64,000 nucleotides of DNA from an uncultured Actinomycetes bacterium. GTDB taxonomy: Bacteria; Actinomycetota; Coriobacteriia; Coriobacteriales; Atopobiaceae. The notes beneath the pieces were generated by a model. The model was given only the letters and a program-made list of their open reading frames with translations, ran no database searches and had not been told where the DNA came from. The DNA lies in assembly GCA_900315165.1 (NCBI GenBank), contig OMXZ01000007.1, positions 1-64,000 of the forward strand. The letters are read 5' to 3'. Made by a program: the position numbers and the translations under genes. This document shows positions 1 through 64,000 of the stretch, piece after piece; position 1 is the first letter of the stretch, and each line of letters begins with the position of its first letter.

Positions 1-78
1 CTGTGGATTGTTGGCGGCGGAAGGAATAGGTGTTGCGGGGATGGGGCTGCTGGGATGGGATAAAGAAGGATCGGCATA

Positions 79-107
79 GAAAAAGGAGCCGGCAGCGAGC
101 CGGCTCC
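79..107 (-). terminator. Rho-independent terminator of the opp operon
   Basis: On the minus strand a 9-bp perfect GC stem (GGAGCCGGC/GCCGGCTCC, loop of 5) is followed by a run of T. It lies just past the oppF stop codon. The first 78 bases of the window show no gene I can support. Confidence 0.9.
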
Positions 108-143
108 CTTCGGTGGAACATTTGGGCGCGACGGGCGACGACA

Positions 144-1239
144 CTAGTCCACGGTGGTCTCCGCGGGATCGGCGTTGACGTCGGAGCCGCCGCGGCCGTA
201 GGTCGGGCGCGAGGCCACGTACTGCAGCTCGCGTAGGGTCTCCGCGACACCCTCGGGCGACACCTGGTCGTAACGGTGGCAAGCGCACATATGGCCCGGC
301 AGAACCTCGCGCAGGTCGGCGCCCGTGATCTCGCAGGCGGCGATGTTGGCGAAGCAGCGGCTGGCGAAGCGGCAGCCCGCGGGCGGGTCGATCGGGGAGG
401 GCACGTCGCCCTCGAGGATGATGCGCTGGCGGCGCAGCTTGGGGTTGACCGACGGGATGGCCGAGAGCAGCGCCTGCGTGTAGGGGCACAGCGGCCGGTG
501 GTAGAGCTCGTTCTCCTCCGCAATCTCCATCAGGCGGCCCAGGTACATGACGCCCACGCGGTCGGAGATGTGCTTGACCACGTTCAGGCCGTGCGCGATG
601 AAGAGGTAGGTGAGGCCGAACTCGTCCTTGAGGTCGTCAAGCAGGTTCAGGACCTGGGCCTGGACCGAGACGTCGAGGGCGGAGACCGGCTCGTCGCAGA
701 TGATGAGCTTGGGGTTCACGGCCAGGGCGCGGGCGATGCCGACGCGCTGGCGCTGGCCGCCGGAGAACTCGTGCGGGTAGCGATTGCGCATGTAGGGGGC
801 GAGGCCCACGCACTCGAGCAGCTCGTCCACACGGCCCTCCACCTGGTCGTCGGGCAGCAGGTGGTTGGTGCGGATGGGCTCGGCGATGATGTTGCCGATG
901 GTCATGCGGGGGTTCAGGCTCGCATAGGGGTCCTGGAAGATCAGCTGGATGTCCGTGGCGAGCGAGCGGCGCTCCTTCTCGGACATGGTCGTGAGCTCCT
1001 TGCCCTCGAACTTGATGGAGCCCGAGGTGGGGGTGAGCAGGCCCACGAGCATCTTGCCGATCGTGGACTTGCCGCAGCCGGACTCGCCCACGAGGCCGAA
1101 GCACTCGCCGCGGTGGATCGTGAACGACACGTCGTCCACGGCCTGCACGAAAGAGGTCGCCTTGCCGAAGAAGTCCGAGGCGGCCACGAAGCTCTTGGTG
1201 AGGTGGCTGACCTCCAAGAGGATGTCGTCGTCCTGAGTG

Positions 1240-1247
<8 letters not shown>
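144..1247 (-). CDS. oppF: Oligopeptide ABC transporter, ATP-binding protein OppF
   Basis: One of the two cytoplasmic ATPases that power oligopeptide import, 367 aa. It has Walker A GESGCGKST near residues 54-62, the signature FSGGQRQR, Walker B LIICDEP, and the C-terminal oligopeptide/dipeptide extension with a Cys cluster (CRFASRC followed by two more Cys) typical of OppD/OppF/DppD/DppF. The start is supported by GAGGTGAAG upstream, and the gene overlaps the end of oppD by 8 bp, so the two are translationally coupled. It is last in the minus-strand order oppA-oppB-oppC-oppD-oppF and is followed directly by a strong terminator. Substrate length (di- or oligopeptide) cannot be read from the ATPase. 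Confidence 0.94.
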
Positions 1248-2223
<976 letters not shown>

Positions 2224-2227
2224 CAGA

Positions 2228-3238
2228 TCACCTCCTGCGGCTCTTGGGGTCGAAGGCATCGCGGATGCCGTCGCCCAGCAGGTTGAAGGCGAGCACCGTG
2301 AGGGTGATCGCGAGGCCGGGGAAGAGCATCAGGTACGGTGCCGCAAAGATGTAGCTGCGGCCGCGGCCCAGCATGTCGCCCCACTCGGCCGCGGGCGGCT
2401 GGACGCCCAGGCCGAGGAAGCCGAGGGCGGCGCAGTCGAGGATGGCGCTGGAGATGCCCAGCGTGGCGCGGACGATGATGGAGGGCATCACGTTGGGGAG
2501 CACGTGGTGCAGGATGACCTTGGCGTCGGAATCGCCCACGACGCGGGCGGCGGCCACGTAGTCGTTCTCCTTGACGGAGAGGATCTGCGACCGCACGATG
2601 CGCGCGTACTCGGGGATGGAGACGAGGCCGATGGCGATGACGGCCTTCTCGAAGCCGCGGCCGAAGGCGGCCATGAAGGTGATCGCGAGCAGGATCGAGG
2701 GGATGGCCAGCATCATGTCCATGATGCGCATGATGATGGTGTCCACGATGCCGCCCTTGTAGCCGGCGATGGCGCCCAGCGTCACGCCGATCACGAGCGA
2801 GATCGTGACGGAAAGCAGGCCGCAAGAAAGCGAGATCTGGGTGCCGACCAGCACGCGCGAGAAGAGGTCGCGGCCGTTCATGTCGGTGCCGAACCAGTGC
2901 TCGGACGAGGGCGGCAGCATGGAGTCGGCCAGGACCTGCTTATAGGGGTCGTAGGGCAGGATCTGCGGGAAGAGCGCGGTGACGATCGACTCCACCACGA
3001 GGAAGAGGATGAAGACGAGGCTGATCATCGCGAACTTGTCCGTCTTGAGGGTGGCCCAGACGCTCTTCCACAGGGGCTCGGGCTTCTCGATGTCCGCGTC
3101 GCGCGCGTCGCCCGCCTCGAGCGGCTGGGGGCCGGCGCCCGCGAAGTCCTTCTTGAGGGCACGGATGGCGCGCTGCTGACGGTCCTCGTCGGCCGCGATA
3201 TCGGCTGCGACCTGGGCGTTCATCTCTGCCATCTGCAT
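2228..3238 (-). CDS. oppC: Oligopeptide ABC transporter, permease OppC
   Basis: Inner-membrane permease subunit, 336 aa. It has a cytosolic N-terminal tail of about 65 residues rich in Asp and Ala, a first membrane helix near 70-90, the OppC_N/BPD_transp_1 layout, and the hallmark HWFGTDMNGRDLFSRVL after the first periplasmic segment. The start codon overlaps the oppB stop as TGATG, which indicates translational coupling. An in-frame ATG 6 bases further in has slightly better spacing from AAGGAAGAGGGG, so the exact start is uncertain by two residues. It pairs with OppB to form the translocation pathway. Confidence 0.93.
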   Translation of the reverse strand: MQMAEMNAQVAADIAADEDRQQRAIRALKKDFAGAGPQPLEAGDARDADIEKPEPLWKSVWATLKTDKFAMISLVFILFLVVESIVTALFPQILPYDPYKQVLADSMLPPSSEHWFGTDMNGRDLFSRVLVGTQISLSCGLLSVTISLVIGVTLGAIAGYKGGIVDTIIMRIMDMMLAIPSILLAITFMAAFGRGFEKAVIAIGLVSIPEYARIVRSQILSVKENDYVAAARVVGDSDAKVILHHVLPNVMPSIIVRATLGISSAILDCAALGFLGLGVQPPAAEWGDMLGRGRSYIFAAPYLMLFPGLAITLTVLAFNLLGDGIRDAFDPKSRRR

Positions 3239-4254
3239 CACCCCTCTTCCTTTGCGTAGCTGATGCGCGGATCGAGGCGCGCATAGATGATGTCGACGAC
3301 CAGGTTGATCACGACGTAGATCACGCCGACGAGCAGGACGAAGCCCTCGACCACGGGATAGTCGGACTTGAGGATGCACTGGACGGCGTAGGAGCCGATG
3401 CCGGGCCAGGCGAAGACGGTCTCGGTCAGCAGGGCGCCGCCGAGCAGGCTGCCGAACTGCAGACCGATGACGGTGGTCACGGGCAGCATGGCGTTGCGCA
3501 GGGCGTGATGGTGGACGACCTTGCGCTCGCGCAGGCCCTTGGCGCGCGCGGTGCGGACATAGTCCTCGTTGAGCGTCTCGAGCATGGAGGAGCGGGTCAT
3601 GCGGGTGATGATCGCCATCGAGTAGAGCGAGAGGGTGACGGCGGGTAGGACCATGTGGGCGAGGGCATCGCCAAAGGCCTCGAAGTCGCCCGACAGCAGG
3701 GTGTCGAGCAGGAAGAGGCCCGTGCCGCCCACCGGCGCGAGCAGCGGGTCGATGCGGCCCGTGGAGGGGAGCCAGCCCAGGATGCCTGCGAAGAGGATGA
3801 TCATCAGGATGCCCGACCAATAGACGGGCATGGACACGCCGACCAGGGCAAAGACCGTGGAGAAGCCGTCGATCGCGGTGCCGCGGTGGGTCGCGGAGAC
3901 GACGCCCAGGGCGATGCCGATGATGGATGCGATGATGATGGAGACGATGGCCAGCTCGATGGTGGCCGGGAAGCGGCTGAAGATCTCCTTGGTGACTGCG
4001 GTGTGGGTGTAGTAGGACTTACCCAGATCCCCGTGCAGCGCCCCGCCGATGAAGCTCAGGTACTGGTTGAGAAGCGACTCGTTGAGCCCGTTCTGCTCGC
4101 GCCAGGCGGCGATCTGCTTTTGGGTGGCGTGCTGGCCGAGGACCACGGGAGCCGGGTCCGCCGAGAAGACACGCATGATCAAAAACACGATGATCGAGAC
4201 GCCGAAGACGACCAGGATCGACTGGAGGATTCGCTTGATGATGTACTTTGTCAC
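3238..4254 (-). CDS. oppB: Oligopeptide ABC transporter, permease OppB
   Basis: Permease subunit, 338 aa, with an N-terminal helix (about 9-29), a large periplasmic loop, then five more predicted helices. The cytoplasmic EAA-type coupling segment is at about 233-258 (RTARAKGLRERKV...). Translation starts at GTG 4254, with AAAGGAGG eight bases upstream; no ATG nearby fits better. The stop codon overlaps the oppC start. It is separated from oppA by about 170 bp that contain a hairpin, so it is probably expressed at a lower level than the binding protein. Confidence 0.93.
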   Translation of the reverse strand: MTKYIIKRILQSILVVFGVSIIVFLIMRVFSADPAPVVLGQHATQKQIAAWREQNGLNESLLNQYLSFIGGALHGDLGKSYYTHTAVTKEIFSRFPATIELAIVSIIIASIIGIALGVVSATHRGTAIDGFSTVFALVGVSMPVYWSGILMIILFAGILGWLPSTGRIDPLLAPVGGTGLFLLDTLLSGDFEAFGDALAHMVLPAVTLSLYSMAIITRMTRSSMLETLNEDYVRTARAKGLRERKVVHHHALRNAMLPVTTVIGLQFGSLLGGALLTETVFAWPGIGSYAVQCILKSDYPVVEGFVLLVGVIYVVINLVVDIIYARLDPRISYAKEEG

Positions 4255-4372
4255 GGACGGGACCTCCTTTCTTGTGTTGCCTTGCGTTCTTGCAGGATGA
4301 GCACGACACGTTGCCTCTCCATGTCGGGTTCAGCCTGAAAGAAGTGCAGAAAACTCAAACGTAAAACAGGCG

Positions 4373-4407
4373 GCGGCCCAGCCGATGAACGACACCGACT
4401 GGGCCGC
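4373..4407 (-). terminator. Intra-operon attenuating hairpin between oppA and oppB
   Basis: On the minus strand GCGGCCCAG pairs perfectly with CTGGGCCGC across a 17-base loop (stem 4399-4407 with 4373-4381), followed by a T-rich stretch (TGTTTTACGTTTGAGTTTT). It sits 20 bases after the oppA stop. Partial termination here would give excess binding protein over permease, as in many opp/dpp operons; that role is inferred. Confidence 0.65.
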
Positions 4408-4427
4408 GGCCGCTAACCAAAACCTAT

Positions 4428-6044
4428 TTAGGCTTCCTTGGTGGCGTGCTCGAGACGGATGACGCCGGTGGTGTGGAAGACCCAGCCGGTGACCTTGGTG
4501 CTCTGGCCCACGAGGTTCTTGGTGTGGTTCAGGGGAACCCAAGGCTGCTTCTCAGCGGCGATCTCCTCGAGCTGGTGGTAGAGGCCCTCGCGCTCGTCGC
4601 CGTCGGGGGTGGCCACAGCCTGGTCGATCAGGGCCTTGTAGTCGGCATCGTCGAAGCGCGCGACGTTCATCGCGGGGTCGGAGTCGGCGAGGAGGTTCAT
4701 GAAGTTGTCGGGGTCGCCGTTGTCGCCCTGCCAGCCGTAGAAGCAGATGTCGAAGTCGCCCTTGGAGACCTCCTCCTTGTAGGCCGTCCAGTCATAGGGG
4801 GTGATGTCCATCGTGACACCGACCTCCGACAGGTAGCCCTGGATGGTCTCGGCCAGGACCTGGCCATTCTTGGGGTTGTAGGGACGCGGGTTGGAGTAGG
4901 TGATGCACTTGACGCTCGTGATGCCGAGGTCGGCGAGCTCCTTCTTGGCCGCGTCGGGGTCATAGGCGGTCTGCTCGATGTCGCTCGTGTAGTCGGCCAC
5001 AGCCGCGGGCATGATGGAGTTGGCGACCTCGCCGTACTCGCCATAGAGCTTGTCGACGAGCTCCTCCACGTTGATAGCCTTGGCGACGGCCTGGCGGGCG
5101 GCCTGGTCCTTGAAGGTGTCGGACTGGGTGTTGAAGGCGAGGTAGTTGATCGTCATGCCCTCGCCGGCCCAGACGTCGTAGCCGTCGGCGCCCTTGATCT
5201 CGTCCACGACGGAGTCATCGATGCCGTCGATCAGGTCGCAGGTGCCGGTGGTCAGCGCCTGGACGCGAGAGGCGTTCTCGGCGATGAACTGGAAGACGAC
5301 GTTCTTGACGGAGGGCATGTTGTCCTTGTCCCAGTAGTCCTCGTTGCGCTCGAGCACGATGTTGGAGCCCTTGGTCCAGCTCTTGAAGACAAAGGGGCCG
5401 GTGCCCACGGGCTGCTCGCCCAGGGTGCCTGCCTCGATGGCCTTGGGCGAGGCGATCACAGGGGCGGTGCACATCGCGAGGGTGCGCAGGAAGGGCGTGT
5501 TGGGGGCGACGAGGTGGATCTCGAGGGTGGTGTCGTCGACCGCAGTGATCTGGTCGACGCCGGTGCCCTCGGAGGGCGTGCCAAAGACGAAGCTGGCGTA
5601 CGGCATGTCGTCGGTGCGGTTGGGCTCGAGCATGCGGTCGTAGTTCTTCTTGACCGCGTCGGCGGTGAAAGGCTCGCCGTCGGTGAACTTGACGCCCTCG
5701 TGCAGGTGGAACGTATAGGTCAGACCGTCGTCGGAAATCTCCCAGCTGTCGGCCAGGCTCGGGACGATCTCGGTGGAGTCGTCCTCGTACTTGACGAGGT
5801 TCTCATAGACCTGGACCGCGACCTTGGCGGACTCGCCGTCGTCGTAGATGGCCGGGTCGAGGCTGCGGGGCTCGGCGCCCTGACCGTAGGTGATGGTGTC
5901 GGCGCCCGAGACGGCGGCGGAACCGGCAGCGGAGCCGGTGGCCTCGGAGGCGCGCTTGCTGCCGCAGCCCGCGAGGATGGCGGCGCTGGCAGCCAGGCCG
6001 CTGCCCTTCAGGAAGCCGCGGCGAGAGAGTGCAGATGAAGTCAT
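4428..6044 (-). CDS. oppA: Oligopeptide-binding lipoprotein OppA (SBP family 5)
   Basis: Extracytoplasmic peptide-binding protein, 538 aa. The N-terminus carries a Tat motif (SRRGFLK, residues 7-13), a hydrophobic stretch and a lipobox LAGC with Cys27, so a folded, Tat-exported lipoprotein is predicted. The mature part matches SBP_bac_5: an early YDPAIYDDGES-like strand, then VPSLADSWEISDDGLTYTF. A longer frame opens at 6158, but 6044 is chosen because the Tat signal begins there and AAGGGA precedes it. It is first in the opp operon and divergent from the hydroxyacid dehydrogenase at 6354. The bound peptide class cannot be told from sequence. Confidence 0.94.
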   Translation of the reverse strand: MTSSALSRRGFLKGSGLAASAAILAGCGSKRASEATGSAAGSAAVSGADTITYGQGAEPRSLDPAIYDDGESAKVAVQVYENLVKYEDDSTEIVPSLADSWEISDDGLTYTFHLHEGVKFTDGEPFTADAVKKNYDRMLEPNRTDDMPYASFVFGTPSEGTGVDQITAVDDTTLEIHLVAPNTPFLRTLAMCTAPVIASPKAIEAGTLGEQPVGTGPFVFKSWTKGSNIVLERNEDYWDKDNMPSVKNVVFQFIAENASRVQALTTGTCDLIDGIDDSVVDEIKGADGYDVWAGEGMTINYLAFNTQSDTFKDQAARQAVAKAINVEELVDKLYGEYGEVANSIMPAAVADYTSDIEQTAYDPDAAKKELADLGITSVKCITYSNPRPYNPKNGQVLAETIQGYLSEVGVTMDITPYDWTAYKEEVSKGDFDICFYGWQGDNGDPDNFMNLLADSDPAMNVARFDDADYKALIDQAVATPDGDEREGLYHQLEEIAAEKQPWVPLNHTKNLVGQSTKVTGWVFHTTGVIRLEHATKEA

Positions 6045-6353
6045 GCTTTTCCCTTCTTCCCCTAAGGAATTACAGAAAGCAGGCGCCCGTGCGCCCGCGG
6101 GCTCCATCCTAAACACAGAGGGCGGAGTTTCGGGGGTCTCATATCCGATATTTTGCATTGATGAAACTTAATGGAATTATTGAGAAGAGTGCCGTGTGGC
6201 CCGCCCCGACGCCAGCCGTCCCATCCCGAGAGGCGCTTGGAAAACATTCGGTTTCCGACGCGGGTGCGAAATCAAAAATACTTTTTGGATGGCTAACCTA
6301 CGTGCGTACACAAGGCGGTTATTCGCATCACATACGTACGGGAGATGGTCGGT
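6045..6353. other. Divergent intergenic region oppA / 2-hydroxyacid dehydrogenase
   Basis: About 309 bases with no supportable gene. The stretch around 6135-6190 and 6265-6300 is AT-richer than its surroundings and must hold both divergent promoters. It includes a short ATATC-C-GATAT palindrome at 6141-6151. I cannot assign convincing -35/-10 pairs. Confidence 0.4.
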
Positions 6354-7304
6354 ATGGCAAGCGTAGGCATCATCGGCAACAGCCACGTGGGCGCGCATGT
6401 GGCAAACGCGCTTCTCGCGCAGGGACTCGTCTCGGAGCTCTACCTGAGCGACAAGGACGAGGTCCTCTGCCGCGCCCAGGTCAACGACCTGCTCGATGCG
6501 ATGAGCTTCTATCCCAAGCCCGCGCGCGTGCACGAGTGCGACACCCGCTACGAGGAGCTCGCCGGCTGCGACGTCATCGTCAACGCCGCGGGCAACGTGG
6601 CAGCCGCCGCGCAGGACCGCGACGGCGAGAACCTCATGACCCCGGCCGAGACGCGCACTTTCGTGCCCCGCATCATGGAGGCCGGCTTCTCGGGCGTGTG
6701 GGTGACCATCTCCAACCCCAACGACGTGGTGGCCACCGCGATCTGGAAGCTCTCGGGCATGGAGCCCACCCGCATCGTGGGCTCGGGCACCACGCTGGAC
6801 TCCTCGCGCTTCAAGCACGCGCTGGCTACGGCCACGGGCTACTCGCCCATGAGCATCAACTGCTGGATGCTGGGCGAGCATGGCTTTTCCGAGTTCGCCT
6901 GTTGGTCGCACGTGCGCTTCGGCTGCCTGACGCCCGAGGAGGTCGAGGCCCAGGCGGGGTTTGCCTTCGACCGGCCGGCCCTCGAGGAACAGGCCACGCG
7001 CGGCGGCTACATCACCATGGCCGGCAAGCACTGCACGGAGTACTCCATCGCCAACGGCGCCGTGGAGATCATCAAGGCCGTCCTCAACGACTCCAAGACA
7101 ATCACGCCCGCATCGACCCTGCTCCACGACGTGTACGGTGAGTCCGGCATCTACGCGTCGCTGCCCTGCGTGATCGGCAAGGACGGCGTGGAGCAGGTCT
7201 TCGTGCCTGACATGCCCGAGGCCGAGGTCGAGCGCTGGCATCAGACCTGCGCCCATATCCGCGGCAACATCGAGAAGATCGACTGGCTCCGCGATCTGCT
7301 GTAA
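6354..7304 (+). CDS. L-2-hydroxyacid (L-2-hydroxyisocaproate-type) dehydrogenase
   Basis: NAD-dependent reductase of 2-oxo acids from the LDH/MDH superfamily, 316 aa. The Rossmann loop GNSHVG is at about 8-13, followed by NPNDV (121-125), the catalytic Asp and substrate-binding Arg in TLDSSRF (D149, R152), and the catalytic His in LGEHG (H176). The specificity segment after NAAGN lacks the LDH-type AQKPGETR and is longer, resembling L-2-hydroxyisocaproate dehydrogenase. Branched or aromatic 2-oxo acids are therefore likelier substrates than pyruvate (inference). The second ATG (6354) is used because GGGAG is 9 bases upstream; an ATG at 6345 abuts the same sequence. Such an enzyme would regenerate NAD during amino-acid fermentation. 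Confidence 0.8.
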   Translation: MASVGIIGNSHVGAHVANALLAQGLVSELYLSDKDEVLCRAQVNDLLDAMSFYPKPARVHECDTRYEELAGCDVIVNAAGNVAAAAQDRDGENLMTPAETRTFVPRIMEAGFSGVWVTISNPNDVVATAIWKLSGMEPTRIVGSGTTLDSSRFKHALATATGYSPMSINCWMLGEHGFSEFACWSHVRFGCLTPEEVEAQAGFAFDRPALEEQATRGGYITMAGKHCTEYSIANGAVEIIKAVLNDSKTITPASTLLHDVYGESGIYASLPCVIGKDGVEQVFVPDMPEAEVERWHQTCAHIRGNIEKIDWLRDLL

Positions 7305-7335
7305 GGGGTGGACCGCCCTTCGCGCCGCCCGCTCG

Positions 7336-7530
7336 CACCACCGCATGGTTGGTGGGTCGCTACCAACCATGTTGGGGTGCGAGTGACAAATGCCCAGATA
7401 AATCACACGGCACCACCGCATTGTTGGTAAACGCGGAACCAATGATGCGGGGGTGCGGACCAAGAATCCCCAGATAAATCGATCGACAACCCCATATCGT
7501 TGGTAGCGCCTTACCAGCAATGCGGGGGTG
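7336..7530. repeat. Palindromic repeat cluster A (three units)
   Basis: Three imperfect inverted repeats: 7336-7353/7362-7379, 7411-7428/7438-7455 and about 7490-7504/7513-7530. Each has arms of the type CACCNCCGCATNGTTGGT and ACCAANNATGCGGGGGTG around a 7-9 base loop. Units are separated by spacers that both contain CCCAGATAAATC. The same family occurs at 58.7-59.0 and 62.8-63.0 kb. The cluster fills the gap between two convergent genes and has no coding signal. Confidence 0.85.
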
Positions 7531-7554
7531 TGAAAAACCGCTCCTCACCTTGGG

Positions 7555-8733
7555 CTAGCGCGCGAGAAGGGCGATCGTCTCGACGTGCTTGGTGTGGGGG
7601 AACATGTCCACCGGGGTCAGGCGGACGAGACGGTAGCCGCGCTCGCGGAGCAGGGTGATGTCGCGGACCTGCGTCTCCGCGTTGCAGGACACGTAGACGA
7701 TGCGCTCTGGAGCAAGGCGTGCGGCGCCTTCGAGAAACTCGGGGGTGGAACCGGCGCGCGGCGGGTCCAGCAGGATGATATCGAAATGCTCGCACGTCTT
7801 TGCCATCCACTCGGTCGCGTCGGCGCGATGGAACTCGCACGTGCCGCCCAGTCCGTTGGCCGAGGCATTGTGACGAGCGTGGGCGACAGCGTCGGCGCTG
7901 GTCTCAACGCCGGTTACGTGCACGCGCACGCCCGTCTCGCGTGCGAGCGCTGCGGCGCAGATGCCGATGGTGCCGCACCCGCAATAGGCATCAAGCAGGC
8001 GGTCGCCATCCGAAAGCGCCGCCGCCTCAATCGCGAGGCGATAGAGGGTCTCGGTCTGGGCGGGGTTGGTCTGGTAGAAGCTGAGCGGACCGATTTCGAA
8101 CCGGCAGCCGAGCAGCTCGTCGGCGAGCACTCCTGTGCCCCATAGCACGCGGGTCTCGCGACCGAGCATCGCATTGGTCTTGCGGGTGTTGACATTCTGC
8201 ACGCAGCTCGTGACTTCGGGACAGCGCCGCCGCAGCTCGGACGCGAACTGGTCGGCATGCCGCAGCTCGCGCCCGTTGGTGACGATGGTGAGGAGCGCCT
8301 CGTCTGTCTTCCACCCCACACGGACGATCGCGTGGCGCAGGAGGCCTGTCCCGCGATCCTCGTCGTATGCGGGGATGCGCAGCTTGGCGGCCGCGCGTGC
8401 GACTTCGTTCAGGATGTGGCGGCAGCGCGGGTCCTCGACCAGGCAGCGTTCACAGGCCACAATGCGGTGTGTACCGGCGGCGTAGAAGCCCGAGCGCACC
8501 CGCCCATGCGGCCCCGGTGCGAAGGGGGTCGCGGCCTTGCAGCGGTAGGCGACGGGATCGCCGGAGGCGCTGACGATAGGCGCGAGCTCGGCTTCGTCCT
8601 CCTTCGCGACGGAAGAAAAGAGGTGCTCGATCCACTCCTGCTTGCGCCGCAGCTGAATGGGGTAGGGGACCGCCAGCCATTCGCAGCCCCCGCACGTCCG
8701 CCCGATCGGGCACGTGTATGTCTTGTATCCCAT
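7555..8733 (-). CDS. RNA uracil-5-methyltransferase (RumA/RlmD-TrmA family)
   Basis: SAM-dependent m5U methyltransferase acting on rRNA or tRNA, 392 aa. The N-terminus has the iron-sulfur Cys motif C-x5-C-x2-C (CPIGRTCGGC, residues 8-17) and a later Cys pair (ACERC). The catalytic domain shows DAYCGCGTIGICAA (SAM), LDPPRAG, and the nucleophile motif VYVSCNAETQVRDI. It lacks the N-terminal TRAM domain of E. coli RumA, so it is shorter than that enzyme. A frame extends to 8949, but GGAGG precedes the ATG at 8733 and the family motif begins there. The exact target base cannot be determined from sequence. Confidence 0.9.
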   Translation of the reverse strand: MGYKTYTCPIGRTCGGCEWLAVPYPIQLRRKQEWIEHLFSSVAKEDEAELAPIVSASGDPVAYRCKAATPFAPGPHGRVRSGFYAAGTHRIVACERCLVEDPRCRHILNEVARAAAKLRIPAYDEDRGTGLLRHAIVRVGWKTDEALLTIVTNGRELRHADQFASELRRRCPEVTSCVQNVNTRKTNAMLGRETRVLWGTGVLADELLGCRFEIGPLSFYQTNPAQTETLYRLAIEAAALSDGDRLLDAYCGCGTIGICAAALARETGVRVHVTGVETSADAVAHARHNASANGLGGTCEFHRADATEWMAKTCEHFDIILLDPPRAGSTPEFLEGAARLAPERIVYVSCNAETQVRDITLLRERGYRLVRLTPVDMFPHTKHVETIALLAR

Positions 8734-8768
8734 GAGGCCTCCGCCCCGCCCGCGTCGTCCGACGTTCC

Positions 8769-9551
8769 CTATTGCCGCCGGTAGACGCAATCCCTGTCGC
8801 GCAGCAAGGCGCCGGATTCGCGCCAGTCGGGGCAGGCTTTTTCGAGGAGCCGCTGGCGCACGGCCTCGTCCAACCCAGCGGTCGCCATGCGCATGAAAGC
8901 GTACACGATGCAGCCGGGCGGGAAGCCAACCAGCTCGTCTGACACCCACAGAGTCCGTGCGGCGGGGTCGACATGCAGCATCTCGTTCATGCCGGGCCGC
9001 ATCATCACGCGCTGCGGCAGGTCGAAATCGAGCCCCGAGTCGGCCAGCGCGTGCTGGGCGAGGACCGGCACATTGTTGATAAGGATGGGCCGGGCCCAGC
9101 TGAGGAAGGCCTGCCGCCCCTGGTCGAAATTGCCTGGCTGCATGACGTAGAGCTCGACCATCGACACCGCCGGATAGAATCGCGTGCCGGCCGAGGCGCG
9201 CCCGCGAGCCGCGTGGCGCATCTGCCCGCGCTGCGAGGCGCCATACACCCGCAGGAAAAAGGGCCTGCCCAGCACATAGGCGATGTCGCCGGTGCGGTAG
9301 CGGCAGGTAGTGGAGCTGGTGTGGCGGTAGCGCTTGAGCATGTCCTCGCGCAGCTCGCGCACGAGCGGCAGGTTCTGGTCGACCAGGGCGATTATCTGCT
9401 CGTTTGTGGCATCCAGCGAGGCGTGGATGGTCGGTGCCGCATCGGGCGGGTCAATCTGGAAATACAGGTCGGGCACCGGTGCGCGCACGACTGGGGCGCT
9501 CAAACCGTCGAATTCGATCGATGCAATCTTGCTCTGCGGCTCCTCGGCCAT
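8769..9551 (-). CDS. YgjP/DUF45-like protein without the metalloprotease motif
   Basis: A 260-aa protein whose whole layout follows the YgjP (DUF45, M48-related) family. It has a strand pair around TGDIAYVLGRPFFLRV, a helix resembling WYREQA...LP (WARPILINNVPVLAQHAL), and a C-terminal PPGCIVYAFMRMATAG...CPDWRESGALLR. In YgjP that last block reads PPxxIDYVxxHELxHL...PDWxER. Both zinc His and the catalytic Glu are replaced (R, M, A at the HExxH positions), and the upstream SRWGSC motif is gone. A catalytically dead relative is therefore inferred. Start 9551 has GGGAGG four bases upstream; an earlier ATG at 9569 has none. It lies 35 bases upstream of the methyltransferase on the same strand. Confidence 0.6.
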   Translation of the reverse strand: MAEEPQSKIASIEFDGLSAPVVRAPVPDLYFQIDPPDAAPTIHASLDATNEQIIALVDQNLPLVRELREDMLKRYRHTSSTTCRYRTGDIAYVLGRPFFLRVYGASQRGQMRHAARGRASAGTRFYPAVSMVELYVMQPGNFDQGRQAFLSWARPILINNVPVLAQHALADSGLDFDLPQRVMMRPGMNEMLHVDPAARTLWVSDELVGFPPGCIVYAFMRMATAGLDEAVRQRLLEKACPDWRESGALLRDRDCVYRRQ

Positions 9552-9730
9552 CTTGCCTCCCGTCGTCATGTTCCCGCACTATTATCGCACGCCTACCGCA
9601 CCCTCACGACGCTTGCCCGATAAGAGGGGCGCCGCGCGCACCGCCCTCGGTATGGTGGAGGCGCAGCGCCGACGCGTCTCCCGCGCACCCAGCGGCGCTT
9701 TCCCTGCACCCACTTCCGATAGGAGGATCT

Positions 9731-11797
9731 ATGGCTACGCCTGAGAAGGTCAAGAACGTGGTTCTCGTGGGTCAGGGAGGTGTGGGCAAGACCATGCTGG
9801 CCGAGGCCATGCTGCATCTGACGGGTACGACGACCCGGCTGGGCGGCCATGCCGGCACTAAGCCGACACTGGATTACGACGCCGAGGAGGGCGAGCGCGG
9901 CTTCTCGATTTCCACGACGATCGCCCCGGTCTCCTGGGAGGACACCCGTATCAACGTGCTAGATGCGCCCTGTTACCCCGATTTTATCGGCGATGCCTAT
10001 ACCGCGATGAGCGCCTGCGAGACCGCGGCTTTTGTGGTCGATGCGGCGGCAGGCCCCGGCACTGTCACGACACGCCTGTGGTTCGCGGCTGAGGAGCTGA
10101 GTCTAGCTCGCGCCCTCTTCATCAACCGCCTCGACCGGCCCGACGCCGACTTCGACGCTGCGATGGCTAGCCTGCGTGAACATTTCGGCACCAACATCGC
10201 CGCCGTCACGATTCCGATGGGTGTGGGTTCCGCCTTCGCGGGCATTATCGACGTTGTGCGTATGGAGGCGCGCCACCTCGAGGGTGGCAAGCCGGTGACC
10301 TCCGAGATCCCGGCCGAGTTTCTCGATGCCGCCCAGAGCGCGCGCGAGGCGCTGACGGAGCTCGTGGTCGAAGCCGATGACGAGCTGATGATGAAATACC
10401 TTGATGGGCAGGAGATCACGACTGCCGAGATTGAGGGCTTGCTCAGCAAGGCCATGATCGAGCGCGTCTTCGTGCCCGTGTTTGCGGGATCGTGCGTGAA
10501 GGAGGAGGGCATCATTTCCTTCATGAACGCTGTGACCACTTGGTTTCCGGCGATGGCCGACTTCGGGCGCGTGCCGCTGGTCAACGGCGAGGAGCTGGAC
10601 ATCTCGCCCGACGACGACCGTCCCGTCGCCTTCGTCTTCAAGAGCCTCAACGACCCGCAGAACGGGCGACTCTCCTTCATCAAGGTGTTGGCGGGCACAC
10701 TCACGCCGGGCGTCGAGCTCAATAATGCGCGCACCCGCAAGGGCGAGCGACTCGGCCATCTCTACCGCATGACGGGCAGGGAGACTGCCGATGTGAAGAA
10801 GGTCGCGGCTGGCGACATTTGCGTTGTGCCCAAGCTTGACGCGCTGACAGGCGACACGCTCTCGGCAACGGGAAAGGTCGAGGCCGCCGCCTTCCGCTTC
10901 CCCAACTCGCTCTACCGCATTGCCATCGAACCCGACCGGCGCGGCGACGAGGGAAAGCTCTACGCCTTCCTCGAGAAGAGTGCAGATGCAGACCCGACGC
11001 TCAGCGTCGAGCGCGACGAGGATACGGGCCAGACTGTCGTGTCCGCGATTGGCGAGGCGCAGGTCAGCGTCCTGCTTGACCGCCTTGAGGACCGCGTGGG
11101 TGTTGCGGCGCACACTGTCAAACTGCGCATCCCCTATCGCGAGACCATTCGTCGCGTCGCGAGCGCCGAGGGTCGCCACAAGAAACAGACCGGCGGCGCG
11201 GGCCAGTTCGGTGACTGCTGGCTGCGCATTGAGCCCAACCCGGACGGCGGCTACGAGTTCGTCGACGAAGTCGTCGGCGGTCATATCCCCCGCGGCTTCA
11301 TCCCCGCAATCGACAAGGGCGTTCAGGAGACCATGCGCGACGGCGTGCTGGCCGGCTACCCGATGATCGATGTCAAGGTCGCTGTGTACGACGGCTCCTA
11401 CCACCCCGTCGACTCCAACGAGATGGCCTTCAAGACGGCCGCGCGCATCGGCTTCCAGAAGGCCGTCGACCAGGCCGAACCCGTCTTGCTCGAGCCGATG
11501 GCTCACCTCAAGATCACGGTGCCCGAGAGCTACGCCGGCTCCGTGATGGGCGATGTCTCTGCCAGCCGCGGCCGCGTGGAGGGCATGAACGCCGGCTCCG
11601 GCGCCTCCGCGGGCGAGACCGTGATTGAGGCGACCATCCCGTATGCCGAGGTCACGGACTACGCGACACGCCTGCGCTCGCTTTCGCGTGGCACGGGTGA
11701 GTTCGAGATGGAGGTTTCGGGCTACGAGCAGGTGCCGCACGACGTGCAGGTCAAGCTCGCACAGGAATATCAGGACCGCCGTGCCGAGGGCAGGTAG
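9731..11797 (+). CDS. Elongation factor G-like GTPase (EF-G2 type)
   Basis: Translational GTPase of 688 aa with the EF-G domain order. The G domain has P-loop GQGGVGKT (14-21), then beta-barrel domain II, domains III-IV (the loop after YRETIRR with the KKQTGGAGQFGD motif) and C-terminal domain V. Several G motifs depart from canonical EF-G: the G3 DTPGH is DAPCY, G4 NKxD is NRLD, and the switch region reads ERGFSISTTI. This is the pattern of the second, EF-G-like proteins of actinobacteria rather than of housekeeping FusA. The start follows AGGAGG by 4 bases; the frame extends upstream but without support. A terminator follows. Confidence 0.88.
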   Translation: MATPEKVKNVVLVGQGGVGKTMLAEAMLHLTGTTTRLGGHAGTKPTLDYDAEEGERGFSISTTIAPVSWEDTRINVLDAPCYPDFIGDAYTAMSACETAAFVVDAAAGPGTVTTRLWFAAEELSLARALFINRLDRPDADFDAAMASLREHFGTNIAAVTIPMGVGSAFAGIIDVVRMEARHLEGGKPVTSEIPAEFLDAAQSAREALTELVVEADDELMMKYLDGQEITTAEIEGLLSKAMIERVFVPVFAGSCVKEEGIISFMNAVTTWFPAMADFGRVPLVNGEELDISPDDDRPVAFVFKSLNDPQNGRLSFIKVLAGTLTPGVELNNARTRKGERLGHLYRMTGRETADVKKVAAGDICVVPKLDALTGDTLSATGKVEAAAFRFPNSLYRIAIEPDRRGDEGKLYAFLEKSADADPTLSVERDEDTGQTVVSAIGEAQVSVLLDRLEDRVGVAAHTVKLRIPYRETIRRVASAEGRHKKQTGGAGQFGDCWLRIEPNPDGGYEFVDEVVGGHIPRGFIPAIDKGVQETMRDGVLAGYPMIDVKVAVYDGSYHPVDSNEMAFKTAARIGFQKAVDQAEPVLLEPMAHLKITVPESYAGSVMGDVSASRGRVEGMNAGSGASAGETVIEATIPYAEVTDYATRLRSLSRGTGEFEMEVSGYEQVPHDVQVKLAQEYQDRRAEGR

Positions 11798-11859
11798 GTC
11801 TCGGCGCATCGCATTTTCCGCTTGCGGCCGACACGACTCGGGGCCTGAGCGGGTGTTCG

Positions 11860-11895
11860 GAGGGGCTGCTGATGCGGCCCCTCTTTCTTTTTTTT
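11860..11895 (+). terminator. Terminator after the EF-G-like gene
   Basis: GAGGGGC (11860-11866) pairs with GCCCCTC (11877-11883) and is followed by TTTCTTTTTTTT. Confidence 0.92.
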
Positions 11896-11945
11896 CAAAC
11901 CAGAACAAGTGTTGTGCATTATATGAAGATGGAGCGCAATAAAGA

Positions 11946-11986
11946 AACAACTGTATCAATAAGAGTGAAATAGAAATACAATTGTT
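11946..11986. promoter_or_regulatory. Inverted repeat in an AT-rich promoter region
   Basis: AACAACTGTAT at 11946-11956 and ATACAATTGTT at 11976-11986 form an 11-bp inverted repeat with one mismatch and a 19-base spacer. It lies in an unusually AT-rich stretch directly upstream of the small gene at 12015. It may be an operator; no regulator is identified. Confidence 0.45.
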
Positions 11987-12014
11987 CTAGTAAAAAACGG
12001 AGGAAGGAGCTGAG

Positions 12015-12374
12015 ATGCAGGACGCAACCTTGATTTATGAGGATCAGTCTGCGGCGGGGGAGGTGCGTACGGTGAATATGACGGCCTTGGCCCATGGTGT
12101 CGAGCTGGCCGAACGTTCGAGCGGGCCCGATACCGAGCTGGTCTACGGCGATCCGGCTCATACCCAGGTATTGACCCTTGGCGAAGAGGCGGAAGACGTG
12201 CTGATCCGTGCCCTTGGTGGAGATTCCCTTGCGGATGGGCTGCGTCGCGCCTTTGCGAACGGTGGGCTGATGTTTCTCTCGGATGTGCAGGACCTGCTCG
12301 ACCGCGCGGGTGCCGGCTACAGCTATGGTGCGTTCGGGCCCGATGGGGGAGCGTATCGCCCCAATTACGCATAG
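12015..12374 (+). CDS. Small acidic protein of unknown function
   Basis: A 119-aa protein with a good ribosome site (GGAAGGAGCTGAG before ATG). No domain is recognised. It has no signal peptide or membrane segment and is acidic, with a Gly/Tyr-rich end (GYSYGAFGPDGGAYRP). It stands alone between the EF-G terminator and a tRNA-Arg gene on the other strand, behind the inverted repeat at 11946-11986. Codon usage resembles that of its neighbours, so I believe it is real, but I can assign no function. Confidence 0.65.
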   Translation: MQDATLIYEDQSAAGEVRTVNMTALAHGVELAERSSGPDTELVYGDPAHTQVLTLGEEAEDVLIRALGGDSLADGLRRAFANGGLMFLSDVQDLLDRAGAGYSYGAFGPDGGAYRPNYA

Positions 12375-12403
12375 GGCGACTGGTTAGCCGAGGGCGTATC
12401 GAC

Positions 12404-12432
12404 AAAAAAGAAAGGAGCCCCGAAGGGCTCCC
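12404..12432 (-). terminator. Terminator of tRNA-Arg
   Basis: On the minus strand GGGAGCCC-TTC-GGGGCTCC forms a stem followed by TTTCTTTTTT. Confidence 0.88.
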
Positions 12433-12441
12433 ATCAATTTC

Positions 12442-12518
12442 TGGTGCGGCGTAAGGGATTCGAACCCCTGACGTTCTGATTCGTAGTCAGACCCTCTATC
12501 CAGCTGAGGTAACGCCGC
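12442..12518 (-). tRNA. tRNA-Arg (ACG)
   Basis: The 77-nt cloverleaf has acceptor stem GCGGCGT/ACGCCGC and anticodon loop CTACGAA flanked by TCTGA/TCAGA, with a T-arm containing TTCGAAT. CCA is encoded. The ACG anticodon is a substrate for A34-to-inosine editing, and a tadA gene is present at 42231. Confidence 0.96.
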
Positions 12519-12664
12519 GTGCGAGAAGTACTATCGCACGATTCAGCAGGGCTGTCAAGGAGAATGCAAAAAAAGTTTGGAGGGGCAATGAAAGGGCAGG
12601 AACAAGAACATATCGGTGCCATGTGGGGAGAGGCGAGCCGCTGGCTGTGGGGTCGCAGGGCAAC

Positions 12665-12697
12665 AAAAAGCCCGACCGGCGGGCCGATCGGGCTTGC
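12665..12697 (-). terminator. Terminator of tRNA-Ser (GCT)
   Basis: On the minus strand GCCCGATCGGCCCGCCGGTCGGGC forms a stem followed by TTTTTG. Confidence 0.88.
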
Positions 12698-12703
12698 ATC
12701 TTC

Positions 12704-12794
12704 TGGCGGAGAGCTGGGGATTTGAACCCCAGATAGGGTTATGCCCTATACACGCTTAGCAGGCGTGCGCCTTCAGCCACTCGGCCAGCTCTCC
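12704..12794 (-). tRNA. tRNA-Ser (GCT)
   Basis: A 91-nt tRNA with acceptor GGAGAGC/GCTCTCC, anticodon loop CTGCTAA, and a long variable arm (TATAGGGC...GCCCTAT type), as expected for serine. CCA is encoded at 12704-12706. Confidence 0.96.
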
Positions 12795-12876
12795 ATGCGC
12801 TAGAGCATATTACCTCATTTGCTTCGCATTTCATAACACCAACTACCTGTTTTCTATAAATGTGTTTTCACGATTC

Positions 12877-13860
12877 CTATCCGAATAGATCCGAGAGGAA
12901 GGACTGGTCCACCACGATGTCTTGGCGATGCCCGCGAATAAGATTCCAGGAAAAGCCGTCGATCAAGTCGGCGGGCAGGGCGAGGGCGCCAGGCTGAGCA
13001 AGGCTGACGCATGCGGCAAGCGTGCCGATGATGCGCTCAGCCGGCACCCCCGCCTCGTGAAGGGCGCCGATGTCGAGGTCCTTCTCGCGCTTGGAGAGGC
13101 GCCGGCCATCGGGGGCGACCAACAGCGGTACATGGGCGTAGCGGGGAGGCTCGAAGCCGAGGAGGCGCGCGAGATAGGTCTGACGGGCGGCGGACCCTAG
13201 CAGGTCGCGGCCACGCACGACCAGGTTGACGCCCGAGAGGCCGTCATCGACGACCACAGCGAGCTGGTAGGCAAAGACTCCGTCGCTTCGCCGCACGAGG
13301 AAGTCGCCGCAATCGCATGCGAGCTTCTCTTCGTGGGCACCGTAGACCAAGTCCTCGACAAGGACATCCCCCGAAGGGTCATCCGCGTCCGGCACCCGTA
13401 AACGCGTCGCGGGCGGTCGCGTCTCGGAGCGCCGCGCAACTTCCTCTGGCGAGAGGTTGCGACAAGTACCTTGATAAACGTATGTACCATCCGACGCGTG
13501 CGGGGCGCTTGCCGCATGGAGCTCTGCACGCGTGCAGAAGCAGGAGTAGGTAAGACCAGCCGCGCTGAGGTGCGCGAGCGCATCCTCGTAAACGGCCCTG
13601 CGCTCGCTCTGATAGGTCGGCCCTTCGTCCCAGTCGAGGCCGAGCCATTCGAGGTCGGCCATCAGCAGGTCGGCCACCGCGCGGTCTTGGGCGCGCGGGT
13701 CGATGTCCTCGATCCGCAGGACCATGGTACCGCCGACAGAGCGTACGGCCAGCCAGCTGATAAGGGCCGAGAACACGTTGCCCAGATGCATCCGCCCGGA
13801 CGGCGTCGGCGCGAAGCGTCCCACGATATGTCCCTGCGAGTATGCCATGCACCGCATCAT
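12877..13860 (-). CDS. gluQ: Glutamyl-Q tRNA(Asp) synthetase
   Basis: Class I aminoacyl-tRNA synthetase paralogue, 327 aa, that attaches glutamate to queuosine-34 of tRNA-Asp. It has FAPTPSGRMHLGN (HIGH-type motif), a zinc site of the C-x-C...Y...C kind (YSCFCTR and YVYQGTC), and LSKREK in place of KMSKR. The anticodon-binding domain of GltX is absent, which separates it from true glutamyl-tRNA synthetase (about 480 aa). Candidate starts at 13860, 13857 and 13848 all lack a clear ribosome site, so the first few residues are uncertain. Confidence 0.88.
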   Translation of the reverse strand: MMRCMAYSQGHIVGRFAPTPSGRMHLGNVFSALISWLAVRSVGGTMVLRIEDIDPRAQDRAVADLLMADLEWLGLDWDEGPTYQSERRAVYEDALAHLSAAGLTYSCFCTRAELHAASAPHASDGTYVYQGTCRNLSPEEVARRSETRPPATRLRVPDADDPSGDVLVEDLVYGAHEEKLACDCGDFLVRRSDGVFAYQLAVVVDDGLSGVNLVVRGRDLLGSAARQTYLARLLGFEPPRYAHVPLLVAPDGRRLSKREKDLDIGALHEAGVPAERIIGTLAACVSLAQPGALALPADLIDGFSWNLIRGHRQDIVVDQSFLSDLFG

Positions 13861-14058
13861 ACCGTTCGAGAGGAATAAACCCTAATGCACGGCCTTATTC
13901 CCGTGGTTGAGACGCATAGTGACGCACATAGGGAGCCCCAATATACCCGTGACGATGTCCAGCGATGCCAGGCAATGTGACAGCTGAGGCACCCAATGGG
14001 ACTTGTCGTCGGGGCCGGGCTTCTCAACACAAGAGGCGGATGCCCAAAGGGGTGCGCA

Positions 14059-15525
14059 ATGGCCGAGGTGAAGAAGAAATTCAGCTTTCGCGACGTGTTT
14101 CTCGCCGTGCTGTGCGTCGTATTCACCTGCGACGCGGCAGCGCCGGCAGCGGCTATCGGCAACAGCCAGTTCTTCTGGTGGATACTCCTGACCTTTACCT
14201 TCCTGCTGCCGTACGGATTTGTCGTGGCGGAACTTGGCACCACCTACGACTCCGAGGGCGGCCTCTACGACTGGGTCCGCGACGCTTTCGGCGACCGGTG
14301 GGGCGCGCGAGTGGCCTGGCTCTACTGGATCAACTATCCCATCTGGTTGGCAAGCATGGCGGTGCTCTTCCCCTCGACCATGGCGGGCGTCATCGGGGCG
14401 GAGCTGTCCCCGGTCATGCAGATCGTGGTAGAGCTCGTCTTCATCTGGGCGGTGGTCTGGCTCGGGAACTTCCGCGTGGAGGACTCAGGTTGGCTCATGA
14501 ACGGCGTGGCGGTGCTCAAGGTGGCCATCGCCATGACCACCGGCATCGCGGGACTGTGGTACGCGACGACGTACGGGTTTGTGAACCCGATCACCTTCAA
14601 GTCGCTCATACCCGACTTCTCGGATACAAGCTCGCTGTCCTACCTCTCGATCATCCTCTTCAATTTCATGGGCTTCGAGGTCGTGACCACCTTTGCCGGC
14701 GACATGAACAACCCCGAGCGCGATATGCCGCTGGCCATCCTGCTCGGCGGCTTCACGATCGCCGCCATCTACCTCTTCAGCTCCTTCGGCATCGGGGCGG
14801 CAATCCCCGTGGACCAGATCTCCACCGACTCGGGCCTCACCGACGCGCTGGCCGTCATGGTGGGGTCCGGCAGCCCCCTCTACGCAATCATGTCCGTCGC
14901 GTTCCTCCTGACGCTCTTCGGCAACGGTGTGAGCTGGGCCTTTGGCGTGAACTCGGCCGCCTTTTACGCCGCGCGCCAGGGCAACCTCCCGCATTGGTTC
15001 GGTATCGAGAGCAAGCGCACCTACATGGCCATCGGTGCCTCCGTCACGAACGGCGCGCTGGCGAGTGTGCTGGTGGTGATGCAGACGTTCCTCGCGGGAG
15101 CCGTGGGCAATGTCTTCTGGGCGCTCTTCTCCATGCAGCTCGTCTTTGAGATGACCAGCTATGTACCTATGTTCCCGGCCATGCTCAAGCTGCGTGCGGT
15201 TGACCCCGACCGTCACCGGCCCTTCCGCGCGCCGGGCAGCGACAGGCTGATGCGAGTGCTCTGCTGGCTGCCCGTGGTGGAGATCGTCCTGAGCATGGTC
15301 GCGACAATCGTGCCGCTCAACGCGTCGCCCGTCGAGCTCTCAAAGATACCCGCCCTGATCGGCGTCGTGCTATTCTTCCTAGCCGGTGAAGTGGTCCGGG
15401 TTGTGTCCGCCCGCGGCCGTACGGAGGAGTACAAGGGGCTGACCCCGGAGCTGGCTGCGGCGCGCAACGCGCAGGCCGCGTGTGACGCCGAGCTTCAGAC
15501 GTCGGAAACGGAGGGCGGGGAGTAA
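14059..15525 (+). CDS. APC-family permease, probable agmatine/putrescine antiporter
   Basis: A 488-aa, 12-helix amino acid-polyamine-organocation transporter. The first helix carries the family's unwound glycine region (VFTCDAAAPAAAIGN), followed by AELGTTYDSEGG and WVRDAFGDRWG. It is highly similar to the protein at 27245. Its neighbours, putrescine carbamoyltransferase and agmatine deiminase, suggest the AguD role of agmatine:putrescine exchange at the cell membrane (inference). The start at 14059 follows AAAGGGG; a frame back to 13996 lacks a ribosome site. The stop overlaps the next ATG as TAATG, so it is coupled to the sensor-like gene at 15525. Confidence 0.8.
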   Translation: MAEVKKKFSFRDVFLAVLCVVFTCDAAAPAAAIGNSQFFWWILLTFTFLLPYGFVVAELGTTYDSEGGLYDWVRDAFGDRWGARVAWLYWINYPIWLASMAVLFPSTMAGVIGAELSPVMQIVVELVFIWAVVWLGNFRVEDSGWLMNGVAVLKVAIAMTTGIAGLWYATTYGFVNPITFKSLIPDFSDTSSLSYLSIILFNFMGFEVVTTFAGDMNNPERDMPLAILLGGFTIAAIYLFSSFGIGAAIPVDQISTDSGLTDALAVMVGSGSPLYAIMSVAFLLTLFGNGVSWAFGVNSAAFYAARQGNLPHWFGIESKRTYMAIGASVTNGALASVLVVMQTFLAGAVGNVFWALFSMQLVFEMTSYVPMFPAMLKLRAVDPDRHRPFRAPGSDRLMRVLCWLPVVEIVLSMVATIVPLNASPVELSKIPALIGVVLFFLAGEVVRVVSARGRTEEYKGLTPELAAARNAQAACDAELQTSETEGGE

Positions 15526-16208
15526 TGAACGCGTTCATCTTTGCGTACACGCTGCTTATCCTGTTTACGTGCATGACGGCCGCCGTGTTCTCGCTCACCG
15601 CGGGCTCCGTCCTCCATGACCGGGAGTTTGTGCCGCAGGCGCTCTTCTTTATGCTGTACTGCTGCGACCTGATGGTGATATTCCAGAACGAGTGGCTGCT
15701 GCAGTCCGTGCCGTTCGACCCCGCGGGCTACTACCGGGTCGAGAACGCACCCTTCCGCATTGCCTTTGTAGCCGTGCAGCTCGCCTGCCTCGTGCAGATG
15801 CTGATGGTCGAGGCGGACCAGAGCGGCTTCCTCGACATCTTCGTCTCCGTGGTCTTCTTTGTGGTGGCGAGCGGGCTGACCTTGGTCCTTATTCCCGAGG
15901 GCAAATGGCAACAGTGGGCCTTTTACTCGATGCGCCAGGTGTTCGTCGCAATCGCGCTGGCGTGGTCCTACCGCAGGGCGCGCAAGGCGGGCAAACGGAC
16001 GCCGATCCGCGGCTTCTGGGTCGTCTGCGCGCTGGTGGCCGCCGTCTTCGTCGAGGACTGCGTGGTCATTCTCGCGATACCGCCGTCGGCGGTACAGTCC
16101 GACTTCATGCTGTACCTGTCGGAGCGCAACTTCTCCGAGAACATCCTCATGCTCTACGCAGCCTGGCTCGCCAGCCGTGAGGCGATCGAGTACATCCGCG
16201 CGCGCTAA
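15525..16208 (+). CDS. Stand-alone seven-helix sensor domain (AguR-like, no HTH)
   Basis: A 227-aa integral membrane protein with seven predicted helices. It aligns through its whole length with the membrane half of the two LuxR regulators at 19066 and 25876. Shared marks are W-x-F-Y-x-x-R-Q-V before helix 5, an ED pair in helix 6 (FVEDCVVI), and R-N-F-S-E-N-x-x-M-L leading helix 7. It stops where the others continue into a linker and HTH. No HTH is encoded in any frame of the following 190 bases, so this is not a simple frameshift. Its ATG shares a base with the upstream permease's stop codon. A signalling partner or transporter subunit is inferred. Confidence 0.72.
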   Translation: MNAFIFAYTLLILFTCMTAAVFSLTAGSVLHDREFVPQALFFMLYCCDLMVIFQNEWLLQSVPFDPAGYYRVENAPFRIAFVAVQLACLVQMLMVEADQSGFLDIFVSVVFFVVASGLTLVLIPEGKWQQWAFYSMRQVFVAIALAWSYRRARKAGKRTPIRGFWVVCALVAAVFVEDCVVILAIPPSAVQSDFMLYLSERNFSENILMLYAAWLASREAIEYIRAR

Positions 16209-16215
16209 GCCGCAG

Positions 16216-16232
16216 GTAAATGCATGGTTTAC
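16216..16232. promoter_or_regulatory. GTAAA-N7-TTTAC inverted repeat upstream of ptcA
   Basis: GTAAATGCATGGTTTAC lies about 165 bp before the putrescine carbamoyltransferase gene. A matching GTAAACGTGGGGTTTAG sits upstream of the second antiporter gene (27055-27071). This is a candidate operator for the LuxR-type regulators; binding is inferred only. Confidence 0.4.
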
Positions 16233-16396
16233 GAAGGTTGATGCCATCTCGCGCCCATCATTTTGCAGAATAAACCCGCTTGCTTCTTGCCAGTGCCTGA
16301 GCCGAGATGCGATGTTGTCATCAGCACGAAGGGAGCGGACAGCAACGGGGCTGCCGCCGACCGCAAAAAGCCGGACACCGGCGAAAGGAGCACATC

Positions 16397-17470
16397 ATGG
16401 CGTACCCGAAGGACTTCATCGACACCAACGACCTTACCAAGGAGCAGGTCCTCGCCATCGAGGATCTCGCCATCGCTATGAAGAAGGCCATCAAGGTCGA
16501 CGGCTACTATCCGCACCTCCTCCGCAACCAGTCCCTGGGCATGATCTTCCAGCAGGTCTCCACCCGCACCCGCGTCTCCTTCGAGACCGCCATGTGCGAC
16601 CTCGGTGGCCACGCTGAGTTCTTCGGCCCTGGTACGATCCAGCTGGGCGGCCATGAGTCCCTGGGCGACACCGCCCGTGTCATGGGCTCCCTGCTCGACA
16701 TCATGATGGCCCGCGTCAACCGTCACGCCGACGTCGAGGGCCTGGCCGCCGGCTCTGCCGCCCCCGTCCTCAACGGCATGTCCGAGTTCAACCACCCCAC
16801 CCAGGAGATGGGCGACCTCATGACCATGCTGGAGAACCTCCCCGAGGGCAAGAAGATTGAGGACTGCACCCTGGCCTTCATCGGCGACGCCACCCAGGTC
16901 TGCGTGTCCCTGATGTTCATCGCCTCCAAGGTCGGCATGCACTTCGTGCAGTTCGGCCCCAAGGGTCACCAGATCCCCGACGGCGGCCTGCACGTCGGCA
17001 CCAAGGAGGAGCGCGCCGAGTTCGGCAAGCAGCTCATGGCCATCGGCGAGGAGAACTGCAAGAAGTCCGGCGGCACCATCGTGATCTCCGACGACATCGA
17101 GTGCATCAAGGGCGCTGACTTCGTCTACACCGACGTGTGGTACGGCCTGTACGACGACGAGGTCTCCGGCACCAACTACATGGATGTCTTCTATCCCAAG
17201 TACCAGGTCACCATGGATATGATGAACTTCGCCGGCCCCAACTCCAAGTTCATGCACTGCCTGCCCGCGACCCGCAACGAGGAGGTCACGGACGAGGTCA
17301 TGGACAACCCCGAGCGCTCCCTGTGCTGGGACGAGGCCGAGAACCGCAAGCACTCCATCCGCGCCCTGCTCGCGACCTTCGGTCGCCGCACCCCGCTCAA
17401 CGACGAGGACGTGGAGTACTCCGCCAAGGACGAGCTGCACGCTGCCCTGGCCAAGATCGAGAGCCTGTAA
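16397..17470 (+). CDS. ptcA: Putrescine carbamoyltransferase
   Basis: Converts N-carbamoylputrescine plus phosphate to putrescine and carbamoyl phosphate, 357 aa. It has the carbamoyl-phosphate site STRTR (55-59), NHPTQEMGD, and HCLPATR near the C-terminal third. The flanking sequence ([41 protein letters not shown]) matches enterococcal putrescine carbamoyltransferase much more closely than ornithine carbamoyltransferase. The next gene is agmatine deiminase, which settles the pathway. The start at 16397 follows AAAGGAG; the frame opens earlier at 16307. ORF callers would probably label it argF or arcB. Confidence 0.87.
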
Positions 17471-17492
17471 GTCTTACCTGAGGCACGTGTGA

Positions 17493-17517
17493 GGGGGCCG
17501 GGTGTCGCCCGGCCCCC
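17493..17517 (+). terminator. GC-rich hairpin between ptcA and aguA
   Basis: GGGGGCCGGG pairs with CCCGGCCCCC over a 5-base loop, followed only by TTTGAGG. With this short T-run it is more likely a processing or partial-termination element than a full terminator. Confidence 0.6.
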
Positions 17518-17565
17518 TTTGAGGAAAAGTAGGGAAGCAAGCAAAGAAAGGAAGAGGGAGTCATC

Positions 17566-18771
17566 ATGAAGACCATCACCGAGTCCGAATCCACCCCCAA
17601 GGCCGACGGCTTCTACATGCCCGCCGAGTTCGCCCCGCAGAAGCGCGTGTGGATGGGCTGGCCCCACCGCACCGACACCTGGGCCCACGGCGCCAAGCCT
17701 GCCCAGCAGCAGTATGCCGGCATCGCCCGCGCCATCGCCGAGTTCACCCCGGTCGTCATGTGCGTCAACGAGGCCGACTACGCCAACTGCAAGGCCGTCT
17801 TCGAGGAGGACGAGAACGTCACCGTGCTCGAGATGACCACCGACGACGCCTGGTTCCGCGACACGGGCGCCACCTTCGTCATCAACGGCAAGGGCGAGCT
17901 GCGTGCCAACAACTGGCACTTCAACGCCTACGGCGGCCTGATTGACGGCCTGTACTTCCCCTGGCGCGAGGACGACGAGATCGCCCAGAAGATGGCCGAG
18001 TTCGCCGGCGCCCGTACCTATCGTCCCGATGACATGATCCTCGAGGGCGGCTCCATCACCGTCGACGGCGAGGGCACCGTCGTCGTCACCGACCAGTGCC
18101 TGCTCTCCCCGGGCCGCACCTGCTCCGCGGTGCTCGCCGACGAGGAGGACGAGGACACCATCTGGCCCAAGTACGCCCGCAAGTTCGAGCCCTGGAGCGA
18201 GGAGCTGCGTGAGTACATGACCGAGCACCTCAAGGAGTACCTGGGTGTCGAGAAGGTCATCTGGGTCAAGGAGGGCATCGACCCGTCCGAGACCAACGGC
18301 CACATCGACGACGTGGCGACCTTCATCGCCCCCGGCGTCATGGCCTGCATCTGGTCCGACGACCCCGAGTACCCCTTCTACCGTCAGTGCCACGAGGCCT
18401 ATGAGACCCTCTCCAACGCCACCGACGCCAAGGGCCGCAAGATCAAGGTCTACAAGCTCCCCATGCCCGTCAAGCCGGTTTATATGGACCAGGCCTCCTG
18501 TGACTCCATCGATATCGACGAGACCGCCGAGCCGCGTGTCCCGGACGAGCCGCTGATCGCCTCCTACATGAACTACCTTGTTACCAACAAGGGCGTCATC
18601 ACCCCGCAGTACGGCGACGTCAACGACCAGCTCGCCATCGATACCCTCCAGAAGATCTACGACGAGACCTGGGGCGAGGGCGTGTACAAGGTCGTGGGTG
18701 CCCAGTCCGAGCAGGTCGTCTACGGCGGCGGCAACATCCACTGCATCACCCAGCAGGAGCCCCTCGCCTAG
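17566..18771 (+). CDS. aguA: Agmatine deiminase
   Basis: Hydrolyses agmatine to N-carbamoylputrescine and ammonia, 401 aa, cytoplasmic. Family blocks are DGFYMPAEFAPQKRVWMGWP at the start, WFRDTGATFV, EGGSITVDGEGT, NGHIDDVATF (catalytic His), and GGGNIHCITQQ with the nucleophilic Cys at about 393. The length is slightly above the usual 365-380 aa because of inserts around residue 200. A good ribosome site (GGAAGAGGGAG) precedes the ATG. It is co-oriented with ptcA, 95 bases away across a hairpin. With carbamate kinase (32523) it completes the ATP-yielding agmatine deiminase pathway. Confidence 0.93.
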   Translation: MKTITESESTPKADGFYMPAEFAPQKRVWMGWPHRTDTWAHGAKPAQQQYAGIARAIAEFTPVVMCVNEADYANCKAVFEEDENVTVLEMTTDDAWFRDTGATFVINGKGELRANNWHFNAYGGLIDGLYFPWREDDEIAQKMAEFAGARTYRPDDMILEGGSITVDGEGTVVVTDQCLLSPGRTCSAVLADEEDEDTIWPKYARKFEPWSEELREYMTEHLKEYLGVEKVIWVKEGIDPSETNGHIDDVATFIAPGVMACIWSDDPEYPFYRQCHEAYETLSNATDAKGRKIKVYKLPMPVKPVYMDQASCDSIDIDETAEPRVPDEPLIASYMNYLVTNKGVITPQYGDVNDQLAIDTLQKIYDETWGEGVYKVVGAQSEQVVYGGGNIHCITQQEPLA

Positions 18772-18819
18772 TGCCGCGCACGTAGGTCTGGCAGGCACAT
18801 CACCGATTAAGCTCCTCTC

Positions 18820-18848
18820 GAAGGCCCTCGCATCATGCGGGGGCCTTC
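18820..18848 (+). terminator. Probable terminator after aguA
   Basis: GAAGGCCC-TCGCA and TGCG-G-GGGCCTTC form a stem with one bulge, followed by CCTTG. The weak T-run lowers confidence. Confidence 0.55.
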
Positions 18849-18904
18849 CTTGCTAGAGAGGGGCGATGCCGAGGAAAGAGGGGCGGCGAGGACAAAGGAG
18901 AGAC

Positions 18905-18920
18905 GTCCCCTATTGACCCA
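18905..18920. repeat. Half copy of the GACGTCCCC-ATTG repeat
   Basis: GACGTCCCCTATTGAC matches one arm of the inverted repeat found complete at 33489-33535. It lies in the 294-base gap between aguA and aguR, which otherwise holds a terminator and a promoter. Confidence 0.5.
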
Positions 18921-18966
18921 CTGGTGACCCATAGTTACCATCCGATTCCGCTTGTCGCCCTCTGGG

Positions 18967-18994
18967 TTGGTTTCCTCTGAGCCCGTGTGATAAT
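18967..18994 (+). promoter_or_regulatory. Predicted promoter of aguR
   Basis: TTGGTT, a 16-bp spacer, then GATAAT, which is preceded by TG (extended -10). The leader to the TTG start would be about 65 nt. Confidence 0.5.
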
Positions 18995-19065
18995 GCGATT
19001 TGGGTAAATGATGCGGATGTGCCATCTGCCAAATATCAATTGTGCAACTCCGGAGAGGTGAAGTC

Positions 19066-20067
19066 TTGGACGCCGCATGGTTCATGTACTCGGTGATCGT
19101 CCTGCTCGGTGCCATGACCGCGGCCTCGGTGGGCGTCATGCTGTGGACGCTGGTCGGCCAGCGGCGGTGGCTGCTGGCGTCCGTCGGCTTTTGTTGCTAT
19201 GCACTGGAGCAGGCCATTATCTTCTTCGGCGAATATGTGGGCGACAAACCTTATTACATCGAGTATTTCAACCATGGCCTCGCCTGGCCCGCAATCTCCA
19301 TTCCCCTGTGCACGGCGGTGGTCACCATCTTGTGGACCTGGATGGCTATGAGGGTCTATGCACCTGTGCGACGTCGCATCGTTGTGGTCTTTGCCGTGGC
19401 CTTCGGTCTGCTCGAGCTCGTCGTGGCGCCCATCGGCGACCTGTCTAACGTCACGCGCAACATGCTGTACTGGGGTGTGCGCGACCTGGCCTTCATCGGT
19501 GCGAACGTCTTTACATGGTGGTGGGTGCGCAATCGTGCGACGGAGGCGCAGCGGGCCGACCTCGAGCGCGTGCGCGGGGTTTGGCACGCGCTGGTGGCGT
19601 TCAGCCTGTGCATACTTGCGGAGGACATCACCTTCATCGAGTTCCTGCACTTCGACGTGGAGAAGGGCTCGGTCGCCTATTCCTTCTTCTGGCACATCAC
19701 CGAGCGCAACATCTCGGAGAACGTCGCCATGCTCTACTGCGCATGGAACCTGGTGAAAGAAGCCCGCGACGTGATGCGCGTCTTCTCGTTGCACCCGGCG
19801 CCCACGACCAATGAGAAGGGCGACGCGGCGCACGAGGACTCAAGAGCCGACCTCGTGGTGCGACTTGCCCGCTTCTGCGACGAGCTGGGTATGAGCGACC
19901 GTGAAAAGGAGGTGCTGGCCCTCGCGATTGACGGCAAGACCACGCCCCAGATCGCCCAGGAGCTCTACATCTCGCAGGGCACGGTCAAGGCGCACCTGCA
20001 CCGCATCTACACCAAGGCGGGTGTGGCTAGCCGCAAGGACCTGATCACCGCCTTCTGGAAGTTCTAG
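19066..20067 (+). CDS. aguR: LuxR-family regulator with seven-helix membrane sensor (AguR-like)
   Basis: One-component membrane regulator of 333 aa. Residues about 1-235 form seven helices ending in RNISENVAMLYCAW. A linker leads to a C-terminal LuxR HTH (MSDREKEVLALAIDGKTTPQIAQELYISQGTVKAHLHRIYTKAGV). The architecture is that of AguR, the agmatine-sensing regulator known from lactococci, and the gene directly follows aguA. I start at TTG 19066 because GGAGAGGTGAAG stands right before it; GTG 19042 lies upstream without a site, and the first in-frame ATG is inside helix 1. Agmatine or putrescine as ligand is inferred from context. Confidence 0.78.
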   Translation: MDAAWFMYSVIVLLGAMTAASVGVMLWTLVGQRRWLLASVGFCCYALEQAIIFFGEYVGDKPYYIEYFNHGLAWPAISIPLCTAVVTILWTWMAMRVYAPVRRRIVVVFAVAFGLLELVVAPIGDLSNVTRNMLYWGVRDLAFIGANVFTWWWVRNRATEAQRADLERVRGVWHALVAFSLCILAEDITFIEFLHFDVEKGSVAYSFFWHITERNISENVAMLYCAWNLVKEARDVMRVFSLHPAPTTNEKGDAAHEDSRADLVVRLARFCDELGMSDREKEVLALAIDGKTTPQIAQELYISQGTVKAHLHRIYTKAGVASRKDLITAFWKF

Positions 20068-20096
20068 ACCTGTCAGGATAACGGCTGGCACGCCGA

Positions 20097-20206
20097 TACA
20101 TCCTTTACCGCAATCTCTTCGCTGTCGACCCCAAGGAGATCCTCGAAGCCAAGGGGGGGTCCTCACCATGCTGCGCGGCGGCGTCGTCTACGAAGACGCC
20201 GAGTAG
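20097..20206 (+). pseudogene. C-terminal remnant of a YtcJ-like amidohydrolase
   Basis: Translation gives YRNLFAVDPKEILEAK and, after a one-base slip in a run of seven G, VLTMLRGGVVYEDAE followed by TAG. This matches the last residues of the intact amidohydrolase at 23531 (DRNLFDCEPADLLAARSQF, then TMIDGQVVYEK). An in-frame stop lies just upstream and no catalytic part remains. It is on the opposite strand to the intact gene. Confidence 0.6.
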
Positions 20207-20219
20207 GCCCCTGACCTGC

Positions 20220-20256
20220 GTAACCCTTTGTAAACCGCCCAGTTTTGCGGTTAATC
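20220..20256. promoter_or_regulatory. GTAACCC/GTAAACC direct repeat plus TTAATCCC upstream of MATE 1
   Basis: GTAACCCTTTGTAAACC places two half-sites exactly 10 bp apart, and TTAATCCC follows. The same combination, including the 10-bp phasing, occurs at 25245-25285 upstream of the amidohydrolase. It is a candidate regulator site. Confidence 0.4.
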
Positions 20257-20352
20257 CCTTTGTTTTCTTGCGGGGATGGACCCGTGGGAAGAACATCGTT
20301 TTCACGTTAGCAAGAGGGCGACGCCCTTGCGAGTAGAGAGAGGAAGAACGTC

Positions 20353-21747
20353 ATGGCAGAAGAAGAAAAGGCGGTGACGGAGGAGGCCGCAGAGGAGCTC
20401 GAGCTGCTCACGGCCCCTATCGGCAAGACCTTCAACAAATACAGCATCATCACGATGCGCGGCATGATCGCCCAGGCCATCATGGTGGTCATCGAGGGCG
20501 TTATCATGGGCGCCGGACTCGGTGCACACGGCCTTGCATGCGTGGGCATCATCATGTCCGTGGAGTACATCAACCTGGCCTTCGGCAACCTCTACGGCAC
20601 GGGCGTGCCCACGGTGGTCGGCAACTACCTCGGCGCAGGTGACAAGGCAAAGGCCCAGAAGGTCTTCAGCCAGTCCTTCTGGCTGACCCTCTACACCGGC
20701 CTTATCATCACCGTGCTCTTCGAGCTCTTCACCCCGCAGATCTGCACCGCCTTTGGTGCCACCCCCGACATTCTCGCCGACACCGTCGCCGGCGTGCGCA
20801 CCTTCGGCCTGCTGCTGCCGCTCACCATCCTGGGCCAGATGCTGACCGCCGTGCTGCGCGTCGACGAGAAGCCCAACGAGGCCGCCAACCTCATGACCGC
20901 CTCTGCCGTCATCGCCGCCGCCTGGCTGGCCCTCTCCACCTTCGTCTTCCACTTCGGCGTCGCCGGCGCCGGCGTCTATTACGGCCTGTCGATTGGCATC
21001 TGGGCCGTCGCCATCCGTTACTTCGTGGGCGACAAGGCCAACCTCAAGATCGACAAGGCCGACATGAAGCTCGACTGGTCGGTCTGCGGCGAGATCGTCA
21101 AGGTCGGTCTGCCTTTCTTCCTCGTCCAGTGCGGCACCTTCGTCTACAACACCGTGGCCAACAACCTGCTGGGCCTCTTCGGTGGCGAGATGGCCTCCCT
21201 TTACATCGCGGCCTTCGCCGTCATCTCCGGCTACGTCATCTACATCATCATGATGGTCGCCAACGCCTTTGCCTACGGCCTGCAGCCCATCGCCGCGGTC
21301 AACGCCGGCGCCAAAGCCTGGAAGCGCCTGAAGGAGCTCGTCCGCACCTCCCTGCTCACCGAGATCGTCGTCATCGCCGTCCTCACCGTGGTCATGTGGC
21401 TCGCGGCCTACCCCGTGTGCGGCTTCTTCGCCGCCGGCGACCCCGACCTGACCCCGATTGCGGCCGACGCCACCCGCATCTGCATCCTGGCCTGCTGCCT
21501 GGGCTACACCTCGTCGATGATGAGCACCTACTTCCAGACGGTCGACAAGATCGTGCTCGCCACCATCCTGGGCATCTCCCGCTACGTCATCTTCTCCGCG
21601 CCCCTGATGTACCTCATGGGCTCCGCCATGGGCATCAACGGCATGTGGTGGGCTCTCGTCGTGGCCGACATCCTCACCGGTGTCCTCAACGTCGGCTGCG
21701 CCGTCCGCGAGCAGTCCCGCCTCTCCAAGCTGGAGGCCGGCGAGTAG
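20353..21747 (+). CDS. MATE-family efflux transporter (copy 1)
   Basis: A 464-aa inner-membrane multidrug/toxic-compound extrusion protein with 12 predicted helices in two repeats. The N-terminal tail is acidic (MAEEEKAVTEEAAEELELL). Typical features are NLAFGNLYGTGVPTVVGNYLGAGDKAKA in helix 2 and its loop, and GLQPIAAVNAGAKAWKR in the second half. It is closely similar along its length to copy 2 (21999). AGGAAG precedes the ATG. A small hairpin (GCAAGAGGGCG/CGCCCTTGC) lies in the leader at about 20310-20331. The substrate is unknown; the agmatine context makes a polyamine or related amine possible, but this is speculative. Confidence 0.88.
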   Translation: MAEEEKAVTEEAAEELELLTAPIGKTFNKYSIITMRGMIAQAIMVVIEGVIMGAGLGAHGLACVGIIMSVEYINLAFGNLYGTGVPTVVGNYLGAGDKAKAQKVFSQSFWLTLYTGLIITVLFELFTPQICTAFGATPDILADTVAGVRTFGLLLPLTILGQMLTAVLRVDEKPNEAANLMTASAVIAAAWLALSTFVFHFGVAGAGVYYGLSIGIWAVAIRYFVGDKANLKIDKADMKLDWSVCGEIVKVGLPFFLVQCGTFVYNTVANNLLGLFGGEMASLYIAAFAVISGYVIYIIMMVANAFAYGLQPIAAVNAGAKAWKRLKELVRTSLLTEIVVIAVLTVVMWLAAYPVCGFFAAGDPDLTPIAADATRICILACCLGYTSSMMSTYFQTVDKIVLATILGISRYVIFSAPLMYLMGSAMGINGMWWALVVADILTGVLNVGCAVREQSRLSKLEAGE

Positions 21748-21779
21748 GGCTGCGTCAGACAAGCAAAGCATGCACCCAG

Positions 21780-21818
21780 CGAGGGGTCTGCGCCGCCGGG
21801 CGTGGGCCCCTCGTTTTT
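21780..21818 (+). terminator. Terminator after MATE copy 1
   Basis: CGAGGGG (21780-21786) pairs with CCCCTCG (21807-21813), with a GC-rich internal loop, followed by TTTTT. Confidence 0.85.
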
Positions 21819-21998
21819 ATGCGGCGTGCTCGTCGAGCGCGAGAGCTTCTTGGCCTGTAAACATTTCGATACGGGCATACCGCGGTAACAAGTACGACCT
21901 GGCAGCACGGCACAATGGCGCCATCCGGCAGCGGGCGGTAAGCGATTGTAGACAGCATCCGATCGCAGGCGGGTAGGTGCCCGAGAGAGGGGGACCTC

Positions 21999-23396
21999 AT
22001 GGCAGAGGACAAGGTCGACGCCCAGACCGAGGAGGCCGCAGAGGAGCGGGAGCTGCTTTCCGCGCCTATCCGCCAGACCTTCAACAAGTACAGTCTCATC
22101 ACGCTCAAGGGCATGGTCGCCCAGATACTGATGGTGGTGGTCGAGGGCGTGATTATCGGCACGGGCCTGGGCTCGCACGGCCTGGCCTGCACGGGCATCA
22201 TCATGTCGGTACAGTACATCAACCTGGCATTTGGCAACCTCTTTGGCATGGGCGCCCCCACGGTGGTGGGCAATTACCTGGGCGCCGGCGATACCGAGCG
22301 CGCGCAAAAGGCCTTCAGCCAGTCCTTCTGGTTCGCGCTCTACGTCGGTCTTGCCATCCTGGCTGTCTTCGAGCTCTTCACGCCCCAGCTGGCCGTGGCC
22401 TTCGGCGCCACGCCCGACATCCTGGATGACACCGTGGCCGGCATCCGCATGTTCGGCCTGCTGCTGCCCTGCGCTATCCTGGGTCAGATGCTCACGGCGG
22501 TCCTCCGCGTGGTGGAAAAGCCCGACGAGGCCGCCAACATCATGATGGTCTCCTCCATCATCTCGGCCGCCTTCCTGGCGTCATCGACCTTCCTTTTCCA
22601 CTTCGGCGTGGCGGGCGCCGGCCTCTACTACGGCATGGCTCTGGGCATTTGGGCTGTAGCTGTCAGCTCCTTTGTGGGCAAGGATGCCGCCCTGCAGATT
22701 CGCCGCGAGGACATGCGGTTGGACTGGAAGGTCTGCGGCGAGATAGTCAAGATCGGTACGCCCTTCTTCCTCGTGCAGTGCGGCACCTTCGTCTACACCA
22801 TCGTGGCCAACGTCCTGCTGGGCACCTACGGCGACCAAGACGCCTCGCTCTACATAGCGGCCTTCTCGATTATCTCGGGCTACGTGCTCTACATCGTCTC
22901 GATGGTGGCCGAGTCGTTTGTCTTTGGCATGCAGCCCATCGCCGCGGTCAACGCCGGCGCCAAAGCCTACGAGCGCATCAAGGAGCTCCTGCGCACCTCG
23001 ATGGTCACGATGGTGGGCGTGCTGGCGGTCCTCACCGTGGTCCTCTGGGTCGCCGCCTACCCCGTGTGCGGCTTCTTCGCCGCCGGCGACCCCGTCCTCA
23101 CGCCCATCGCGGCCGACGCCACCCGCGTTTGCATCCTGGCCTGCTGCCTGGGCCTCACCTCGATGATGATGAGCACCTACTTCCAGACGGTGGAAAAGGT
23201 TGCCCTGGCGACCGTGCTGGGTCTCTCGCGCTACGTGGTCTTTTCCGTGCCCCTGATGGCCCTCATGGGCAACGTGATGGGCATCGACGGCATCTGGTGG
23301 GCCCTGGTGCTGGCCGATATCTGCACCGGCTCCCTTAACGTGTGGTGCGCCAAGCGCGAGGAGCGCCGCCTGTCCAAGCTCTCGCAGGAGGCGTGA
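21999..23396 (+). CDS. MATE-family efflux transporter (copy 2)
   Basis: A 465-aa paralogue of the preceding gene, sharing GKTFNKY/RQTFNKYS, GLACxGIIMS, the NLAFGNL...VVGNYLGAGD loop, and AAYPVCGFFAAGDP. The divergence is spread over the whole length, so the duplication is not recent. AGAGAGGGGGACCTC precedes the ATG. The upstream 185 bases contain the 10-bp palindrome TACCGCGGTA and a GTAAAC element. The gene converges on the amidohydrolase. Confidence 0.88.
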   Translation: MAEDKVDAQTEEAAEERELLSAPIRQTFNKYSLITLKGMVAQILMVVVEGVIIGTGLGSHGLACTGIIMSVQYINLAFGNLFGMGAPTVVGNYLGAGDTERAQKAFSQSFWFALYVGLAILAVFELFTPQLAVAFGATPDILDDTVAGIRMFGLLLPCAILGQMLTAVLRVVEKPDEAANIMMVSSIISAAFLASSTFLFHFGVAGAGLYYGMALGIWAVAVSSFVGKDAALQIRREDMRLDWKVCGEIVKIGTPFFLVQCGTFVYTIVANVLLGTYGDQDASLYIAAFSIISGYVLYIVSMVAESFVFGMQPIAAVNAGAKAYERIKELLRTSMVTMVGVLAVLTVVLWVAAYPVCGFFAAGDPVLTPIAADATRVCILACCLGLTSMMMSTYFQTVEKVALATVLGLSRYVVFSVPLMALMGNVMGIDGIWWALVLADICTGSLNVWCAKREERRLSKLSQEA

Positions 23397-23404
23397 GGGA
23401 AAAA

Positions 23405-23494
23405 GGCTCTTTGCGTGAATTCCTCAAGAGCCGAAAACTGGCAGCAAACAAAAACACCCCGACAGCTCAGCTGGGCGTAACCGGGCTGTCGGGG
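23405..23494 (-). terminator. Two tandem terminators after the amidohydrolase
   Basis: On the minus strand CCCCGACAGC/GCTGTCGGGG (23457-23466 with 23485-23494) is followed by GTGTTTTTGTTT. Further on, GGCTCTT/AAGAGCC (23405-23432) is followed by TTTTT. Confidence 0.85.
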
Positions 23495-23530
23495 CTAATG
23501 CCGGCGTGATCGCCGGATTGTTGGGAAGGT

Positions 23531-25162
23531 TTACTTCTCGTAGACCACCTGGCCGTCGATCATCGTGAACTGGGAACGAGCCGCGAGGAGGTCGGCGGGC
23601 TCGCAGTCGAAGAGGTTGCGGTCAAAGGCCACGATGTCGGCCTTCTTGCCGGGGGTCAGCGTGCCGAAGCGGTCCTCGACGCCCATGGCGTAGGCGGAGC
23701 CGTAGGTGTAGGCGCGCAGGGCCTCGGCCAGGGTGATGCGCTCCTCGGGGAACCAACCCTCGGGGTTGGAGCCGTCGAGCAGCATGCGGTAGACGGCGCC
23801 GTAGACCTCGTCCATGGGCTCGATGCCCACGACGGGGAAGTCGGTGCCCAGATGCACGCAGGCGCCGGACTCGATCAGCGAGCGGATGGGCCAGGAGAGG
23901 GCGGCGCGCTCGGGGCCGACAGCTGCGTCCTTGGCCAGGTCGGCCATGTCGAGCACCATGTGCATGGGTTGGATCGAGGGGGCCACGCCCAGCTCGGCGT
24001 AGCGCGGCAGGTCCTCGGGCTCCACGGTCTCGTTGTGCTCGATGCAGTGGCGCAGGTCCTGCTTGCCGTACTTCTTCTCCGCGTCCTCGAAGGAGTCCAA
24101 CACGAAGTGGATGGCCTGGTCGCCGATGGCGTGGATGCGCACGGCCTCGCCGGCCTTGGCGGCGCGCAGGATGCCGTCGTGCACGCGCTGCGGGTCCTCG
24201 GCGGGCTCGCCGGCGTAGCCGTCCTCGCGGTTGGCGTAGGGCTCCTGCATCCAGGCGGTGTGGTCGGAGCACACACCGTCGATGAACTCCTTGTAGCCGC
24301 GCCACTCGATCTTGGAGCCGGGGTAGTCGTACTTGGCCTTGACCTCATCATTTGTCATGGTCTCGAGGTCGAAGAGGTCGGTGTAGAGGAAGGCGCGGAT
24401 GGGGAAGGAGCCGTCGCGCGAGAGGTCTGCAAAGACGTCGTAGGGGTTCTCGAAGCTCACGAAGGTGGGGTGCACGACGCCCACGGAGGTGATGCCCAGC
24501 TCGGTGGCGTAGTGCGAGACATTGGTGAAGAGCTCGCGGGCCTTGTCCATCGGGGGGTTGTAGACGGCCTGGGTAAAGCCGACGGCGGCGTTGTTGGACA
24601 GGACGCCGGTGAGGTGGCCGTCGGCGTCGCGCAGGAACTTGCCGCCCTGCGGGTCCTCGACCTCGTCGGTGATGCCTAGCTTCTCCAGCGCGCAGGTGTT
24701 GACGGAGTAGGTGTGGAGGTCCACCTGCTGCAGGAAGACGGGACGGTCGGAGATGTACTCGTCGATCATCTTGGCCGTGGGCATCTCGGGGACTGCCCAC
24801 TGGAACTGGATGATCTGGATGCCCAGGATCCACTCGTTGTCGGGGTGGGCGTCGGCGAAGGTCACCACGCGCTCCATGCACTGCTCAAAGCTGGTGCAGT
24901 CGATCAGGTTGACGCAGAAGTCGGGGTTGGTGGTCATGGCACCCTGGGCGAAATGGGTGTGCGAGTCGATGAGGCCGGGCATCACGAGGGAGTCGCCGAA
25001 GTCGCGGACCTCGGTGTGCTCGCCGATGTAGGGCGCGAGATACTTGTCGGGACCGACGGCGACGATGGTGTCACCGCTGACGGCGACGCCGCCGGCAAAG
25101 GGGCGGTCGGCGTTGCCGGTGAACACGTTCTTGCTCTTGATGACGTACGTGGCTTCCTGCAT
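23531..25162 (-). CDS. YtcJ-like metal-dependent amidohydrolase
   Basis: A 543-aa member of the amidohydrolase_3/YtcJ group, cytoplasmic. Metal-site motifs are visible: DSHTHF (HxH), the His of RIHAIGDQAIHFV, the His of HCIEHNE, and the terminal Asp in HLGTDFPV. Relatives include N-substituted formamide deformylases, but substrates of this group are diverse and none can be assigned. The gene lies between MATE 2 (convergent) and a broken acetyltransferase. Upstream, at 25245-25285, are the palindrome GGGATTAATCCC and a phased direct repeat. The start at 25162 follows AAGGAGACCAGC. Confidence 0.88.
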   Translation of the reverse strand: MQEATYVIKSKNVFTGNADRPFAGGVAVSGDTIVAVGPDKYLAPYIGEHTEVRDFGDSLVMPGLIDSHTHFAQGAMTTNPDFCVNLIDCTSFEQCMERVVTFADAHPDNEWILGIQIIQFQWAVPEMPTAKMIDEYISDRPVFLQQVDLHTYSVNTCALEKLGITDEVEDPQGGKFLRDADGHLTGVLSNNAAVGFTQAVYNPPMDKARELFTNVSHYATELGITSVGVVHPTFVSFENPYDVFADLSRDGSFPIRAFLYTDLFDLETMTNDEVKAKYDYPGSKIEWRGYKEFIDGVCSDHTAWMQEPYANREDGYAGEPAEDPQRVHDGILRAAKAGEAVRIHAIGDQAIHFVLDSFEDAEKKYGKQDLRHCIEHNETVEPEDLPRYAELGVAPSIQPMHMVLDMADLAKDAAVGPERAALSWPIRSLIESGACVHLGTDFPVVGIEPMDEVYGAVYRMLLDGSNPEGWFPEERITLAEALRAYTYGSAYAMGVEDRFGTLTPGKKADIVAFDRNLFDCEPADLLAARSQFTMIDGQVVYEK

Positions 25163-25172
25163 GCTGGTCTCC

Positions 25173-25775
25173 TTAGGTGGACAACAACTGCTTTACCTGC
25201 GAGTACCAGTGTGACGCGCCGCAAGGGGAGGGGTGCGATACATTGGGATTAATCCCACCGACGGCGCTGTAACCCGTTGTAACCCTCGCCCGTGCGAGCG
25301 ACTTGCGGCCCTCATCCATGAGGAGGCGCCCGATGCCTCGGCCCTGCCAGTCGGGGTAGAGCATGATCAGGTTGACCTGCGAGGCGCCCTAGGCGTTGCC
25401 GCTCGCGATGAAGGCGTCCGCCGTCGCCAGCTCGCGGATGTCGCCGAAAAGCGAGCCCTCCAGGTTCTCGTCGGCCGTCTTGGCGCGTTCGGTCGCCTCG
25501 GCTAGCAGGCGCTCGTAATCCGCCCTCCAGGCCTCGTTGGTCTGACCGGCCACGCCCGCGAGGCAGGTGCCCACGACGAGGCCCCCGTCGTTCACGGCCA
25601 CCATGGCCTGCGGCGAGCGCAGCGCCAGCGCCGAGCTGATGAAGCGCGAGCAGAGACGGGCCTCTGCCTCCATGCCACTTCTCATCATGCGTGTGCACCA
25701 GAGCGACGCGTAGATGGACGCGATTGCGTCGAGGTCTGCAGGCGTCGCTGGCCTGAGGGTGATGTTTGTCTTCAC
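25173..25775 (-). pseudogene. GNAT acetyltransferase interrupted by an in-frame TAG
   Basis: The first 128 codons read as an N-acetyltransferase start (ITLRPATPADLDAIASIYASLW, then VVGTCLAG). A TAG at 25389-25391 then interrupts. The same frame continues with GASQVNLIMLYPDWQGRGIGRLLMDEG, which holds the acetyl-CoA-binding Q-G-R-G-I-G loop. After that the sequence departs from the family with no final beta-alpha segment, so the 3' end is also lost. Without the acetyl-CoA loop the upstream product cannot be active. Confidence 0.72.
25245..25285. promoter_or_regulatory. GGGATTAATCCC palindrome and phased TGTAACCC direct repeat
   Basis: A perfect 12-bp palindrome (25245-25256) is followed, 11 bases on, by TGTAACCCGTTGTAACCC, in which the GTAACCC units are 10 bp apart. 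It is upstream of the minus-strand amidohydrolase and resembles the site before MATE 1. Confidence 0.45.
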
Positions 25776-25875
25776 AATGCCTCCCGACTCGAAAAACCAG
25801 CCTTGTCAGCGGTCGCGCTTGGCCTAAGGCTGGTTCGGCAAAGACCGGCTTGGCGGCAGCCTGCTCCGTCCAATG

Positions 25876-26862
25876 TCAGCTCGCCCAGAAATCGCGCTTG
25901 AGCTCATCGCGGTTCGCCGCCCCGCACTTCTTCATGATGTTGTGCAGGTGTGTCTTGATGGTGCCCTCGGCAAGTATCAGCTCGTTGGCGATCTCGCGGT
26001 TGGTCTTGCCTACCATGGCGAGGCCTAGGATCTCGCTCTCGCGTTTGGAGAGGCCGTGAGCCTGCGCGTAGGCAGGCAGGCGGTCCTCGATGTGGCCCTG
26101 CAGGTTTTTGCTGCGCTCGGATCCCTGGGTCTGGGATTCGGGCGGCTCGTTGTAGCGCAGGCTCAGCGTCTCGATGTTGCGTTTGGTGACGACGTAGGCC
26201 ACCACGAGCATCATCACGTTCTCGGAGAAGCTGCGCGTGGAGAGGAAGAGGCCCACAAAGGGGCTGTCGGGCCCCGGGATCGGCGCGAGGAGGATGACGT
26301 AGGTGTCTTCGAGAAAGATGCAGACGACCAGCACGCACACCGCCGCAAAGATCGACGCGTGGCGATGCATGCGTTGACGGTACAGCTCGTCGGGGGAGCG
26401 GCGGTAGCGAACGTAGGCGAGAATCAGGCACGCGGCGAGCGACACCTGGCGGGCCGTGTAAAAGCACCATTGGCGCAGGGGGCCGTAGGGCAGGGCCACC
26501 AGGGGTATGGCGGAGAGCACGACAAAGGCAGCCGTGGAGATGGCGATGGTACGGCCCTCGCGCATGTCCATGATGTCGAGCACCACGAACCAGAAGCACG
26601 CGAGGATGGCCGCTCCCTCGGCGATGCGCAGGACGGGTAGGCTCACGGCGTAGTAGTTGTCGGTCGTGACGACGCTGACGTTGAGCCCCGCCCACTCCTC
26701 GGCGAAGATGCTCGACAGCTCCAGGAAGTAGGCGGCGAAGAAGCCCACCTGCGGCAGGTGACGCTTGCGGTGCGTGACGGCATAGGTCGCCACGCAGATG
26801 GAGGCGGCCACCACGCACACAAAGAGCATGGCCAGGGTGTAGCAAAAGAAGAATGTGCCCAT
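25876..26862 (-). CDS. LuxR-family regulator with seven-helix membrane sensor (second copy)
   Basis: A 328-aa one-component regulator with the same plan as aguR. Seven helices end with RSFSENVMMLVVAY; a linker of about 35 residues is followed by a LuxR HTH (LSKRESEILGLAMVGKTNREIANELILAEGTIKTHLHNIMKKCGA). Helix 5 is preceded by RQWCFYTARQV and helix 6 carries the conserved ED pair. A GGAAG site precedes the ATG. It is divergent from the second antiporter gene at 27245, which it probably controls. The ligand is unknown; agmatine, putrescine or another amine is inferred. Confidence 0.85.
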   Translation of the reverse strand: MGTFFFCYTLAMLFVCVVAASICVATYAVTHRKRHLPQVGFFAAYFLELSSIFAEEWAGLNVSVVTTDNYYAVSLPVLRIAEGAAILACFWFVVLDIMDMREGRTIAISTAAFVVLSAIPLVALPYGPLRQWCFYTARQVSLAACLILAYVRYRRSPDELYRQRMHRHASIFAAVCVLVVCIFLEDTYVILLAPIPGPDSPFVGLFLSTRSFSENVMMLVVAYVVTKRNIETLSLRYNEPPESQTQGSERSKNLQGHIEDRLPAYAQAHGLSKRESEILGLAMVGKTNREIANELILAEGTIKTHLHNIMKKCGAANRDELKRDFWAS

Positions 26863-27244
26863 GTGCTTCCGTCCCCTTGATTTGCCGAAGGAAAAGACGC
26901 GCGAGACGTGCGCGCGGGGTGTTCGAGCGAAATATCGCCAGGAACCTAGGCCTGCTGTCGGACGTTCGAACTGCCATAGATTTTACCAGCACGGTCCTTA
27001 TTACTTAAATGCGCACAGGGTTGGCATGAAGCGGACGGTAGGCAATCTACCTGCGTAAACGTGGGGTTTAGTGCGGTTGATATCTCGGTTTAAAAAGAAA
27101 ACCCCGTATAAACTAGCCAACTGCGCAGGTGCACCCCATCATGGGAACAGACGAGACCGCGAAACCGACGCCGGCCTCGGTGCCTCCCGGACGTGACGCC
27201 AACCGTGAGGTACAAGAACGGAGCATAGAGAGAAAGGGGCGAGC
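26863..27244. promoter_or_regulatory. Divergent control region, LuxR-type gene / antiporter 2
   Basis: This 382-base gap has no gene. It contains GGTAG-N5-CTACC (27037-27051), GTAAACGTGGGGTTTAG (27055-27071), a GGGGTTT/AAACCCC pair about 30 bases apart, and a possible -10 TATAAA (about 27110). The dense symmetry between a regulator and a transporter is what an operator region would show; the sites are inferred. Confidence 0.5.
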
Positions 27245-28681
27245 ATGGCAGAGAAGAAGGGGCTATCCTTCCTTACCATCATCTCGACAGTTATCTGCGT
27301 CGTGTTCGTGTGCGAGGCGGCAGCGCCCGCGGCGGCAATCGGCAACCAGCAGTTCTTCTGGTGGATCTTCTTGATCATCACCTTCCTGGTGCCGTACGGC
27401 CTGGCCGTGGCCGAGCTGGGTACCACCTATGACTCCGAGGGCGGCATCATCGACTGGATTCGCGATGGCCTCGGTGACCGGTGGGCCGCGCGTGCTTCTT
27501 ACTACTACTGGATCAACTATCCCCTCTGGATCGCCTCTCTTGCCACCATGTTCCCCGACATCATCGGCATGGCCTTCGGCGTCGAGTTCAGCCTGGCGGG
27601 CAGCCTGCTGATCGAGCTCGGCTTCACCTGGATCGTCACCTTCATGGCCTTCTCCAAGGTCTCCGACTCCGAGGCCGTCCTCAACGGCGGCGCCGTCATC
27701 AAGGTCGCCGTCGCGGTGCTCGTGGGCGTCTTGGGCATCTGGTACGCCAGCCAGCACGGCTTCGCCAACGACATGAGCCCGCAGACCTTCCTGCCCAACT
27801 TCGGCTCCGGCATCGACTACATCTCGATCATCATCTTCAACTTCATGGGCTTCGAGGTCATCTGCACCATGACCGACGACATGAAGGACCCCAAGCGCGA
27901 GATTCCGCGTGCCGTGATCATGGGTGGCGCCGCCATCGCCGTCATCTACCTCTTCTGCGGCTTTGGCATCGGCGCCGCCGTGCCCGCCGACCAGATCGAC
28001 CCCGACTACGGCATGATCGTCGCCGTGGAGACCATGGTGGGCGACTCCCCGCTCTTCCAGATCATCTGCGTCGCCTTCCTGATTACCCTCTTTGCCAACA
28101 TGGCCTCCTGGTCCTTTGGCGTCAACTCCGTCGCGGCCTACGCCGCCCAGACCGGCAACATGCCCAAGGCCTTCGGCAGGCTCAGCGAGAAGACCGGCAT
28201 GCCCAACAACGCTGCCATCATCAACGGCATCGTCGCCTCCGTGACCCTCTGCATCCAGCTCATCCCCGTGGAGGCCATCTCCAACGGTGTCTTCTGGATG
28301 CTCTTCTCCGCGTCCGTCGTCTTCCTGCTGCTGACCTACATCCCCATGTTCCCCGCCTTCATGAACCTGCGCAAAAACGACCCCAACCGTGAGCGCGTCT
28401 ACGAGCTGCCTTTCAAGGGCGCGATGCTCAAGGTCGCCATGGTCGTCCCGATGGTCGAGCTGGTCCTGGCCGTCATCGCCACCATCGTGCCGCTCAACGC
28501 GGGCGAGGTCGCCGACAAGCTCCCCATGCTCATCATCACTGTCGTGCTGCTGGTGATCGGGGAGGTCTTCCGCGTGGTGTCCGCAAAGGGCCGCACGGAG
28601 GAGTACAAGGGCCTCACGCCCGAGCTCGCCGCCGAGCGCCTGGCCAAGGAGGCCGCCGAGGCCGAGCAGACCGCCGAGTAG
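27245..28681 (+). CDS. APC-family permease, probable agmatine/putrescine antiporter (second copy)
   Basis: A 478-aa, 12-helix transporter, paralogue of the gene at 14059. It shares CEAAAPAAAIGNQQFFWW in helix 1, AELGTTYDSEGG, DYISIIIFNFMGFEV, and the C-terminal RVVSAKGRTEEYKGLTPELAAE. The two copies agree even in the cytoplasmic tail. The start follows AGAAAGGGGCGAGC. It is divergent from the LuxR-type regulator and followed by a strong terminator, so it is a single-gene unit. AguD function is inferred from the family and the surrounding pathway. Confidence 0.8.
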   Translation: MAEKKGLSFLTIISTVICVVFVCEAAAPAAAIGNQQFFWWIFLIITFLVPYGLAVAELGTTYDSEGGIIDWIRDGLGDRWAARASYYYWINYPLWIASLATMFPDIIGMAFGVEFSLAGSLLIELGFTWIVTFMAFSKVSDSEAVLNGGAVIKVAVAVLVGVLGIWYASQHGFANDMSPQTFLPNFGSGIDYISIIIFNFMGFEVICTMTDDMKDPKREIPRAVIMGGAAIAVIYLFCGFGIGAAVPADQIDPDYGMIVAVETMVGDSPLFQIICVAFLITLFANMASWSFGVNSVAAYAAQTGNMPKAFGRLSEKTGMPNNAAIINGIVASVTLCIQLIPVEAISNGVFWMLFSASVVFLLLTYIPMFPAFMNLRKNDPNRERVYELPFKGAMLKVAMVVPMVELVLAVIATIVPLNAGEVADKLPMLIITVVLLVIGEVFRVVSAKGRTEEYKGLTPELAAERLAKEAAEAEQTAE

Positions 28682-28761
28682 CGCCTGCCTCCAGGCTGCG
28701 AGCGGGCCGCCGTGCCCGCTTTCGAAACCGTCACATCTCCGCTGTACGGCGGTTTGAATTG

Positions 28762-28794
28762 GGGCCCGGACAGATGCTGTCCGGGCCCTTTATT
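28762..28794 (+). terminator. Terminator after antiporter 2
   Basis: GGGCCCGGACA pairs perfectly with TGTCCGGGCCC over a 5-base loop, followed by TTTATT. Confidence 0.92.
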
Positions 28795-28944
28795 ATGCCG
28801 CGCTCACCGCCCGGGGTACCTGGCGTTCGTGGAACAAGTTGCGTGACCAGCCGCGCGAGAGGCACGTCTTACGTGCGCCTGACAAACCCCGCTTGCTGGC
28901 GTGTGACAATAGGCGCGAGGAACCGTTTGTCGGGATGGAATGCC

Positions 28945-29529
28945 ATGGCTGTGACGCGAGGCAAAGGCAATCAGAACGTACGAAAGGCTCAGAAGAGCAG
29001 CCAATACCAGGCAATCGTTGTCGTCGTAGCTCTTTTCGTGATCTTGTTTGTGCTGTGGACCATCATTGAGTCGAATTACGGCCCCATCACCCCCGAAGCC
29101 ATCGGCAAGGGCCTTCTACTCGCCCTGCCGATTCCCGGACTCGTCGCGGTCACTGTATTTTTCTCTTGGAGGTCGCGTAACAGGGCGAGCGCGAGACTGT
29201 TGGAGAGTTTCGGCCTGGATGCCGAGAAAGCTGACTTGAGCGACCCGGCTTGGTTTGTCACTAAAGACTATCCGCCCGTCTTGTTGCACGAGTCTATGTT
29301 TTCGCGCGACAAGGCGGTCGCCTACCACAAGGAGACGATAGAACCGGGCGCCCATGACCTCTCCATCTCCGAGGAGTATTACGCGGTCGACTGGGTCGAT
29401 GCACGGGGCGAGAAGCGAACATGCAGATTACCAGGCGACGACGCGATTTCAGCCGACCGTGGGGCCATCAAACGCTTCAAGTCGTTTTGCAAGCGTTGGG
29501 GCATCACGTTGCGCCGTGCGCCAAAGTAG
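28945..29529 (+). CDS. Two-helix membrane protein of unknown function
   Basis: A 194-aa protein with a basic N-terminus, two predicted membrane helices (about 22-42 and 54-76) and a soluble C-terminal domain of about 115 residues (AWFVTKDYPPVLLHESMFSRDKAVAYHK...). It is not a family I recognise. The N-terminus is chosen at the ATG before the basic stretch, with only a weak GGGATGG upstream; a frame to 28759 runs through the preceding terminator and is unlikely. It is followed at 208 bp by purO. Confidence 0.55.
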   Translation: MAVTRGKGNQNVRKAQKSSQYQAIVVVVALFVILFVLWTIIESNYGPITPEAIGKGLLLALPIPGLVAVTVFFSWRSRNRASARLLESFGLDAEKADLSDPAWFVTKDYPPVLLHESMFSRDKAVAYHKETIEPGAHDLSISEEYYAVDWVDARGEKRTCRLPGDDAISADRGAIKRFKSFCKRWGITLRRAPK

Positions 29530-29736
29530 TCTTTGCGTCATACAGCCACATCGTGCCCCATTTGTTGTTAAACTGCACATAAGGCGCGTGCCGTGACTGA
29601 CGGAGATTCGTGGGACACCACGGGGGAGCGGCGCGCAAGACAACGTGCCGTCCGTCTGGGCAAGCCTCACAACCGAAGGGCTTGCTATGCGTCAGGCCCC
29701 GAGGATGCGAGGACCGCGAGCATCCGAGGAGCGCTC

Positions 29737-30378
29737 ATGCAAAATCTGGTCGATATCCTGCGTAACAACCCTTATCCCGGCCGCGGCATCGTCGTGGGCA
29801 AGGGCCGCGTCTACTACTGGATCATGGGGCGCAGCGCCAACAGCCGCAACCGCGTCTTTGAGCTGACCGACGACGGCATCCGCACCAAGGCCTACGACGA
29901 GAGCAAGCTCGAGGACCCCAGCCTGATCATCTACCACCCCGTGCGCACGGCGGGCGACGACCTGGTGGTCACCAATGGCGATCAGACCGACACCATCGTG
30001 GAGCTGGGCTTCCGCGAGGGCTGCATGGCCCGCGAGTACGAGCCCGACGGCCCCAACTGGACCCCGCGCATCAGCTCGATCATCCACAAGGACGGCTCCT
30101 TCGAGCTTTCCATTCTCAAGCACGATCCCAACTCTGACGAGGACCGCTGCCTGCGCGAGTTCTTCGCCTACGAGGGGGCCGACGAGGGCGTGGGTTTCTT
30201 CATCTCCACCTACCAGGGCGACGGTAACCCGCTACCCAGCTTTGCCGGCGAGCCTGTGGCCGTGCGGATGGGCGAGCCCGACGAGGTCTGGGCGGCGCTC
30301 AACGCCGACAACAAGGTCTCCCTCTACACCAACGTCGGCGGCGACGTCCGCCTCTTCAACAAGAATCTCGGAGACTAA
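29737..30378 (+). CDS. purO: IMP cyclohydrolase, PurO type
   Basis: Last step of purine synthesis (FAICAR to IMP), 213 aa. It has the PurO-family opening NPYPGRGIVVGKG and the signature VYYWIMGRSANSRNR. This fold is unrelated to the cyclohydrolase half of PurH and was first known from archaea. The start at 29737 follows GAGGAG by about six bases; a longer frame to 29593 is not supported. The next gene, 32 bases on, encodes the transformylase that makes its substrate, so the pair replaces bifunctional PurH. Confidence 0.85.
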   Translation: MQNLVDILRNNPYPGRGIVVGKGRVYYWIMGRSANSRNRVFELTDDGIRTKAYDESKLEDPSLIIYHPVRTAGDDLVVTNGDQTDTIVELGFREGCMAREYEPDGPNWTPRISSIIHKDGSFELSILKHDPNSDEDRCLREFFAYEGADEGVGFFISTYQGDGNPLPSFAGEPVAVRMGEPDEVWAALNADNKVSLYTNVGGDVRLFNKNLGD

Positions 30379-30410
30379 GTACTATCACTCCCCAATTGAA
30401 AGGAACGGAC

Positions 30411-31592
30411 ATGAATGAGCTCGAGCTCAAGTACGGCTGCAACCCCAATCAGAAACCCTCCCGCATCTTCATGAAGGATGGCTCCGACCTGCCCGTGACG
30501 GTGCTTTCCGGCAAGCCCGGCTACATCAATTTCCTCGACGCCCTTAATTCCTGGCAGCTCGTCCGCGAGCTCAAGGAGGCTACCGGCATGCCCGCCGCCG
30601 CCTCCTTCAAGCACGTGAGTCCTGCCGGCGCCGCCGTGGGCAAGCCCCTCTCCGACATCGATAAGCAGATCTACTTCGTCGACGAGGCCGACGGCCCCGT
30701 GACCCCCATCGCCGCCGCCTATATCCGTGCCCGCGGCGCCGACCGCATGAGTTCTTATGGCGACTGGGCGGCCCTCTCCGATGTGTGCGACGCCCGCACC
30801 GCCCTCTACATCAAGCACGAGGTCTCCGACGGCATCATCGCCCCCGGCTACACGGACGAGGCGCTCGAGATCCTGCGCTCCAAGAAGGGTGGCAAGTACA
30901 ACGTCGTCCAGATTGACCCCGCCTACGAGTGCGCGCCGATCGAACAGAAAGACGTCTTTGGCATCACCTTCGAGCAGGGCCACAACTTCTTCCCGATCAA
31001 CCGCGAGCTGCTCGCCAACGTCGTGACCGCCAACAAGGACATCTCCGACGCCGCCCAGATCGACATGATCGTCAGCCTGATCACGCTCAAGTACACGCAG
31101 TCCAACTCCGTCTGCTACGTGAAGGACGGCCAGGCCATCGGCGTGGGCGCCGGCCAGCAGAGCCGCGTGCACTGCACCCGCCTCGCCGGCAACAAGGCCG
31201 ACACCTGGTACCTGCGCCAGCATCCCAAGGTCCTGGGCCTCAAGTTCGTGGACGGCATCCGCCGCGCCAACCGTGACAACGCGATCGACGTCTACATCTC
31301 CGAGGAGCACGACGACGTGCTGCGCGAGGGCGAGTGGCAGAAGTGGTTCGCCGAGAAGCCCGAGGTCCTGACCCGCGAGGAGAAGGCCGCCTGGATCGCC
31401 ACGCAGACCGGCGTGACCCTGGGCTCCGACGCCTTCTTCCCCTTCGGCGACAACATCGAGCGCGCCCACAAGTCCGGCGTGACCTACGTGGCTGAGCCCG
31501 GCGGCTCCATCCGCGACGACAACGTGATTGAGACGGCCGACAAGTACGGCATGGCCATGGCCTTCACGGGCATGCGCCTCTTCCACCACTGA
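30411..31592 (+). CDS. AICAR transformylase, stand-alone
   Basis: Formylates AICAR with 10-formyl-tetrahydrofolate, 393 aa. It contains the catalytic Lys-His motif FKHVSPAGAAVG and the family block SNSVCYVKDGQAIGVGAGQQSR. The IMP cyclohydrolase domain (MGS-like) found at the N-terminus of PurH is missing; that activity is supplied by the PurO homologue immediately upstream. AAAGGA precedes the ATG. It is probably in one operon with purO and the class II aldolase-like gene that starts 17 bases after its stop. Confidence 0.88.
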   Translation: MNELELKYGCNPNQKPSRIFMKDGSDLPVTVLSGKPGYINFLDALNSWQLVRELKEATGMPAAASFKHVSPAGAAVGKPLSDIDKQIYFVDEADGPVTPIAAAYIRARGADRMSSYGDWAALSDVCDARTALYIKHEVSDGIIAPGYTDEALEILRSKKGGKYNVVQIDPAYECAPIEQKDVFGITFEQGHNFFPINRELLANVVTANKDISDAAQIDMIVSLITLKYTQSNSVCYVKDGQAIGVGAGQQSRVHCTRLAGNKADTWYLRQHPKVLGLKFVDGIRRANRDNAIDVYISEEHDDVLREGEWQKWFAEKPEVLTREEKAAWIATQTGVTLGSDAFFPFGDNIERAHKSGVTYVAEPGGSIRDDNVIETADKYGMAMAFTGMRLFHH

Positions 31593-31609
31593 TTGAAGGA
31601 ACAACATCC

Positions 31610-32272
31610 ATGCTCGAGGACCTGAAGCTTCGCGTGATGAACGTAGCCAAGCGCGCACAGCGCGATGGTATGTGTAAACACCTCTCAGGCAACTTCTCGG
31701 CGCGCGACCCCGAGACAGGTTATCTCGTGATAACCCCGACCCAGAAGGATCGCGACCTGCTTGAGGTGCCCGACATGGTGGTCATGGACCTCGACGCCAA
31801 TGTCATCGAGAATCAGACGGGCCTGCGCCCCACGTCCGAGTCCCTGATGCATATCAAGATCTATCAGGAACGCCCGGACGTGCGGGCGGTGGCCCACACC
31901 CATTCCATGTATGCGACGGTCTTCGCGGTGCTCAACAGGCCCATTCCGGCGCTTGTCTACGAGATCTCCAACCTCAAGTGCACGAAGGACCGCATACCAG
32001 TGGCACCTTACGGCCGGCCTGGTACCGACGCGCTGGCGGAGGCCGTGGTCGGCCCGGTCCACGAGGCCGACGGCTTCCTACTCAGGGCGCACGGCTCCGT
32101 CGCCGTCGACGAGACCGATATCGAGGGCGCCTACCTCAAGGTGTGCTACGTCGAGGAGCTTGCGGAGCTCTATTACCATGCATTGGCCTGCACCAATGGT
32201 GCCGAACCCGACGTGCTGCCCCACGAAGAGCTGCAGGCCTGGGCCTACCCCTCCGCCATCAGGCTTCCGTAA
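31610..32272 (+). CDS. Class II aldolase/adducin family protein
   Basis: A 220-aa zinc-dependent aldolase-fold protein related to L-fuculose- and L-ribulose-phosphate enzymes. Visible motifs are KHLSGNFSARD (phosphate loop), the catalytic Glu in RPTSESLMHIKIY, zinc His residues in AHTHSMYA, and a third His in LLRAHGSVAV. It follows the AICAR transformylase by 17 bases. No sugar-phosphate pathway genes are adjacent, so the substrate (possibly 5-deoxypentose phosphate from nucleoside salvage) is open. Confidence 0.82.
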   Translation: MLEDLKLRVMNVAKRAQRDGMCKHLSGNFSARDPETGYLVITPTQKDRDLLEVPDMVVMDLDANVIENQTGLRPTSESLMHIKIYQERPDVRAVAHTHSMYATVFAVLNRPIPALVYEISNLKCTKDRIPVAPYGRPGTDALAEAVVGPVHEADGFLLRAHGSVAVDETDIEGAYLKVCYVEELAELYYHALACTNGAEPDVLPHEELQAWAYPSAIRLP

Positions 32273-32342
32273 GGCCTGCAACAAGTACGCCCTTCTTCTC
32301 GGCTAAACCCGAATAAACCCGAGGAAACACAACTGAAATATG

Positions 32343-32370
32343 TATTATTACGTATAAAATCGTAATAATA
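32343..32370. promoter_or_regulatory. Perfect AT-rich inverted repeat upstream of carbamate kinase
   Basis: TATTATTACG and CGTAATAATA (10 bp each, 8-base spacer) lie in the AT-rich start of the arcC upstream region, about 150 bp before the ATG. A likely protein-binding site; the regulator is unknown. Confidence 0.5.
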
Positions 32371-32411
32371 TGTCAACATAATATTTGTATCACCCCAAAC
32401 TACCTTTGAGG

Positions 32412-32476
32412 TTGCAAAAAGTACCGTTCAAGGAATACGATAAAATTTCACCTACCGCGAGAGGTATCCGCGGTAG
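32412..32476 (+). promoter_or_regulatory. Predicted arcC promoter with leader hairpin
   Basis: TTGCAA, an 18-bp spacer and TACGAT form a plausible promoter. Just beyond the expected start, CTACCGCG (32452-32459) and CGCGGTAG (32469-32476) form a perfect 8-bp inverted repeat, usable as an operator or as a 5'-end hairpin in the mRNA. Confidence 0.5.
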
Positions 32477-32522
32477 CATCGAGTGTGTCGAAGTGTCTTT
32501 TCCAGACGACAAGGAGAAACGC

Positions 32523-33488
32523 ATGAGCAAGTACGAGACCCCCAATCGCGTGGTCATCGCCCTGGGCGGCAACGCCCTCGGCAACACCCCCGAGGAGCAG
32601 ATCGAGAAGGTCCGCGCCGCTGCCCCGACCCTGCTGAAGGTCATCGAGCAGGGCAACGAGATCATCATCACCCACGGCAACGGCCCGCAGGTCGGCATGA
32701 TCCAGAAGGCCTTCTCTATCGCCCACGAGGAGAAGCCTGACGCCGTCCCCGCCATGGACCTGCCCGAGTGCGGCGCCATGTCCCAGGGCTATATCGGCTA
32801 CCACCTGCAGCAGGCCCTCGGTGCCGCCATGCACAAGGCCTACAAGCGCTGGCACGTGGCCACCGTCGTCACCCAGATCGAGGTCGACCCCGATGACCCC
32901 GCCTTCCTCAATCCCACCAAGCCAATCGGTGCCTTCCTGACCAAGGAGCAGGCCGCCGCGGAGAAGGCCGCCCACCCCGAGATGCAGTTCGTCGAGGACT
33001 CCGGCCGCGGCTACCGTCGCGTCGTCGCCTCCCCCGAGCCCAAGAAGATCGTCGAGGCTGAGTCCATCCTCAACCTGCTGGACAACGAGTTCATCGTCAT
33101 CGCCTGTGGTGGTGGCGGCATCCCCGTCGTGCGCGACTACTCCGACAAGGGCGCCTACAAGGGCCAGGCTGCCGTTATCGACAAGGACATGGGCGGCGAG
33201 CTCCTCGCTGAGGACTGCAAGGCCGACACCCTGATCCTCCTGACCGCCGTCGACCATGTCGCCATCAACTTCGGCAAGCCCGATCAGCAGGAGCTCACCG
33301 ACCTCGACGTCGCGACCGCCAAGAAGTACGTGGAGGAGGGCCAGTTCGGCAAGGGTTCCATGGAGCCCAAGGTCAAGGCCGGCATCAAGTTCGCCGAGTC
33401 CCGTCCGGGCCGCACCTGCATCATCGGCTCCCTCGAGAAGGCCGCCGAGGCCGTCGCCGGCCTCTCCGGCACGCGCATCCACGCGTAA
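32523..33488 (+). CDS. arcC: Carbamate kinase
   Basis: Transfers phosphate from carbamoyl phosphate to ADP, the ATP-forming step of agmatine (or arginine) deimination; 321 aa. Family motifs are VIALGGNALG at the start, THGNGPQVGM, ACGGGGIPVV, VIDKDMGGELLAE, TAVDHVAINFGKPDQQ, and FGKGSMEPKVKA. The start at 32523 follows AAGGAG; the frame extends to 32385 through the promoter and is not used. It is about 14 kb from aguA but co-oriented. No arginine deiminase is present in the window, so its carbamoyl phosphate most likely comes from PtcA. Confidence 0.93.
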   Translation: MSKYETPNRVVIALGGNALGNTPEEQIEKVRAAAPTLLKVIEQGNEIIITHGNGPQVGMIQKAFSIAHEEKPDAVPAMDLPECGAMSQGYIGYHLQQALGAAMHKAYKRWHVATVVTQIEVDPDDPAFLNPTKPIGAFLTKEQAAAEKAAHPEMQFVEDSGRGYRRVVASPEPKKIVEAESILNLLDNEFIVIACGGGGIPVVRDYSDKGAYKGQAAVIDKDMGGELLAEDCKADTLILLTAVDHVAINFGKPDQQELTDLDVATAKKYVEEGQFGKGSMEPKVKAGIKFAESRPGRTCIIGSLEKAAEAVAGLSGTRIHA

Positions 33489-33535
33489 ATGTGTCAATAG
33501 GGGACGTTTCCCTATTGTCAGGGAACGTCCCCCAT
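33489..33535. repeat. GGGGACGTT inverted repeat
   Basis: CAATAGGGGACGTT and GAACGTCCCCCATTG form a long imperfect hairpin; the loop repeats CCCTATTG. Half of the element recurs at 18905-18920. It lies immediately after the arcC stop codon. Confidence 0.6.
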
Positions 33536-33552
33536 TGCTATAACTGCACGCT

Positions 33553-33583
33553 GAGCGGGGATCCTTCGGGGTCCCCGTTCCCT
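33553..33583 (+). terminator. Probable terminator after arcC
   Basis: CGGGGATCC and GGGTCCCCG form a stem around TTC, followed by TTCCCTTCTTCC. Confidence 0.6.
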
Positions 33584-33593
33584 TCTTCCGTGG

Positions 33594-33634
33594 TATAGTT
33601 TACTCGGATAAAACCGAGTCGGATGAAACCGAGT
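33594..33634 (+). promoter_or_regulatory. Extended -10 and tandem 15-bp repeat before ATPase gene 1
   Basis: TGG-TATAGT at 33591-33599 is an extended -10. It is followed by CGGATAAAACCGAGT (33605-33619) and CGGATGAAACCGAGT (33620-33634), two abutting copies with one difference. TACTCGG before the first copy is the inverse of CCGAGTA after the second. The ATG is five bases past the second copy and has no clear Shine-Dalgarno sequence. Confidence 0.6.
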
Positions 33635-33638
33635 AAAC

Positions 33639-35018
33639 ATGAAATTTATCGCACGCAAGGAAGAGCGAAAACGCCTTGGGAAGGCACTAGCAGCCAAAGG
33701 GCAGACTGCGAGCCTGGTGTACGGACGCAGGCGTGTAGGGAAAAGCGAGCTAATCAAGAAGTGCTTAACAGAAGTCGAATGCATCAAGGTGAGTTATGAA
33801 TGCAAGCAGACTTCCGAGGCCAATAATGCGGAGTCACTCGGTCGGCTTGCCTCCGAAGCCCTCGGGCTGCCCCCGCTTGCCTTCACCGGTATCGAGGCAT
33901 TGCTCGAGTTCCTATTTGAGTGCGCCGAGCGCGAACCGCTCGTGCTTGTGCTTGACGAGTATCCCTATCTGCGTGCCTGCGTGAAGGGGCTGGATAGCAT
34001 CCTGCAATCCCTCATAGACCGCCATAGGGATACCTCCCAGATGAAGCTCGTGCTCTGCGGCTCGTACGTCGATGTGATGAAGTTGCTGCTTGAGGAAGAG
34101 AATCCCCTGTTCGGGCGCATAGATCTGACCATCGACCTGCAGCCGATGGACTACTACGACTCGAGTCTCTTCTACCCCACGTTCTCACCAGGGGACAAGG
34201 TGCGTCTCTACAGCGTGTTTGGGGGCATACCCCAATACAATCGCCTGATAGACCCCGGCCTCAGCGTACGTGAGAACATAATCGAGCTGATCACGGCTCC
34301 GGGGTCGCGCTTGGAGACCGAGGTGTCCATGTATCTCGGCTCCGAGATCCGCAAGATCTCCAACGCCAATGAGGTCTTTGAGGCGCTGTCTCAGGGGTAC
34401 GCACGCTATGGCGATTTGCTCGCCCAATCTCATGTGAGCAGCGGTCCGACCATGGTGGACGTTTTGACCAAGCTTGCCAATATGGGGCTCGTGCGTAGGG
34501 AAGCGCCCATCAATGCCCCAGACAATCGCAGAAAGGCCTCCTACCGCATCATCGATCAGCTCTCTCTCTTTTATTATCGGTATGTCTTCCGTTTCTCGTC
34601 GCAGCGCGCCGTACTCGACCAGGACGTTTTCTACGACCGCTACGTGCAGGACGATTTAGAGACGCAGTATGTGCCGCACCAGTTCGAGGAGGTGTGTCGA
34701 CAATATCTCCTGCGCCAGAATCGCCGAGGTGCTCTCGAGGTCCCCTTTGATGACATCGGCAGGTATAGCTACGACGACCCTGCGACACATACCAACGGAG
34801 AATTTGATGTCGTGACGTGGGACCCCCGCGGATACGCCTTCTACGAGGCGAAATTCAGGGGGAAGCCCATAGATCGACATACTATTAACGATGAAATCAA
34901 ACAGGTGGAGGCAACGGGGTTGTCGTGCCATACCTATGGCTTCTTCTCGCGCGCCGGATTCTCCACGGAACCCAAGGGCAACGAAATCTTCTATACCCTG
35001 GAGGACCTCTACCGCTGA
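33639..35018 (+). CDS. AAA+ ATPase with C-terminal DUF234/PD-(D/E)XK-like domain (1)
   Basis: A 459-aa ATPase of the archaeal/bacterial DEXX-box type. It has Walker A GRRRVGKSE (about 30-38), Walker B LVLVLDEYPYL, a winged-helix region around 250-320, and a C-terminal DUF234 domain with a nuclease-like FDVVTWDPRGYAFYEAKF (D...ExK). Relatives are widespread accessory genes of unknown function, sometimes linked to mobile DNA. The gene is preceded by the tandem 15-bp repeat and lacks a normal ribosome site. Its base composition is somewhat less GC-biased than its neighbours, consistent with acquisition. Confidence 0.82.
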   Translation: MKFIARKEERKRLGKALAAKGQTASLVYGRRRVGKSELIKKCLTEVECIKVSYECKQTSEANNAESLGRLASEALGLPPLAFTGIEALLEFLFECAEREPLVLVLDEYPYLRACVKGLDSILQSLIDRHRDTSQMKLVLCGSYVDVMKLLLEEENPLFGRIDLTIDLQPMDYYDSSLFYPTFSPGDKVRLYSVFGGIPQYNRLIDPGLSVRENIIELITAPGSRLETEVSMYLGSEIRKISNANEVFEALSQGYARYGDLLAQSHVSSGPTMVDVLTKLANMGLVRREAPINAPDNRRKASYRIIDQLSLFYYRYVFRFSSQRAVLDQDVFYDRYVQDDLETQYVPHQFEEVCRQYLLRQNRRGALEVPFDDIGRYSYDDPATHTNGEFDVVTWDPRGYAFYEAKFRGKPIDRHTINDEIKQVEATGLSCHTYGFFSRAGFSTEPKGNEIFYTLEDLYR

Positions 35019-35021
35019 GGA

Positions 35022-35200
35022 CTAACGCAGGGAACGGGCGTAGAGATAGTAGGCGTCGGGGACGAGGGGCCGGAGTCGGCGGGGCGGGGGAGACGAGCAG
35101 GGGCAGGACCATGTCGTCCTCGGGCATGCCGCAGGCGGCCAGCATGTCGCGATAGGCGTCGACCTCGACGTAGTAGGAATCGGTGTCGGCTGAATCAGCT
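35022..35200 (-). pseudogene. Possible decayed gene fragment
   Basis: On the minus strand, one frame reads DSYYVEVDAYRDMLAACGMPEDDMVLPLLVSP and another continues LRPLVPDAYYLYARSLR before TAG at 35022-35024. Together they look like the end of a gene broken by a frameshift. No start or domain is recognisable. The surrounding 306-base gap holds nothing else I can support except the ribosome site of the next gene. Confidence 0.35.
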
Positions 35201-35324
35201 GCGGCCGTGTCCGTCTTACCGGTCCCTTACATATGAAAGGTGAGAAAACACCCGCCTGCCGTGCCCTTGCCTGTCGAACGGGTAGGATACGCTCATATGT
35301 GTGGATTTACCTGCGGAGGCAGAG

Positions 35325-36026
35325 ATGACAGAGACTGCACAGAACTCGCTTGGCGAGGGCTTCGAGCTGGGGGAGCCCGTGCTCGTGTGCCGCTGGCGCC
35401 TGGCGGGCGGGCAGCTGCCGCTCGAGAATCGCCACCTGCGAGCCCTCGCGGCGCGCGGCGTGTCCCTGCCGCTGGTCTCCTGGGCCAAGCAGCATATCGA
35501 ATGGACCCTCCGCGACGGGGCGGCCGAGCATCCCGACGGCGTGCTGATGATCGTCGTGGACGGTCAGGGGCAGGCTGCCATGAGCGTGGGGCCTTATGAG
35601 CCGTTGACCTCGATCGACGCGACGGCATTGGCTGCCCGCGCGGCACAGGCGCAAGCCGAGAAGCCCCTAGCCCAGGTGGGGAAGGCGGAGGTATCGGCGG
35701 CGGGCGTGACATCCGAGCGCGAGGCCGTGACGCACGAAGGCAAGGCCGTGGCCCCCGAGACCCTGTGGGGCGCGGGCGGCGGAGTGCTGTACTGCGCGCT
35801 TGCCGAAGGCGCGGCGCTTTCGGGTGCGACATCCCTGGTCGCGGATCTCGCCAAGACGCGCGGCATCGAGGTGGTATGGGGCGCCGATTCGCTGGATGCC
35901 GACTGCGGCGAGCTCTTCCTCGTATCCGACGAGCACGGTGTGGTGCCCGCGGCCGATCGGGCGGGGGAGTTGGGTGCCCTTCTTGCTGCGGACTATGCAC
36001 GCTTGCTCGATAAGACCCGCCCCTAG
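35325..36026 (+). CDS. Conserved-looking protein of unknown function
   Basis: A 233-aa soluble protein. The first ~100 residues (GEPVLVCRWRLAGGQLPLENRHLRAL...GVLMIVVDGQGQAAMSVGPYEPL) and the last ~75 (TLWGAGGGVLYCALAEGAALSGATSLVADLAKTRG...) appear structured. They are joined by a charged Ala/Glu-rich linker of about 40 residues. It is not a family I recognise. The start at 35325 follows GGAGGCAGAG. It is 42 bases upstream of the DUF21 protein gene and may be co-transcribed with it. Confidence 0.6.
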   Translation: MTETAQNSLGEGFELGEPVLVCRWRLAGGQLPLENRHLRALAARGVSLPLVSWAKQHIEWTLRDGAAEHPDGVLMIVVDGQGQAAMSVGPYEPLTSIDATALAARAAQAQAEKPLAQVGKAEVSAAGVTSEREAVTHEGKAVAPETLWGAGGGVLYCALAEGAALSGATSLVADLAKTRGIEVVWGADSLDADCGELFLVSDEHGVVPAADRAGELGALLAADYARLLDKTRP

Positions 36027-36067
36027 CTGATAGAATCTTTTGTTATCTGTACGTACGTCCAAGGAGG

Positions 36068-37423
36068 ATGTTTACCGACCGTATGGACATAGCCTTAAGC
36101 ATCATCGTCACGTTCCTGCTCACGCTCGCCAACGGCTATTTCTCGATGTCCGAGATGGCCCTCTCCACGGCCAAGAAGGTCGTGCTCGACCATGAGGCGG
36201 AGGAGGGCGACGCGCGCGCCGCGGCCGCCTCGCGCACGATCGAGGAGCCGGGCGACTTCCTGGCTGCGATCCAGGTGGCCATCACGCTGGTCGGTTTCGC
36301 AAGCTCGGCCTTTGCCGCGACCAACCTGTCCGAGCCCCTCGCCGCGTGGATGGTGGGCCTGGGCATGGGGACCGACATCGCGGCCGTGCTCGCGCCCGTC
36401 CTCATCACACTGCTGGTCTCGTATTTCTCCATCGTGGTGGGCGAGCTCGTGCCCAAGCGCATCGCGATGTCCGACGCCGAGGGCGTCTCCAAGAGCGTGG
36501 TCGGCTTCCTGAACGGTTTCTCCAAGATTGTGAAGCCCCTCGTGTGGCTGACCTCGGCCTCCGCCAACGGCCTCGCCACGCTTTTGGGCATCAAGTCGAC
36601 CGACGACCGTCTCGATGTGTCCGAGGAGGAGATTCGCTACATGGTGACGGACTCCGACGACCTCTCCGACCAGGAGAAGTCGATGATCCACGACGTGATC
36701 GACATGGGCGACACGATCGCCCGCGAGGTCATGGTGCCGCGCGTGGACATGACCGCACTCGAGGACACCACGACCCTCTCCGAGACCCTCGAGGTCATGC
36801 GCAAGACGGGCTATTCGCGCATCCCCGTCTACCGCGGCTCGGTCGACCGCATCGTCGGCATCGCCCATATCAAGGACATCATCGCCCCCATCCTCGACGA
36901 GGACGCGGGCAAGCACCCCATCCTCGGCTACCTGCGCAGCGCCGATTTCGTGCCCGACACCAAGGACATCATCCCGCTGCTCTCCGAGATGCAGTCGAGC
37001 CACGACCAGATGGTCGTCGTGGTGGACGAGTACGGCGGCACGGCCGGTCTGATCACGATCGAGGACATCGTCGAGGAGGTCGTGGGCGAGATCGAGGACG
37101 AGTTCGATCCGGACAACAAATACCTCACTAAGCTGGGCGATCGCGAGTGGCTGGTGGACGGCCGCTTCTCCATCGAGGACGCCGCCGAGCTCGGCTGGCC
37201 GATCGAGGACAACGAGGAGTACGAGACCGTGGCGGGCTTCGTGCTCGAGCAATTCGACCGGCTGCCCCATCCCGGGGACTCCATCGAAGTGGAGGGGTAC
37301 GTCTTCCGCGTGCAGTCGATGCGCGGCCGCCGCGTGGCCATGCTGCGCGTTGAGGCGCCCGAGCCGCCTGCCCCGGAGGAAGAGGGCGCGGCGACGGCCG
37401 AGGACGATTCCAAGGAGAAGTAA
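36068..37423 (+). CDS. DUF21/CBS/CorC_HlyC membrane protein (hemolysin C/CNNM family)
   Basis: A 451-aa membrane protein with a DUF21 domain of three to four helices (about 5-180), a CBS pair (REVMVPRVDMTAL... and VVVVDEYGGTAGLITIEDIVEEVVGEIEDEFD), and a C-terminal CorC_HlyC transporter-associated domain (WLVDGRFSIEDAAELGWP). Family members influence magnesium or cobalt export and metal homeostasis. The ATG at 36068 directly abuts AAGGAGG, an unusually short spacing; ATG 36083 is 15 bases away from it, so the start is uncertain. Confidence 0.88.
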   Translation: MFTDRMDIALSIIVTFLLTLANGYFSMSEMALSTAKKVVLDHEAEEGDARAAAASRTIEEPGDFLAAIQVAITLVGFASSAFAATNLSEPLAAWMVGLGMGTDIAAVLAPVLITLLVSYFSIVVGELVPKRIAMSDAEGVSKSVVGFLNGFSKIVKPLVWLTSASANGLATLLGIKSTDDRLDVSEEEIRYMVTDSDDLSDQEKSMIHDVIDMGDTIAREVMVPRVDMTALEDTTTLSETLEVMRKTGYSRIPVYRGSVDRIVGIAHIKDIIAPILDEDAGKHPILGYLRSADFVPDTKDIIPLLSEMQSSHDQMVVVVDEYGGTAGLITIEDIVEEVVGEIEDEFDPDNKYLTKLGDREWLVDGRFSIEDAAELGWPIEDNEEYETVAGFVLEQFDRLPHPGDSIEVEGYVFRVQSMRGRRVAMLRVEAPEPPAPEEEGAATAEDDSKEK

Positions 37424-37520
37424 TAGCGCGTAACACCCGCCGATTGCAGCCGTGCCCCGCGGCATCGCGGCACTACAATAGGCGAAGCACGAGAACAGAC
37501 CAGATTTGGCAGGAGAAAGC

Positions 37521-38363
37521 ATGGCACTCATCGACATCCAGCGCGTCGAGGTCGGCCCCCGCACGCTTACCGCACGCGTCCGTCTGGCCGAGGGCGCCCC
37601 GCTTATGACCAGCGACGATATCGAGGGCACCGCGCGCGTCTATTACCTGCTGCCCCACATCGTCGAGCACGTGTGCCTGGGCGACTCTGCCGAGAAGTTT
37701 CGCGACGTGATGGGCGATACCGAGGTCGCGCACCTGCTCGAGCACGTGACGGTCGAGCTGCTCGCCCTGACCAACATCGCGGGCGACGTCTCGACGGGCC
37801 GCACCTTCGCCGTCGAGGGAGACGACCGTGCCTGGGACATCGAGCTTGCCTGCCCGGATGACGTGCTTGTCTCGGCGGCGCTCGCGAGCGGCGCCTGGCT
37901 GCTCGACTGGGCCTACAACGGCGGCGGCGACCCCGAGCCCGACATCGGGGCGACGATCGCGGGCCTGGTCGACCTGATCGACGCCCTGCCCGCGCCGGAG
38001 CCCCAGCAGGTCGGCGAGGGTGAGGTCATCGTGGACGAGTTCACGCCCGTACAGGAAGACGAGGCGCTCGAATTCGAACCGGCTGCGGAGCCTGAGCCCG
38101 TTGAGGAAGCTGTCCCGTCTGAGGAGCCTGAGTCTGATGCGGAGCCCATGGGTGCGGACGAGCCCGAGGCGCCCGTCGAGCCCGCGCCGGAGCCGGAGGC
38201 GACCGATGCCGAGGCGATGCCGGAGGAGGACGTCGTCCCGGCAGAGGAGGAGCCGACGCCCGAGGCGGAGGTCGAGGCTGATGAACAGGCGGCGGAGGAG
38301 CCCGTCGAGGAGCCTGATATCGAGGAGCCCGAGGACTACCCGGCGCCGCACGCCATCCGTTAG
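37521..38363 (+). CDS. Cyanophycin-synthetase N-terminal-like domain with acidic tail
   Basis: A 280-aa protein. Residues about 1-145 resemble the N-terminal domain of CphA-type cyanophycin synthetases: conserved-looking HLLEHVTVELLALTNIAG-x-VSTGRTFAVEG, then an AxDIELACPDDVLVSAALASG segment. The ATP-grasp and Mur-ligase domains are absent. The remaining ~130 residues are nearly all Glu, Pro, Ala and Asp and should be disordered. The start at 37521 follows AGGAGA. A protein-interaction role is inferred; I cannot name a partner. Confidence 0.6.
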   Translation: MALIDIQRVEVGPRTLTARVRLAEGAPLMTSDDIEGTARVYYLLPHIVEHVCLGDSAEKFRDVMGDTEVAHLLEHVTVELLALTNIAGDVSTGRTFAVEGDDRAWDIELACPDDVLVSAALASGAWLLDWAYNGGGDPEPDIGATIAGLVDLIDALPAPEPQQVGEGEVIVDEFTPVQEDEALEFEPAAEPEPVEEAVPSEEPESDAEPMGADEPEAPVEPAPEPEATDAEAMPEEDVVPAEEEPTPEAEVEADEQAAEEPVEEPDIEEPEDYPAPHAIR

Positions 38364-38462
38364 CCGTAAAGCCGTTTTGCCCCGTGCGCGCGGGGTATAC
38401 TGAGCGCTAAGTGTTGCGAAGTTTTGCGAAGCTAAGGCCACGCATTGACAGGAGGAAGTTCC

Positions 38463-38909
38463 ATGAGCGCAAAGAGTGTTGCAGGTGTACTGGTAGGTAG
38501 CGTCATCGGTGCCGCCGCAGGCTTTGCGGCCGGCGTCCTTCTGGCTCCGCGCACCGGCGCCGAGAGCCGCGCGATGGCCGCCGACGCGGTGAATGACGCG
38601 TGGGACAGCGCCGTTGACTCCTACGAGCGCGGTGCCCGCATCATGAACGAGAAGATCAGCTCCACGCGCCCCGACATGGGCGCAACGACTGACGAGCTCC
38701 GCGCCAAGGTCGACCTGGCCCGCGAGCGCATGGACCAGCTGCGCGACTCCCTGTCCGACGCTGTGACGACGACGTCCGCCCAGGTGCAGGACGCCGTGAG
38801 CAGCGTCTCCGACAAGGTCGCTGCCGCCACCGCCTCGCCCTTCGAGCCCGAGGCCGAGGCCGAGGGCGTCCACGTGGAGGTCGTTGAGGACGAGGAGCCC
38901 GCCGAGTAA
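38463..38909 (+). CDS. YtxH domain-containing membrane-anchored protein
   Basis: A 148-aa protein. A Gly/Ala-rich helix (VLVGSVIGAAAGFAAGVLLAP, residues about 7-27) followed by RTGAESR is the YtxH/gas-vesicle-GvpP-like signature, and a long amphipathic coiled-coil-like region with an acidic tail follows. Such proteins are small envelope or stress proteins. AGGAGG precedes the ATG. It is 71 bases before the PRC-barrel gene and probably in the same unit. Confidence 0.78.
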   Translation: MSAKSVAGVLVGSVIGAAAGFAAGVLLAPRTGAESRAMAADAVNDAWDSAVDSYERGARIMNEKISSTRPDMGATTDELRAKVDLARERMDQLRDSLSDAVTTTSAQVQDAVSSVSDKVAAATASPFEPEAEAEGVHVEVVEDEEPAE

Positions 38910-38979
38910 GGGCGAATGCCCCACGTGATTCGCGATGGCAGGTACCCGGTGCCTGCCATCTTTTGTTTACGGAGGTCCC

Positions 38980-40041
38980 ATGCTCAAGGTGAGCCAGCTC
39001 TACAACATGCATGTGTATGCTCCCAAGACCGGACGCCGCGGCAAGAAGGCGGCTGCCGAGGGCAAGGTCGAGTACGCCAAGATTGGCCGCATCCATATGA
39101 CCGTCTTCACTCCGGATGGCAGCCACGTCGTGGGCTTCATGGTCAAGCGACCGGACATCGCGGGCATGGTGAAGCGCGAGGACCTCTTCCTCGGGTTCGA
39201 CTCCTTCAAGCTCGTCGACAAGGGCAAGAACGTGCGCGCGACGCGGGATGAGGAGAGCTTTGACGATGCGGCCCGCGGCCGTCTGGACGTCGCCTGGGAC
39301 GAGTGCGTGATGTGGACGGGCATGGACGCCAAGACCTCCGACGGCAAGGAGCTCGGCTATGTGAACGACGCCGAGTTCGACGGAACGACCGGCAAGGTGA
39401 GCAAGTTCTTCGTGGGCGACGACGGCTTGGCGCAGAAGCTCGTGGGTTCCGTCGAGATTCCGGCCTCCATGCTGCGCGGCTATACCAAAGGCTGGATGAT
39501 CGTGGACCCCGATGCCGCAAAACTCGAGCTCAACGGCGGTGTCGCGGCGCGGGCCGGCGAGGCCACGGCCAAAGCCAAGGTCAAGGCCCAGCGGGCGAGC
39601 AAGAAATTCGACGAGAGCGCGTCGGTTGCTGTGGACAAGGGTTCGCGTGGCCTCGGCAAGATGATCGGCGACACCAAGCGCGCCTTCCAGCAGGCATCGG
39701 GCGAATCCGAGAAGCCCAAAGCGCAGCCCAAACCGGCGGCACCCGCCAAGCCGGCCGCGGCCGCGCGTCCGGCTGCAGCCGTGAAGGTCGAGAAGCCCGC
39801 GCCGGCGGCCGAGATTTCGGGGCAGGTCAGCAAGCCTGCCGAACCCAGGACCTACGCGCCCGTTTCCCAGGCGGCGCCCGCCGCAAAGAAACCCGCCGCG
39901 AAGAAGCCCGCCGCCAAGACGACCAAGAAGAAGCCGCAGCCGAGCGGCGAGCAGGCGGCGCGCGCCGTCGGCAAGCAGCTGAACGCCTTCGGTAAGATGT
40001 TCGGCGACTTCGCCGACGAGTATAAGAAAGCCAGCAAGTAA
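38980..40041 (+). CDS. PRC-barrel domain protein with Lys/Pro/Ala-rich tail
   Basis: A 353-aa protein. The N-terminal half carries PRC-barrel-like segments (for example KELGYVNDAEFDGTTGKVSKFFVGDDG) and the other half is a low-complexity K/P/A-rich tail (AAPAAKKPAAKKPAAKTTKKK), basic and probably disordered. Opposite charge to the acidic tail of the protein at 37521 is notable. GGAGGTCCC precedes the ATG. No catalytic motif is seen. Confidence 0.7.
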   Translation: MLKVSQLYNMHVYAPKTGRRGKKAAAEGKVEYAKIGRIHMTVFTPDGSHVVGFMVKRPDIAGMVKREDLFLGFDSFKLVDKGKNVRATRDEESFDDAARGRLDVAWDECVMWTGMDAKTSDGKELGYVNDAEFDGTTGKVSKFFVGDDGLAQKLVGSVEIPASMLRGYTKGWMIVDPDAAKLELNGGVAARAGEATAKAKVKAQRASKKFDESASVAVDKGSRGLGKMIGDTKRAFQQASGESEKPKAQPKPAAPAKPAAAARPAAAVKVEKPAPAAEISGQVSKPAEPRTYAPVSQAAPAAKKPAAKKPAAKTTKKKPQPSGEQAARAVGKQLNAFGKMFGDFADEYKKASK

Positions 40042-40116
40042 TCGGAGATCCGTGCGCGGCCGTGGGGGAGATTCCGTCGGCGCGTGAGCGAGCCCATCTA
40101 TATCCGAGGAGGAGCC

Positions 40117-40593
40117 ATGATCCGCAAAGACCGTCAGGTAACCGACCGAGACCTGCAGAGGCAAATCCTCGACTCGGCGGACGTGATGCGCATTGGCATG
40201 GTGGTCGATGGGGCTCCGTATGTTGTGCCCGTCTCCTTCGGCTACACGTGGGAGGGCGACCTGCCTGTTCTCTATGCGCATGGGGCCAAGGTCGGCAAGA
40301 AGGTCGAGGGCCTGGCCGACGGCTCTCGCGTGTGCGTGGAGTTTGACCGCTTCATCCGCTACGACCAGCTCCGGCATGGCATCACGGCCCGCTATCAGAG
40401 TCTGATCGGCATGGGCCAGGTCACCGAGGTCGCAGACGTGGAGGAAAAGGCGGCTGCGCTCTCGGTCCTCTGCGCCCATTGCGGCTACAAGCTCTTTGAC
40501 CCCGCCGCCTGTGGCAGCCTCACGGGGACCAAGGTCTGGCGCATCGACCTCGACGAGCTCACGGGCAAGCAGAACCTCCGCGCGCTCGAATAG
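40117..40593 (+). CDS. Pyridoxamine 5'-phosphate oxidase-like flavoprotein (NimA type)
   Basis: A 158-aa split-barrel protein resembling NimA/nitroreductase-like FMN-binding proteins: RQILDSADVMRIGMVVDGAPYVVPVSFGYTWEGDLPVLYAHGA, then KVEGLADGSRVCVEFD and a closing VWRIDLDELTGK. The start at 40117 follows GAGGAGGAGCC; a GTG at 40084 opens the frame earlier without a site. Flavin or heme binding and a redox role are likely, but the substrate is unknown. Confidence 0.8.
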   Translation: MIRKDRQVTDRDLQRQILDSADVMRIGMVVDGAPYVVPVSFGYTWEGDLPVLYAHGAKVGKKVEGLADGSRVCVEFDRFIRYDQLRHGITARYQSLIGMGQVTEVADVEEKAAALSVLCAHCGYKLFDPAACGSLTGTKVWRIDLDELTGKQNLRALE

Positions 40594-40595
40594 CG

Positions 40596-40685
40596 TTTAG
40601 ACGTTGCGAAGAATTTAGATTTCATTCTGAATTTAGAAATTTAGATTCTTTAGATAATTTAGATTTATTAGAAATCAGCTATATT
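40596..40685 (+). promoter_or_regulatory. Six TTTAGA repeats and promoter before ATPase gene 2
   Basis: TTTAGA occurs at 40596, 40614, 40632, 40640, 40649 and 40658. The last copy is 16 bp upstream of TATATT (40680-40685), so it can serve as the -35 element. The block is strikingly AT-rich within GC-rich flanks. Short hairpins (GGAG/CTCC and AGGAGG/CCTCCT) follow in the leader. Confidence 0.6.
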
Positions 40686-40790
40686 ACAGGAGTAGCGTGC
40701 TCCCTGTGGTGGGCGAGGAGGTCCGCACACAGGCCTCCTAGAACGTTTGGCCCTCGGATTGCCTGAAATCGTTGCTGAGAAGGAGCCGTC

Positions 40791-41945
40791 ATGTTTGAGA
40801 ACCCGTTCACTCCGACCTTTGGCGGCAAGCCAGACTTCTTCTTTGGCCGCCACGCCTTGCTCGAGCGCTTCGATGAGGCCCTGGCAAACAGGGGCAGCGC
40901 CGATCGCGCCCTCTTTATCACGGGGAATAGGGGCTGCGGAAAGACGGCCCTGCTTGAACAATTCTCGATGCGTGCGGAGAGGCACGGATGGCTGTCTGTC
41001 GACATAAATTCTGAAAACGCACTTGAGGTTCTGACCCGCAGTCTCGTCCGGCACCAGGCAGCCACTCGGGAAGTGGCTCCCGAGCTTGAGGTTTCGATTC
41101 TCGGGTCGGGCGGCCGAGTCGGGGGCGTCCCTTCCTCGAAGACGGTGGCCTTTGACAAAAAAGACATCGAGCTTATCTTGCTCGAAGCATGCAAGGAGCA
41201 CCCCGAAGGCATCATGCTCACCATCGATGAGATCCAGAAAATCGACCTCGATGACCTCTCACTCATTTGCGGCGCCTTTCAGATGGCGTCGCGAAAGGGC
41301 TTTGATGTGATTATGGCGGTCGCGGGCCTGCCATACTCGCATGACGCCGTTATCCAGCACGAGGGTTGTACCTACATGCGTCGCGCGCCGCATGAGAGCC
41401 TGAGCGTCTTTACCCATGATGAGGCGCGCGATGCCTTTGTCGAGGCGTTCTGGCATGTTAAAGGGCTTGGGTTGGGGGAGGCCGCTCTCGAGCGCCTGGT
41501 GGCCGCCAGCTACGGGCATCCCTTCTTCATCCAACTTGCTGGCTATGCCCTGGTCAAGCATGCGAATAGCGTAACGAAGGCGAAGACATACCGATTAACA
41601 GAGGACGATGTCGAGAGCGTATTGCCTGAGGTAATTCGAGATTATGAAGCGAGAAGCCTGGTGCCCATATTGAGCGCGCTCACCAAATCCGAGCGAGCAT
41701 ATTTGGACGCAATGGCAGCGAATGCAGGCGCGGATGGCAAGGTTATGTCAACGGGCATTGCGCAAGAGCTGGGCAAGTCCACAAAGCAGTTGAGCATGAC
41801 ACGAAAAAAGCTGCTCGACCAAGGCATTATCGTGGCCCCCGCACACGGAGTTGTTATGTTCAACATTCCCTACCTGCGCCCCTATCTCGCCATGCGCACA
41901 AACGGCGAGTCGGACTCGTCCCTAGCCGAGGAGTGGCAGTTTTAA
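40791..41945 (+). CDS. AAA+ ATPase (Orc1-like) with C-terminal winged helix (2)
   Basis: A 384-aa P-loop ATPase. It has Walker A GNRGCGKTA (about 45-53), Walker B IMLTIDEIQK, and a lid subdomain (ASYGHPFFIQLAGYALVKHA). A winged-helix domain follows (STGIAQELGKSTKQLSMTRKKLLDQGIIV). Unlike ATPases 1 and 3 it has no PD-(D/E)XK-type tail. AAGGAG precedes the ATG. Relatives are common accessory genes in gut anaerobes with no settled function. The promoter region is an unusual TTTAGA repeat block. Confidence 0.82.
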   Translation: MFENPFTPTFGGKPDFFFGRHALLERFDEALANRGSADRALFITGNRGCGKTALLEQFSMRAERHGWLSVDINSENALEVLTRSLVRHQAATREVAPELEVSILGSGGRVGGVPSSKTVAFDKKDIELILLEACKEHPEGIMLTIDEIQKIDLDDLSLICGAFQMASRKGFDVIMAVAGLPYSHDAVIQHEGCTYMRRAPHESLSVFTHDEARDAFVEAFWHVKGLGLGEAALERLVAASYGHPFFIQLAGYALVKHANSVTKAKTYRLTEDDVESVLPEVIRDYEARSLVPILSALTKSERAYLDAMAANAGADGKVMSTGIAQELGKSTKQLSMTRKKLLDQGIIVAPAHGVVMFNIPYLRPYLAMRTNGESDSSLAEEWQF

Positions 41946-41996
41946 TGGTGCCATGGCACAAAAAGAAGTTCGGGCGCTGCAGGAAGCAACAACGGT

Positions 41997-42029
41997 AAAA
42001 AAGGCAGGTAGAATGTATTTCTACCTGCC
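41997..42029 (-). terminator. Terminator of tRNA-Ser (TGA)
   Basis: On the minus strand GGCAGGTAGAA/TTCTACCTGCC forms a perfect 11-bp stem with a 5-base loop, followed by TTTTTT. Confidence 0.93.
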
Positions 42030-42040
42030 GAAACGTCGGG

Positions 42041-42126
42041 CGGAGGGAGAGGGATTTGAACCCTCGGTACGCGAGGCGCACGGCGGTTTTCAAGACCGCT
42101 GCATTCAGCCGCTCTGCCATCCCTCC
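42041..42126 (-). tRNA. tRNA-Ser (TGA)
   Basis: An 86-nt tRNA with acceptor GGAGGGA/TCCCTCC, anticodon loop CTTGAAA (stem GCGGT/ACCGC), and a long variable arm as in serine tRNAs. The bases after the discriminator read CCC, so CCA is not exactly encoded. Confidence 0.94.
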
Positions 42127-42230
42127 ATGGGTGTGACGTGGTCTATCCTAACGCAAGGCGGACATTTCGCGACGCGGTTTTGGCATGCGAATCGAGTTTT
42201 GGCTACGGGCCGATGATGGGAGGCGAACGC

Positions 42231-42731
42231 ATGACGCTGGCCGAGATTCTGGGCGAGGACAAGCAGCGCCAGGAAGACGAACACTGGATGGGCTTGGCTC
42301 TGGATGAGGCACGCGCGGCGGCCGAGGAGGGCGAGGTGCCCATCGGCGCGGTCGTGGTGGCCGACGGCGAGCTGGTCGCCCGCGCCCACAACCGCCGCGA
42401 GACCGACGCCGACCCCGCTGCCCATGCCGAGTTCCTTGCGATGGAGACGGCGGCGTGCGAGCTCGGCCGCTGGCGGCTCACCGGTTGCACCGTCTATGTG
42501 ACCCTCGAGCCCTGCCTCATGTGCGCCGGCCTCATGGTCAACTCGCGGATCGACCGCTGCGTATATGGCGCGGCGGACCCCAAGGGCGGCGCGCTCGGCA
42601 CGCTTTACGACGTCAGCCACAACCCGCGGCTCAACCACGAGTTCGAGGTCGTGCCCGGCGTCCGTGCGGACGAGGCCGGCGAGGTCCTGCGCGCCTTTTT
42701 CCGCGCCCGCCGCAAGAAGCGGGCTGAGTAG
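42231..42731 (+). CDS. tadA: tRNA-specific adenosine deaminase
   Basis: Deaminates A34 of tRNA-Arg(ACG) to inosine, 166 aa. Zinc/catalytic motifs are HAE (DPAAHAEFLAM) and PCLMC (TLEPCLMCAGLM), with the GALGTLYDV and LNHEFEVVPGV blocks typical of TadA. The start at 42231 follows GGGAGGCGAACGC; earlier ATGs at 42138 and near 42212 lack a site. Its substrate tRNA gene is in this window (12442-12518). Confidence 0.92.
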   Translation: MTLAEILGEDKQRQEDEHWMGLALDEARAAAEEGEVPIGAVVVADGELVARAHNRRETDADPAAHAEFLAMETAACELGRWRLTGCTVYVTLEPCLMCAGLMVNSRIDRCVYGAADPKGGALGTLYDVSHNPRLNHEFEVVPGVRADEAGEVLRAFFRARRKKRAE

Positions 42732-42783
42732 CGGGCGGGCGCTTTCGAGGTTTTACGGTGCGCTTACCCCTATCCGGCCTTGA

Positions 42784-42936
42784 GCGTGTACAATACCTGT
42801 GCTTCGAACATCCTCGAACCAATCAACAGAAGGGTCATTGATGAAACCTCGACCTCACAGTCGATAACCCTTCGGTGCTTCTTGCTGGTCGCACCGTTGG
42901 GTGCCCCGTACCTCGTGAACCAGCTAAGGAGCTTGC
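42784..42936 (+). promoter_or_regulatory. Possible structured leader of the MgtE-like/NRMT operon
   Basis: TACAAT at about 42787 could be a -10. The ~140-nt leader can form GAAGGGT/ACCCTTC with a large internal loop, then GCACC-GTT-GGGTGC. It does not match the M-box magnesium riboswitch consensus I know. AAGGAG stands before the ATG at 42937. Confidence 0.35.
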
Positions 42937-44778
42937 ATGATTTATCTCTCTCAGCTTCTGGGAAATCCCGTATACGACCTCGACGGCGAGCAGATCGGTA
43001 AGGTCAACGACCTCGGCATCGCCACGGGCGAGGTCTTCCCGCGTGTCACGAGCCTGGCCATCGTGGGCCCCGGCAAGACGCCCTTCATGCTCTCGTGGCG
43101 CAAATACGTCGACACCTTCGACGAGAAGGAGATCCGCCTCAAGGTGGTCAAGACGGACATCCGCTTCTCCTACCTGCAGCCCGACGAGGTCCTGATCGCC
43201 CGCGACCTGCTGGACAAGCAGATCGTCGACACCCGCGGCATGCGCGTCGTCCGCGTGAACGACCTCAAGCTTTCTGACACCAACTCCACCCAGCTGCGCC
43301 TGCTTGGCGCCGAGGTCGGCGTCCGCGGCATCCTGCGCACCCTCTCGCCCCGGCTCGAGAAGATTGCCCTGCGCCTGGCCAAGACCTTCGGCCATCCTAT
43401 GCCCGAGCGCATCATCGCGTGGAACTACATGGACCTGCTCGACCGCGACCTGTCCGACGTCAAGCTATCCGTGAGCCACAAGACCCTCGACGACATGCAC
43501 CCGGCCGACATCGCCGACATTATCGAGCGTCTGGACCCCCGCCTACGCGGCCAGGTCTTCGCGCAGCTCGACGACGAACAGGCCGCCGGCGCCATGGCCG
43601 AGCTCGACGACGACAAGGCTGCCGAGATCATGGGAGACCTCGACGAGACCTCCGCCTCCCGCATGCTGACCGAGATGGACCCGGACGACGCGGCCGAGCT
43701 CGTCTCGGAGCTCGATTACGACAAGGCCGAGAAGCTCCTGCGCCTGATGGGCGTGGAGGAGCAGAAGGCCGTCCGCCAGCTGCTCGGCTACCGCGAGGAC
43801 ACCGCCGGCCGTATCATGACCTCGGAATTCGTCTCCCTGCCCGAGGACGCCACGGTCGCCGACGCCATCCAGGCCATCCGCGACCTGGAAGAGGACTTCG
43901 AGGCCGTCCGCTATGTGTACGTGCACGACGAGGACGGGCTTGCCACGGGCGTCGTCACCCTCCAGGAGCTCATCACCGCGACCGAGGGCACTCACCTTTC
44001 TGACCTCTGCACGAGCGAGCTCATCACGGCCAGCCCCGACGACGACCAGGAGGACGTGGCCGAGGACATCTCCAAGTACAACCTCCTCGCCATGCCCGTC
44101 GTGGACGACAAGGGCAAGATGCTGGGCATCGTCACGGTCGACGACGCCCTCGACGTCCTGGAGGAGGAGCACGAGGAGGACCTGCAGATCGCCGGTGCCC
44201 CGCGCTCGAGCGGCGAGGGCGAGCACAGCCACGACTTCCTCCTGATCGCCTCGCACAACCTCTGGATCCTCTTCTGGGCGATCGGCGTGATCGTCAGCAT
44301 GGACCTCTACGCCAAGGCGGGCAGTTCGATTGCGGGCCTGGTCGCGTCGCTTGCGCTGCCCGCCGCGCTCGCGCTGTCGGACGCGGCCGTGAGCTACGCC
44401 ACCAACTTCTTCCTCGAGTACGACCCCGACGACGAGGACAGCCCCTCCGCACTGGGCTTCTTCCTTAAGGGCGTCGCGATGGGCGTCGTCTTCGCGGCAG
44501 CCGTGGCCTCGGTCGGCATGGTGGTCGGGTCGCTGCTCGAGGGCTACCTCCCCGACGGCTTCCTGGCGCTGAGCTCGGCCTTCCGCGACGGCTTCGAGGC
44601 GGCCGGCATCACGGTCGTCGTGTCGTTCGCGTTTGCCGGCATCTGGCTCCTTGTCCTGCGCCGTCGCAACGCCGCCAAGAAGGACACGTCGGGCTCCTCG
44701 CTTGCCGCGGTGGCGTTGGCGGTTGCTCTGGTTGTCTTCGTGGTCGCCCTGATTGCGCTCGGCGGGATTGCGGGGTAG
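42937..44778 (+). CDS. PRC-barrel/MgtE_N/CBS membrane protein
   Basis: A 613-aa protein with PRC-barrel-like segments (1-150), a superhelical MgtE_N domain (about 180-290, repeats such as LDDEQAAGAMAELDDDKAAEIM), and two CBS motifs (about 300-410). A C-terminal membrane part of about five helices follows (440-613). The cytosolic half is that of MgtE magnesium channels. The membrane half lacks the helix with the selectivity Asp (DPA) and other MgtE hallmarks. It may be a divergent channel or a Mg-sensing partner of the transporter that starts 3 bases after its stop codon. Confidence 0.78.
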   Translation: MIYLSQLLGNPVYDLDGEQIGKVNDLGIATGEVFPRVTSLAIVGPGKTPFMLSWRKYVDTFDEKEIRLKVVKTDIRFSYLQPDEVLIARDLLDKQIVDTRGMRVVRVNDLKLSDTNSTQLRLLGAEVGVRGILRTLSPRLEKIALRLAKTFGHPMPERIIAWNYMDLLDRDLSDVKLSVSHKTLDDMHPADIADIIERLDPRLRGQVFAQLDDEQAAGAMAELDDDKAAEIMGDLDETSASRMLTEMDPDDAAELVSELDYDKAEKLLRLMGVEEQKAVRQLLGYREDTAGRIMTSEFVSLPEDATVADAIQAIRDLEEDFEAVRYVYVHDEDGLATGVVTLQELITATEGTHLSDLCTSELITASPDDDQEDVAEDISKYNLLAMPVVDDKGKMLGIVTVDDALDVLEEEHEEDLQIAGAPRSSGEGEHSHDFLLIASHNLWILFWAIGVIVSMDLYAKAGSSIAGLVASLALPAALALSDAAVSYATNFFLEYDPDDEDSPSALGFFLKGVAMGVVFAAAVASVGMVVGSLLEGYLPDGFLALSSAFRDGFEAAGITVVVSFAFAGIWLLVLRRRNAAKKDTSGSSLAAVALAVALVVFVVALIALGGIAG

Positions 44779-44781
44779 CGC

Positions 44782-46044
44782 ATGGCCGACGAGAAGGACA
44801 AGCAGCAGGTCGAAGGCGCTCGCAAGAAGACCGGCGTCGCGGCCATCCTCTCCGTGATGGGCCCCGGCATCCTGACCTCCCTCGCAGGCATGGACGCTGG
44901 CGGCATCGCGACCTTCTCGACTGAGGGCGCGAGCTACGGCTTCGGTATGCTCTGGTCCATCCCCATCACCTGCATCCTACTGATGGTCGTGCAAGAGACG
45001 GCGGCACGCATGGCTTGCGCCACGGGCAAGGGCTTCGCCGCGCTCATCCGTGAGCAGTTCGGCATCCGCATCTCCGCGGTCGCCATGGCGGCGGCCATTG
45101 TCTCCAACTTCGCGGTCACGCTCTCGGAATTCGCGGGTATCGCCTCGGGCATGCTCCTCTTCAACGTGCCCGTGGGCGTCTCGGTGCCCGTTGCGGCGAT
45201 CGCCACCTGGCTGCTCGCGATGTCGGGCTCCTACCGCCGCATCGAGAAGATCCTCCTCGCCATCTCGTGCGTCTTCGTCGTGTATATCGTCGCAGGCAGC
45301 ATGGACTGCCAGGACTGGGGTCTCGCAGTGCGCAGCACCTTCGTCCCCCAGATGTCGGGCGACCCGGCCTATATCTCGCTGCTCGTGGCCAGCATCGGTA
45401 CCACCATCAGCCCCTACATGATTTTTATGGTCTCAAGCAACATCGTCGAGAAGAACCTTGACGCCGATGACATCCCCGGCCAGCGCGCCGACAACATCTC
45501 CGGCGCCATCGTTTCGCAGACCATCGCCTGGTTCATCGTGCTCACGACCGCGAGCGTCCTGCCGCTGGGGACCAAGATCGAGACCGCCGCCGACGCTGCC
45601 AAGGCACTCGTCCCCTTCGCGGGCGAGTACGCGATGGTCATGTTCGCGGCGGGCCTGGTGGGCGCCTCGTTTTTGGCGGCCTGCGTCCTGCCCGGCATCA
45701 CGGCCAGTGCCGTCTGCGAGGCCTTTGGCTGGGAGCGCGGCGCCGACCGCAGCTGGGCCGAGGCGCCGGCCTACCGCGGCATCATCACGGCGGTCACCTT
45801 GCTTTCGGCCGCGATCGTGCTGCTCCCCGGCACCGACCTCATCGGCATCATGATGATCGCGCAGGTCATCAACGGCGTCCTGCTGCCGGTCCTGCTGCTC
45901 TGCATGGTCGACATCGCGAGCGACAAGCACGTGATGGGCCGCTATGCCAACAGCCGCGTCTGGAACATCCTGACCTGGGCCACGATCATCGTTGTGATCG
46001 TCCTGACGGTCATCATGTTCGTGATGCAGGCGATGGGTGTGTAG
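44782..46044 (+). CDS. SLC11/NRAMP-related transporter, NRMT (Mg2+) type
   Basis: A 420-aa membrane protein with 11 predicted helices. The fold marks of NRAMP are present (GPGILTSLAGMDAGG in helix 1), but the metal-site motifs are changed: DPGN becomes DAGG, and the helix-6 A-x-x-MPHN region reads TTISPYMIFMVSSN with no MPH. Replacement of the Mn-coordinating Asn and Met defines the NRMT branch, described as magnesium transporters from Eggerthella. The gene is coupled to a CBS/MgtE_N protein. Mg2+ rather than Mn2+ is therefore the likely substrate. ORF callers would probably name it mntH. Confidence 0.78.
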   Translation: MADEKDKQQVEGARKKTGVAAILSVMGPGILTSLAGMDAGGIATFSTEGASYGFGMLWSIPITCILLMVVQETAARMACATGKGFAALIREQFGIRISAVAMAAAIVSNFAVTLSEFAGIASGMLLFNVPVGVSVPVAAIATWLLAMSGSYRRIEKILLAISCVFVVYIVAGSMDCQDWGLAVRSTFVPQMSGDPAYISLLVASIGTTISPYMIFMVSSNIVEKNLDADDIPGQRADNISGAIVSQTIAWFIVLTTASVLPLGTKIETAADAAKALVPFAGEYAMVMFAAGLVGASFLAACVLPGITASAVCEAFGWERGADRSWAEAPAYRGIITAVTLLSAAIVLLPGTDLIGIMMIAQVINGVLLPVLLLCMVDIASDKHVMGRYANSRVWNILTWATIIVVIVLTVIMFVMQAMGV

Positions 46045-46087
46045 CGGACCCGGTGACAATTGCGTGCCTGAGTCTCTGCGCTACATT

Positions 46088-46114
46088 TTAACGTGCCGCG
46101 AAAGACAAAAAAAC
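46088..46114. repeat. Downstream copy of the AACGTGCCGCGAAAGA repeat
   Basis: AACGTGCCGCGAAAGA followed by CAAAAAAAC lies 23 bases past the ATPase 3 stop. The same 16-mer followed by GAAAAAATC lies upstream of that gene at 47633, in the same orientation, so the gene is bracketed by direct repeats. Confidence 0.75.
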
Positions 46115-46136
46115 ATTCTTGACGGCAGAATAAAAC

Positions 46137-47573
46137 CTAGGATGCAAAGAGGTCATCGAGCGTTACCACATTGGTGAAGGCCCCGGCATACTCGTTGCGC
46201 GAAAGCCCGAAGGTCGTCACCAGAGTGCTTCGCACGACTACCTTCGGCGAGACCAAGCTCGAGAGGAGTTCCTGCCGGCCCAGGATGGTCTCGTAGTATG
46301 CGCGGCTCACAGAAAAGAGCCCGCCGACGTATTTGATCTCACACATATTGAGTACGTTGTCTTTGCGTGAGAGCAGCAGGTCTATCTGGGTGCCGGGGCC
46401 GCTTTCGTCGGCGCGACGGGCCCAGGCGGAGCTCGTGGTCGATACGCCCGACACTCCGAGAGCTGCCTTTATCTGGTCCACATGGGTGAAACACACGTTC
46501 TCGAACGCCAGGCCCCGCCAGACGACGACAGACTGGCTAGTCAGGTTGTTCTGCCAGAAGTGATCGTCGTTCGAGGCGCCCTTGTCCAGGAAGTGGAGAC
46601 AGAAGAGGCAGAACGGGTCGACGAGCCGGTAGCGCTGCTCGCGCGCGCTAGAGCCGAAGGGTACATATTTCACAACGAAGTCGCTCGCGATCAATGCCTT
46701 CAGGCTGTGGGAGAGACCGCCGCCCTCGCTCACGCCAGCTCCGTTGGCGATTTCGTGGCGCGTGTAGCCCGAAGAGCGCGTCCCGAGGAACCGCACGATG
46801 GCTTGCATCGCGCCAGGGTTGGTGAACAGCGACGCGAAGAGGCGGTCGAACTCGTCTGCCAGTGGCGCGCGGCGTGCGAACAACGTGGCGTCCACGTTTT
46901 GGGCCAGGCTGAGGCTTCCGTCGAAATAGCCCAGGTAATAGGGGATACCGCCGAAGATCATATAGGCTTGGGCGATGTCGTAGCGCGACAGCCTCACGCC
47001 CATACCGTCAAATAACTCTTCGCACTCGCGCAATGTGAAAGGCGCCAGCCGTATTTCGCGGGTGACCCTGCCGTACAGGCCCCCGTGGTTGTTGATGAGC
47101 CGGTCCTCGACCCAGGAGCTGGCGCTTCCGCACACGATGACCATGAGGTTCCTGCGGTGGCAGCCCCAGTTGTTCCAGAACCCCTCGAAGGCTCTCAGGA
47201 AGCCCGACCGCGGGGTGTCCATCCATGGCAGCTCGTCCAGGAAGACCAGCTGGCGTGTGCCGTCGTCGCCTGCTTGGAGGAATTGCTCCAGCATGAGGAA
47301 GGCCTCGAGCCAGCCGTGCGGGACGTTGCTCGGTGTGGCACCTGCAAGAATCAGTGAGTTGTAGAAGTTCTCGAGCTGTGCCGCGAGCATGCCCTTCGGG
47401 TCGTCGTCGGTGGGGGCGAGGCCGGCGTGTCGGAAGCTGATGCGCCCCGAGAACGTCTCGTCAACTAGGTACGTCTTTCCCACGCGCCGGCGTCCGTAGA
47501 TCGCGACGAGCTCCGCCCGACCGCTGCCATAAAGCTGATTGAGCTCCCGCTGCTCCCGCTTTCTGCCGATCAT
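46137..47573 (-). CDS. AAA+ ATPase with C-terminal DUF234/PD-(D/E)XK-like domain (3)
   Basis: A 478-aa ATPase of the same broad class as gene 1. It has Walker A YGRRRVGKTYL (about 26-36), Walker B LVFLDELPWMD, a winged-helix segment with the conserved SSGYTRHEIANGAGVSEGGGLSHSLKAL, and C-terminal TQIDLLLSRKDNVLNMCEIKY (D...ExK). The start at 47573 follows AGGAGGGTGGGGCT. The promoter has a perfect 18-bp inverted repeat, one arm of which is repeated after the gene. Function is unknown; autoregulation is inferred from the repeat layout. Confidence 0.83.
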   Translation of the reverse strand: MIGRKREQRELNQLYGSGRAELVAIYGRRRVGKTYLVDETFSGRISFRHAGLAPTDDDPKGMLAAQLENFYNSLILAGATPSNVPHGWLEAFLMLEQFLQAGDDGTRQLVFLDELPWMDTPRSGFLRAFEGFWNNWGCHRRNLMVIVCGSASSWVEDRLINNHGGLYGRVTREIRLAPFTLRECEELFDGMGVRLSRYDIAQAYMIFGGIPYYLGYFDGSLSLAQNVDATLFARRAPLADEFDRLFASLFTNPGAMQAIVRFLGTRSSGYTRHEIANGAGVSEGGGLSHSLKALIASDFVVKYVPFGSSAREQRYRLVDPFCLFCLHFLDKGASNDDHFWQNNLTSQSVVVWRGLAFENVCFTHVDQIKAALGVSGVSTTSSAWARRADESGPGTQIDLLLSRKDNVLNMCEIKYVGGLFSVSRAYYETILGRQELLSSLVSPKVVVRSTLVTTFGLSRNEYAGAFTNVVTLDDLFAS

Positions 47574-47622
47574 AGCCCCACCCTCCTCAAAGGTTCGCTG
47601 CCGCCCGAGCCTATTGAGTGTC

Positions 47623-47678
47623 ATTATAATTAAACGTGCCGCGAAAGAGAAAAAATCTGCTTCGCGGCACGTTTAATT
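47623..47678 (-). promoter_or_regulatory. 18-bp perfect inverted repeat overlapping the ATPase 3 promoter
   Basis: AATTAAACGTGCCGCGAA (47628-47645) and its exact reverse complement (47661-47678) are separated by 15 bases. On the minus strand TATAAT (47623-47628) abuts the inner arm, so the element overlaps the promoter and would suit an operator. Confidence 0.65.
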
Positions 47679-47774
47679 TGTTAAGCCCAAAAAGAGGAAT
47701 CCCCTCTCACCCCGATATTGGCTCCATGACATATCGTCAGACTGCAGAGAATCTCTGGCAGTCGCGCGACACTG

Positions 47775-49067
47775 CTACACCAGCTGGAAGATGAAGAAGT
47801 CCAGATAGTGCGTCTCGGGCACGCCCCAGAGGATGGGGTGGTCGGGAGCCTGCTGGCGCTCCTCGACCTGCTTGAGCTGGACATTCGCATCGTGCGCGGC
47901 CTCGGCGATCGCACGGGCGAGCAGGTCGCGGGTCATGAAGTGGCTGCACGAGCACGTGGCCAGGTAGCCGCCGCGCGGCAGGAGGCGCATGGCCTGGTAG
48001 TTGATCTCGCGATAGCCCTTGGCGGCGTGGGCCACGGCGTTGCGGCTCTTGGTGAAGGCGGGCGGGTCCAGCACGATCAGGTCGAAGGGGCCGCCCTCCT
48101 CGCGCAGGCGCCGCTTGTCGCGCGCGAGCTCGGGCAGGTAGTCAAGCACATCCGTGCAGGTAAAGGCCATGCGGTCCTCGAGATGGTTGAGACGGGCGTT
48201 CTCGGCGGCGAGGTCGAGCGCCGTCTGGCTCACGTCTACCTCGCGCACGTAGGCCGCGCCGCCCGCTGCCGCATTGAGGCCAAAGGGGCCGACGTGGCAG
48301 AAGCAGTCCAGCACCCGCCGGCCTGCCGCCAGCTCGCGGACCGCGCGGCGGTTGTATTTCTGATCGAGGAAGAAGCCCGTCTTCTGCGACTGCTCGAAAT
48401 CGACGTCGTAGAGGATGCCGTTCTCGCGGATGATACGGCGCGTGCTCTCGGGTGCGGTGTCCACACCGTCCCCAGACCACCAGCCCTTATAGCGCGGCAG
48501 GCCCTCCTTGTCGCGGACGGCGCCGTCGTTGCGCTCGTAGATCCAGCGCACGTCCTCGCCCGCGTCGCGCAGCGTCTTGAGCAGCAGCGGATAGAGCACG
48601 GGGCGCAGCCGCTCCATGCCCACGGTGCCGACCTGCGCCACGAGGATGTCCTCGTAGCGGTCGACAACCAGCCCGGGAAAGCCGTCCGCCTCGGAAAAGA
48701 GCACGCGACAGCAATTGGTATCAGGCTCGCAGCCGGGCAGCGCGCGGCCGCCCATGGTCACACGGCGGTGTTCCCAGGCCCACACGAGCTTGCGCGCCCA
48801 AAAGGCCTGGTCGAGACGGTCGTTGGCGTTGCGCGTCACGATGCGCACGCGGATGGTGCTCTCCTGCGAGATGAGGCCCGTGCCCTGCCAGGTGCCGTTC
48901 TCCTCTAGCACGTCGACGATGTCGCCATTGACGACGGTGCGCCCGTCGGTCGGCGCAGGCAGCACGTCGAGCACCTCGCCCGCGTAGACCCAGGGATGCC
49001 CCGCGGCGAGCGAGCGTGCGGCCTTGCGCGTGACGATGACTTGCGGATAGGGACGTACTTGCTTCAT
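47775..49067 (-). CDS. rlmI: Class I SAM-dependent 23S rRNA methyltransferase (RlmI family)
   Basis: A 430-aa rRNA m5C methyltransferase-type protein. It has an N-terminal PUA-like domain (VTRKAARSLAAGHPWVYAGEV), a middle EEHI-like strand region, and a Rossmann MTase domain with LDCFCHVGPFGLNAA (SAM), DLIVLDPPAFTKS, and a CSCSHFM motif near the C-terminus. The length and order match RlmI/YccW. The upstream DUF3800 gene ends 25 bases before its start on the same strand. Confidence 0.87.
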   Translation of the reverse strand: MKQVRPYPQVIVTRKAARSLAAGHPWVYAGEVLDVLPAPTDGRTVVNGDIVDVLEENGTWQGTGLISQESTIRVRIVTRNANDRLDQAFWARKLVWAWEHRRVTMGGRALPGCEPDTNCCRVLFSEADGFPGLVVDRYEDILVAQVGTVGMERLRPVLYPLLLKTLRDAGEDVRWIYERNDGAVRDKEGLPRYKGWWSGDGVDTAPESTRRIIRENGILYDVDFEQSQKTGFFLDQKYNRRAVRELAAGRRVLDCFCHVGPFGLNAAAGGAAYVREVDVSQTALDLAAENARLNHLEDRMAFTCTDVLDYLPELARDKRRLREEGGPFDLIVLDPPAFTKSRNAVAHAAKGYREINYQAMRLLPRGGYLATCSCSHFMTRDLLARAIAEAAHDANVQLKQVEERQQAPDHPILWGVPETHYLDFFIFQLV

Positions 49068-49092
49068 GGCTATCCAATCCTTGCGGGGTGTC

Positions 49093-49773
49093 TCATCGGT
49101 CGAAGCGCATGTGATTCAGTTGCTTCACATACGACTGCATGAGATTTCGTCGATTGCCGAAGAACCTCTCTTGAGTCCTTGTTTGCCTTCCCGCATCGTA
49201 CGCGAGTCCCGTCCTTTCAATGGTGCAGATGTAGTCTGCTAGCTGCAGAAGTCGGCGTGTCGCATGATCGGCATCGCGAAAAACGGCAACATTATTCGCA
49301 AGAACAAATTCCAACGCCGCATGCAAAGCCGTGCTTAAGGCCTGTTGACCGTCATCGTAATAGACGGAGACTGTATCGAACTGCTGAAAGTAAGAGAGGT
49401 GGTCGAAAATCAGCGACGCTAAGTCTCGCCGGATACGCGCCTCAAGCTCGGCGCGGTCATGCGTTTCGTGCTCGTCGTAGCTCAAGACAAAGAAAGTGAC
49501 GGGGAGAGATCTTGCGAGCCTCGCGAACTGGGTCAGCAAACGCTTTCTATCTCCCACAGAGATGTTTTCGTATGCCTCATGGCCATGCAGCAGGTCTTTA
49601 CCGTGAAACGGTATATCGGGTAGCCCAGCGAGTTTCAGCCGATCCTCATAGGCCCTGATCGGCCCCTCGATGTCATGGGAATGATCATGCAGCACGACGG
49701 CGACGAGGTACATCCCTTCCGTGAGGTCTTGAGTTCCCGCCTCGTCGATATGTAGGTTAAGCCGCTGGGGCAT
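49093..49773 (-). CDS. DUF3800 protein
   Basis: A 226-aa protein of the DUF3800 family, predicted RNase H-like fold. It has an initial acidic strand LHIDEAGTQD, a middle FFVLSYDEHETHD, and a late Asp in LQLADYICTIERTG, in line with a metal-dependent nuclease core. DUF3800 genes are scattered accessory genes, often near mobile or defence DNA; their activity is not established. The start at 49773 begins the family motif but has only a weak GGAA site. A frame back to 49932 runs through the helicase terminator and is rejected. Codon use is less GC-biased than in the flanking genes. Confidence 0.78.
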   Translation of the reverse strand: MPQRLNLHIDEAGTQDLTEGMYLVAVVLHDHSHDIEGPIRAYEDRLKLAGLPDIPFHGKDLLHGHEAYENISVGDRKRLLTQFARLARSLPVTFFVLSYDEHETHDRAELEARIRRDLASLIFDHLSYFQQFDTVSVYYDDGQQALSTALHAALEFVLANNVAVFRDADHATRRLLQLADYICTIERTGLAYDAGRQTRTQERFFGNRRNLMQSYVKQLNHMRFDR

Positions 49774-49788
49774 GGGATTCCAATCTAA

Positions 49789-49814
49789 TAAAAAAGGCGA
49801 GGTACGTACCTCGC
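49789..49814 (-). terminator. Terminator of the DEAD-box helicase gene
   Basis: On the minus strand the perfect palindrome GGCGAGGTACGTACCTCGCC is followed by TTTTTT. Confidence 0.9.
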
Positions 49815-49888
49815 CGTTCTGGAACCTTCGAGCGCGAGCGCTTTCCGGTGCGGATATTTTTGCACAGGGCCTGAGTGAAAAGCAAGTC

Positions 49889-51160
49889 CTACATATGCCG
49901 GCCGAAACGGCCGCCGGCGGGACCACGGCCACCGGCGCGCGAGCCGCGGAACATCGTGCGGACGGGCTTGGAGGTCGAGCGATCGGGGTTGGGCACGATG
50001 CGCGACGCGTCGTAGTCGAAGCCCTCGAGGTCCCAGACCGGCACGAGCTTCTTGGTGAAGTACTCGACCTCGCGCAGCTGGCTGATCTCGTCGGGCGCCA
50101 CGAACGTGAAGGCCTGGCCGTCGTGCCCCGCGCGGCCCGTGCGGCCGATGCGGTGCACGTAGTCCTCGGGGTCCATGGGCACGTCGTAATTGATCACGGC
50201 GTCGATCCCCGAGACGTCGATACCGCGGCTCATCACGTCGGTCGCGACCAGTACCTGCACCTTTGCGGCGCGGAAGCGCTCGAGCGCCTTCTCGCGCGCC
50301 TTCTGCGGGCGGTCGGCGTGCATCTCCTCGACCTTGAAATTGGCACGACGCAGCGTCTTGCAGACGTCATCCACGCGGCGCTTGGTCCGGCAGAAGACCA
50401 GCGCGCGCTCGGGCGCGAGACTGGTGAGCAGGGCCTCCAAAAGCGAGGTCTTCTGTCCCTGCGTCACGGGGCAGAGGTGCTCCTCCACGGTCTCGGCCGT
50501 CTCGCCGATGCGGGCGATCTCGACCACGGCGGGGTCGTGCAGCATCGCGTCCACGGTCGACTTGATCGAGGGTGGGATCGTCGCGGAGAAGAGCAGGGTC
50601 TGGCGCCGCTCGGGAAGGGCTGCCAGGATCTTGCGGACGCTGGGCCAAAAGCCCATGTCCAGCATGCGGTCGGCCTCGTCGAGCACCATGATCTGCACGC
50701 GGGCCAGGCTCACGTTGTTGTGCTCCATCAGGTCGAGCAGGCGGCCGGGCGTCGCGACGAGCAGGTCGCAACCGGCCTGTAGGTCCTTGATCTGGCGGTC
50801 GAACTTGGTGCCGCCCATCACGATCACGGCGTGCTGGCCGGTGCGCCCACACACGACCGAGACGACCTTCTCGATCTGCTGCGCGAGCTCGCGCGTGGGC
50901 GTCACGACCAGGGCGTGCGGGGCGGGGACGTGTTTCTTGCCCACCGTCTCGGGCTCGCTTCCCGCGATCAGCTGCAGCGTGGGCAGGGCAAAGGCGGCCG
51001 TCTTGCCCGTGCCGGTCTGCGCGGAAGCGACGATGTCGCGGCCGCGGAGGACCTCGGGGATGGCCTGCGCCTGGACGGGGGTCGGTGTGGTGAAGCCGAG
51101 GTCCTCGACCCCGGCGAGTATCTGCTCGTTCAGCCCGAGCTCAGCAAATGTCATATCCAT
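49889..51160 (-). CDS. DEAD-box ATP-dependent RNA helicase
   Basis: A 423-aa RhlE-like helicase. Motifs in order are Q-motif with [15 protein letters not shown] (I), PTRELAQQ (Ia), TPGR (Ib), [12 protein letters not shown] (II), FSATIPPS (III), [12 protein letters not shown] (IV), [12 protein letters not shown] (V) and [13 protein letters not shown] (VI). A short Arg/Gly-rich tail ([16 protein letters not shown]) follows. Two ATGs (51160, 51154) share one weak AGGG site; I give the first. It is divergent from the HerA-like gene. Confidence 0.9.
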
Positions 51161-51254
51161 GCGCCCTAGTATCGCCCAAATGCCGAAAAGCTGCACGGCG
51201 CGTCCGAGCCGGGTGTTAGTCTTGTCAAGAAAGCAATCGAGGAAAGGCGGCACC

Positions 51255-52901
51255 ATGTACACCAGCGACGGCCAGCTCCAGATCGCGGTCGGCGACACCC
51301 CCATTTACCTGCTGCCGGCCATGTGCAACCGCCACGGTCTCATCACCGGCGCCACGGGCACGGGCAAGACGGTCACGCTCAAGACCATCGCCCAGGACCT
51401 GTCCGACGCGGGTGTGCCCGTTTTCCTCGCGGATGTGAAGGGCGACGTGTCCGGCATGGCCGTTGCAGGCGAGCAGAGCGACAAGCTCGCCACCCGCCTG
51501 GCCGAGATCGGGGTCGCGGGTCTCAATTTTCATGCGAGCCCGGTGCGCTTCTGGGACGTGTACGGCGAGAAGGGCGCTCCCGTGCGCACCACGATCAGCG
51601 AGATGGGCCCCGTGCTGCTGGGCCGCCTGCTGGGGCTGACCGAGGTGCAGGAGGGCGTGCTCAACATCGCCTTCCACGTGGCCGACGACCGCGGCCTGCT
51701 CCTGCTCGACCTCAAGGACCTGCGTGCGATGGTGGGCTGGTGCGGCGAGCACGCCGACGAGCTCAGCCTCAGCTACGGCAGCGTCTCCAAGCAGTCGGTC
51801 GGCGCGATCCAGCGTGCGCTGCTCGTGCTCGAGGACGCGGGCGGCGAGGTCTTCTTCGGCGAGCCCGCGCTCGACATCATGGACTGGATCGGCTGCGACG
51901 CCGACGCACACGGCTTCGTTAACATCCTCGACGCCACGCGCCTTGCCCAGTCGCCGCTGCTCTACTCGACCTTCCTGCTCTGGATGCTGTCCGAGCTTTA
52001 CGAGCGCCTTCCCGAGGTGGGCGACCTCGACAAGCCGCGCATGGTCTTCTTCTTCGACGAGGCACACATGCTCTTCGACGACGCGCCCAAGGCCCTGGTC
52101 CAGAAGGTCGAGCAGGTCGTCAAGCTGATCCGCTCCAAGGGCGTGGGCGTGTGGTTCATCACCCAGAACCCCGCCGACATTCCCGAGCCCGTCCTTGCCC
52201 AGCTCGGTAACCGCGTGCAGCACGCCCTGCGCGCCTATACCCCGGCCGAGCAGCGCGCCGTGCACGCGGCGGCGGAGAGCTTCCGCGCCAATCCCGCTTT
52301 CGATACCGAGAAGACGATCGGCGAGCTCGCGACCGGTGAGGCGCTGGTGAGCTTCCTCGACGCCGACGGCATCCCCGCGGTGGTCCAGCGCGCCCGGGTG
52401 ATCGCCCCCGGCTGCTCGATGGGGGCCGCTCCCGCCGATGACCAGACCTACCTCACGCAGAACTCGCCCTTTGCCACCAAGTACGGCACCCCGGTCGACC
52501 GCGAGAGCGCCTACGAGCTGCTCAACGCCGCGACCATCGCCGCCGCCAAGGCGCAGGAGGAGGCCGATGCCGCGGCTGCTCAGGCAAAGGCGGACGCTGC
52601 CGCCGAGAGGGAGCGCGCCAAGGCCGAGGAGAAGGCTGCCAAGGAGCAGGCGAAGGCCGAGGCCCAGGCCGAAAAAGAGCGCGCCCGCGCCGAGGCGCAG
52701 GCCGCCAAGGAGGCCCAGAAGGAAGCCGAACGTCAGGCCCGCGAAGCCCAGCGCGCCGCGGAAAAGGCGGCCGCCCAACAGAAGAAGGAAGAGGAGCGCC
52801 GCCAGCACCAGCTCGAGAGCATCGGCGTCTCGGTCGCGCGCACCGCAGCCACCTCGATCACCCGCGGCATCCTCGGCAGCATCAAGCGGAGCATCTTCTA
52901 A
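51255..52901 (+). CDS. HerA-like ATPase (DUF853)
   Basis: A 548-aa cytoplasmic FtsK/HerA-superfamily ATPase. It has Walker [11 protein letters not shown] (about 33-42), ADVKGDVSG, a [15 protein letters not shown] segment, Walker [17 protein letters not shown], and an arginine-finger region ([20 protein letters not shown]). The last ~130 residues are an Ala/Lys/Glu coiled coil. DUF853 proteins are about 500 aa and of unknown role, possibly DNA translocation or repair. The start at 51255 follows AAAGGCGG; upstream frame sequence overlaps the divergent helicase and is rejected. Confidence 0.87.
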
Positions 52902-52993
52902 CCGCTCGATTCCGAACCCCGCAATTCGCGTAGGCCCGATTTACCCCATTTCCGCAATTTACGGAAAATAATGAAACTGTCTGTCTTGTGAGT

Positions 52994-53197
52994 CACAGAC
53001 GGAAGCCGCGTGATGTCGAATCCACAGACGGAAAGCGCCTGTTTTCCCAATACCACTCGTGCGACTCACAGACGGAGAGCGTGCGATTTGGAAAACCCGC
53101 AGGTCGCGAAAAATCGGAGGCCCTCCGTCTGTGGGCGCGCTCGGGTGAGGCGAGGATTCAAGACCTTCCGTCTGTGAATGGCCGCTTTCCGTCTGTG
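52994..53197. repeat. Six copies of CACAGACGGA, three forward and three inverted
   Basis: Forward copies of CACAGACGGA start at 52994, 53023 and 53067; reverse complements TCCGTCTGTG start at 53124, 53167 and 53188. The arrangement is head-to-head around position 53100. It occupies most of the 389-base gap before metA and overlaps no supportable gene. Confidence 0.8.
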
Positions 53198-53290
53198 TAT
53201 GGCTCGAGCCGGCCCACGGGGCGCGAAGGCCCCGCGGGCGGGCAAAGTGCGCTACAGTTGATGGGCAAAAACGCACCGATAGGAGCTGCA

Positions 53291-54208
53291 ATGCCCATCA
53301 AGATCGCCGACGGGCTTCCCGCAAAGAAGACCCTGCATGAGGAGCACATCTTCGCCCTCGAGGAGGAGGTGGCCAGCCAGCAGAACATTCGCCCGCTGAA
53401 GGTCGCCATCCTCAACCTCATGCCCACCAAGATCGAGACCGAGACCCAGATCCTGCGCCTCATCTCCAAGTCGCCGCTGCAGGTCGACGTGAGCAAGGAT
53501 CATCTGGTCAAGTTCTATGAGCCCTTCGAGGCCTATAGGGACAAGAACTACGACGGCCTGATCATCACGGGCGCCCCCGTCGAGCAGCTGCTCTTCGAGG
53601 AGGTCGACTACTGGGACGAGCTCTGCGAGATCATCGACTGGAGCCAGGAGCACGTCTTTTCCACCATGTACCTGTGCTGGGGCGCGATGGCGGGCCTCTT
53701 CCACCTCTACGGCATCCCCAAGCGCGTGCTGGGCGCCAAGCTCTTCGGCGTCTTCCCCCAGCGCCTCTGCGACGAGTACAACTTCCTGACCAACGGCTTC
53801 GACGAGGTCCACTACATGCCCCACTCGCGCCACGCGGCCATCGACGCGGCGGCCCTCGCCGAGCACCCCGAGCTCCACGTGCTGTCCGAGGGGTTCGACT
53901 CGGGCCCCGCACTCATCGCGACCAACGACTTCCACGAGATCTATGTGACGGGCCACTTCGAGTATGGCCGCGACACCCTGGCCGATGAGTATTGGCGCGA
54001 CTTCCATCGCGGGCTGCCCATCCGCCTGCCGGAGAACTACTTCCCCGATGACAACCCCGAGAACCAACCCATCTTCACCTGGCGCGCCCACGCCAACCTG
54101 CTCTACCGCAACTGGCTCAACTGGGTCTACCAGATGACCCCCTACGAGCTCGAGCGGATCCCGGAGGTCGTGCGCGAACTGCACGAACAGGTGACCGACA
54201 AGTTCTAG
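53291..54208 (+). CDS. metA: Homoserine O-acetyltransferase, MetA type
   Basis: Acylates L-homoserine in methionine synthesis, 305 aa. It has RPLKVAILNLMPTKIETETQ, GAPVEQLLFEEVDYW, the nucleophile Cys130 in YLCWGAMAG, and His/Glu in VTGHFEYGRD. The residue after GAPV is Glu98, equivalent to Glu111 of acetyl-CoA-using Bacillus MetA, whereas E. coli (succinyl) has Gly. Acetyl-CoA is therefore the predicted donor. AGGAGCTGCA precedes the ATG; the frame extends to 52988 through the repeat array and is not used. Confidence 0.9.
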   Translation: MPIKIADGLPAKKTLHEEHIFALEEEVASQQNIRPLKVAILNLMPTKIETETQILRLISKSPLQVDVSKDHLVKFYEPFEAYRDKNYDGLIITGAPVEQLLFEEVDYWDELCEIIDWSQEHVFSTMYLCWGAMAGLFHLYGIPKRVLGAKLFGVFPQRLCDEYNFLTNGFDEVHYMPHSRHAAIDAAALAEHPELHVLSEGFDSGPALIATNDFHEIYVTGHFEYGRDTLADEYWRDFHRGLPIRLPENYFPDDNPENQPIFTWRAHANLLYRNWLNWVYQMTPYELERIPEVVRELHEQVTDKF

Positions 54209-54221
54209 CCAAAGGAGAGGC

Positions 54222-55904
54222 ATGGCAGAGCAAAACCCGATGATGACCGTCGTCGACATGCTGCGCTGCGACGCGCGGCTCTATCCCGACGAGGTGGCGC
54301 TCGTCGAGGTGAACCCCGAGGTCCTTGAGCCGCAGCGTCAGACCTGGCGCGACTTCGACCTCGTTCATTCCACCAAGACCAAGGCCTACCGGCGCGAGAT
54401 CACCTGGCGCGTCTTCGACGAGAAGGCCAACCGCTTCGCCAACCTGCTGATTTCCCGTGGCGTGGGCAAGGGCGACAAGGTCGCGATCCTGCTCTACAAC
54501 TGCTTGGAGTGGCTGCCCATCTATTTCGGCATCCTCAAGACGGGCGCCGTGGTCGTGCCGCTCAATTTCCGCTACACCGGCGCGGAGATCCAGTATTGCC
54601 TGCAGAAGGCCGAGGCCGACGCGCTCGTCTTTGGCCCGGAGTTCCGCAGCCGCGTCGAGGACCGTCTGGGCTCCATCTCGCGCAACCGCCTGCTCTTCTA
54701 TATAGGCGACGACCCCTGCCCGGACTTCGCCGAGGATTACCTCTGGCTCACGTCCAACTGCCCGAGCAACGACCCCAATATCCCGCTTGCGCTGGACGAA
54801 GATGCGGCCATCTATTACTCCTCCGGCACGACCGGCTTCCCCAAGGCCATCCTGCACCCGCACCTGTCGCTCGCGCAGGCGGCCGAGATGGAGGCCCGCC
54901 ACCACGAGACCACCCACGACGACGTCTTCCTCTGCATCCCGCCCCTCTACCATACGGGCGCGAAGTTCCACTGGATGGGGTCGCTCTACACGGGCAGCCG
55001 CGGCGTGCTCCTGCGCGGGGTGAGCCCCCAGACCATCTTCCAGACCGTGAGCGACGAAGGCTGCACGATCGTGTGGCTGCTCGTGCCCTGGGCGCAGGAC
55101 ATCCTGACCGCGATCGAGGAGGGCCAGCTCAATCCCCGCGACTACAAGCTGGACCAGTGGCGCCTCATGCACATCGGCGCCCAGCCCGTGCCCAAGAGCC
55201 TGATCCGCCGCTGGCGCGAGGTCTTCCCGCACCACGCCTACGACACCAACTACGGCCTGTCCGAGTCGACGGGCCCCGGCTGCGTGCACCTTGGCCTCGA
55301 GAACATTGACCATGTCGGCGCCATCGGCAAGCCCGGTTACCGCTGGGAGGCCAAGATCTGCGACGACGACGGCCATGAGGTGCAGCAGGGCGAGGCCGGC
55401 GAGCTGTGGGTCAAGGGCCCCGGTGTCATGCGCTGCTACTACGGCGACCCCAAGGCCACGGCCGAGGCGCTGCGTGACGGCTGGCTGCTCACGGGCGACA
55501 TGGCCCGCCAGGACGAGGACGGCTTCTACTGGCTGGTCGACCGCAAGAAGGACGTCATCATCATGGGCGGCGAGAACATCTATCCCGTCCAGATCGAGGA
55601 CTTCATCGCGGGTCACCCCGCCGTGCAGGACGTGGCCGTGATCGGCGTGCCCGACGAGCGCCTGGGCGAGAAGAGCCTGGCCGTCATCCAGCTCAAGCCC
55701 AACCACTTGGACGCCGACGGCAACCCCACCGACATCACGGAGCAGGACATCAACGACTTCTGCCTCGACCTGCCGCGCTACAAGCGCCCGCGCAAGATCG
55801 TCTTTGCGCCCGTGCCGCGCAACGCGACGGGCAAGATCGAGAAGCCCAAGCTGCGCCGCATCTACGGCGGCGAGGGCCTGGTCGCGCGCGAGAACGAAGC
55901 ATAG
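54222..55904 (+). CDS. AMP-forming acyl/aryl-CoA synthetase
   Basis: A 560-aa ANL-superfamily ligase. It has P-loop YYSSGTTGFPKA, the aromatic-binding region YGLSESTG, TGDMARQDEDGF, hinge DRKKDVIIMGGENIYP, and catalytic Lys in NATGKIEKPK. It is followed 55 bases on by iorA and probably shares its operon. With IorAB it may interconvert aryl acetates and their CoA thioesters, for instance in aromatic amino-acid breakdown; that substrate range is inferred from the neighbours. AAAGGAGAGGC precedes the ATG. Confidence 0.87.
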   Translation: MAEQNPMMTVVDMLRCDARLYPDEVALVEVNPEVLEPQRQTWRDFDLVHSTKTKAYRREITWRVFDEKANRFANLLISRGVGKGDKVAILLYNCLEWLPIYFGILKTGAVVVPLNFRYTGAEIQYCLQKAEADALVFGPEFRSRVEDRLGSISRNRLLFYIGDDPCPDFAEDYLWLTSNCPSNDPNIPLALDEDAAIYYSSGTTGFPKAILHPHLSLAQAAEMEARHHETTHDDVFLCIPPLYHTGAKFHWMGSLYTGSRGVLLRGVSPQTIFQTVSDEGCTIVWLLVPWAQDILTAIEEGQLNPRDYKLDQWRLMHIGAQPVPKSLIRRWREVFPHHAYDTNYGLSESTGPGCVHLGLENIDHVGAIGKPGYRWEAKICDDDGHEVQQGEAGELWVKGPGVMRCYYGDPKATAEALRDGWLLTGDMARQDEDGFYWLVDRKKDVIIMGGENIYPVQIEDFIAGHPAVQDVAVIGVPDERLGEKSLAVIQLKPNHLDADGNPTDITEQDINDFCLDLPRYKRPRKIVFAPVPRNATGKIEKPKLRRIYGGEGLVARENEA

Positions 55905-55958
55905 GGAAGAAGGTCGCGCCGCCGCACCCGGCGCGCGCGTGGGAGAGGAAGGAACGAT

Positions 55959-57755
55959 ATGCCCAAGCAGCTGCTTTCCGGCAACGAGGCCATCGCCCTG
56001 GGCGCCTGGGAGGCCGGCGTCAGGCTCGGCGTGGGCTACCCCGGCACGCCGTCCACCGAGACGCTCGAGAACCTCGTGGGCTACGAAGGGGTCCATTGCG
56101 AGTGGTCGCCCAACGAGAAGGTCGCGCTCGAGACCGCGCTGGGCGGCTCGATCGGCGGCGCCCGCAGCTTCGCCACGATGAAGCATGTCGGCCTGAACGT
56201 CGCAGCCGACCCCTTCATGTCCGCCACCAACACGGGTGTCGGCGGCGGCCTCGTAATCCTCGTGGCCGACGACCCCTCCTGCTATTCCTCCCAGAACGAG
56301 CAGGACTCCCGCTACTATGCCGCCTTCGCGCGCGTCCCCTGCCTCGACCCCTCCGACAGCCAGGAGGCCTACGAGATGGCCCGCGCCGCGTGGGACCTCT
56401 CCGAGCGTTTCGACACGCCCGTGATGCTGCACGAGACCATGCGCATCGCCCACACCAAGACCCTCGTGGAAGCCGCGGGCGAGCGTACCGAGCACGAGCC
56501 CGCGCCCTACCAGAGCCAGGCCAACAAGTACGTGATGATGCCCGCCTTTGCCGTGCGCCGCCGCGCCGAGAAGGACCGCCTGTGCGACGAGATGGCCGCC
56601 TGGGTGGAGGAAACCGAGCTCAACCGCGTGGAGCTGCGCGACCGGTCGGTCGGCATCGTGGTGGCCGGCGCGCTCTATCAGCACGTCCGCGAGGCGCTGC
56701 CCGAGGCCTCCGTCCTCAAGCTGGGCGTGACCTGGCCGCTGCCCGCCAAGACCGTGCGCGACTTCGCGGCCCAGGTCGACAAGCTCTATGTGGTCGAGGA
56801 GACCTGCACGTACTTTGCCGACGCCGTCCGCGCGATGGGCGTCGAGGTCGCGACCCCGCCCGCCGGCCCCCTGCCGCGCGCGGGCGAGGTGAGCCCCGCC
56901 CAGATCAAGGCCGCCTTCGGCGTGGGCGCCCCCGAGCACGCGGACGCCGCGACCGACCTGCCGGGCCGCCCGCCCACCTTCTGCGCCGGCTGCCCGCACC
57001 GTCTTGTCTTCACGGAGCTCCGCCGCATGAAGGCCATCGTGACCGGCGACATCGGCTGCTATACGCTCGGCGCCGGCGCGCCCTTCAAGGCCGTCGACAC
57101 CGTCATCGACATGGGCGCCAGCCTGTCCATGGCCCACGGCATGGAGCTCGCGGGCGCGGGCGAGGCCACGGGCCGTCCCATCATCGGCGTGATCGGCGAC
57201 TCCACCTTCGCCCACTCCGGTATCACGAGCCTGCTCGGCACCGTCTACAACGGCGGCACGGGCACGCTCTGCATCCTCGACAACCGCACGACCGCGATGA
57301 CCGGCGCCCAGGGCAACCCCTGCAACGGCATCACCCTGGCCGAGCAGGCCGCGGGCGCAAACCCGCTCAAGCCCCTGGACAACCCCGCCGGCAAGGCGCT
57401 CGACCTTATCGCCCTCTGCCAGGCCATCGGCGTGGACGAGGTCGAGCAGGTCGACGCGCAGAACCTTAAGGAGGTCCGCCGTGCGCTCAAGGATGCGGTC
57501 AGCCACACGGATAAGCTCTCCGTGATCATCTTCAAGTCGCCCTGCCGCCTGATCGACCGCAGCCGCGCGGCCGCCCCGACCATCACGGACTGCCGCAAGT
57601 GCGGCGCCTGCATCCAGATCGGCTGCCCCGCGCTCGGCCGCGACGCCGAGGGTCACGCCCAGATCGACGTCAGCCAGTGCATCGGCTGCGGCCAGTGCGT
57701 GCAGGTCTGCCCCTTTGGCTGCATCCAGTTCGCCGACACCCCGAAGGAGGCCTAG
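55959..57755 (+). CDS. iorA: Indolepyruvate:ferredoxin oxidoreductase, alpha subunit
   Basis: TPP-dependent subunit, 598 aa, that oxidatively decarboxylates aryl pyruvates to aryl-CoA with ferredoxin. It has LLSGNEAIALGAWEAGVRLGVGYPGTPSTE, FCAGCPHR, the TPP motif GDSTFAHSG...NRTTAMTG, and a C-terminal dicluster ferredoxin domain (CRKCGACIQIGCPA and CIGCGQCVQVCPFGC). The first cluster motif has C-x2-C-x2-C-x3-C spacing with GCP. GGAAGGAACGAT precedes the ATG. iorB starts 3 bases past its stop. Confidence 0.94.
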   Translation: MPKQLLSGNEAIALGAWEAGVRLGVGYPGTPSTETLENLVGYEGVHCEWSPNEKVALETALGGSIGGARSFATMKHVGLNVAADPFMSATNTGVGGGLVILVADDPSCYSSQNEQDSRYYAAFARVPCLDPSDSQEAYEMARAAWDLSERFDTPVMLHETMRIAHTKTLVEAAGERTEHEPAPYQSQANKYVMMPAFAVRRRAEKDRLCDEMAAWVEETELNRVELRDRSVGIVVAGALYQHVREALPEASVLKLGVTWPLPAKTVRDFAAQVDKLYVVEETCTYFADAVRAMGVEVATPPAGPLPRAGEVSPAQIKAAFGVGAPEHADAATDLPGRPPTFCAGCPHRLVFTELRRMKAIVTGDIGCYTLGAGAPFKAVDTVIDMGASLSMAHGMELAGAGEATGRPIIGVIGDSTFAHSGITSLLGTVYNGGTGTLCILDNRTTAMTGAQGNPCNGITLAEQAAGANPLKPLDNPAGKALDLIALCQAIGVDEVEQVDAQNLKEVRRALKDAVSHTDKLSVIIFKSPCRLIDRSRAAAPTITDCRKCGACIQIGCPALGRDAEGHAQIDVSQCIGCGQCVQVCPFGCIQFADTPKEA

Positions 57756-57757
57756 CC

Positions 57758-58402
57758 ATGCCCCACTACGTCACCAAAGACACGGCCATCGAGGCGGCTG
57801 ACGCCTCCGCCTACGCCGACCAGTTCGCTGCGACGCGCACCATCCTGCTGGTGGGTGTGGGAGGTCAGGGCACCATCCTGGCCGGCAACATCCTCGCGAT
57901 GACCGCGGCCGAGGCTGGCCTCGACGTCAAGGTCTCCGAGATCCACGGTATGTCCCAGCGCGGCGGCTCGGTCTCCACGACCATCCGCGTGGGCCAGCGC
58001 GTGGACTCCATGATCGCCGACCCCGGCACGGTCGACGTGCTCGTGGCCTTCGAGGCCATGGAAGCCCTGCGCTACCAGCAGTTTGTCGCGCCGGGCGGCA
58101 AAGTCTTCGTCAACGACACGTCCATCACGCCCGTGCCCGTCAACATCGGCGCGGCCACGATGCCCGAGCGCGTGCCCGAGCGTCTGGGCGACCTGGGCGC
58201 CACGGTGATCGACGCCGACGGCATCGCCCGCGAAATCGGCAGCCCCCGCTCCGCCAACGTCGTGCTGGTCGGCGCGCTTTCGACCGCCCTGCCCTTCTCG
58301 GTCGACGAGTGGGAGGATGCCGTCCGCCGTCGCGTCCCGCCCAAGACGATCGACGCCAACCTGGCCGCCTTCCGCCGTGGTCGCGAGGCCGCTGGCGCGT
58401 AA
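57758..58402 (+). CDS. iorB: Indolepyruvate:ferredoxin oxidoreductase, beta subunit
   Basis: A 214-aa gamma-type domain of the 2-oxoacid oxidoreductase family that binds CoA. After about 25 variable residues it reads TILLVGVGGQGTILAGNILA, EIHGMSQRGGSVSTTIRVG and FEAMEALRYQQFVAPGG. It pairs with IorA as a heterodimer. The start at 57758 follows AAGGAGG, which lies within the iorA 3' end; the frame opens earlier without support. Confidence 0.93.
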   Translation: MPHYVTKDTAIEAADASAYADQFAATRTILLVGVGGQGTILAGNILAMTAAEAGLDVKVSEIHGMSQRGGSVSTTIRVGQRVDSMIADPGTVDVLVAFEAMEALRYQQFVAPGGKVFVNDTSITPVPVNIGAATMPERVPERLGDLGATVIDADGIAREIGSPRSANVVLVGALSTALPFSVDEWEDAVRRRVPPKTIDANLAAFRRGREAAGA

Positions 58403-58715
58403 CGTGTAGAACGTGGCTCGCGCCTCGCACGCGTGCCGCTGCGCCGCCCACCAGTGCGCCATCGCATCGCCGTCCTCCACGACCATGCGTTGGCCCGCAC
58501 TTGTGCACCTTCTCGTCATCGCCTCTGCACGCGCCTCACAGAGCAGAGGAGCATCGAGAAGGAAAAGCCCAGGTCGCACACTCTCGACCCTCGTCTGCTC
58601 CGTATGGATCGAAGCGGCTCCGAGAGGGTCGTCGCGGAAGCGCATCGATTTCTGGGTATTCCCGACAAATGGGGCCCGAATGTACGAAGCGGGGCAGGGG
58701 GAAGGGCTCTGGCTT
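58403..58715. other. Gap after iorB without a supportable gene
   Basis: About 310 bases. Frames exist on both strands but none has a start signal or a recognisable product. CCTCTGC (58522-58528) and GCAGAGG (58543-58549) can pair but are not followed by T. No convincing terminator of the ior operon is seen. Confidence 0.4.
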
Positions 58716-58980
58716 ACCAACGATGTGAGGGTGCGAGTTACAAACGCGCAGGTCAGTACTTTCGCACCCCCATATCGTTGGTCATGCTGTTACCAACGAT
58801 ATGGGGGTGTGGACGAAGAAATCCCAGATAAATCGGTCGATACCCCCGCATCGTTGGTGGCAGATACCAACGATGCGGGGGTGCGGGGCAGCGGTTCACC
58901 AACGATGCGGGGGTGCGGGGCAGCGGTTCACCAACGATGCGGGGGTGCGGGAAGGCCAGCGACCAACGACACGCGGGCGC
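58716..58980. repeat. Palindromic repeat cluster B
   Basis: It contains a half unit (58716-58733), a perfect 18-bp palindrome pair CACCCCCATATCGTTGGT/ACCAACGATATGGGGGTG (58765-58808), and a second full unit (about 58842-58884). Two tandem right-arm copies follow, each preceded by GGGGCAGCGGTTC (about 58898-58947), then a degenerate arm (58962-58980). The spacer at 58822-58835 again contains CCCAGATAAATC, as in cluster A. It lies upstream of nifJ. Confidence 0.85.
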
Positions 58981-59174
58981 TGGAGCGGGCGGGGTATTCG
59001 CTGAATTCCTACTCAAAAAGAGGTATTTTCCAGCCCAAACTTTCCCCGATATTGCATTCTTTGTCGCGTCGGGGCGGGGGCTTTTGGGTTAAAACTATAG
59101 AGTGTGTGTATTGCGTTTCCGACCGCTGCGCCCGCACCGGCGTCCGCATCGGGAGGAACAAGGAGAGGAGTGTC

Positions 59175-62100
59175 ATGGATCGCAAGTTCAAGTCCATGGA
59201 CGGCAACGAGGCGGCGGCGTGGGCGTCGTATGCCTTCACCGAGGTGGCGGGCATCTACCCGATTACGCCGTCCAGCCCCATGGCCGACCACGTCGACCAG
59301 TGGGCTGCCCAGGGCATCAAGAACATCTTCGGTAACCCGGTCAAGGTTATCGAGATGGAGTCCGAGTCCGGCGCCTCCGGCACCGTTCACGGCTCGCTGG
59401 GCACCGGCGCGCTCACGACGACCTACACGGCGTCGCAGGGCCTGCTGCTCATGATCCCGAACATGTACAAGATCGCCGCCGAGCGCCTCCCGGGCGTCTT
59501 TCACGTGTCCGCCCGTCAGGTCGCCACGCATGCCCTGAACATCTTCGGCGACCACTCCGACGTCATGGCCTGCCGCCAGACCGGCTTCGCCATGCTCGCC
59601 GAGAGCAACGTCCAGCAGGTCATGGACCTCGCGCCCGTCGCGCACCTGTCCGCCATCGAGGGCCGTCTGCCCTTCCTGAACTTCTTCGACGGCTTCCGTA
59701 CCTCGCACGAGATCCAGAAGATTGCCGTCTGGGACTTCGACGACCTCAAGGACATGGTCGATATGGACGCCGTCAAGGCCTTCCGCAACCACGCCCTGAA
59801 CCCGGAGCACCCGCATGCCCGCGGCTCGCACGAGAACGGCGACATCTACTTCCAGCACCGCGAGGCCATCAACGGCGCCTATGAAGCCCTGCCCGCGATC
59901 GTGGAAGACTACATGAACAAGGTCAACGCCAAGCTCGGCACCGACTACGGCCTGTTCAACTACTACGGCGCTCCCGACGCCGACCGCGTCGTGATCTGCA
60001 TGGCTTCCTTCTGCGACACCCTCAAGGAGGTCATCGACTACCTCAACGCCCATGGCGAGAAGGTCGGCCTGATCGAGGTGCACCTCTTCCGTCCGTTCTC
60101 CATCAAGCACTTCGTCGACGTGCTGCCCGAGACGGCCAAGAAGATCGCCGTCCTCGACCGCACCAAGGAGCCCGGCTCCATCGGCGAGCCCCTCTACGAG
60201 GACGTCATCTCCGCGCTCTATGAGGCCGGCATTACCGACCGCATCGTGGTCGGCGGCCGCTATGGCCTGGGCTCCAAGGACGAGCAGCCCGCTGCCGCCT
60301 TCTCGGTCTACGAGGAGCTCAAGAAGGACGCCCCCGCCCGCGAGTTCACCATCGGCATCGTGGACGACGTCACCAACCTGTCGCTCCCGATGGATCCCGA
60401 CGCCCCCAACACCGCTGCCCCCGGCACCATCGAGTGCAAGTTCTGGGGTCTCGGCGGCGACGGTACCGTCGGTGCCAACAAGAACTCCATCAAGATCATC
60501 GGCGACCACACCGACAAGTACGTCCAGGCCTACTTCCAGTACGACTCCAAGAAGACCGGCGGCGTCACCATCAGGGCTTCAAGATGGCCCAGGACATCAA
60601 GCCGGGCGGCACCTTCCTGATCAACTGCCAGTGGAAGCCCGAGGATCTCGGCCGTCACCTCAACGCCGAGGCCAAGCGCTACATCGCCAAGAACAACATC
60701 AACGTCTACCTCATCGACGCCGTTGACCTGGCCGCCAAGGTTGGCATGGGCAAGCGCACCAACACCACCCTGCAGTCTGCCTTCTTCGCCCTGGCCCAGG
60801 TCCTTCCCGCCGAGGAGGCCATCCAGTACATGAAGGATGCGGCGACCAAGTCCTACGCCAAGAAGGGCCAGGAGATCGTCGACAACAACCACAAGGCCAT
60901 CGACGCCGGTGCCACCGCCTTCGTCAAGTTCGACGTGCCCGCCGACTGGGCCAACGCCACCGACGACGACCCCGAGGCCCAGCTCACCGGCCGCGAGGAG
61001 ATCGTCAAGCAGGTCAAGGCCATCACCATCCCGGTCAACAACATGGACGGCGACAGCCTGCCCGTGTCCGCCTTCATGGACTACGCCGACGGCCAGTGGG
61101 TCACCGGCGCCTCCCAGTACGAGAAGCGCGGCACCGCGGTCATGGTCCCGCATTGGAACCCCAACAACTGCATCCAGTGCGGCCAGTGCTCCTATGTCTG
61201 CTCGCACGCCACGATTCGCCTGGTCGCCATGGACGAGGCCGAGGCCGCTTCCGCGCCTGAGACCATGCGTTCCATCGACGCCATCGGCCCCAAGGCCAAG
61301 GGCATGAAGTTCGCCGTGGTCGTCTCCCCGCTCGACTGCATGGGCTGCTACAACTGCGTGGCCGTCTGCCCGGGCAAGAAGGGCGAGAAGGCCCTCACCA
61401 TGGTGCCGCAGGCCGACGAGGCCGTCGAGCAGGCCAGCTTCGACTACGCCGTGGCCGAGGTCGCCGACAAGCCCGAGCTGCAGTCCGACAACGTCAAGGG
61501 CTCCCAGTTCCGTCAGCCCTATCTGGAGTTCTCCGGCTCCTGCGCCGGCTGCGCCGAGACCGCATACGCGCGCCTCGTCACCCAGCTCTACGGCGACCAC
61601 ATGTTCATCTCCAACGCCACCGGCTGCTCCTCGATCTGGGGCAACCCGGGCGCCGTCTCGCCGTTCACGGTCAACAAGGCCGGCCACGGCCCCGCGTGGA
61701 ACAACTCCCTCTTCGAGGACAACGCGGAGCACGGCCTGGGCATGTACCTCGGCTATCAGGCCGTCCAGAACGAGCTGAAGGAGCACGCCTCCAAGCTCGC
61801 CCAGGGCGAGGGCGCTGCCGCCGAGGCCGCCACTGCCTGGCTCGAGTCCCTCGGCACCTATGAGGACAGCAAGGCCGCCGCGGTCAAGCTGCTCGACGCC
61901 ATCGCGGGCTCCGACGACGCGGACGCCAAGTACCTGCGCGAGAACGGCCAGTACCTCACCAAGAAGAGCTTCTGGATCTTCGGCGGCGACGGCTGGGCGT
62001 ATGACATCGGCTTCGGCGGCCTGGACCACGTCCTTGCCTCCGGCAACAACGTCAACGTCTTCGTCTTCGACACCGAGATCTACTCCAACACGGGCGGCCA

Positions 62101-62620
62101 GGTCTCCAAGGCGTCCAACCTCGGCCAGCTCGGCCAGTTCGCCGCTTCCGGCAAGCCGACCAAGAAGAAGAGCCTGGCGGAGATCGAGATGACCTACGGC
62201 TACGTCTACGTCGCCCAGGTCGCCATGAGCGCCAACCCCAACCAGCTGCTCAAGGCCATCAAGGAGGCCGAGGCCTACGACGGCCCGTCCCTGATCATCG
62301 GCTACTGCCCGTGCGAGCTGCACTCCATCAAGAAGGGCGGCATGATGCACTGCCAGGAGGAGATGAAGCGCGCCGTGGATTGCGGCTACTGGAACCTCTT
62401 CCGCTTCAACCCCGCCGCCGAGGAGGGCAAGAAGTTCACGCTCGACTCCAAGGAGCCGAAGGGTGGCTACCAGGAGTTCCTGCAGAACGAGGCCCGCTAC
62501 GCCGGCCTGATGCGTTCCTTCCCCGATCGCGCCGAGGAGCTCTTCGCGCAGAACGAGGAGGCCGCCATGGCTCGCTACGCGCACCTGCTCAAGCTCAAGG
62601 AGATGTACGCGGAGGCCTAG
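59175..62620 (+). pseudogene. nifJ: Pyruvate:ferredoxin (flavodoxin) oxidoreductase with internal frame-breaking deletion
   Basis: The gene reads in two frames. Codons 1-466 (to about 60572) give a normal PFOR start (MDRKFKSMDGNEAAAWASYAFTEVAGIYPITPSSP) through DKYVQAYFQYDSKKTGGVTI. The second frame resumes at FKMAQDIKPGGTFLINC (60578) and runs to 62620. It carries CIQCGQCSYVCSH, CMGCYNCVAVCPG, CAGCAET, and the TPP motif GDGWAYDIGFGGLDHV...SNTGGQ. Between the parts, the ~30-residue family segment SHLRFG...ADFVACH is missing, and the loss is 3n+1 bases. The protein would stop at 60620. Either the gene is inactive or the assembly dropped about 94 bases. The start follows AGGAGAGGAG. Confidence 0.85.
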
Positions 62621-62716
62621 TCCTCACGTCGCTCCGTGCGGGGGCGCCGGTTCGTCCGTGTGCACCCCGCGCCCGCTGAGCCGGCCGCGTCGCTAGCGTA
62701 CGCGTTCTGGCACGTC

Positions 62717-62746
62717 AGCCCTGGGATTTCGGTCCCGGGGCTTTTT
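62717..62746 (+). terminator. Terminator after nifJ
   Basis: AGCCCTGGGA pairs with TCCCGGGGCT (one G-U pair) around TTTCGG, followed by TTTTT. Confidence 0.9.
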
Positions 62747-62814
62747 GTGTCGCCGCCCTCCGCGTATCTCTCGTGTTGCCACTGCACTCCGCGCTCCAGC
62801 GCCCTTCGCGCCCC

Positions 62815-63042
62815 CGCACCCCCGCATGCTTGGTAATGTCATCCCCGCACCCCCGTATCGCTGGTAGGCGGTTACCAGCGATGCGGGGGTGCGGGGATTG
62901 TGACCTGCGCATTTGTCGCTCACACCCACGCATCGTTGGTAATCCGGATACCAACGATGCGTGGGTGCTGAGACTCTGAGCTGCACTTTTATAGTTCACA
63001 CCCCCATATCGTTGGTAAAGGCTCACCAACGATATGGGGGTG
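62815..63042. repeat. Palindromic repeat cluster C
   Basis: It contains a half unit (62815-62833) and three full units at about 62848-62892, 62921-62967 and 62997-63042. Arms vary between units in step: CCCCGTATCGCTGGT with ACCAGCGATGCGGGG, CCCACGCATCG with CGATGCGTGGG, and CCCCATATCG with CGATATGGGG. The rest of the 523-base gap between nifJ and the MATE gene holds the terminator and no gene. Confidence 0.87.
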
Positions 63043-63143
63043 CGCTGCGTGTGGCGCGAGGTGAGGTGGACGTGGTTAGCGAGGCGAGGCCGATCAAAAC
63101 GAGGTCGGCGAGGTGAAGTGTGCCGAGGTGAAGGTGAGCCTAG

Positions 63144-64000
63144 CTAGGCGGCACGCTCTTCCTCGGCGAGCTCGTGCAGGATCCCGTGCTCCATGGGCAG
63201 GCTGATGCCGAAGGTGATGAGGTCGGTCACGGGCTGGGCCAGCTGCACGCCCATGAGCCCCAGCAGCGGCGGGAGCACTACGACCACGGGCCCGAGTACT
63301 AGGCCCAGCCGGCAGGCGCCCAGGATGGTGGCGCGCCACATGCGGCCGGTGGTTTGGAGCAGGAAATTGGTGATCATGGCCGACCCCGTGAAGGGCAGGG
63401 TCACGCTCTCGATGCGCAGGGCCAGCACCGCGATGGGAATGACCTCGGGATCGTCGGAGAAGATGCGCACAATGGGCTCGGCGAAAGCAAAGGTACAGAC
63501 GCCGATTGCTGCAACGACGACAAAGGCGGTCCGTTTGGAGAAGTGGTAGCCGGCGCGGATGCGGTCGTACTTTTTGGCTCCGTAGTTGTAGCCGATGGTG
63601 GGCTGGAAGCCCTGGCCGATGCCGATCTGCATGTAGTTGCCCAGGCTGCTGACGCGCTGCACGATGGCCATGGCCGCGATGGCCGCGTCGCCGAAGGGGC
63701 GTGCCGCCAGGTTGAGCAGCGTGGTCGCCATGCCCAGCATCACCTGACGGACGAGGGAGGGGAAGCCGCCGTTGAAGATTTCGCCGACCATCGCGCGGTC
63801 GGGCCGGCGCAGCCAGCTGGGCGAGAGGGGCGTGATGTCGACGCGGTTCATCAGGTAGCAGAGGAAAAAGAAGCTCATCCCCTCGCAGATCACGGTGGAG
63901 GTGGCGCTACCCGCGATGCCCATCCCGACCACGTAAATGAGGATGGGGGTGAGCACCGTGTTGAAGACGGCGCCGCTCATGATGGCGAGCATGGAATAGA
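63144..64000 (-). CDS. MATE-family efflux transporter, C-terminal part (runs off the window)
   Basis: The C-terminal half of a MATE transporter, about 285 residues, continuing past the right edge. It has helices around LAIMSGAVFNTVLTPILIYVVGMGIAGSA, GIGQGFQPTIGYNYGAKKYDRIRAGY (the MATE second-repeat signature), and ITNFLLQTTGRMWRA. It is not close to the two MATE genes at 20-23 kb, so it belongs to another subgroup. The frame remains open to base 64000 and its start is not visible. Confidence 0.88.
   Translation of the reverse strand, partial: YSMLAIMSGAVFNTVLTPILIYVVGMGIAGSATSTVICEGMSFFFLCYLMNRVDITPLSPSWLRRPDRAMVGEIFNGGFPSLVRQVMLGMATTLLNLAARPFGDAAIAAMAIVQRVSSLGNYMQIGIGQGFQPTIGYNYGAKKYDRIRAGYHFSKRTAFVVVAAIGVCTFAFAEPIVRIFSDDPEVIPIAVLALRIESVTLPFTGSAMITNFLLQTTGRMWRATILGACRLGLVLGPVVVVLPPLLGLMGVQLAQPVTDLITFGISLPMEHGILHELAEEERAA

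Follow-up and report, generated by a model that had tools for sequence, protein, structure and literature searches.

REP-type repeats are normally ascribed to one dedicated enzyme, RAYT, and the repeats described here show the same habits in a genus whose five searched genomes yielded no RAYT. BOX elements are built from modules (boxA-B-C), and rolling-circle and CRESS origins carry a short conserved sequence, with conserved nick sites, in the loop of a variable stem. In a survey of REP and BIME sequences, Actinobacteria are not among the phyla given for the GTAG and CGTC repeats (PMC3733652). REPINs, which consist of inverted arms around a spacer, have been described as extragenic, with compensatory changes reported and with one group having 71 bp between its end motifs (PMC3116915).

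The stretch of DNA which has been analyzed, hereafter the window, comprises 64,000 nucleotides (contig C45, positions 1-64000) of genome G000, a 2.3-Mb draft in 80 contigs that is ~89% complete. Palindromic units had been reported in three clusters by a first-pass annotation, and they were confirmed in each of the three. These units (family A) are listed below with two further arm families of the window.

7336-7379: hairpin, loop of 8 nt (cluster 7336-7530)
7380-7410, plus strand: 31-nt linker with core, CCCAGATAAAT variant
7411-7455: central hairpin, loop of 9 nt
7456-7486, plus strand: 31-nt linker with core, CCCAGATAAAT variant
7487-7530: hairpin, loop of 8 nt
52994-53198, plus strand: third arm family (B), CACAGACGGAAAGC, with three left arms, core GGAAAACCCGCAGGTCGCGA at ~53091 and three right arms
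58541-58600, plus strand: second arm family (D-like), GAGCAGAGGAGCATCGAG / CTCGACCCTCGTCTGCTC, with core GGAAAAGCCCAGGTCGCAC between the arms at 58561-58579
58716-58733, minus strand: half arm (cluster 58716-58979)
58734-58764, plus strand: 31-nt linker with core GCGCAGGTCA
58765-58809: central hairpin, loop of 9 nt
58810-58840, plus strand: 31-nt linker with core, CCCAGATAAAT variant
58841-58883: hairpin, loop of 7 nt
58898-58979, minus strand: three tandem half arms with a 32-bp period, at 58898-58915, 58930-58947 and (degenerate) 58962-58979
62817-62834, plus strand: unpaired half arm CACCCCCGCATGCTTGGT
62848-62891: hairpin of 44 nt, 18-bp arms, loop of 8 nt
62892-62922, minus strand: linker of 31 nt, with core ACAAATGCGCAGGTCACAA on the minus strand at 62898-62916
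62923-62967: central hairpin of 45 nt, loop of 9 nt
62968-62998, minus strand: 31-nt linker, core at 62974-62992 (minus strand)
62999-63042: hairpin of 44 nt, loop of 8 nt

The three pairs of matching arm changes quoted in the first-pass annotation are all present: CCCAC/GTGGG in hairpin 62923-62967, CATATCG/CGATATG in hairpin 62999-63042 and TCGCTGGT/ACCAGCGA in hairpin 62848-62891, where arm positions 8-9 are mismatched (GT opposite GC). Family-A loops measure 6-9 nt as a rule, a few being longer (17 and 27 nt), and the palindrome has CG/CA/GG-CACCCCC...GGGGGTG-CG/TG at its outer ends. Other features were observed elsewhere in the window: a ZMP/ZTP riboswitch (RF01750) at 29583-29668, a different inverted repeat, TGTGTCAATAGGGGACGTTTCCCTATTGTC...GGGAACGTCCCCCATTG, intact and partial at 33490-33540 and 18891-18920, which is probably another interspersed repeat family, and at 41990-42035 a hairpin of two opposed core-like sequences, GGCAGGTAGAATGTATTTCTACCTGCC, adjoining a tRNA-Ser gene.

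The palindromic units greatly exceed chance expectation: their strict core pattern gave 18 sites per strand genome-wide and the reversed pattern none. Searches with a covariance model identified further copies across the genome and in one sister species. Genome-wide, ~36 short-loop hairpins and 111 arms were found in 15 intergenic clusters, and most of the hairpins, being palindromic, were called on each of the two strands; the dispersed, intergenic and REP/BIME-like character proposed at first is supported. The figures for the whole genome are based on searches plus a sample of ~449 kb out of 2.3 Mb, in which all 10 clusters with at least two strong palindromes belonged to family A. The 15 clusters follow a common plan which, when oriented by the linker, reads [>8< or <15<] 31 > 9 < 31 > 8 <, beginning either with an outer hairpin (8-nt loop) or with several half arms in a row, continuing with a 31-nt linker, a hairpin whose loop has 9 nt and a second 31-nt linker, and closing with an outer hairpin, again with 8 nt in its loop. 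Optional half arms, ~14 nt apart, follow the final outer hairpin, and a few clusters depart from the plan by truncation or by gaps of other lengths. Hairpin centers are mostly 75.5 nt apart. The linkers, which had been missed and which hold the more widely shared sequence, carry a directional core, ACAAAAGCGCAGGTCA or its variant CCCAGATAAAT, whose distance from either arm is constant. Each cluster has two core copies 75-76 bp apart. Twenty flanking proteins were searched and proved ordinary or unmatched, with no transposase among them; SRAP peptidase, class-II aminoacyl-tRNA synthetase, TilS, POR and MatE are examples of these ordinary housekeeping genes.

Among 140 genomes of the family, the only matches to the linker-hairpin-linker model were in G000 and in a single congeneric species, G002, which is ~91-95% identical to the window around the genes at 59-64 kb. 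This species has the same plan and the same linker core, with arms reading CGGCGGT in place of CGTTGGT (T-A,T-A to G-C,C-G), and possesses a further arm family, GGATCCCCCGTTGCGTCTGTA, around an unchanged linker core. The counterpart of the 7.3-kb cluster (G002 C31:29504-29698) lies at the orthologous position, next to the same gene and with unchanged orientation, but has different arms. Similarly, G002 has a hairpin of the ATCCCCCGTTG... family at the position of G000 cluster C49c, a ACGCCGCCGGAAGG... family sharing the core beside the 58.7-kb locus, and an inverted-repeat element with two cores at the 53-kb cluster locus. At the position of G000 cluster C63 no such element was seen in G002, and the G002 cluster at ~C26:57820-58340 has no G000 counterpart, ~10 bp standing in place of 684 bp. 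Orthologous intergenic regions are occupied differently in the two species. No precise empty site with a junction was found between them and, the flanks being too diverged for a precise junction, these differences demonstrate turnover but not transposition. The intergenic site of the window's 62.8-kb cluster holds another repeat array in G002 (CGTTCTTCGGGAGCCAATCTGCAGCGAATCGCGTAGA... with CCAAAGCGCGAT; C29:80900-83300, L139, minus strand) and CAAACGCCACATCNTNTTTCA-like repeats in G001 (C25:1-347, L142).

A matrix built from the linkers was used to find the core in other inverted repeats. Under stricter settings, the core was contained in 22 of 61 inverted repeats of the G000 sample, family A included, against 5.5 expected, and in 10 of 45 in G002, against 3.6 expected; a looser inverted-repeat threshold gave a smaller excess (25 of 114 against 13.4). 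Arms of the GAGCAGAGG.../CTCGTCTGCTC type enclose a core at window positions 58541-58600 and on C49, ATGGTTCATCTTTCG arms have a core inside in G001 and G004, and three other genera of the family likewise have the core inside inverted repeats. Elements of type C, which number 12 or more in G000 and G002 combined, are 213-241 bp long, with terminal inverted repeats of 27-40 bp and two cores ~70-73 bp apart. Most of the G000 copies have in common a terminal-repeat variant that is absent from those of G002, the pattern expected of lineage-specific spread. A further type-C element (G000:C45:74511-74738) lies just outside the window on the same contig. Judged on these comparisons, the family-A hairpin sequence is one among many arm families around a conserved core.

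Once the examples from the genus and family had been seen, a sharpened 15-nt core, AWAACCGCAGGTMRA, was fixed and used to search 60 genomes of the order. In these, ~67 exact sites were found against 0 for the reversed pattern. Near-identical flanks were removed, but sites at orthologous places are still non-independent, and the reversed pattern does not allow for single-copy sites passed on by descent, of which the rplI-dnaB site is an example. Outside the order the core is nearly absent, 56 genomes sampled across the phylum giving 4 core sites and 1 reversed control match. The identity of the genus linkers with this 15-mer rests on the position-weight-matrix match, since GCGCAGGTCA and CCCAGATAAAT match it only loosely. 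No open frame exists on either strand at 43 of the 60 core sites fetched. Fifteen of the 60 lie inside inverted repeats scoring at least 14, compared with 2 of 120 control positions at the same loci (Fisher 1.4e-6), several of the strong cases deriving from one genus; the other 45 exact core sites have no strong inverted repeat. The order-level palindromes which bear the core have loops of 54-162 nt and, when 20 such elements were aligned, only 15 nt were shared, the arms differing between genera. In G014 (L339) the arm forms a hairpin of its own, which is also the case in the window. The conserved part is a short core in palindromes which have unrelated stems across the order.

Several individual sites were also noted. 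In G038, G042 and G122 (L248, L249 and L255), which represent two genera, the core lies in the intergenic region that follows rplI and precedes dnaB. It is accompanied in G038 and G042 by a second core-like copy at a distance of ~41 nt, and in G122 by an opposed copy, and looks like a conserved site by the replicative helicase gene. Exact core copies adjoin tRNA-like sequences at L266, L270 and L277. None of the viral matches to TATAACCGCAGGTAGA was taken as related, the two with a tandem near-copy beside TTGACA looking like phage operators, and an Atopobiaceae match to the linker pattern (L102) was judged on inspection to be due to chance, as were other distant matches.

On the parsimonious reading, the window repeats are a new form of extragenic palindromic repeat and represent one of many arm families on a single core. 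It is proposed, with even weight for and against, that the clusters are a non-autonomous, REP/BIME-like extragenic hairpin element whose core would be read by a candidate order-specific protein. Arrays of perfect or near-perfect hairpins are separated by linkers with one core copy each, and this core would serve, by analogy, as the site read sequence-specifically by a putative protein conserved in the order. The putative protein would most plausibly be a nuclease or a transposase, acting on the core once the flanking palindrome extrudes or turns single-stranded; the model for such reading is provided by the conserved nick sites in the variable-stem loops of rolling-circle origins, and from this analogy we infer a candidate nuclease or transposase on the hairpin core. 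The arms would need only self-complementarity and could thus drift fast while the palindrome is kept, with help from template-switch correction. In the genomes compared, no autonomous partner, transposition intermediate, clean empty site with a junction or target duplication was found. A more far-reaching version, which is put forward tentatively, would define an undescribed order-wide class of palindromes by its 15-nt loop or linker core, AWAACCGCAGGTMRA, with stems turning over freely yet staying self-complementary; the core would be the site of a putative nuclease or transposase other than Y1/RAYT, an enzyme which would read hairpin and core together and spread or rewrite the arms. A 15-nt core in a hairpin offers a definite bait for finding such a protein.

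Since 45 of the 60 core sites have no strong inverted repeat and some occupy conserved positions (rplI-dnaB), the core may also serve as an ordinary site of regulation or of protein binding. The corresponding explanation, which appears rather doubtful, is that of a BIME-like element bound by a nucleoid protein, gyrase or a regulator on the core, the arms or both, which would organize DNA or regulate neighboring genes and be immobile now. It would suit the two cores set 75-76 bp apart in each cluster, the intergenic location, with divergent genes flanking 0 of the 14 clusters that could be classified (P ~0.03), the prevalence of one orientation of solo order-level cores relative to flanking genes (13 vs 3) and the rplI-dnaB position conserved in two genera. 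It accords poorly with arms that are wholly different between families around a constant core, and the family-A core shows no orientation bias relative to flanking tandem genes (4 to 4).

Regarding the arms, the first-pass annotation had claimed that their differences covary and that the hairpin is therefore kept. The first part stands. Among 36 unselected pairs of adjacent arms, the variable dinucleotide (arm positions 8-9) was matched by the opposite arm in 19, where shuffles gave 7.3 (p<0.0005), and mismatched cells numbered 70, compared with 90.5 after shuffling; compensation was similar in the 24-hairpin set used for the model, and G002 contributes two more compensated pairs (T-A,T-A to G-C,C-G). 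Compensation is real but incomplete. The dinucleotide matched across the 31-nt linker in 3 of 28 cases (4.2 expected), on which ground a stem across the linker ('< L >') was rejected as the covarying unit, and between tandem neighbors in 10 of 31 (8.1 expected). Compensation being confined to short-loop arm pairs, the short-loop hairpin is the part kept paired. Selection on RNA only was rejected as well, wobble-type mismatches being about equal on the two strands (31 vs 22). The second part, that the hairpin is kept by selection, was overstated: template switching during replication has been described as generating and fixing compensations of this kind (PMC8794818, PMC7202029) and, as a documented source of them between close arms (PMC8794818), it means that compensation alone does not prove selection; with compensation restricted to the short-loop hairpin and no strand preference, template-switch repair could yield it as well as selection. 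Taken to its end, this leads to the explanation that the hairpins are inert and that their arms, mostly 6-9 nt apart, are simply re-matched at replication by this mechanism, no selection being needed. As an account of the whole element it seems unlikely, since it leaves unexplained the invariant positions of family-A arms (10-11, 15-18 and others), the 75.5-nt spacing, the shared linker core and the occurrence of that core across the order inside palindromes with loops of 54-162 nt. The repeats nevertheless offer a natural series of stem variants in which one may ask whether compensatory changes are selected or made by template switching.

The possibility that these are RNA elements, 3′ untranslated hairpins which would block 3′ exonucleases or end transcription, is suggested by the very stable fold of the 261-nt cluster, 14 SD better than shuffles (z -14.1), and by the location of the clusters 3′ of at least one gene. 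It is nonetheless judged improbable. No T-run was found 3′ of the family-A hairpins in the three window clusters, for which reason intrinsic terminators were rejected, and the terminator near the 62.8-kb cluster is a separate stem (62717-62742). G-U mismatches are not clearly favored over A-C ones on either strand, and no Rfam family reached the gathering threshold at the clusters, the matches below threshold being generic hairpins (miRNA models; F6 at 35.8 of 46 bits). Similarly, no Rfam match was obtained at the order-level core loci up to E=1.

The reading of the repeats as a classical MITE belonging to an ordinary DDE transposon, with the autonomous copy missing from the ~89% complete G000 assembly, is highly improbable even though the type-C relatives have a fitting size (~213-241 bp), terminal inverted repeats (27-40 bp) and copy number (at least 12 in G000 and G002), since no obvious target duplication appears in the 12-nt type-C flanks printed, family A has no definable termini, and a core with unrelated arms in other genera is not expected from one transposase that reads terminal repeats. 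The type-C copies resolved in the genus search all measured 213-241 bp, with no longer one among them, at the ~89% completeness of G000.

Two other ideas were rejected. Nothing similar to the cluster was found in PLSDB or INPHARED, whereby a plasmid or phage origin was rejected, and IMG/VR gave no match to the linker-with-flanks pattern. The RAYT link raised by the first-pass annotation was likewise dropped: a search for the Y1 transposase (PF01797) gave 0 matches in five genomes of the genus, including G001 (99% complete), G004 (98%) and the element-bearing G002 (91%), a search which was positive in 6 of the 21 genomes searched and in 5 of 14 controls. Gene loss, or an assembly gap in G000, may still account for the absence there. 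At the palindrome foot, neither the GTAG nor the CGTC tetranucleotide is present.

Compared with known systems, the preferred reading of a hairpin element with a protein-read core borrows from rolling-circle and CRESS origins by analogy only, as the present repeats are chromosomal, dispersed and multi-copy, with no Rep protein identified. Type C recalls MITEs and the terminal inverted repeats of tyrosine transposases ('TIRtrons', PMC3733652) by its long terminal inverted repeats, its length of ~213-241 bp and its lineage-specific variants; it differs in that no obvious target duplication or autonomous partner was found and that its internal core spans families with unrelated terminal repeats. 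The pneumococcal BOX and RUP elements (PMC3049150) are likewise small, interspersed, modular and intergenic, a likeness of description. Closer are REP and BIME sequences (PMC3733652), which share short, clustered, intergenic palindromes, complementary stem variation, linker motifs and species-specific sequence. The window repeats are REP/BIME-like, yet neither of two defining features of RAYT-linked REPs, a resident Y1 gene and a GTAG/CGTC foot, was found for them; they are further distinguished by 18-bp stems, a 75.5-nt periodic array, a directional linker core and the sharing of that core by unrelated arm families of one order. REPINs (PMC3116915) resemble them in inverted arms, spacer, compensation and extragenic location and differ, besides the missing RAYT, in an inverse pattern of conservation: REPINs keep their ends while the spacer varies, whereas the families described here, taken together, keep the core of the spacer and differ in their ends.
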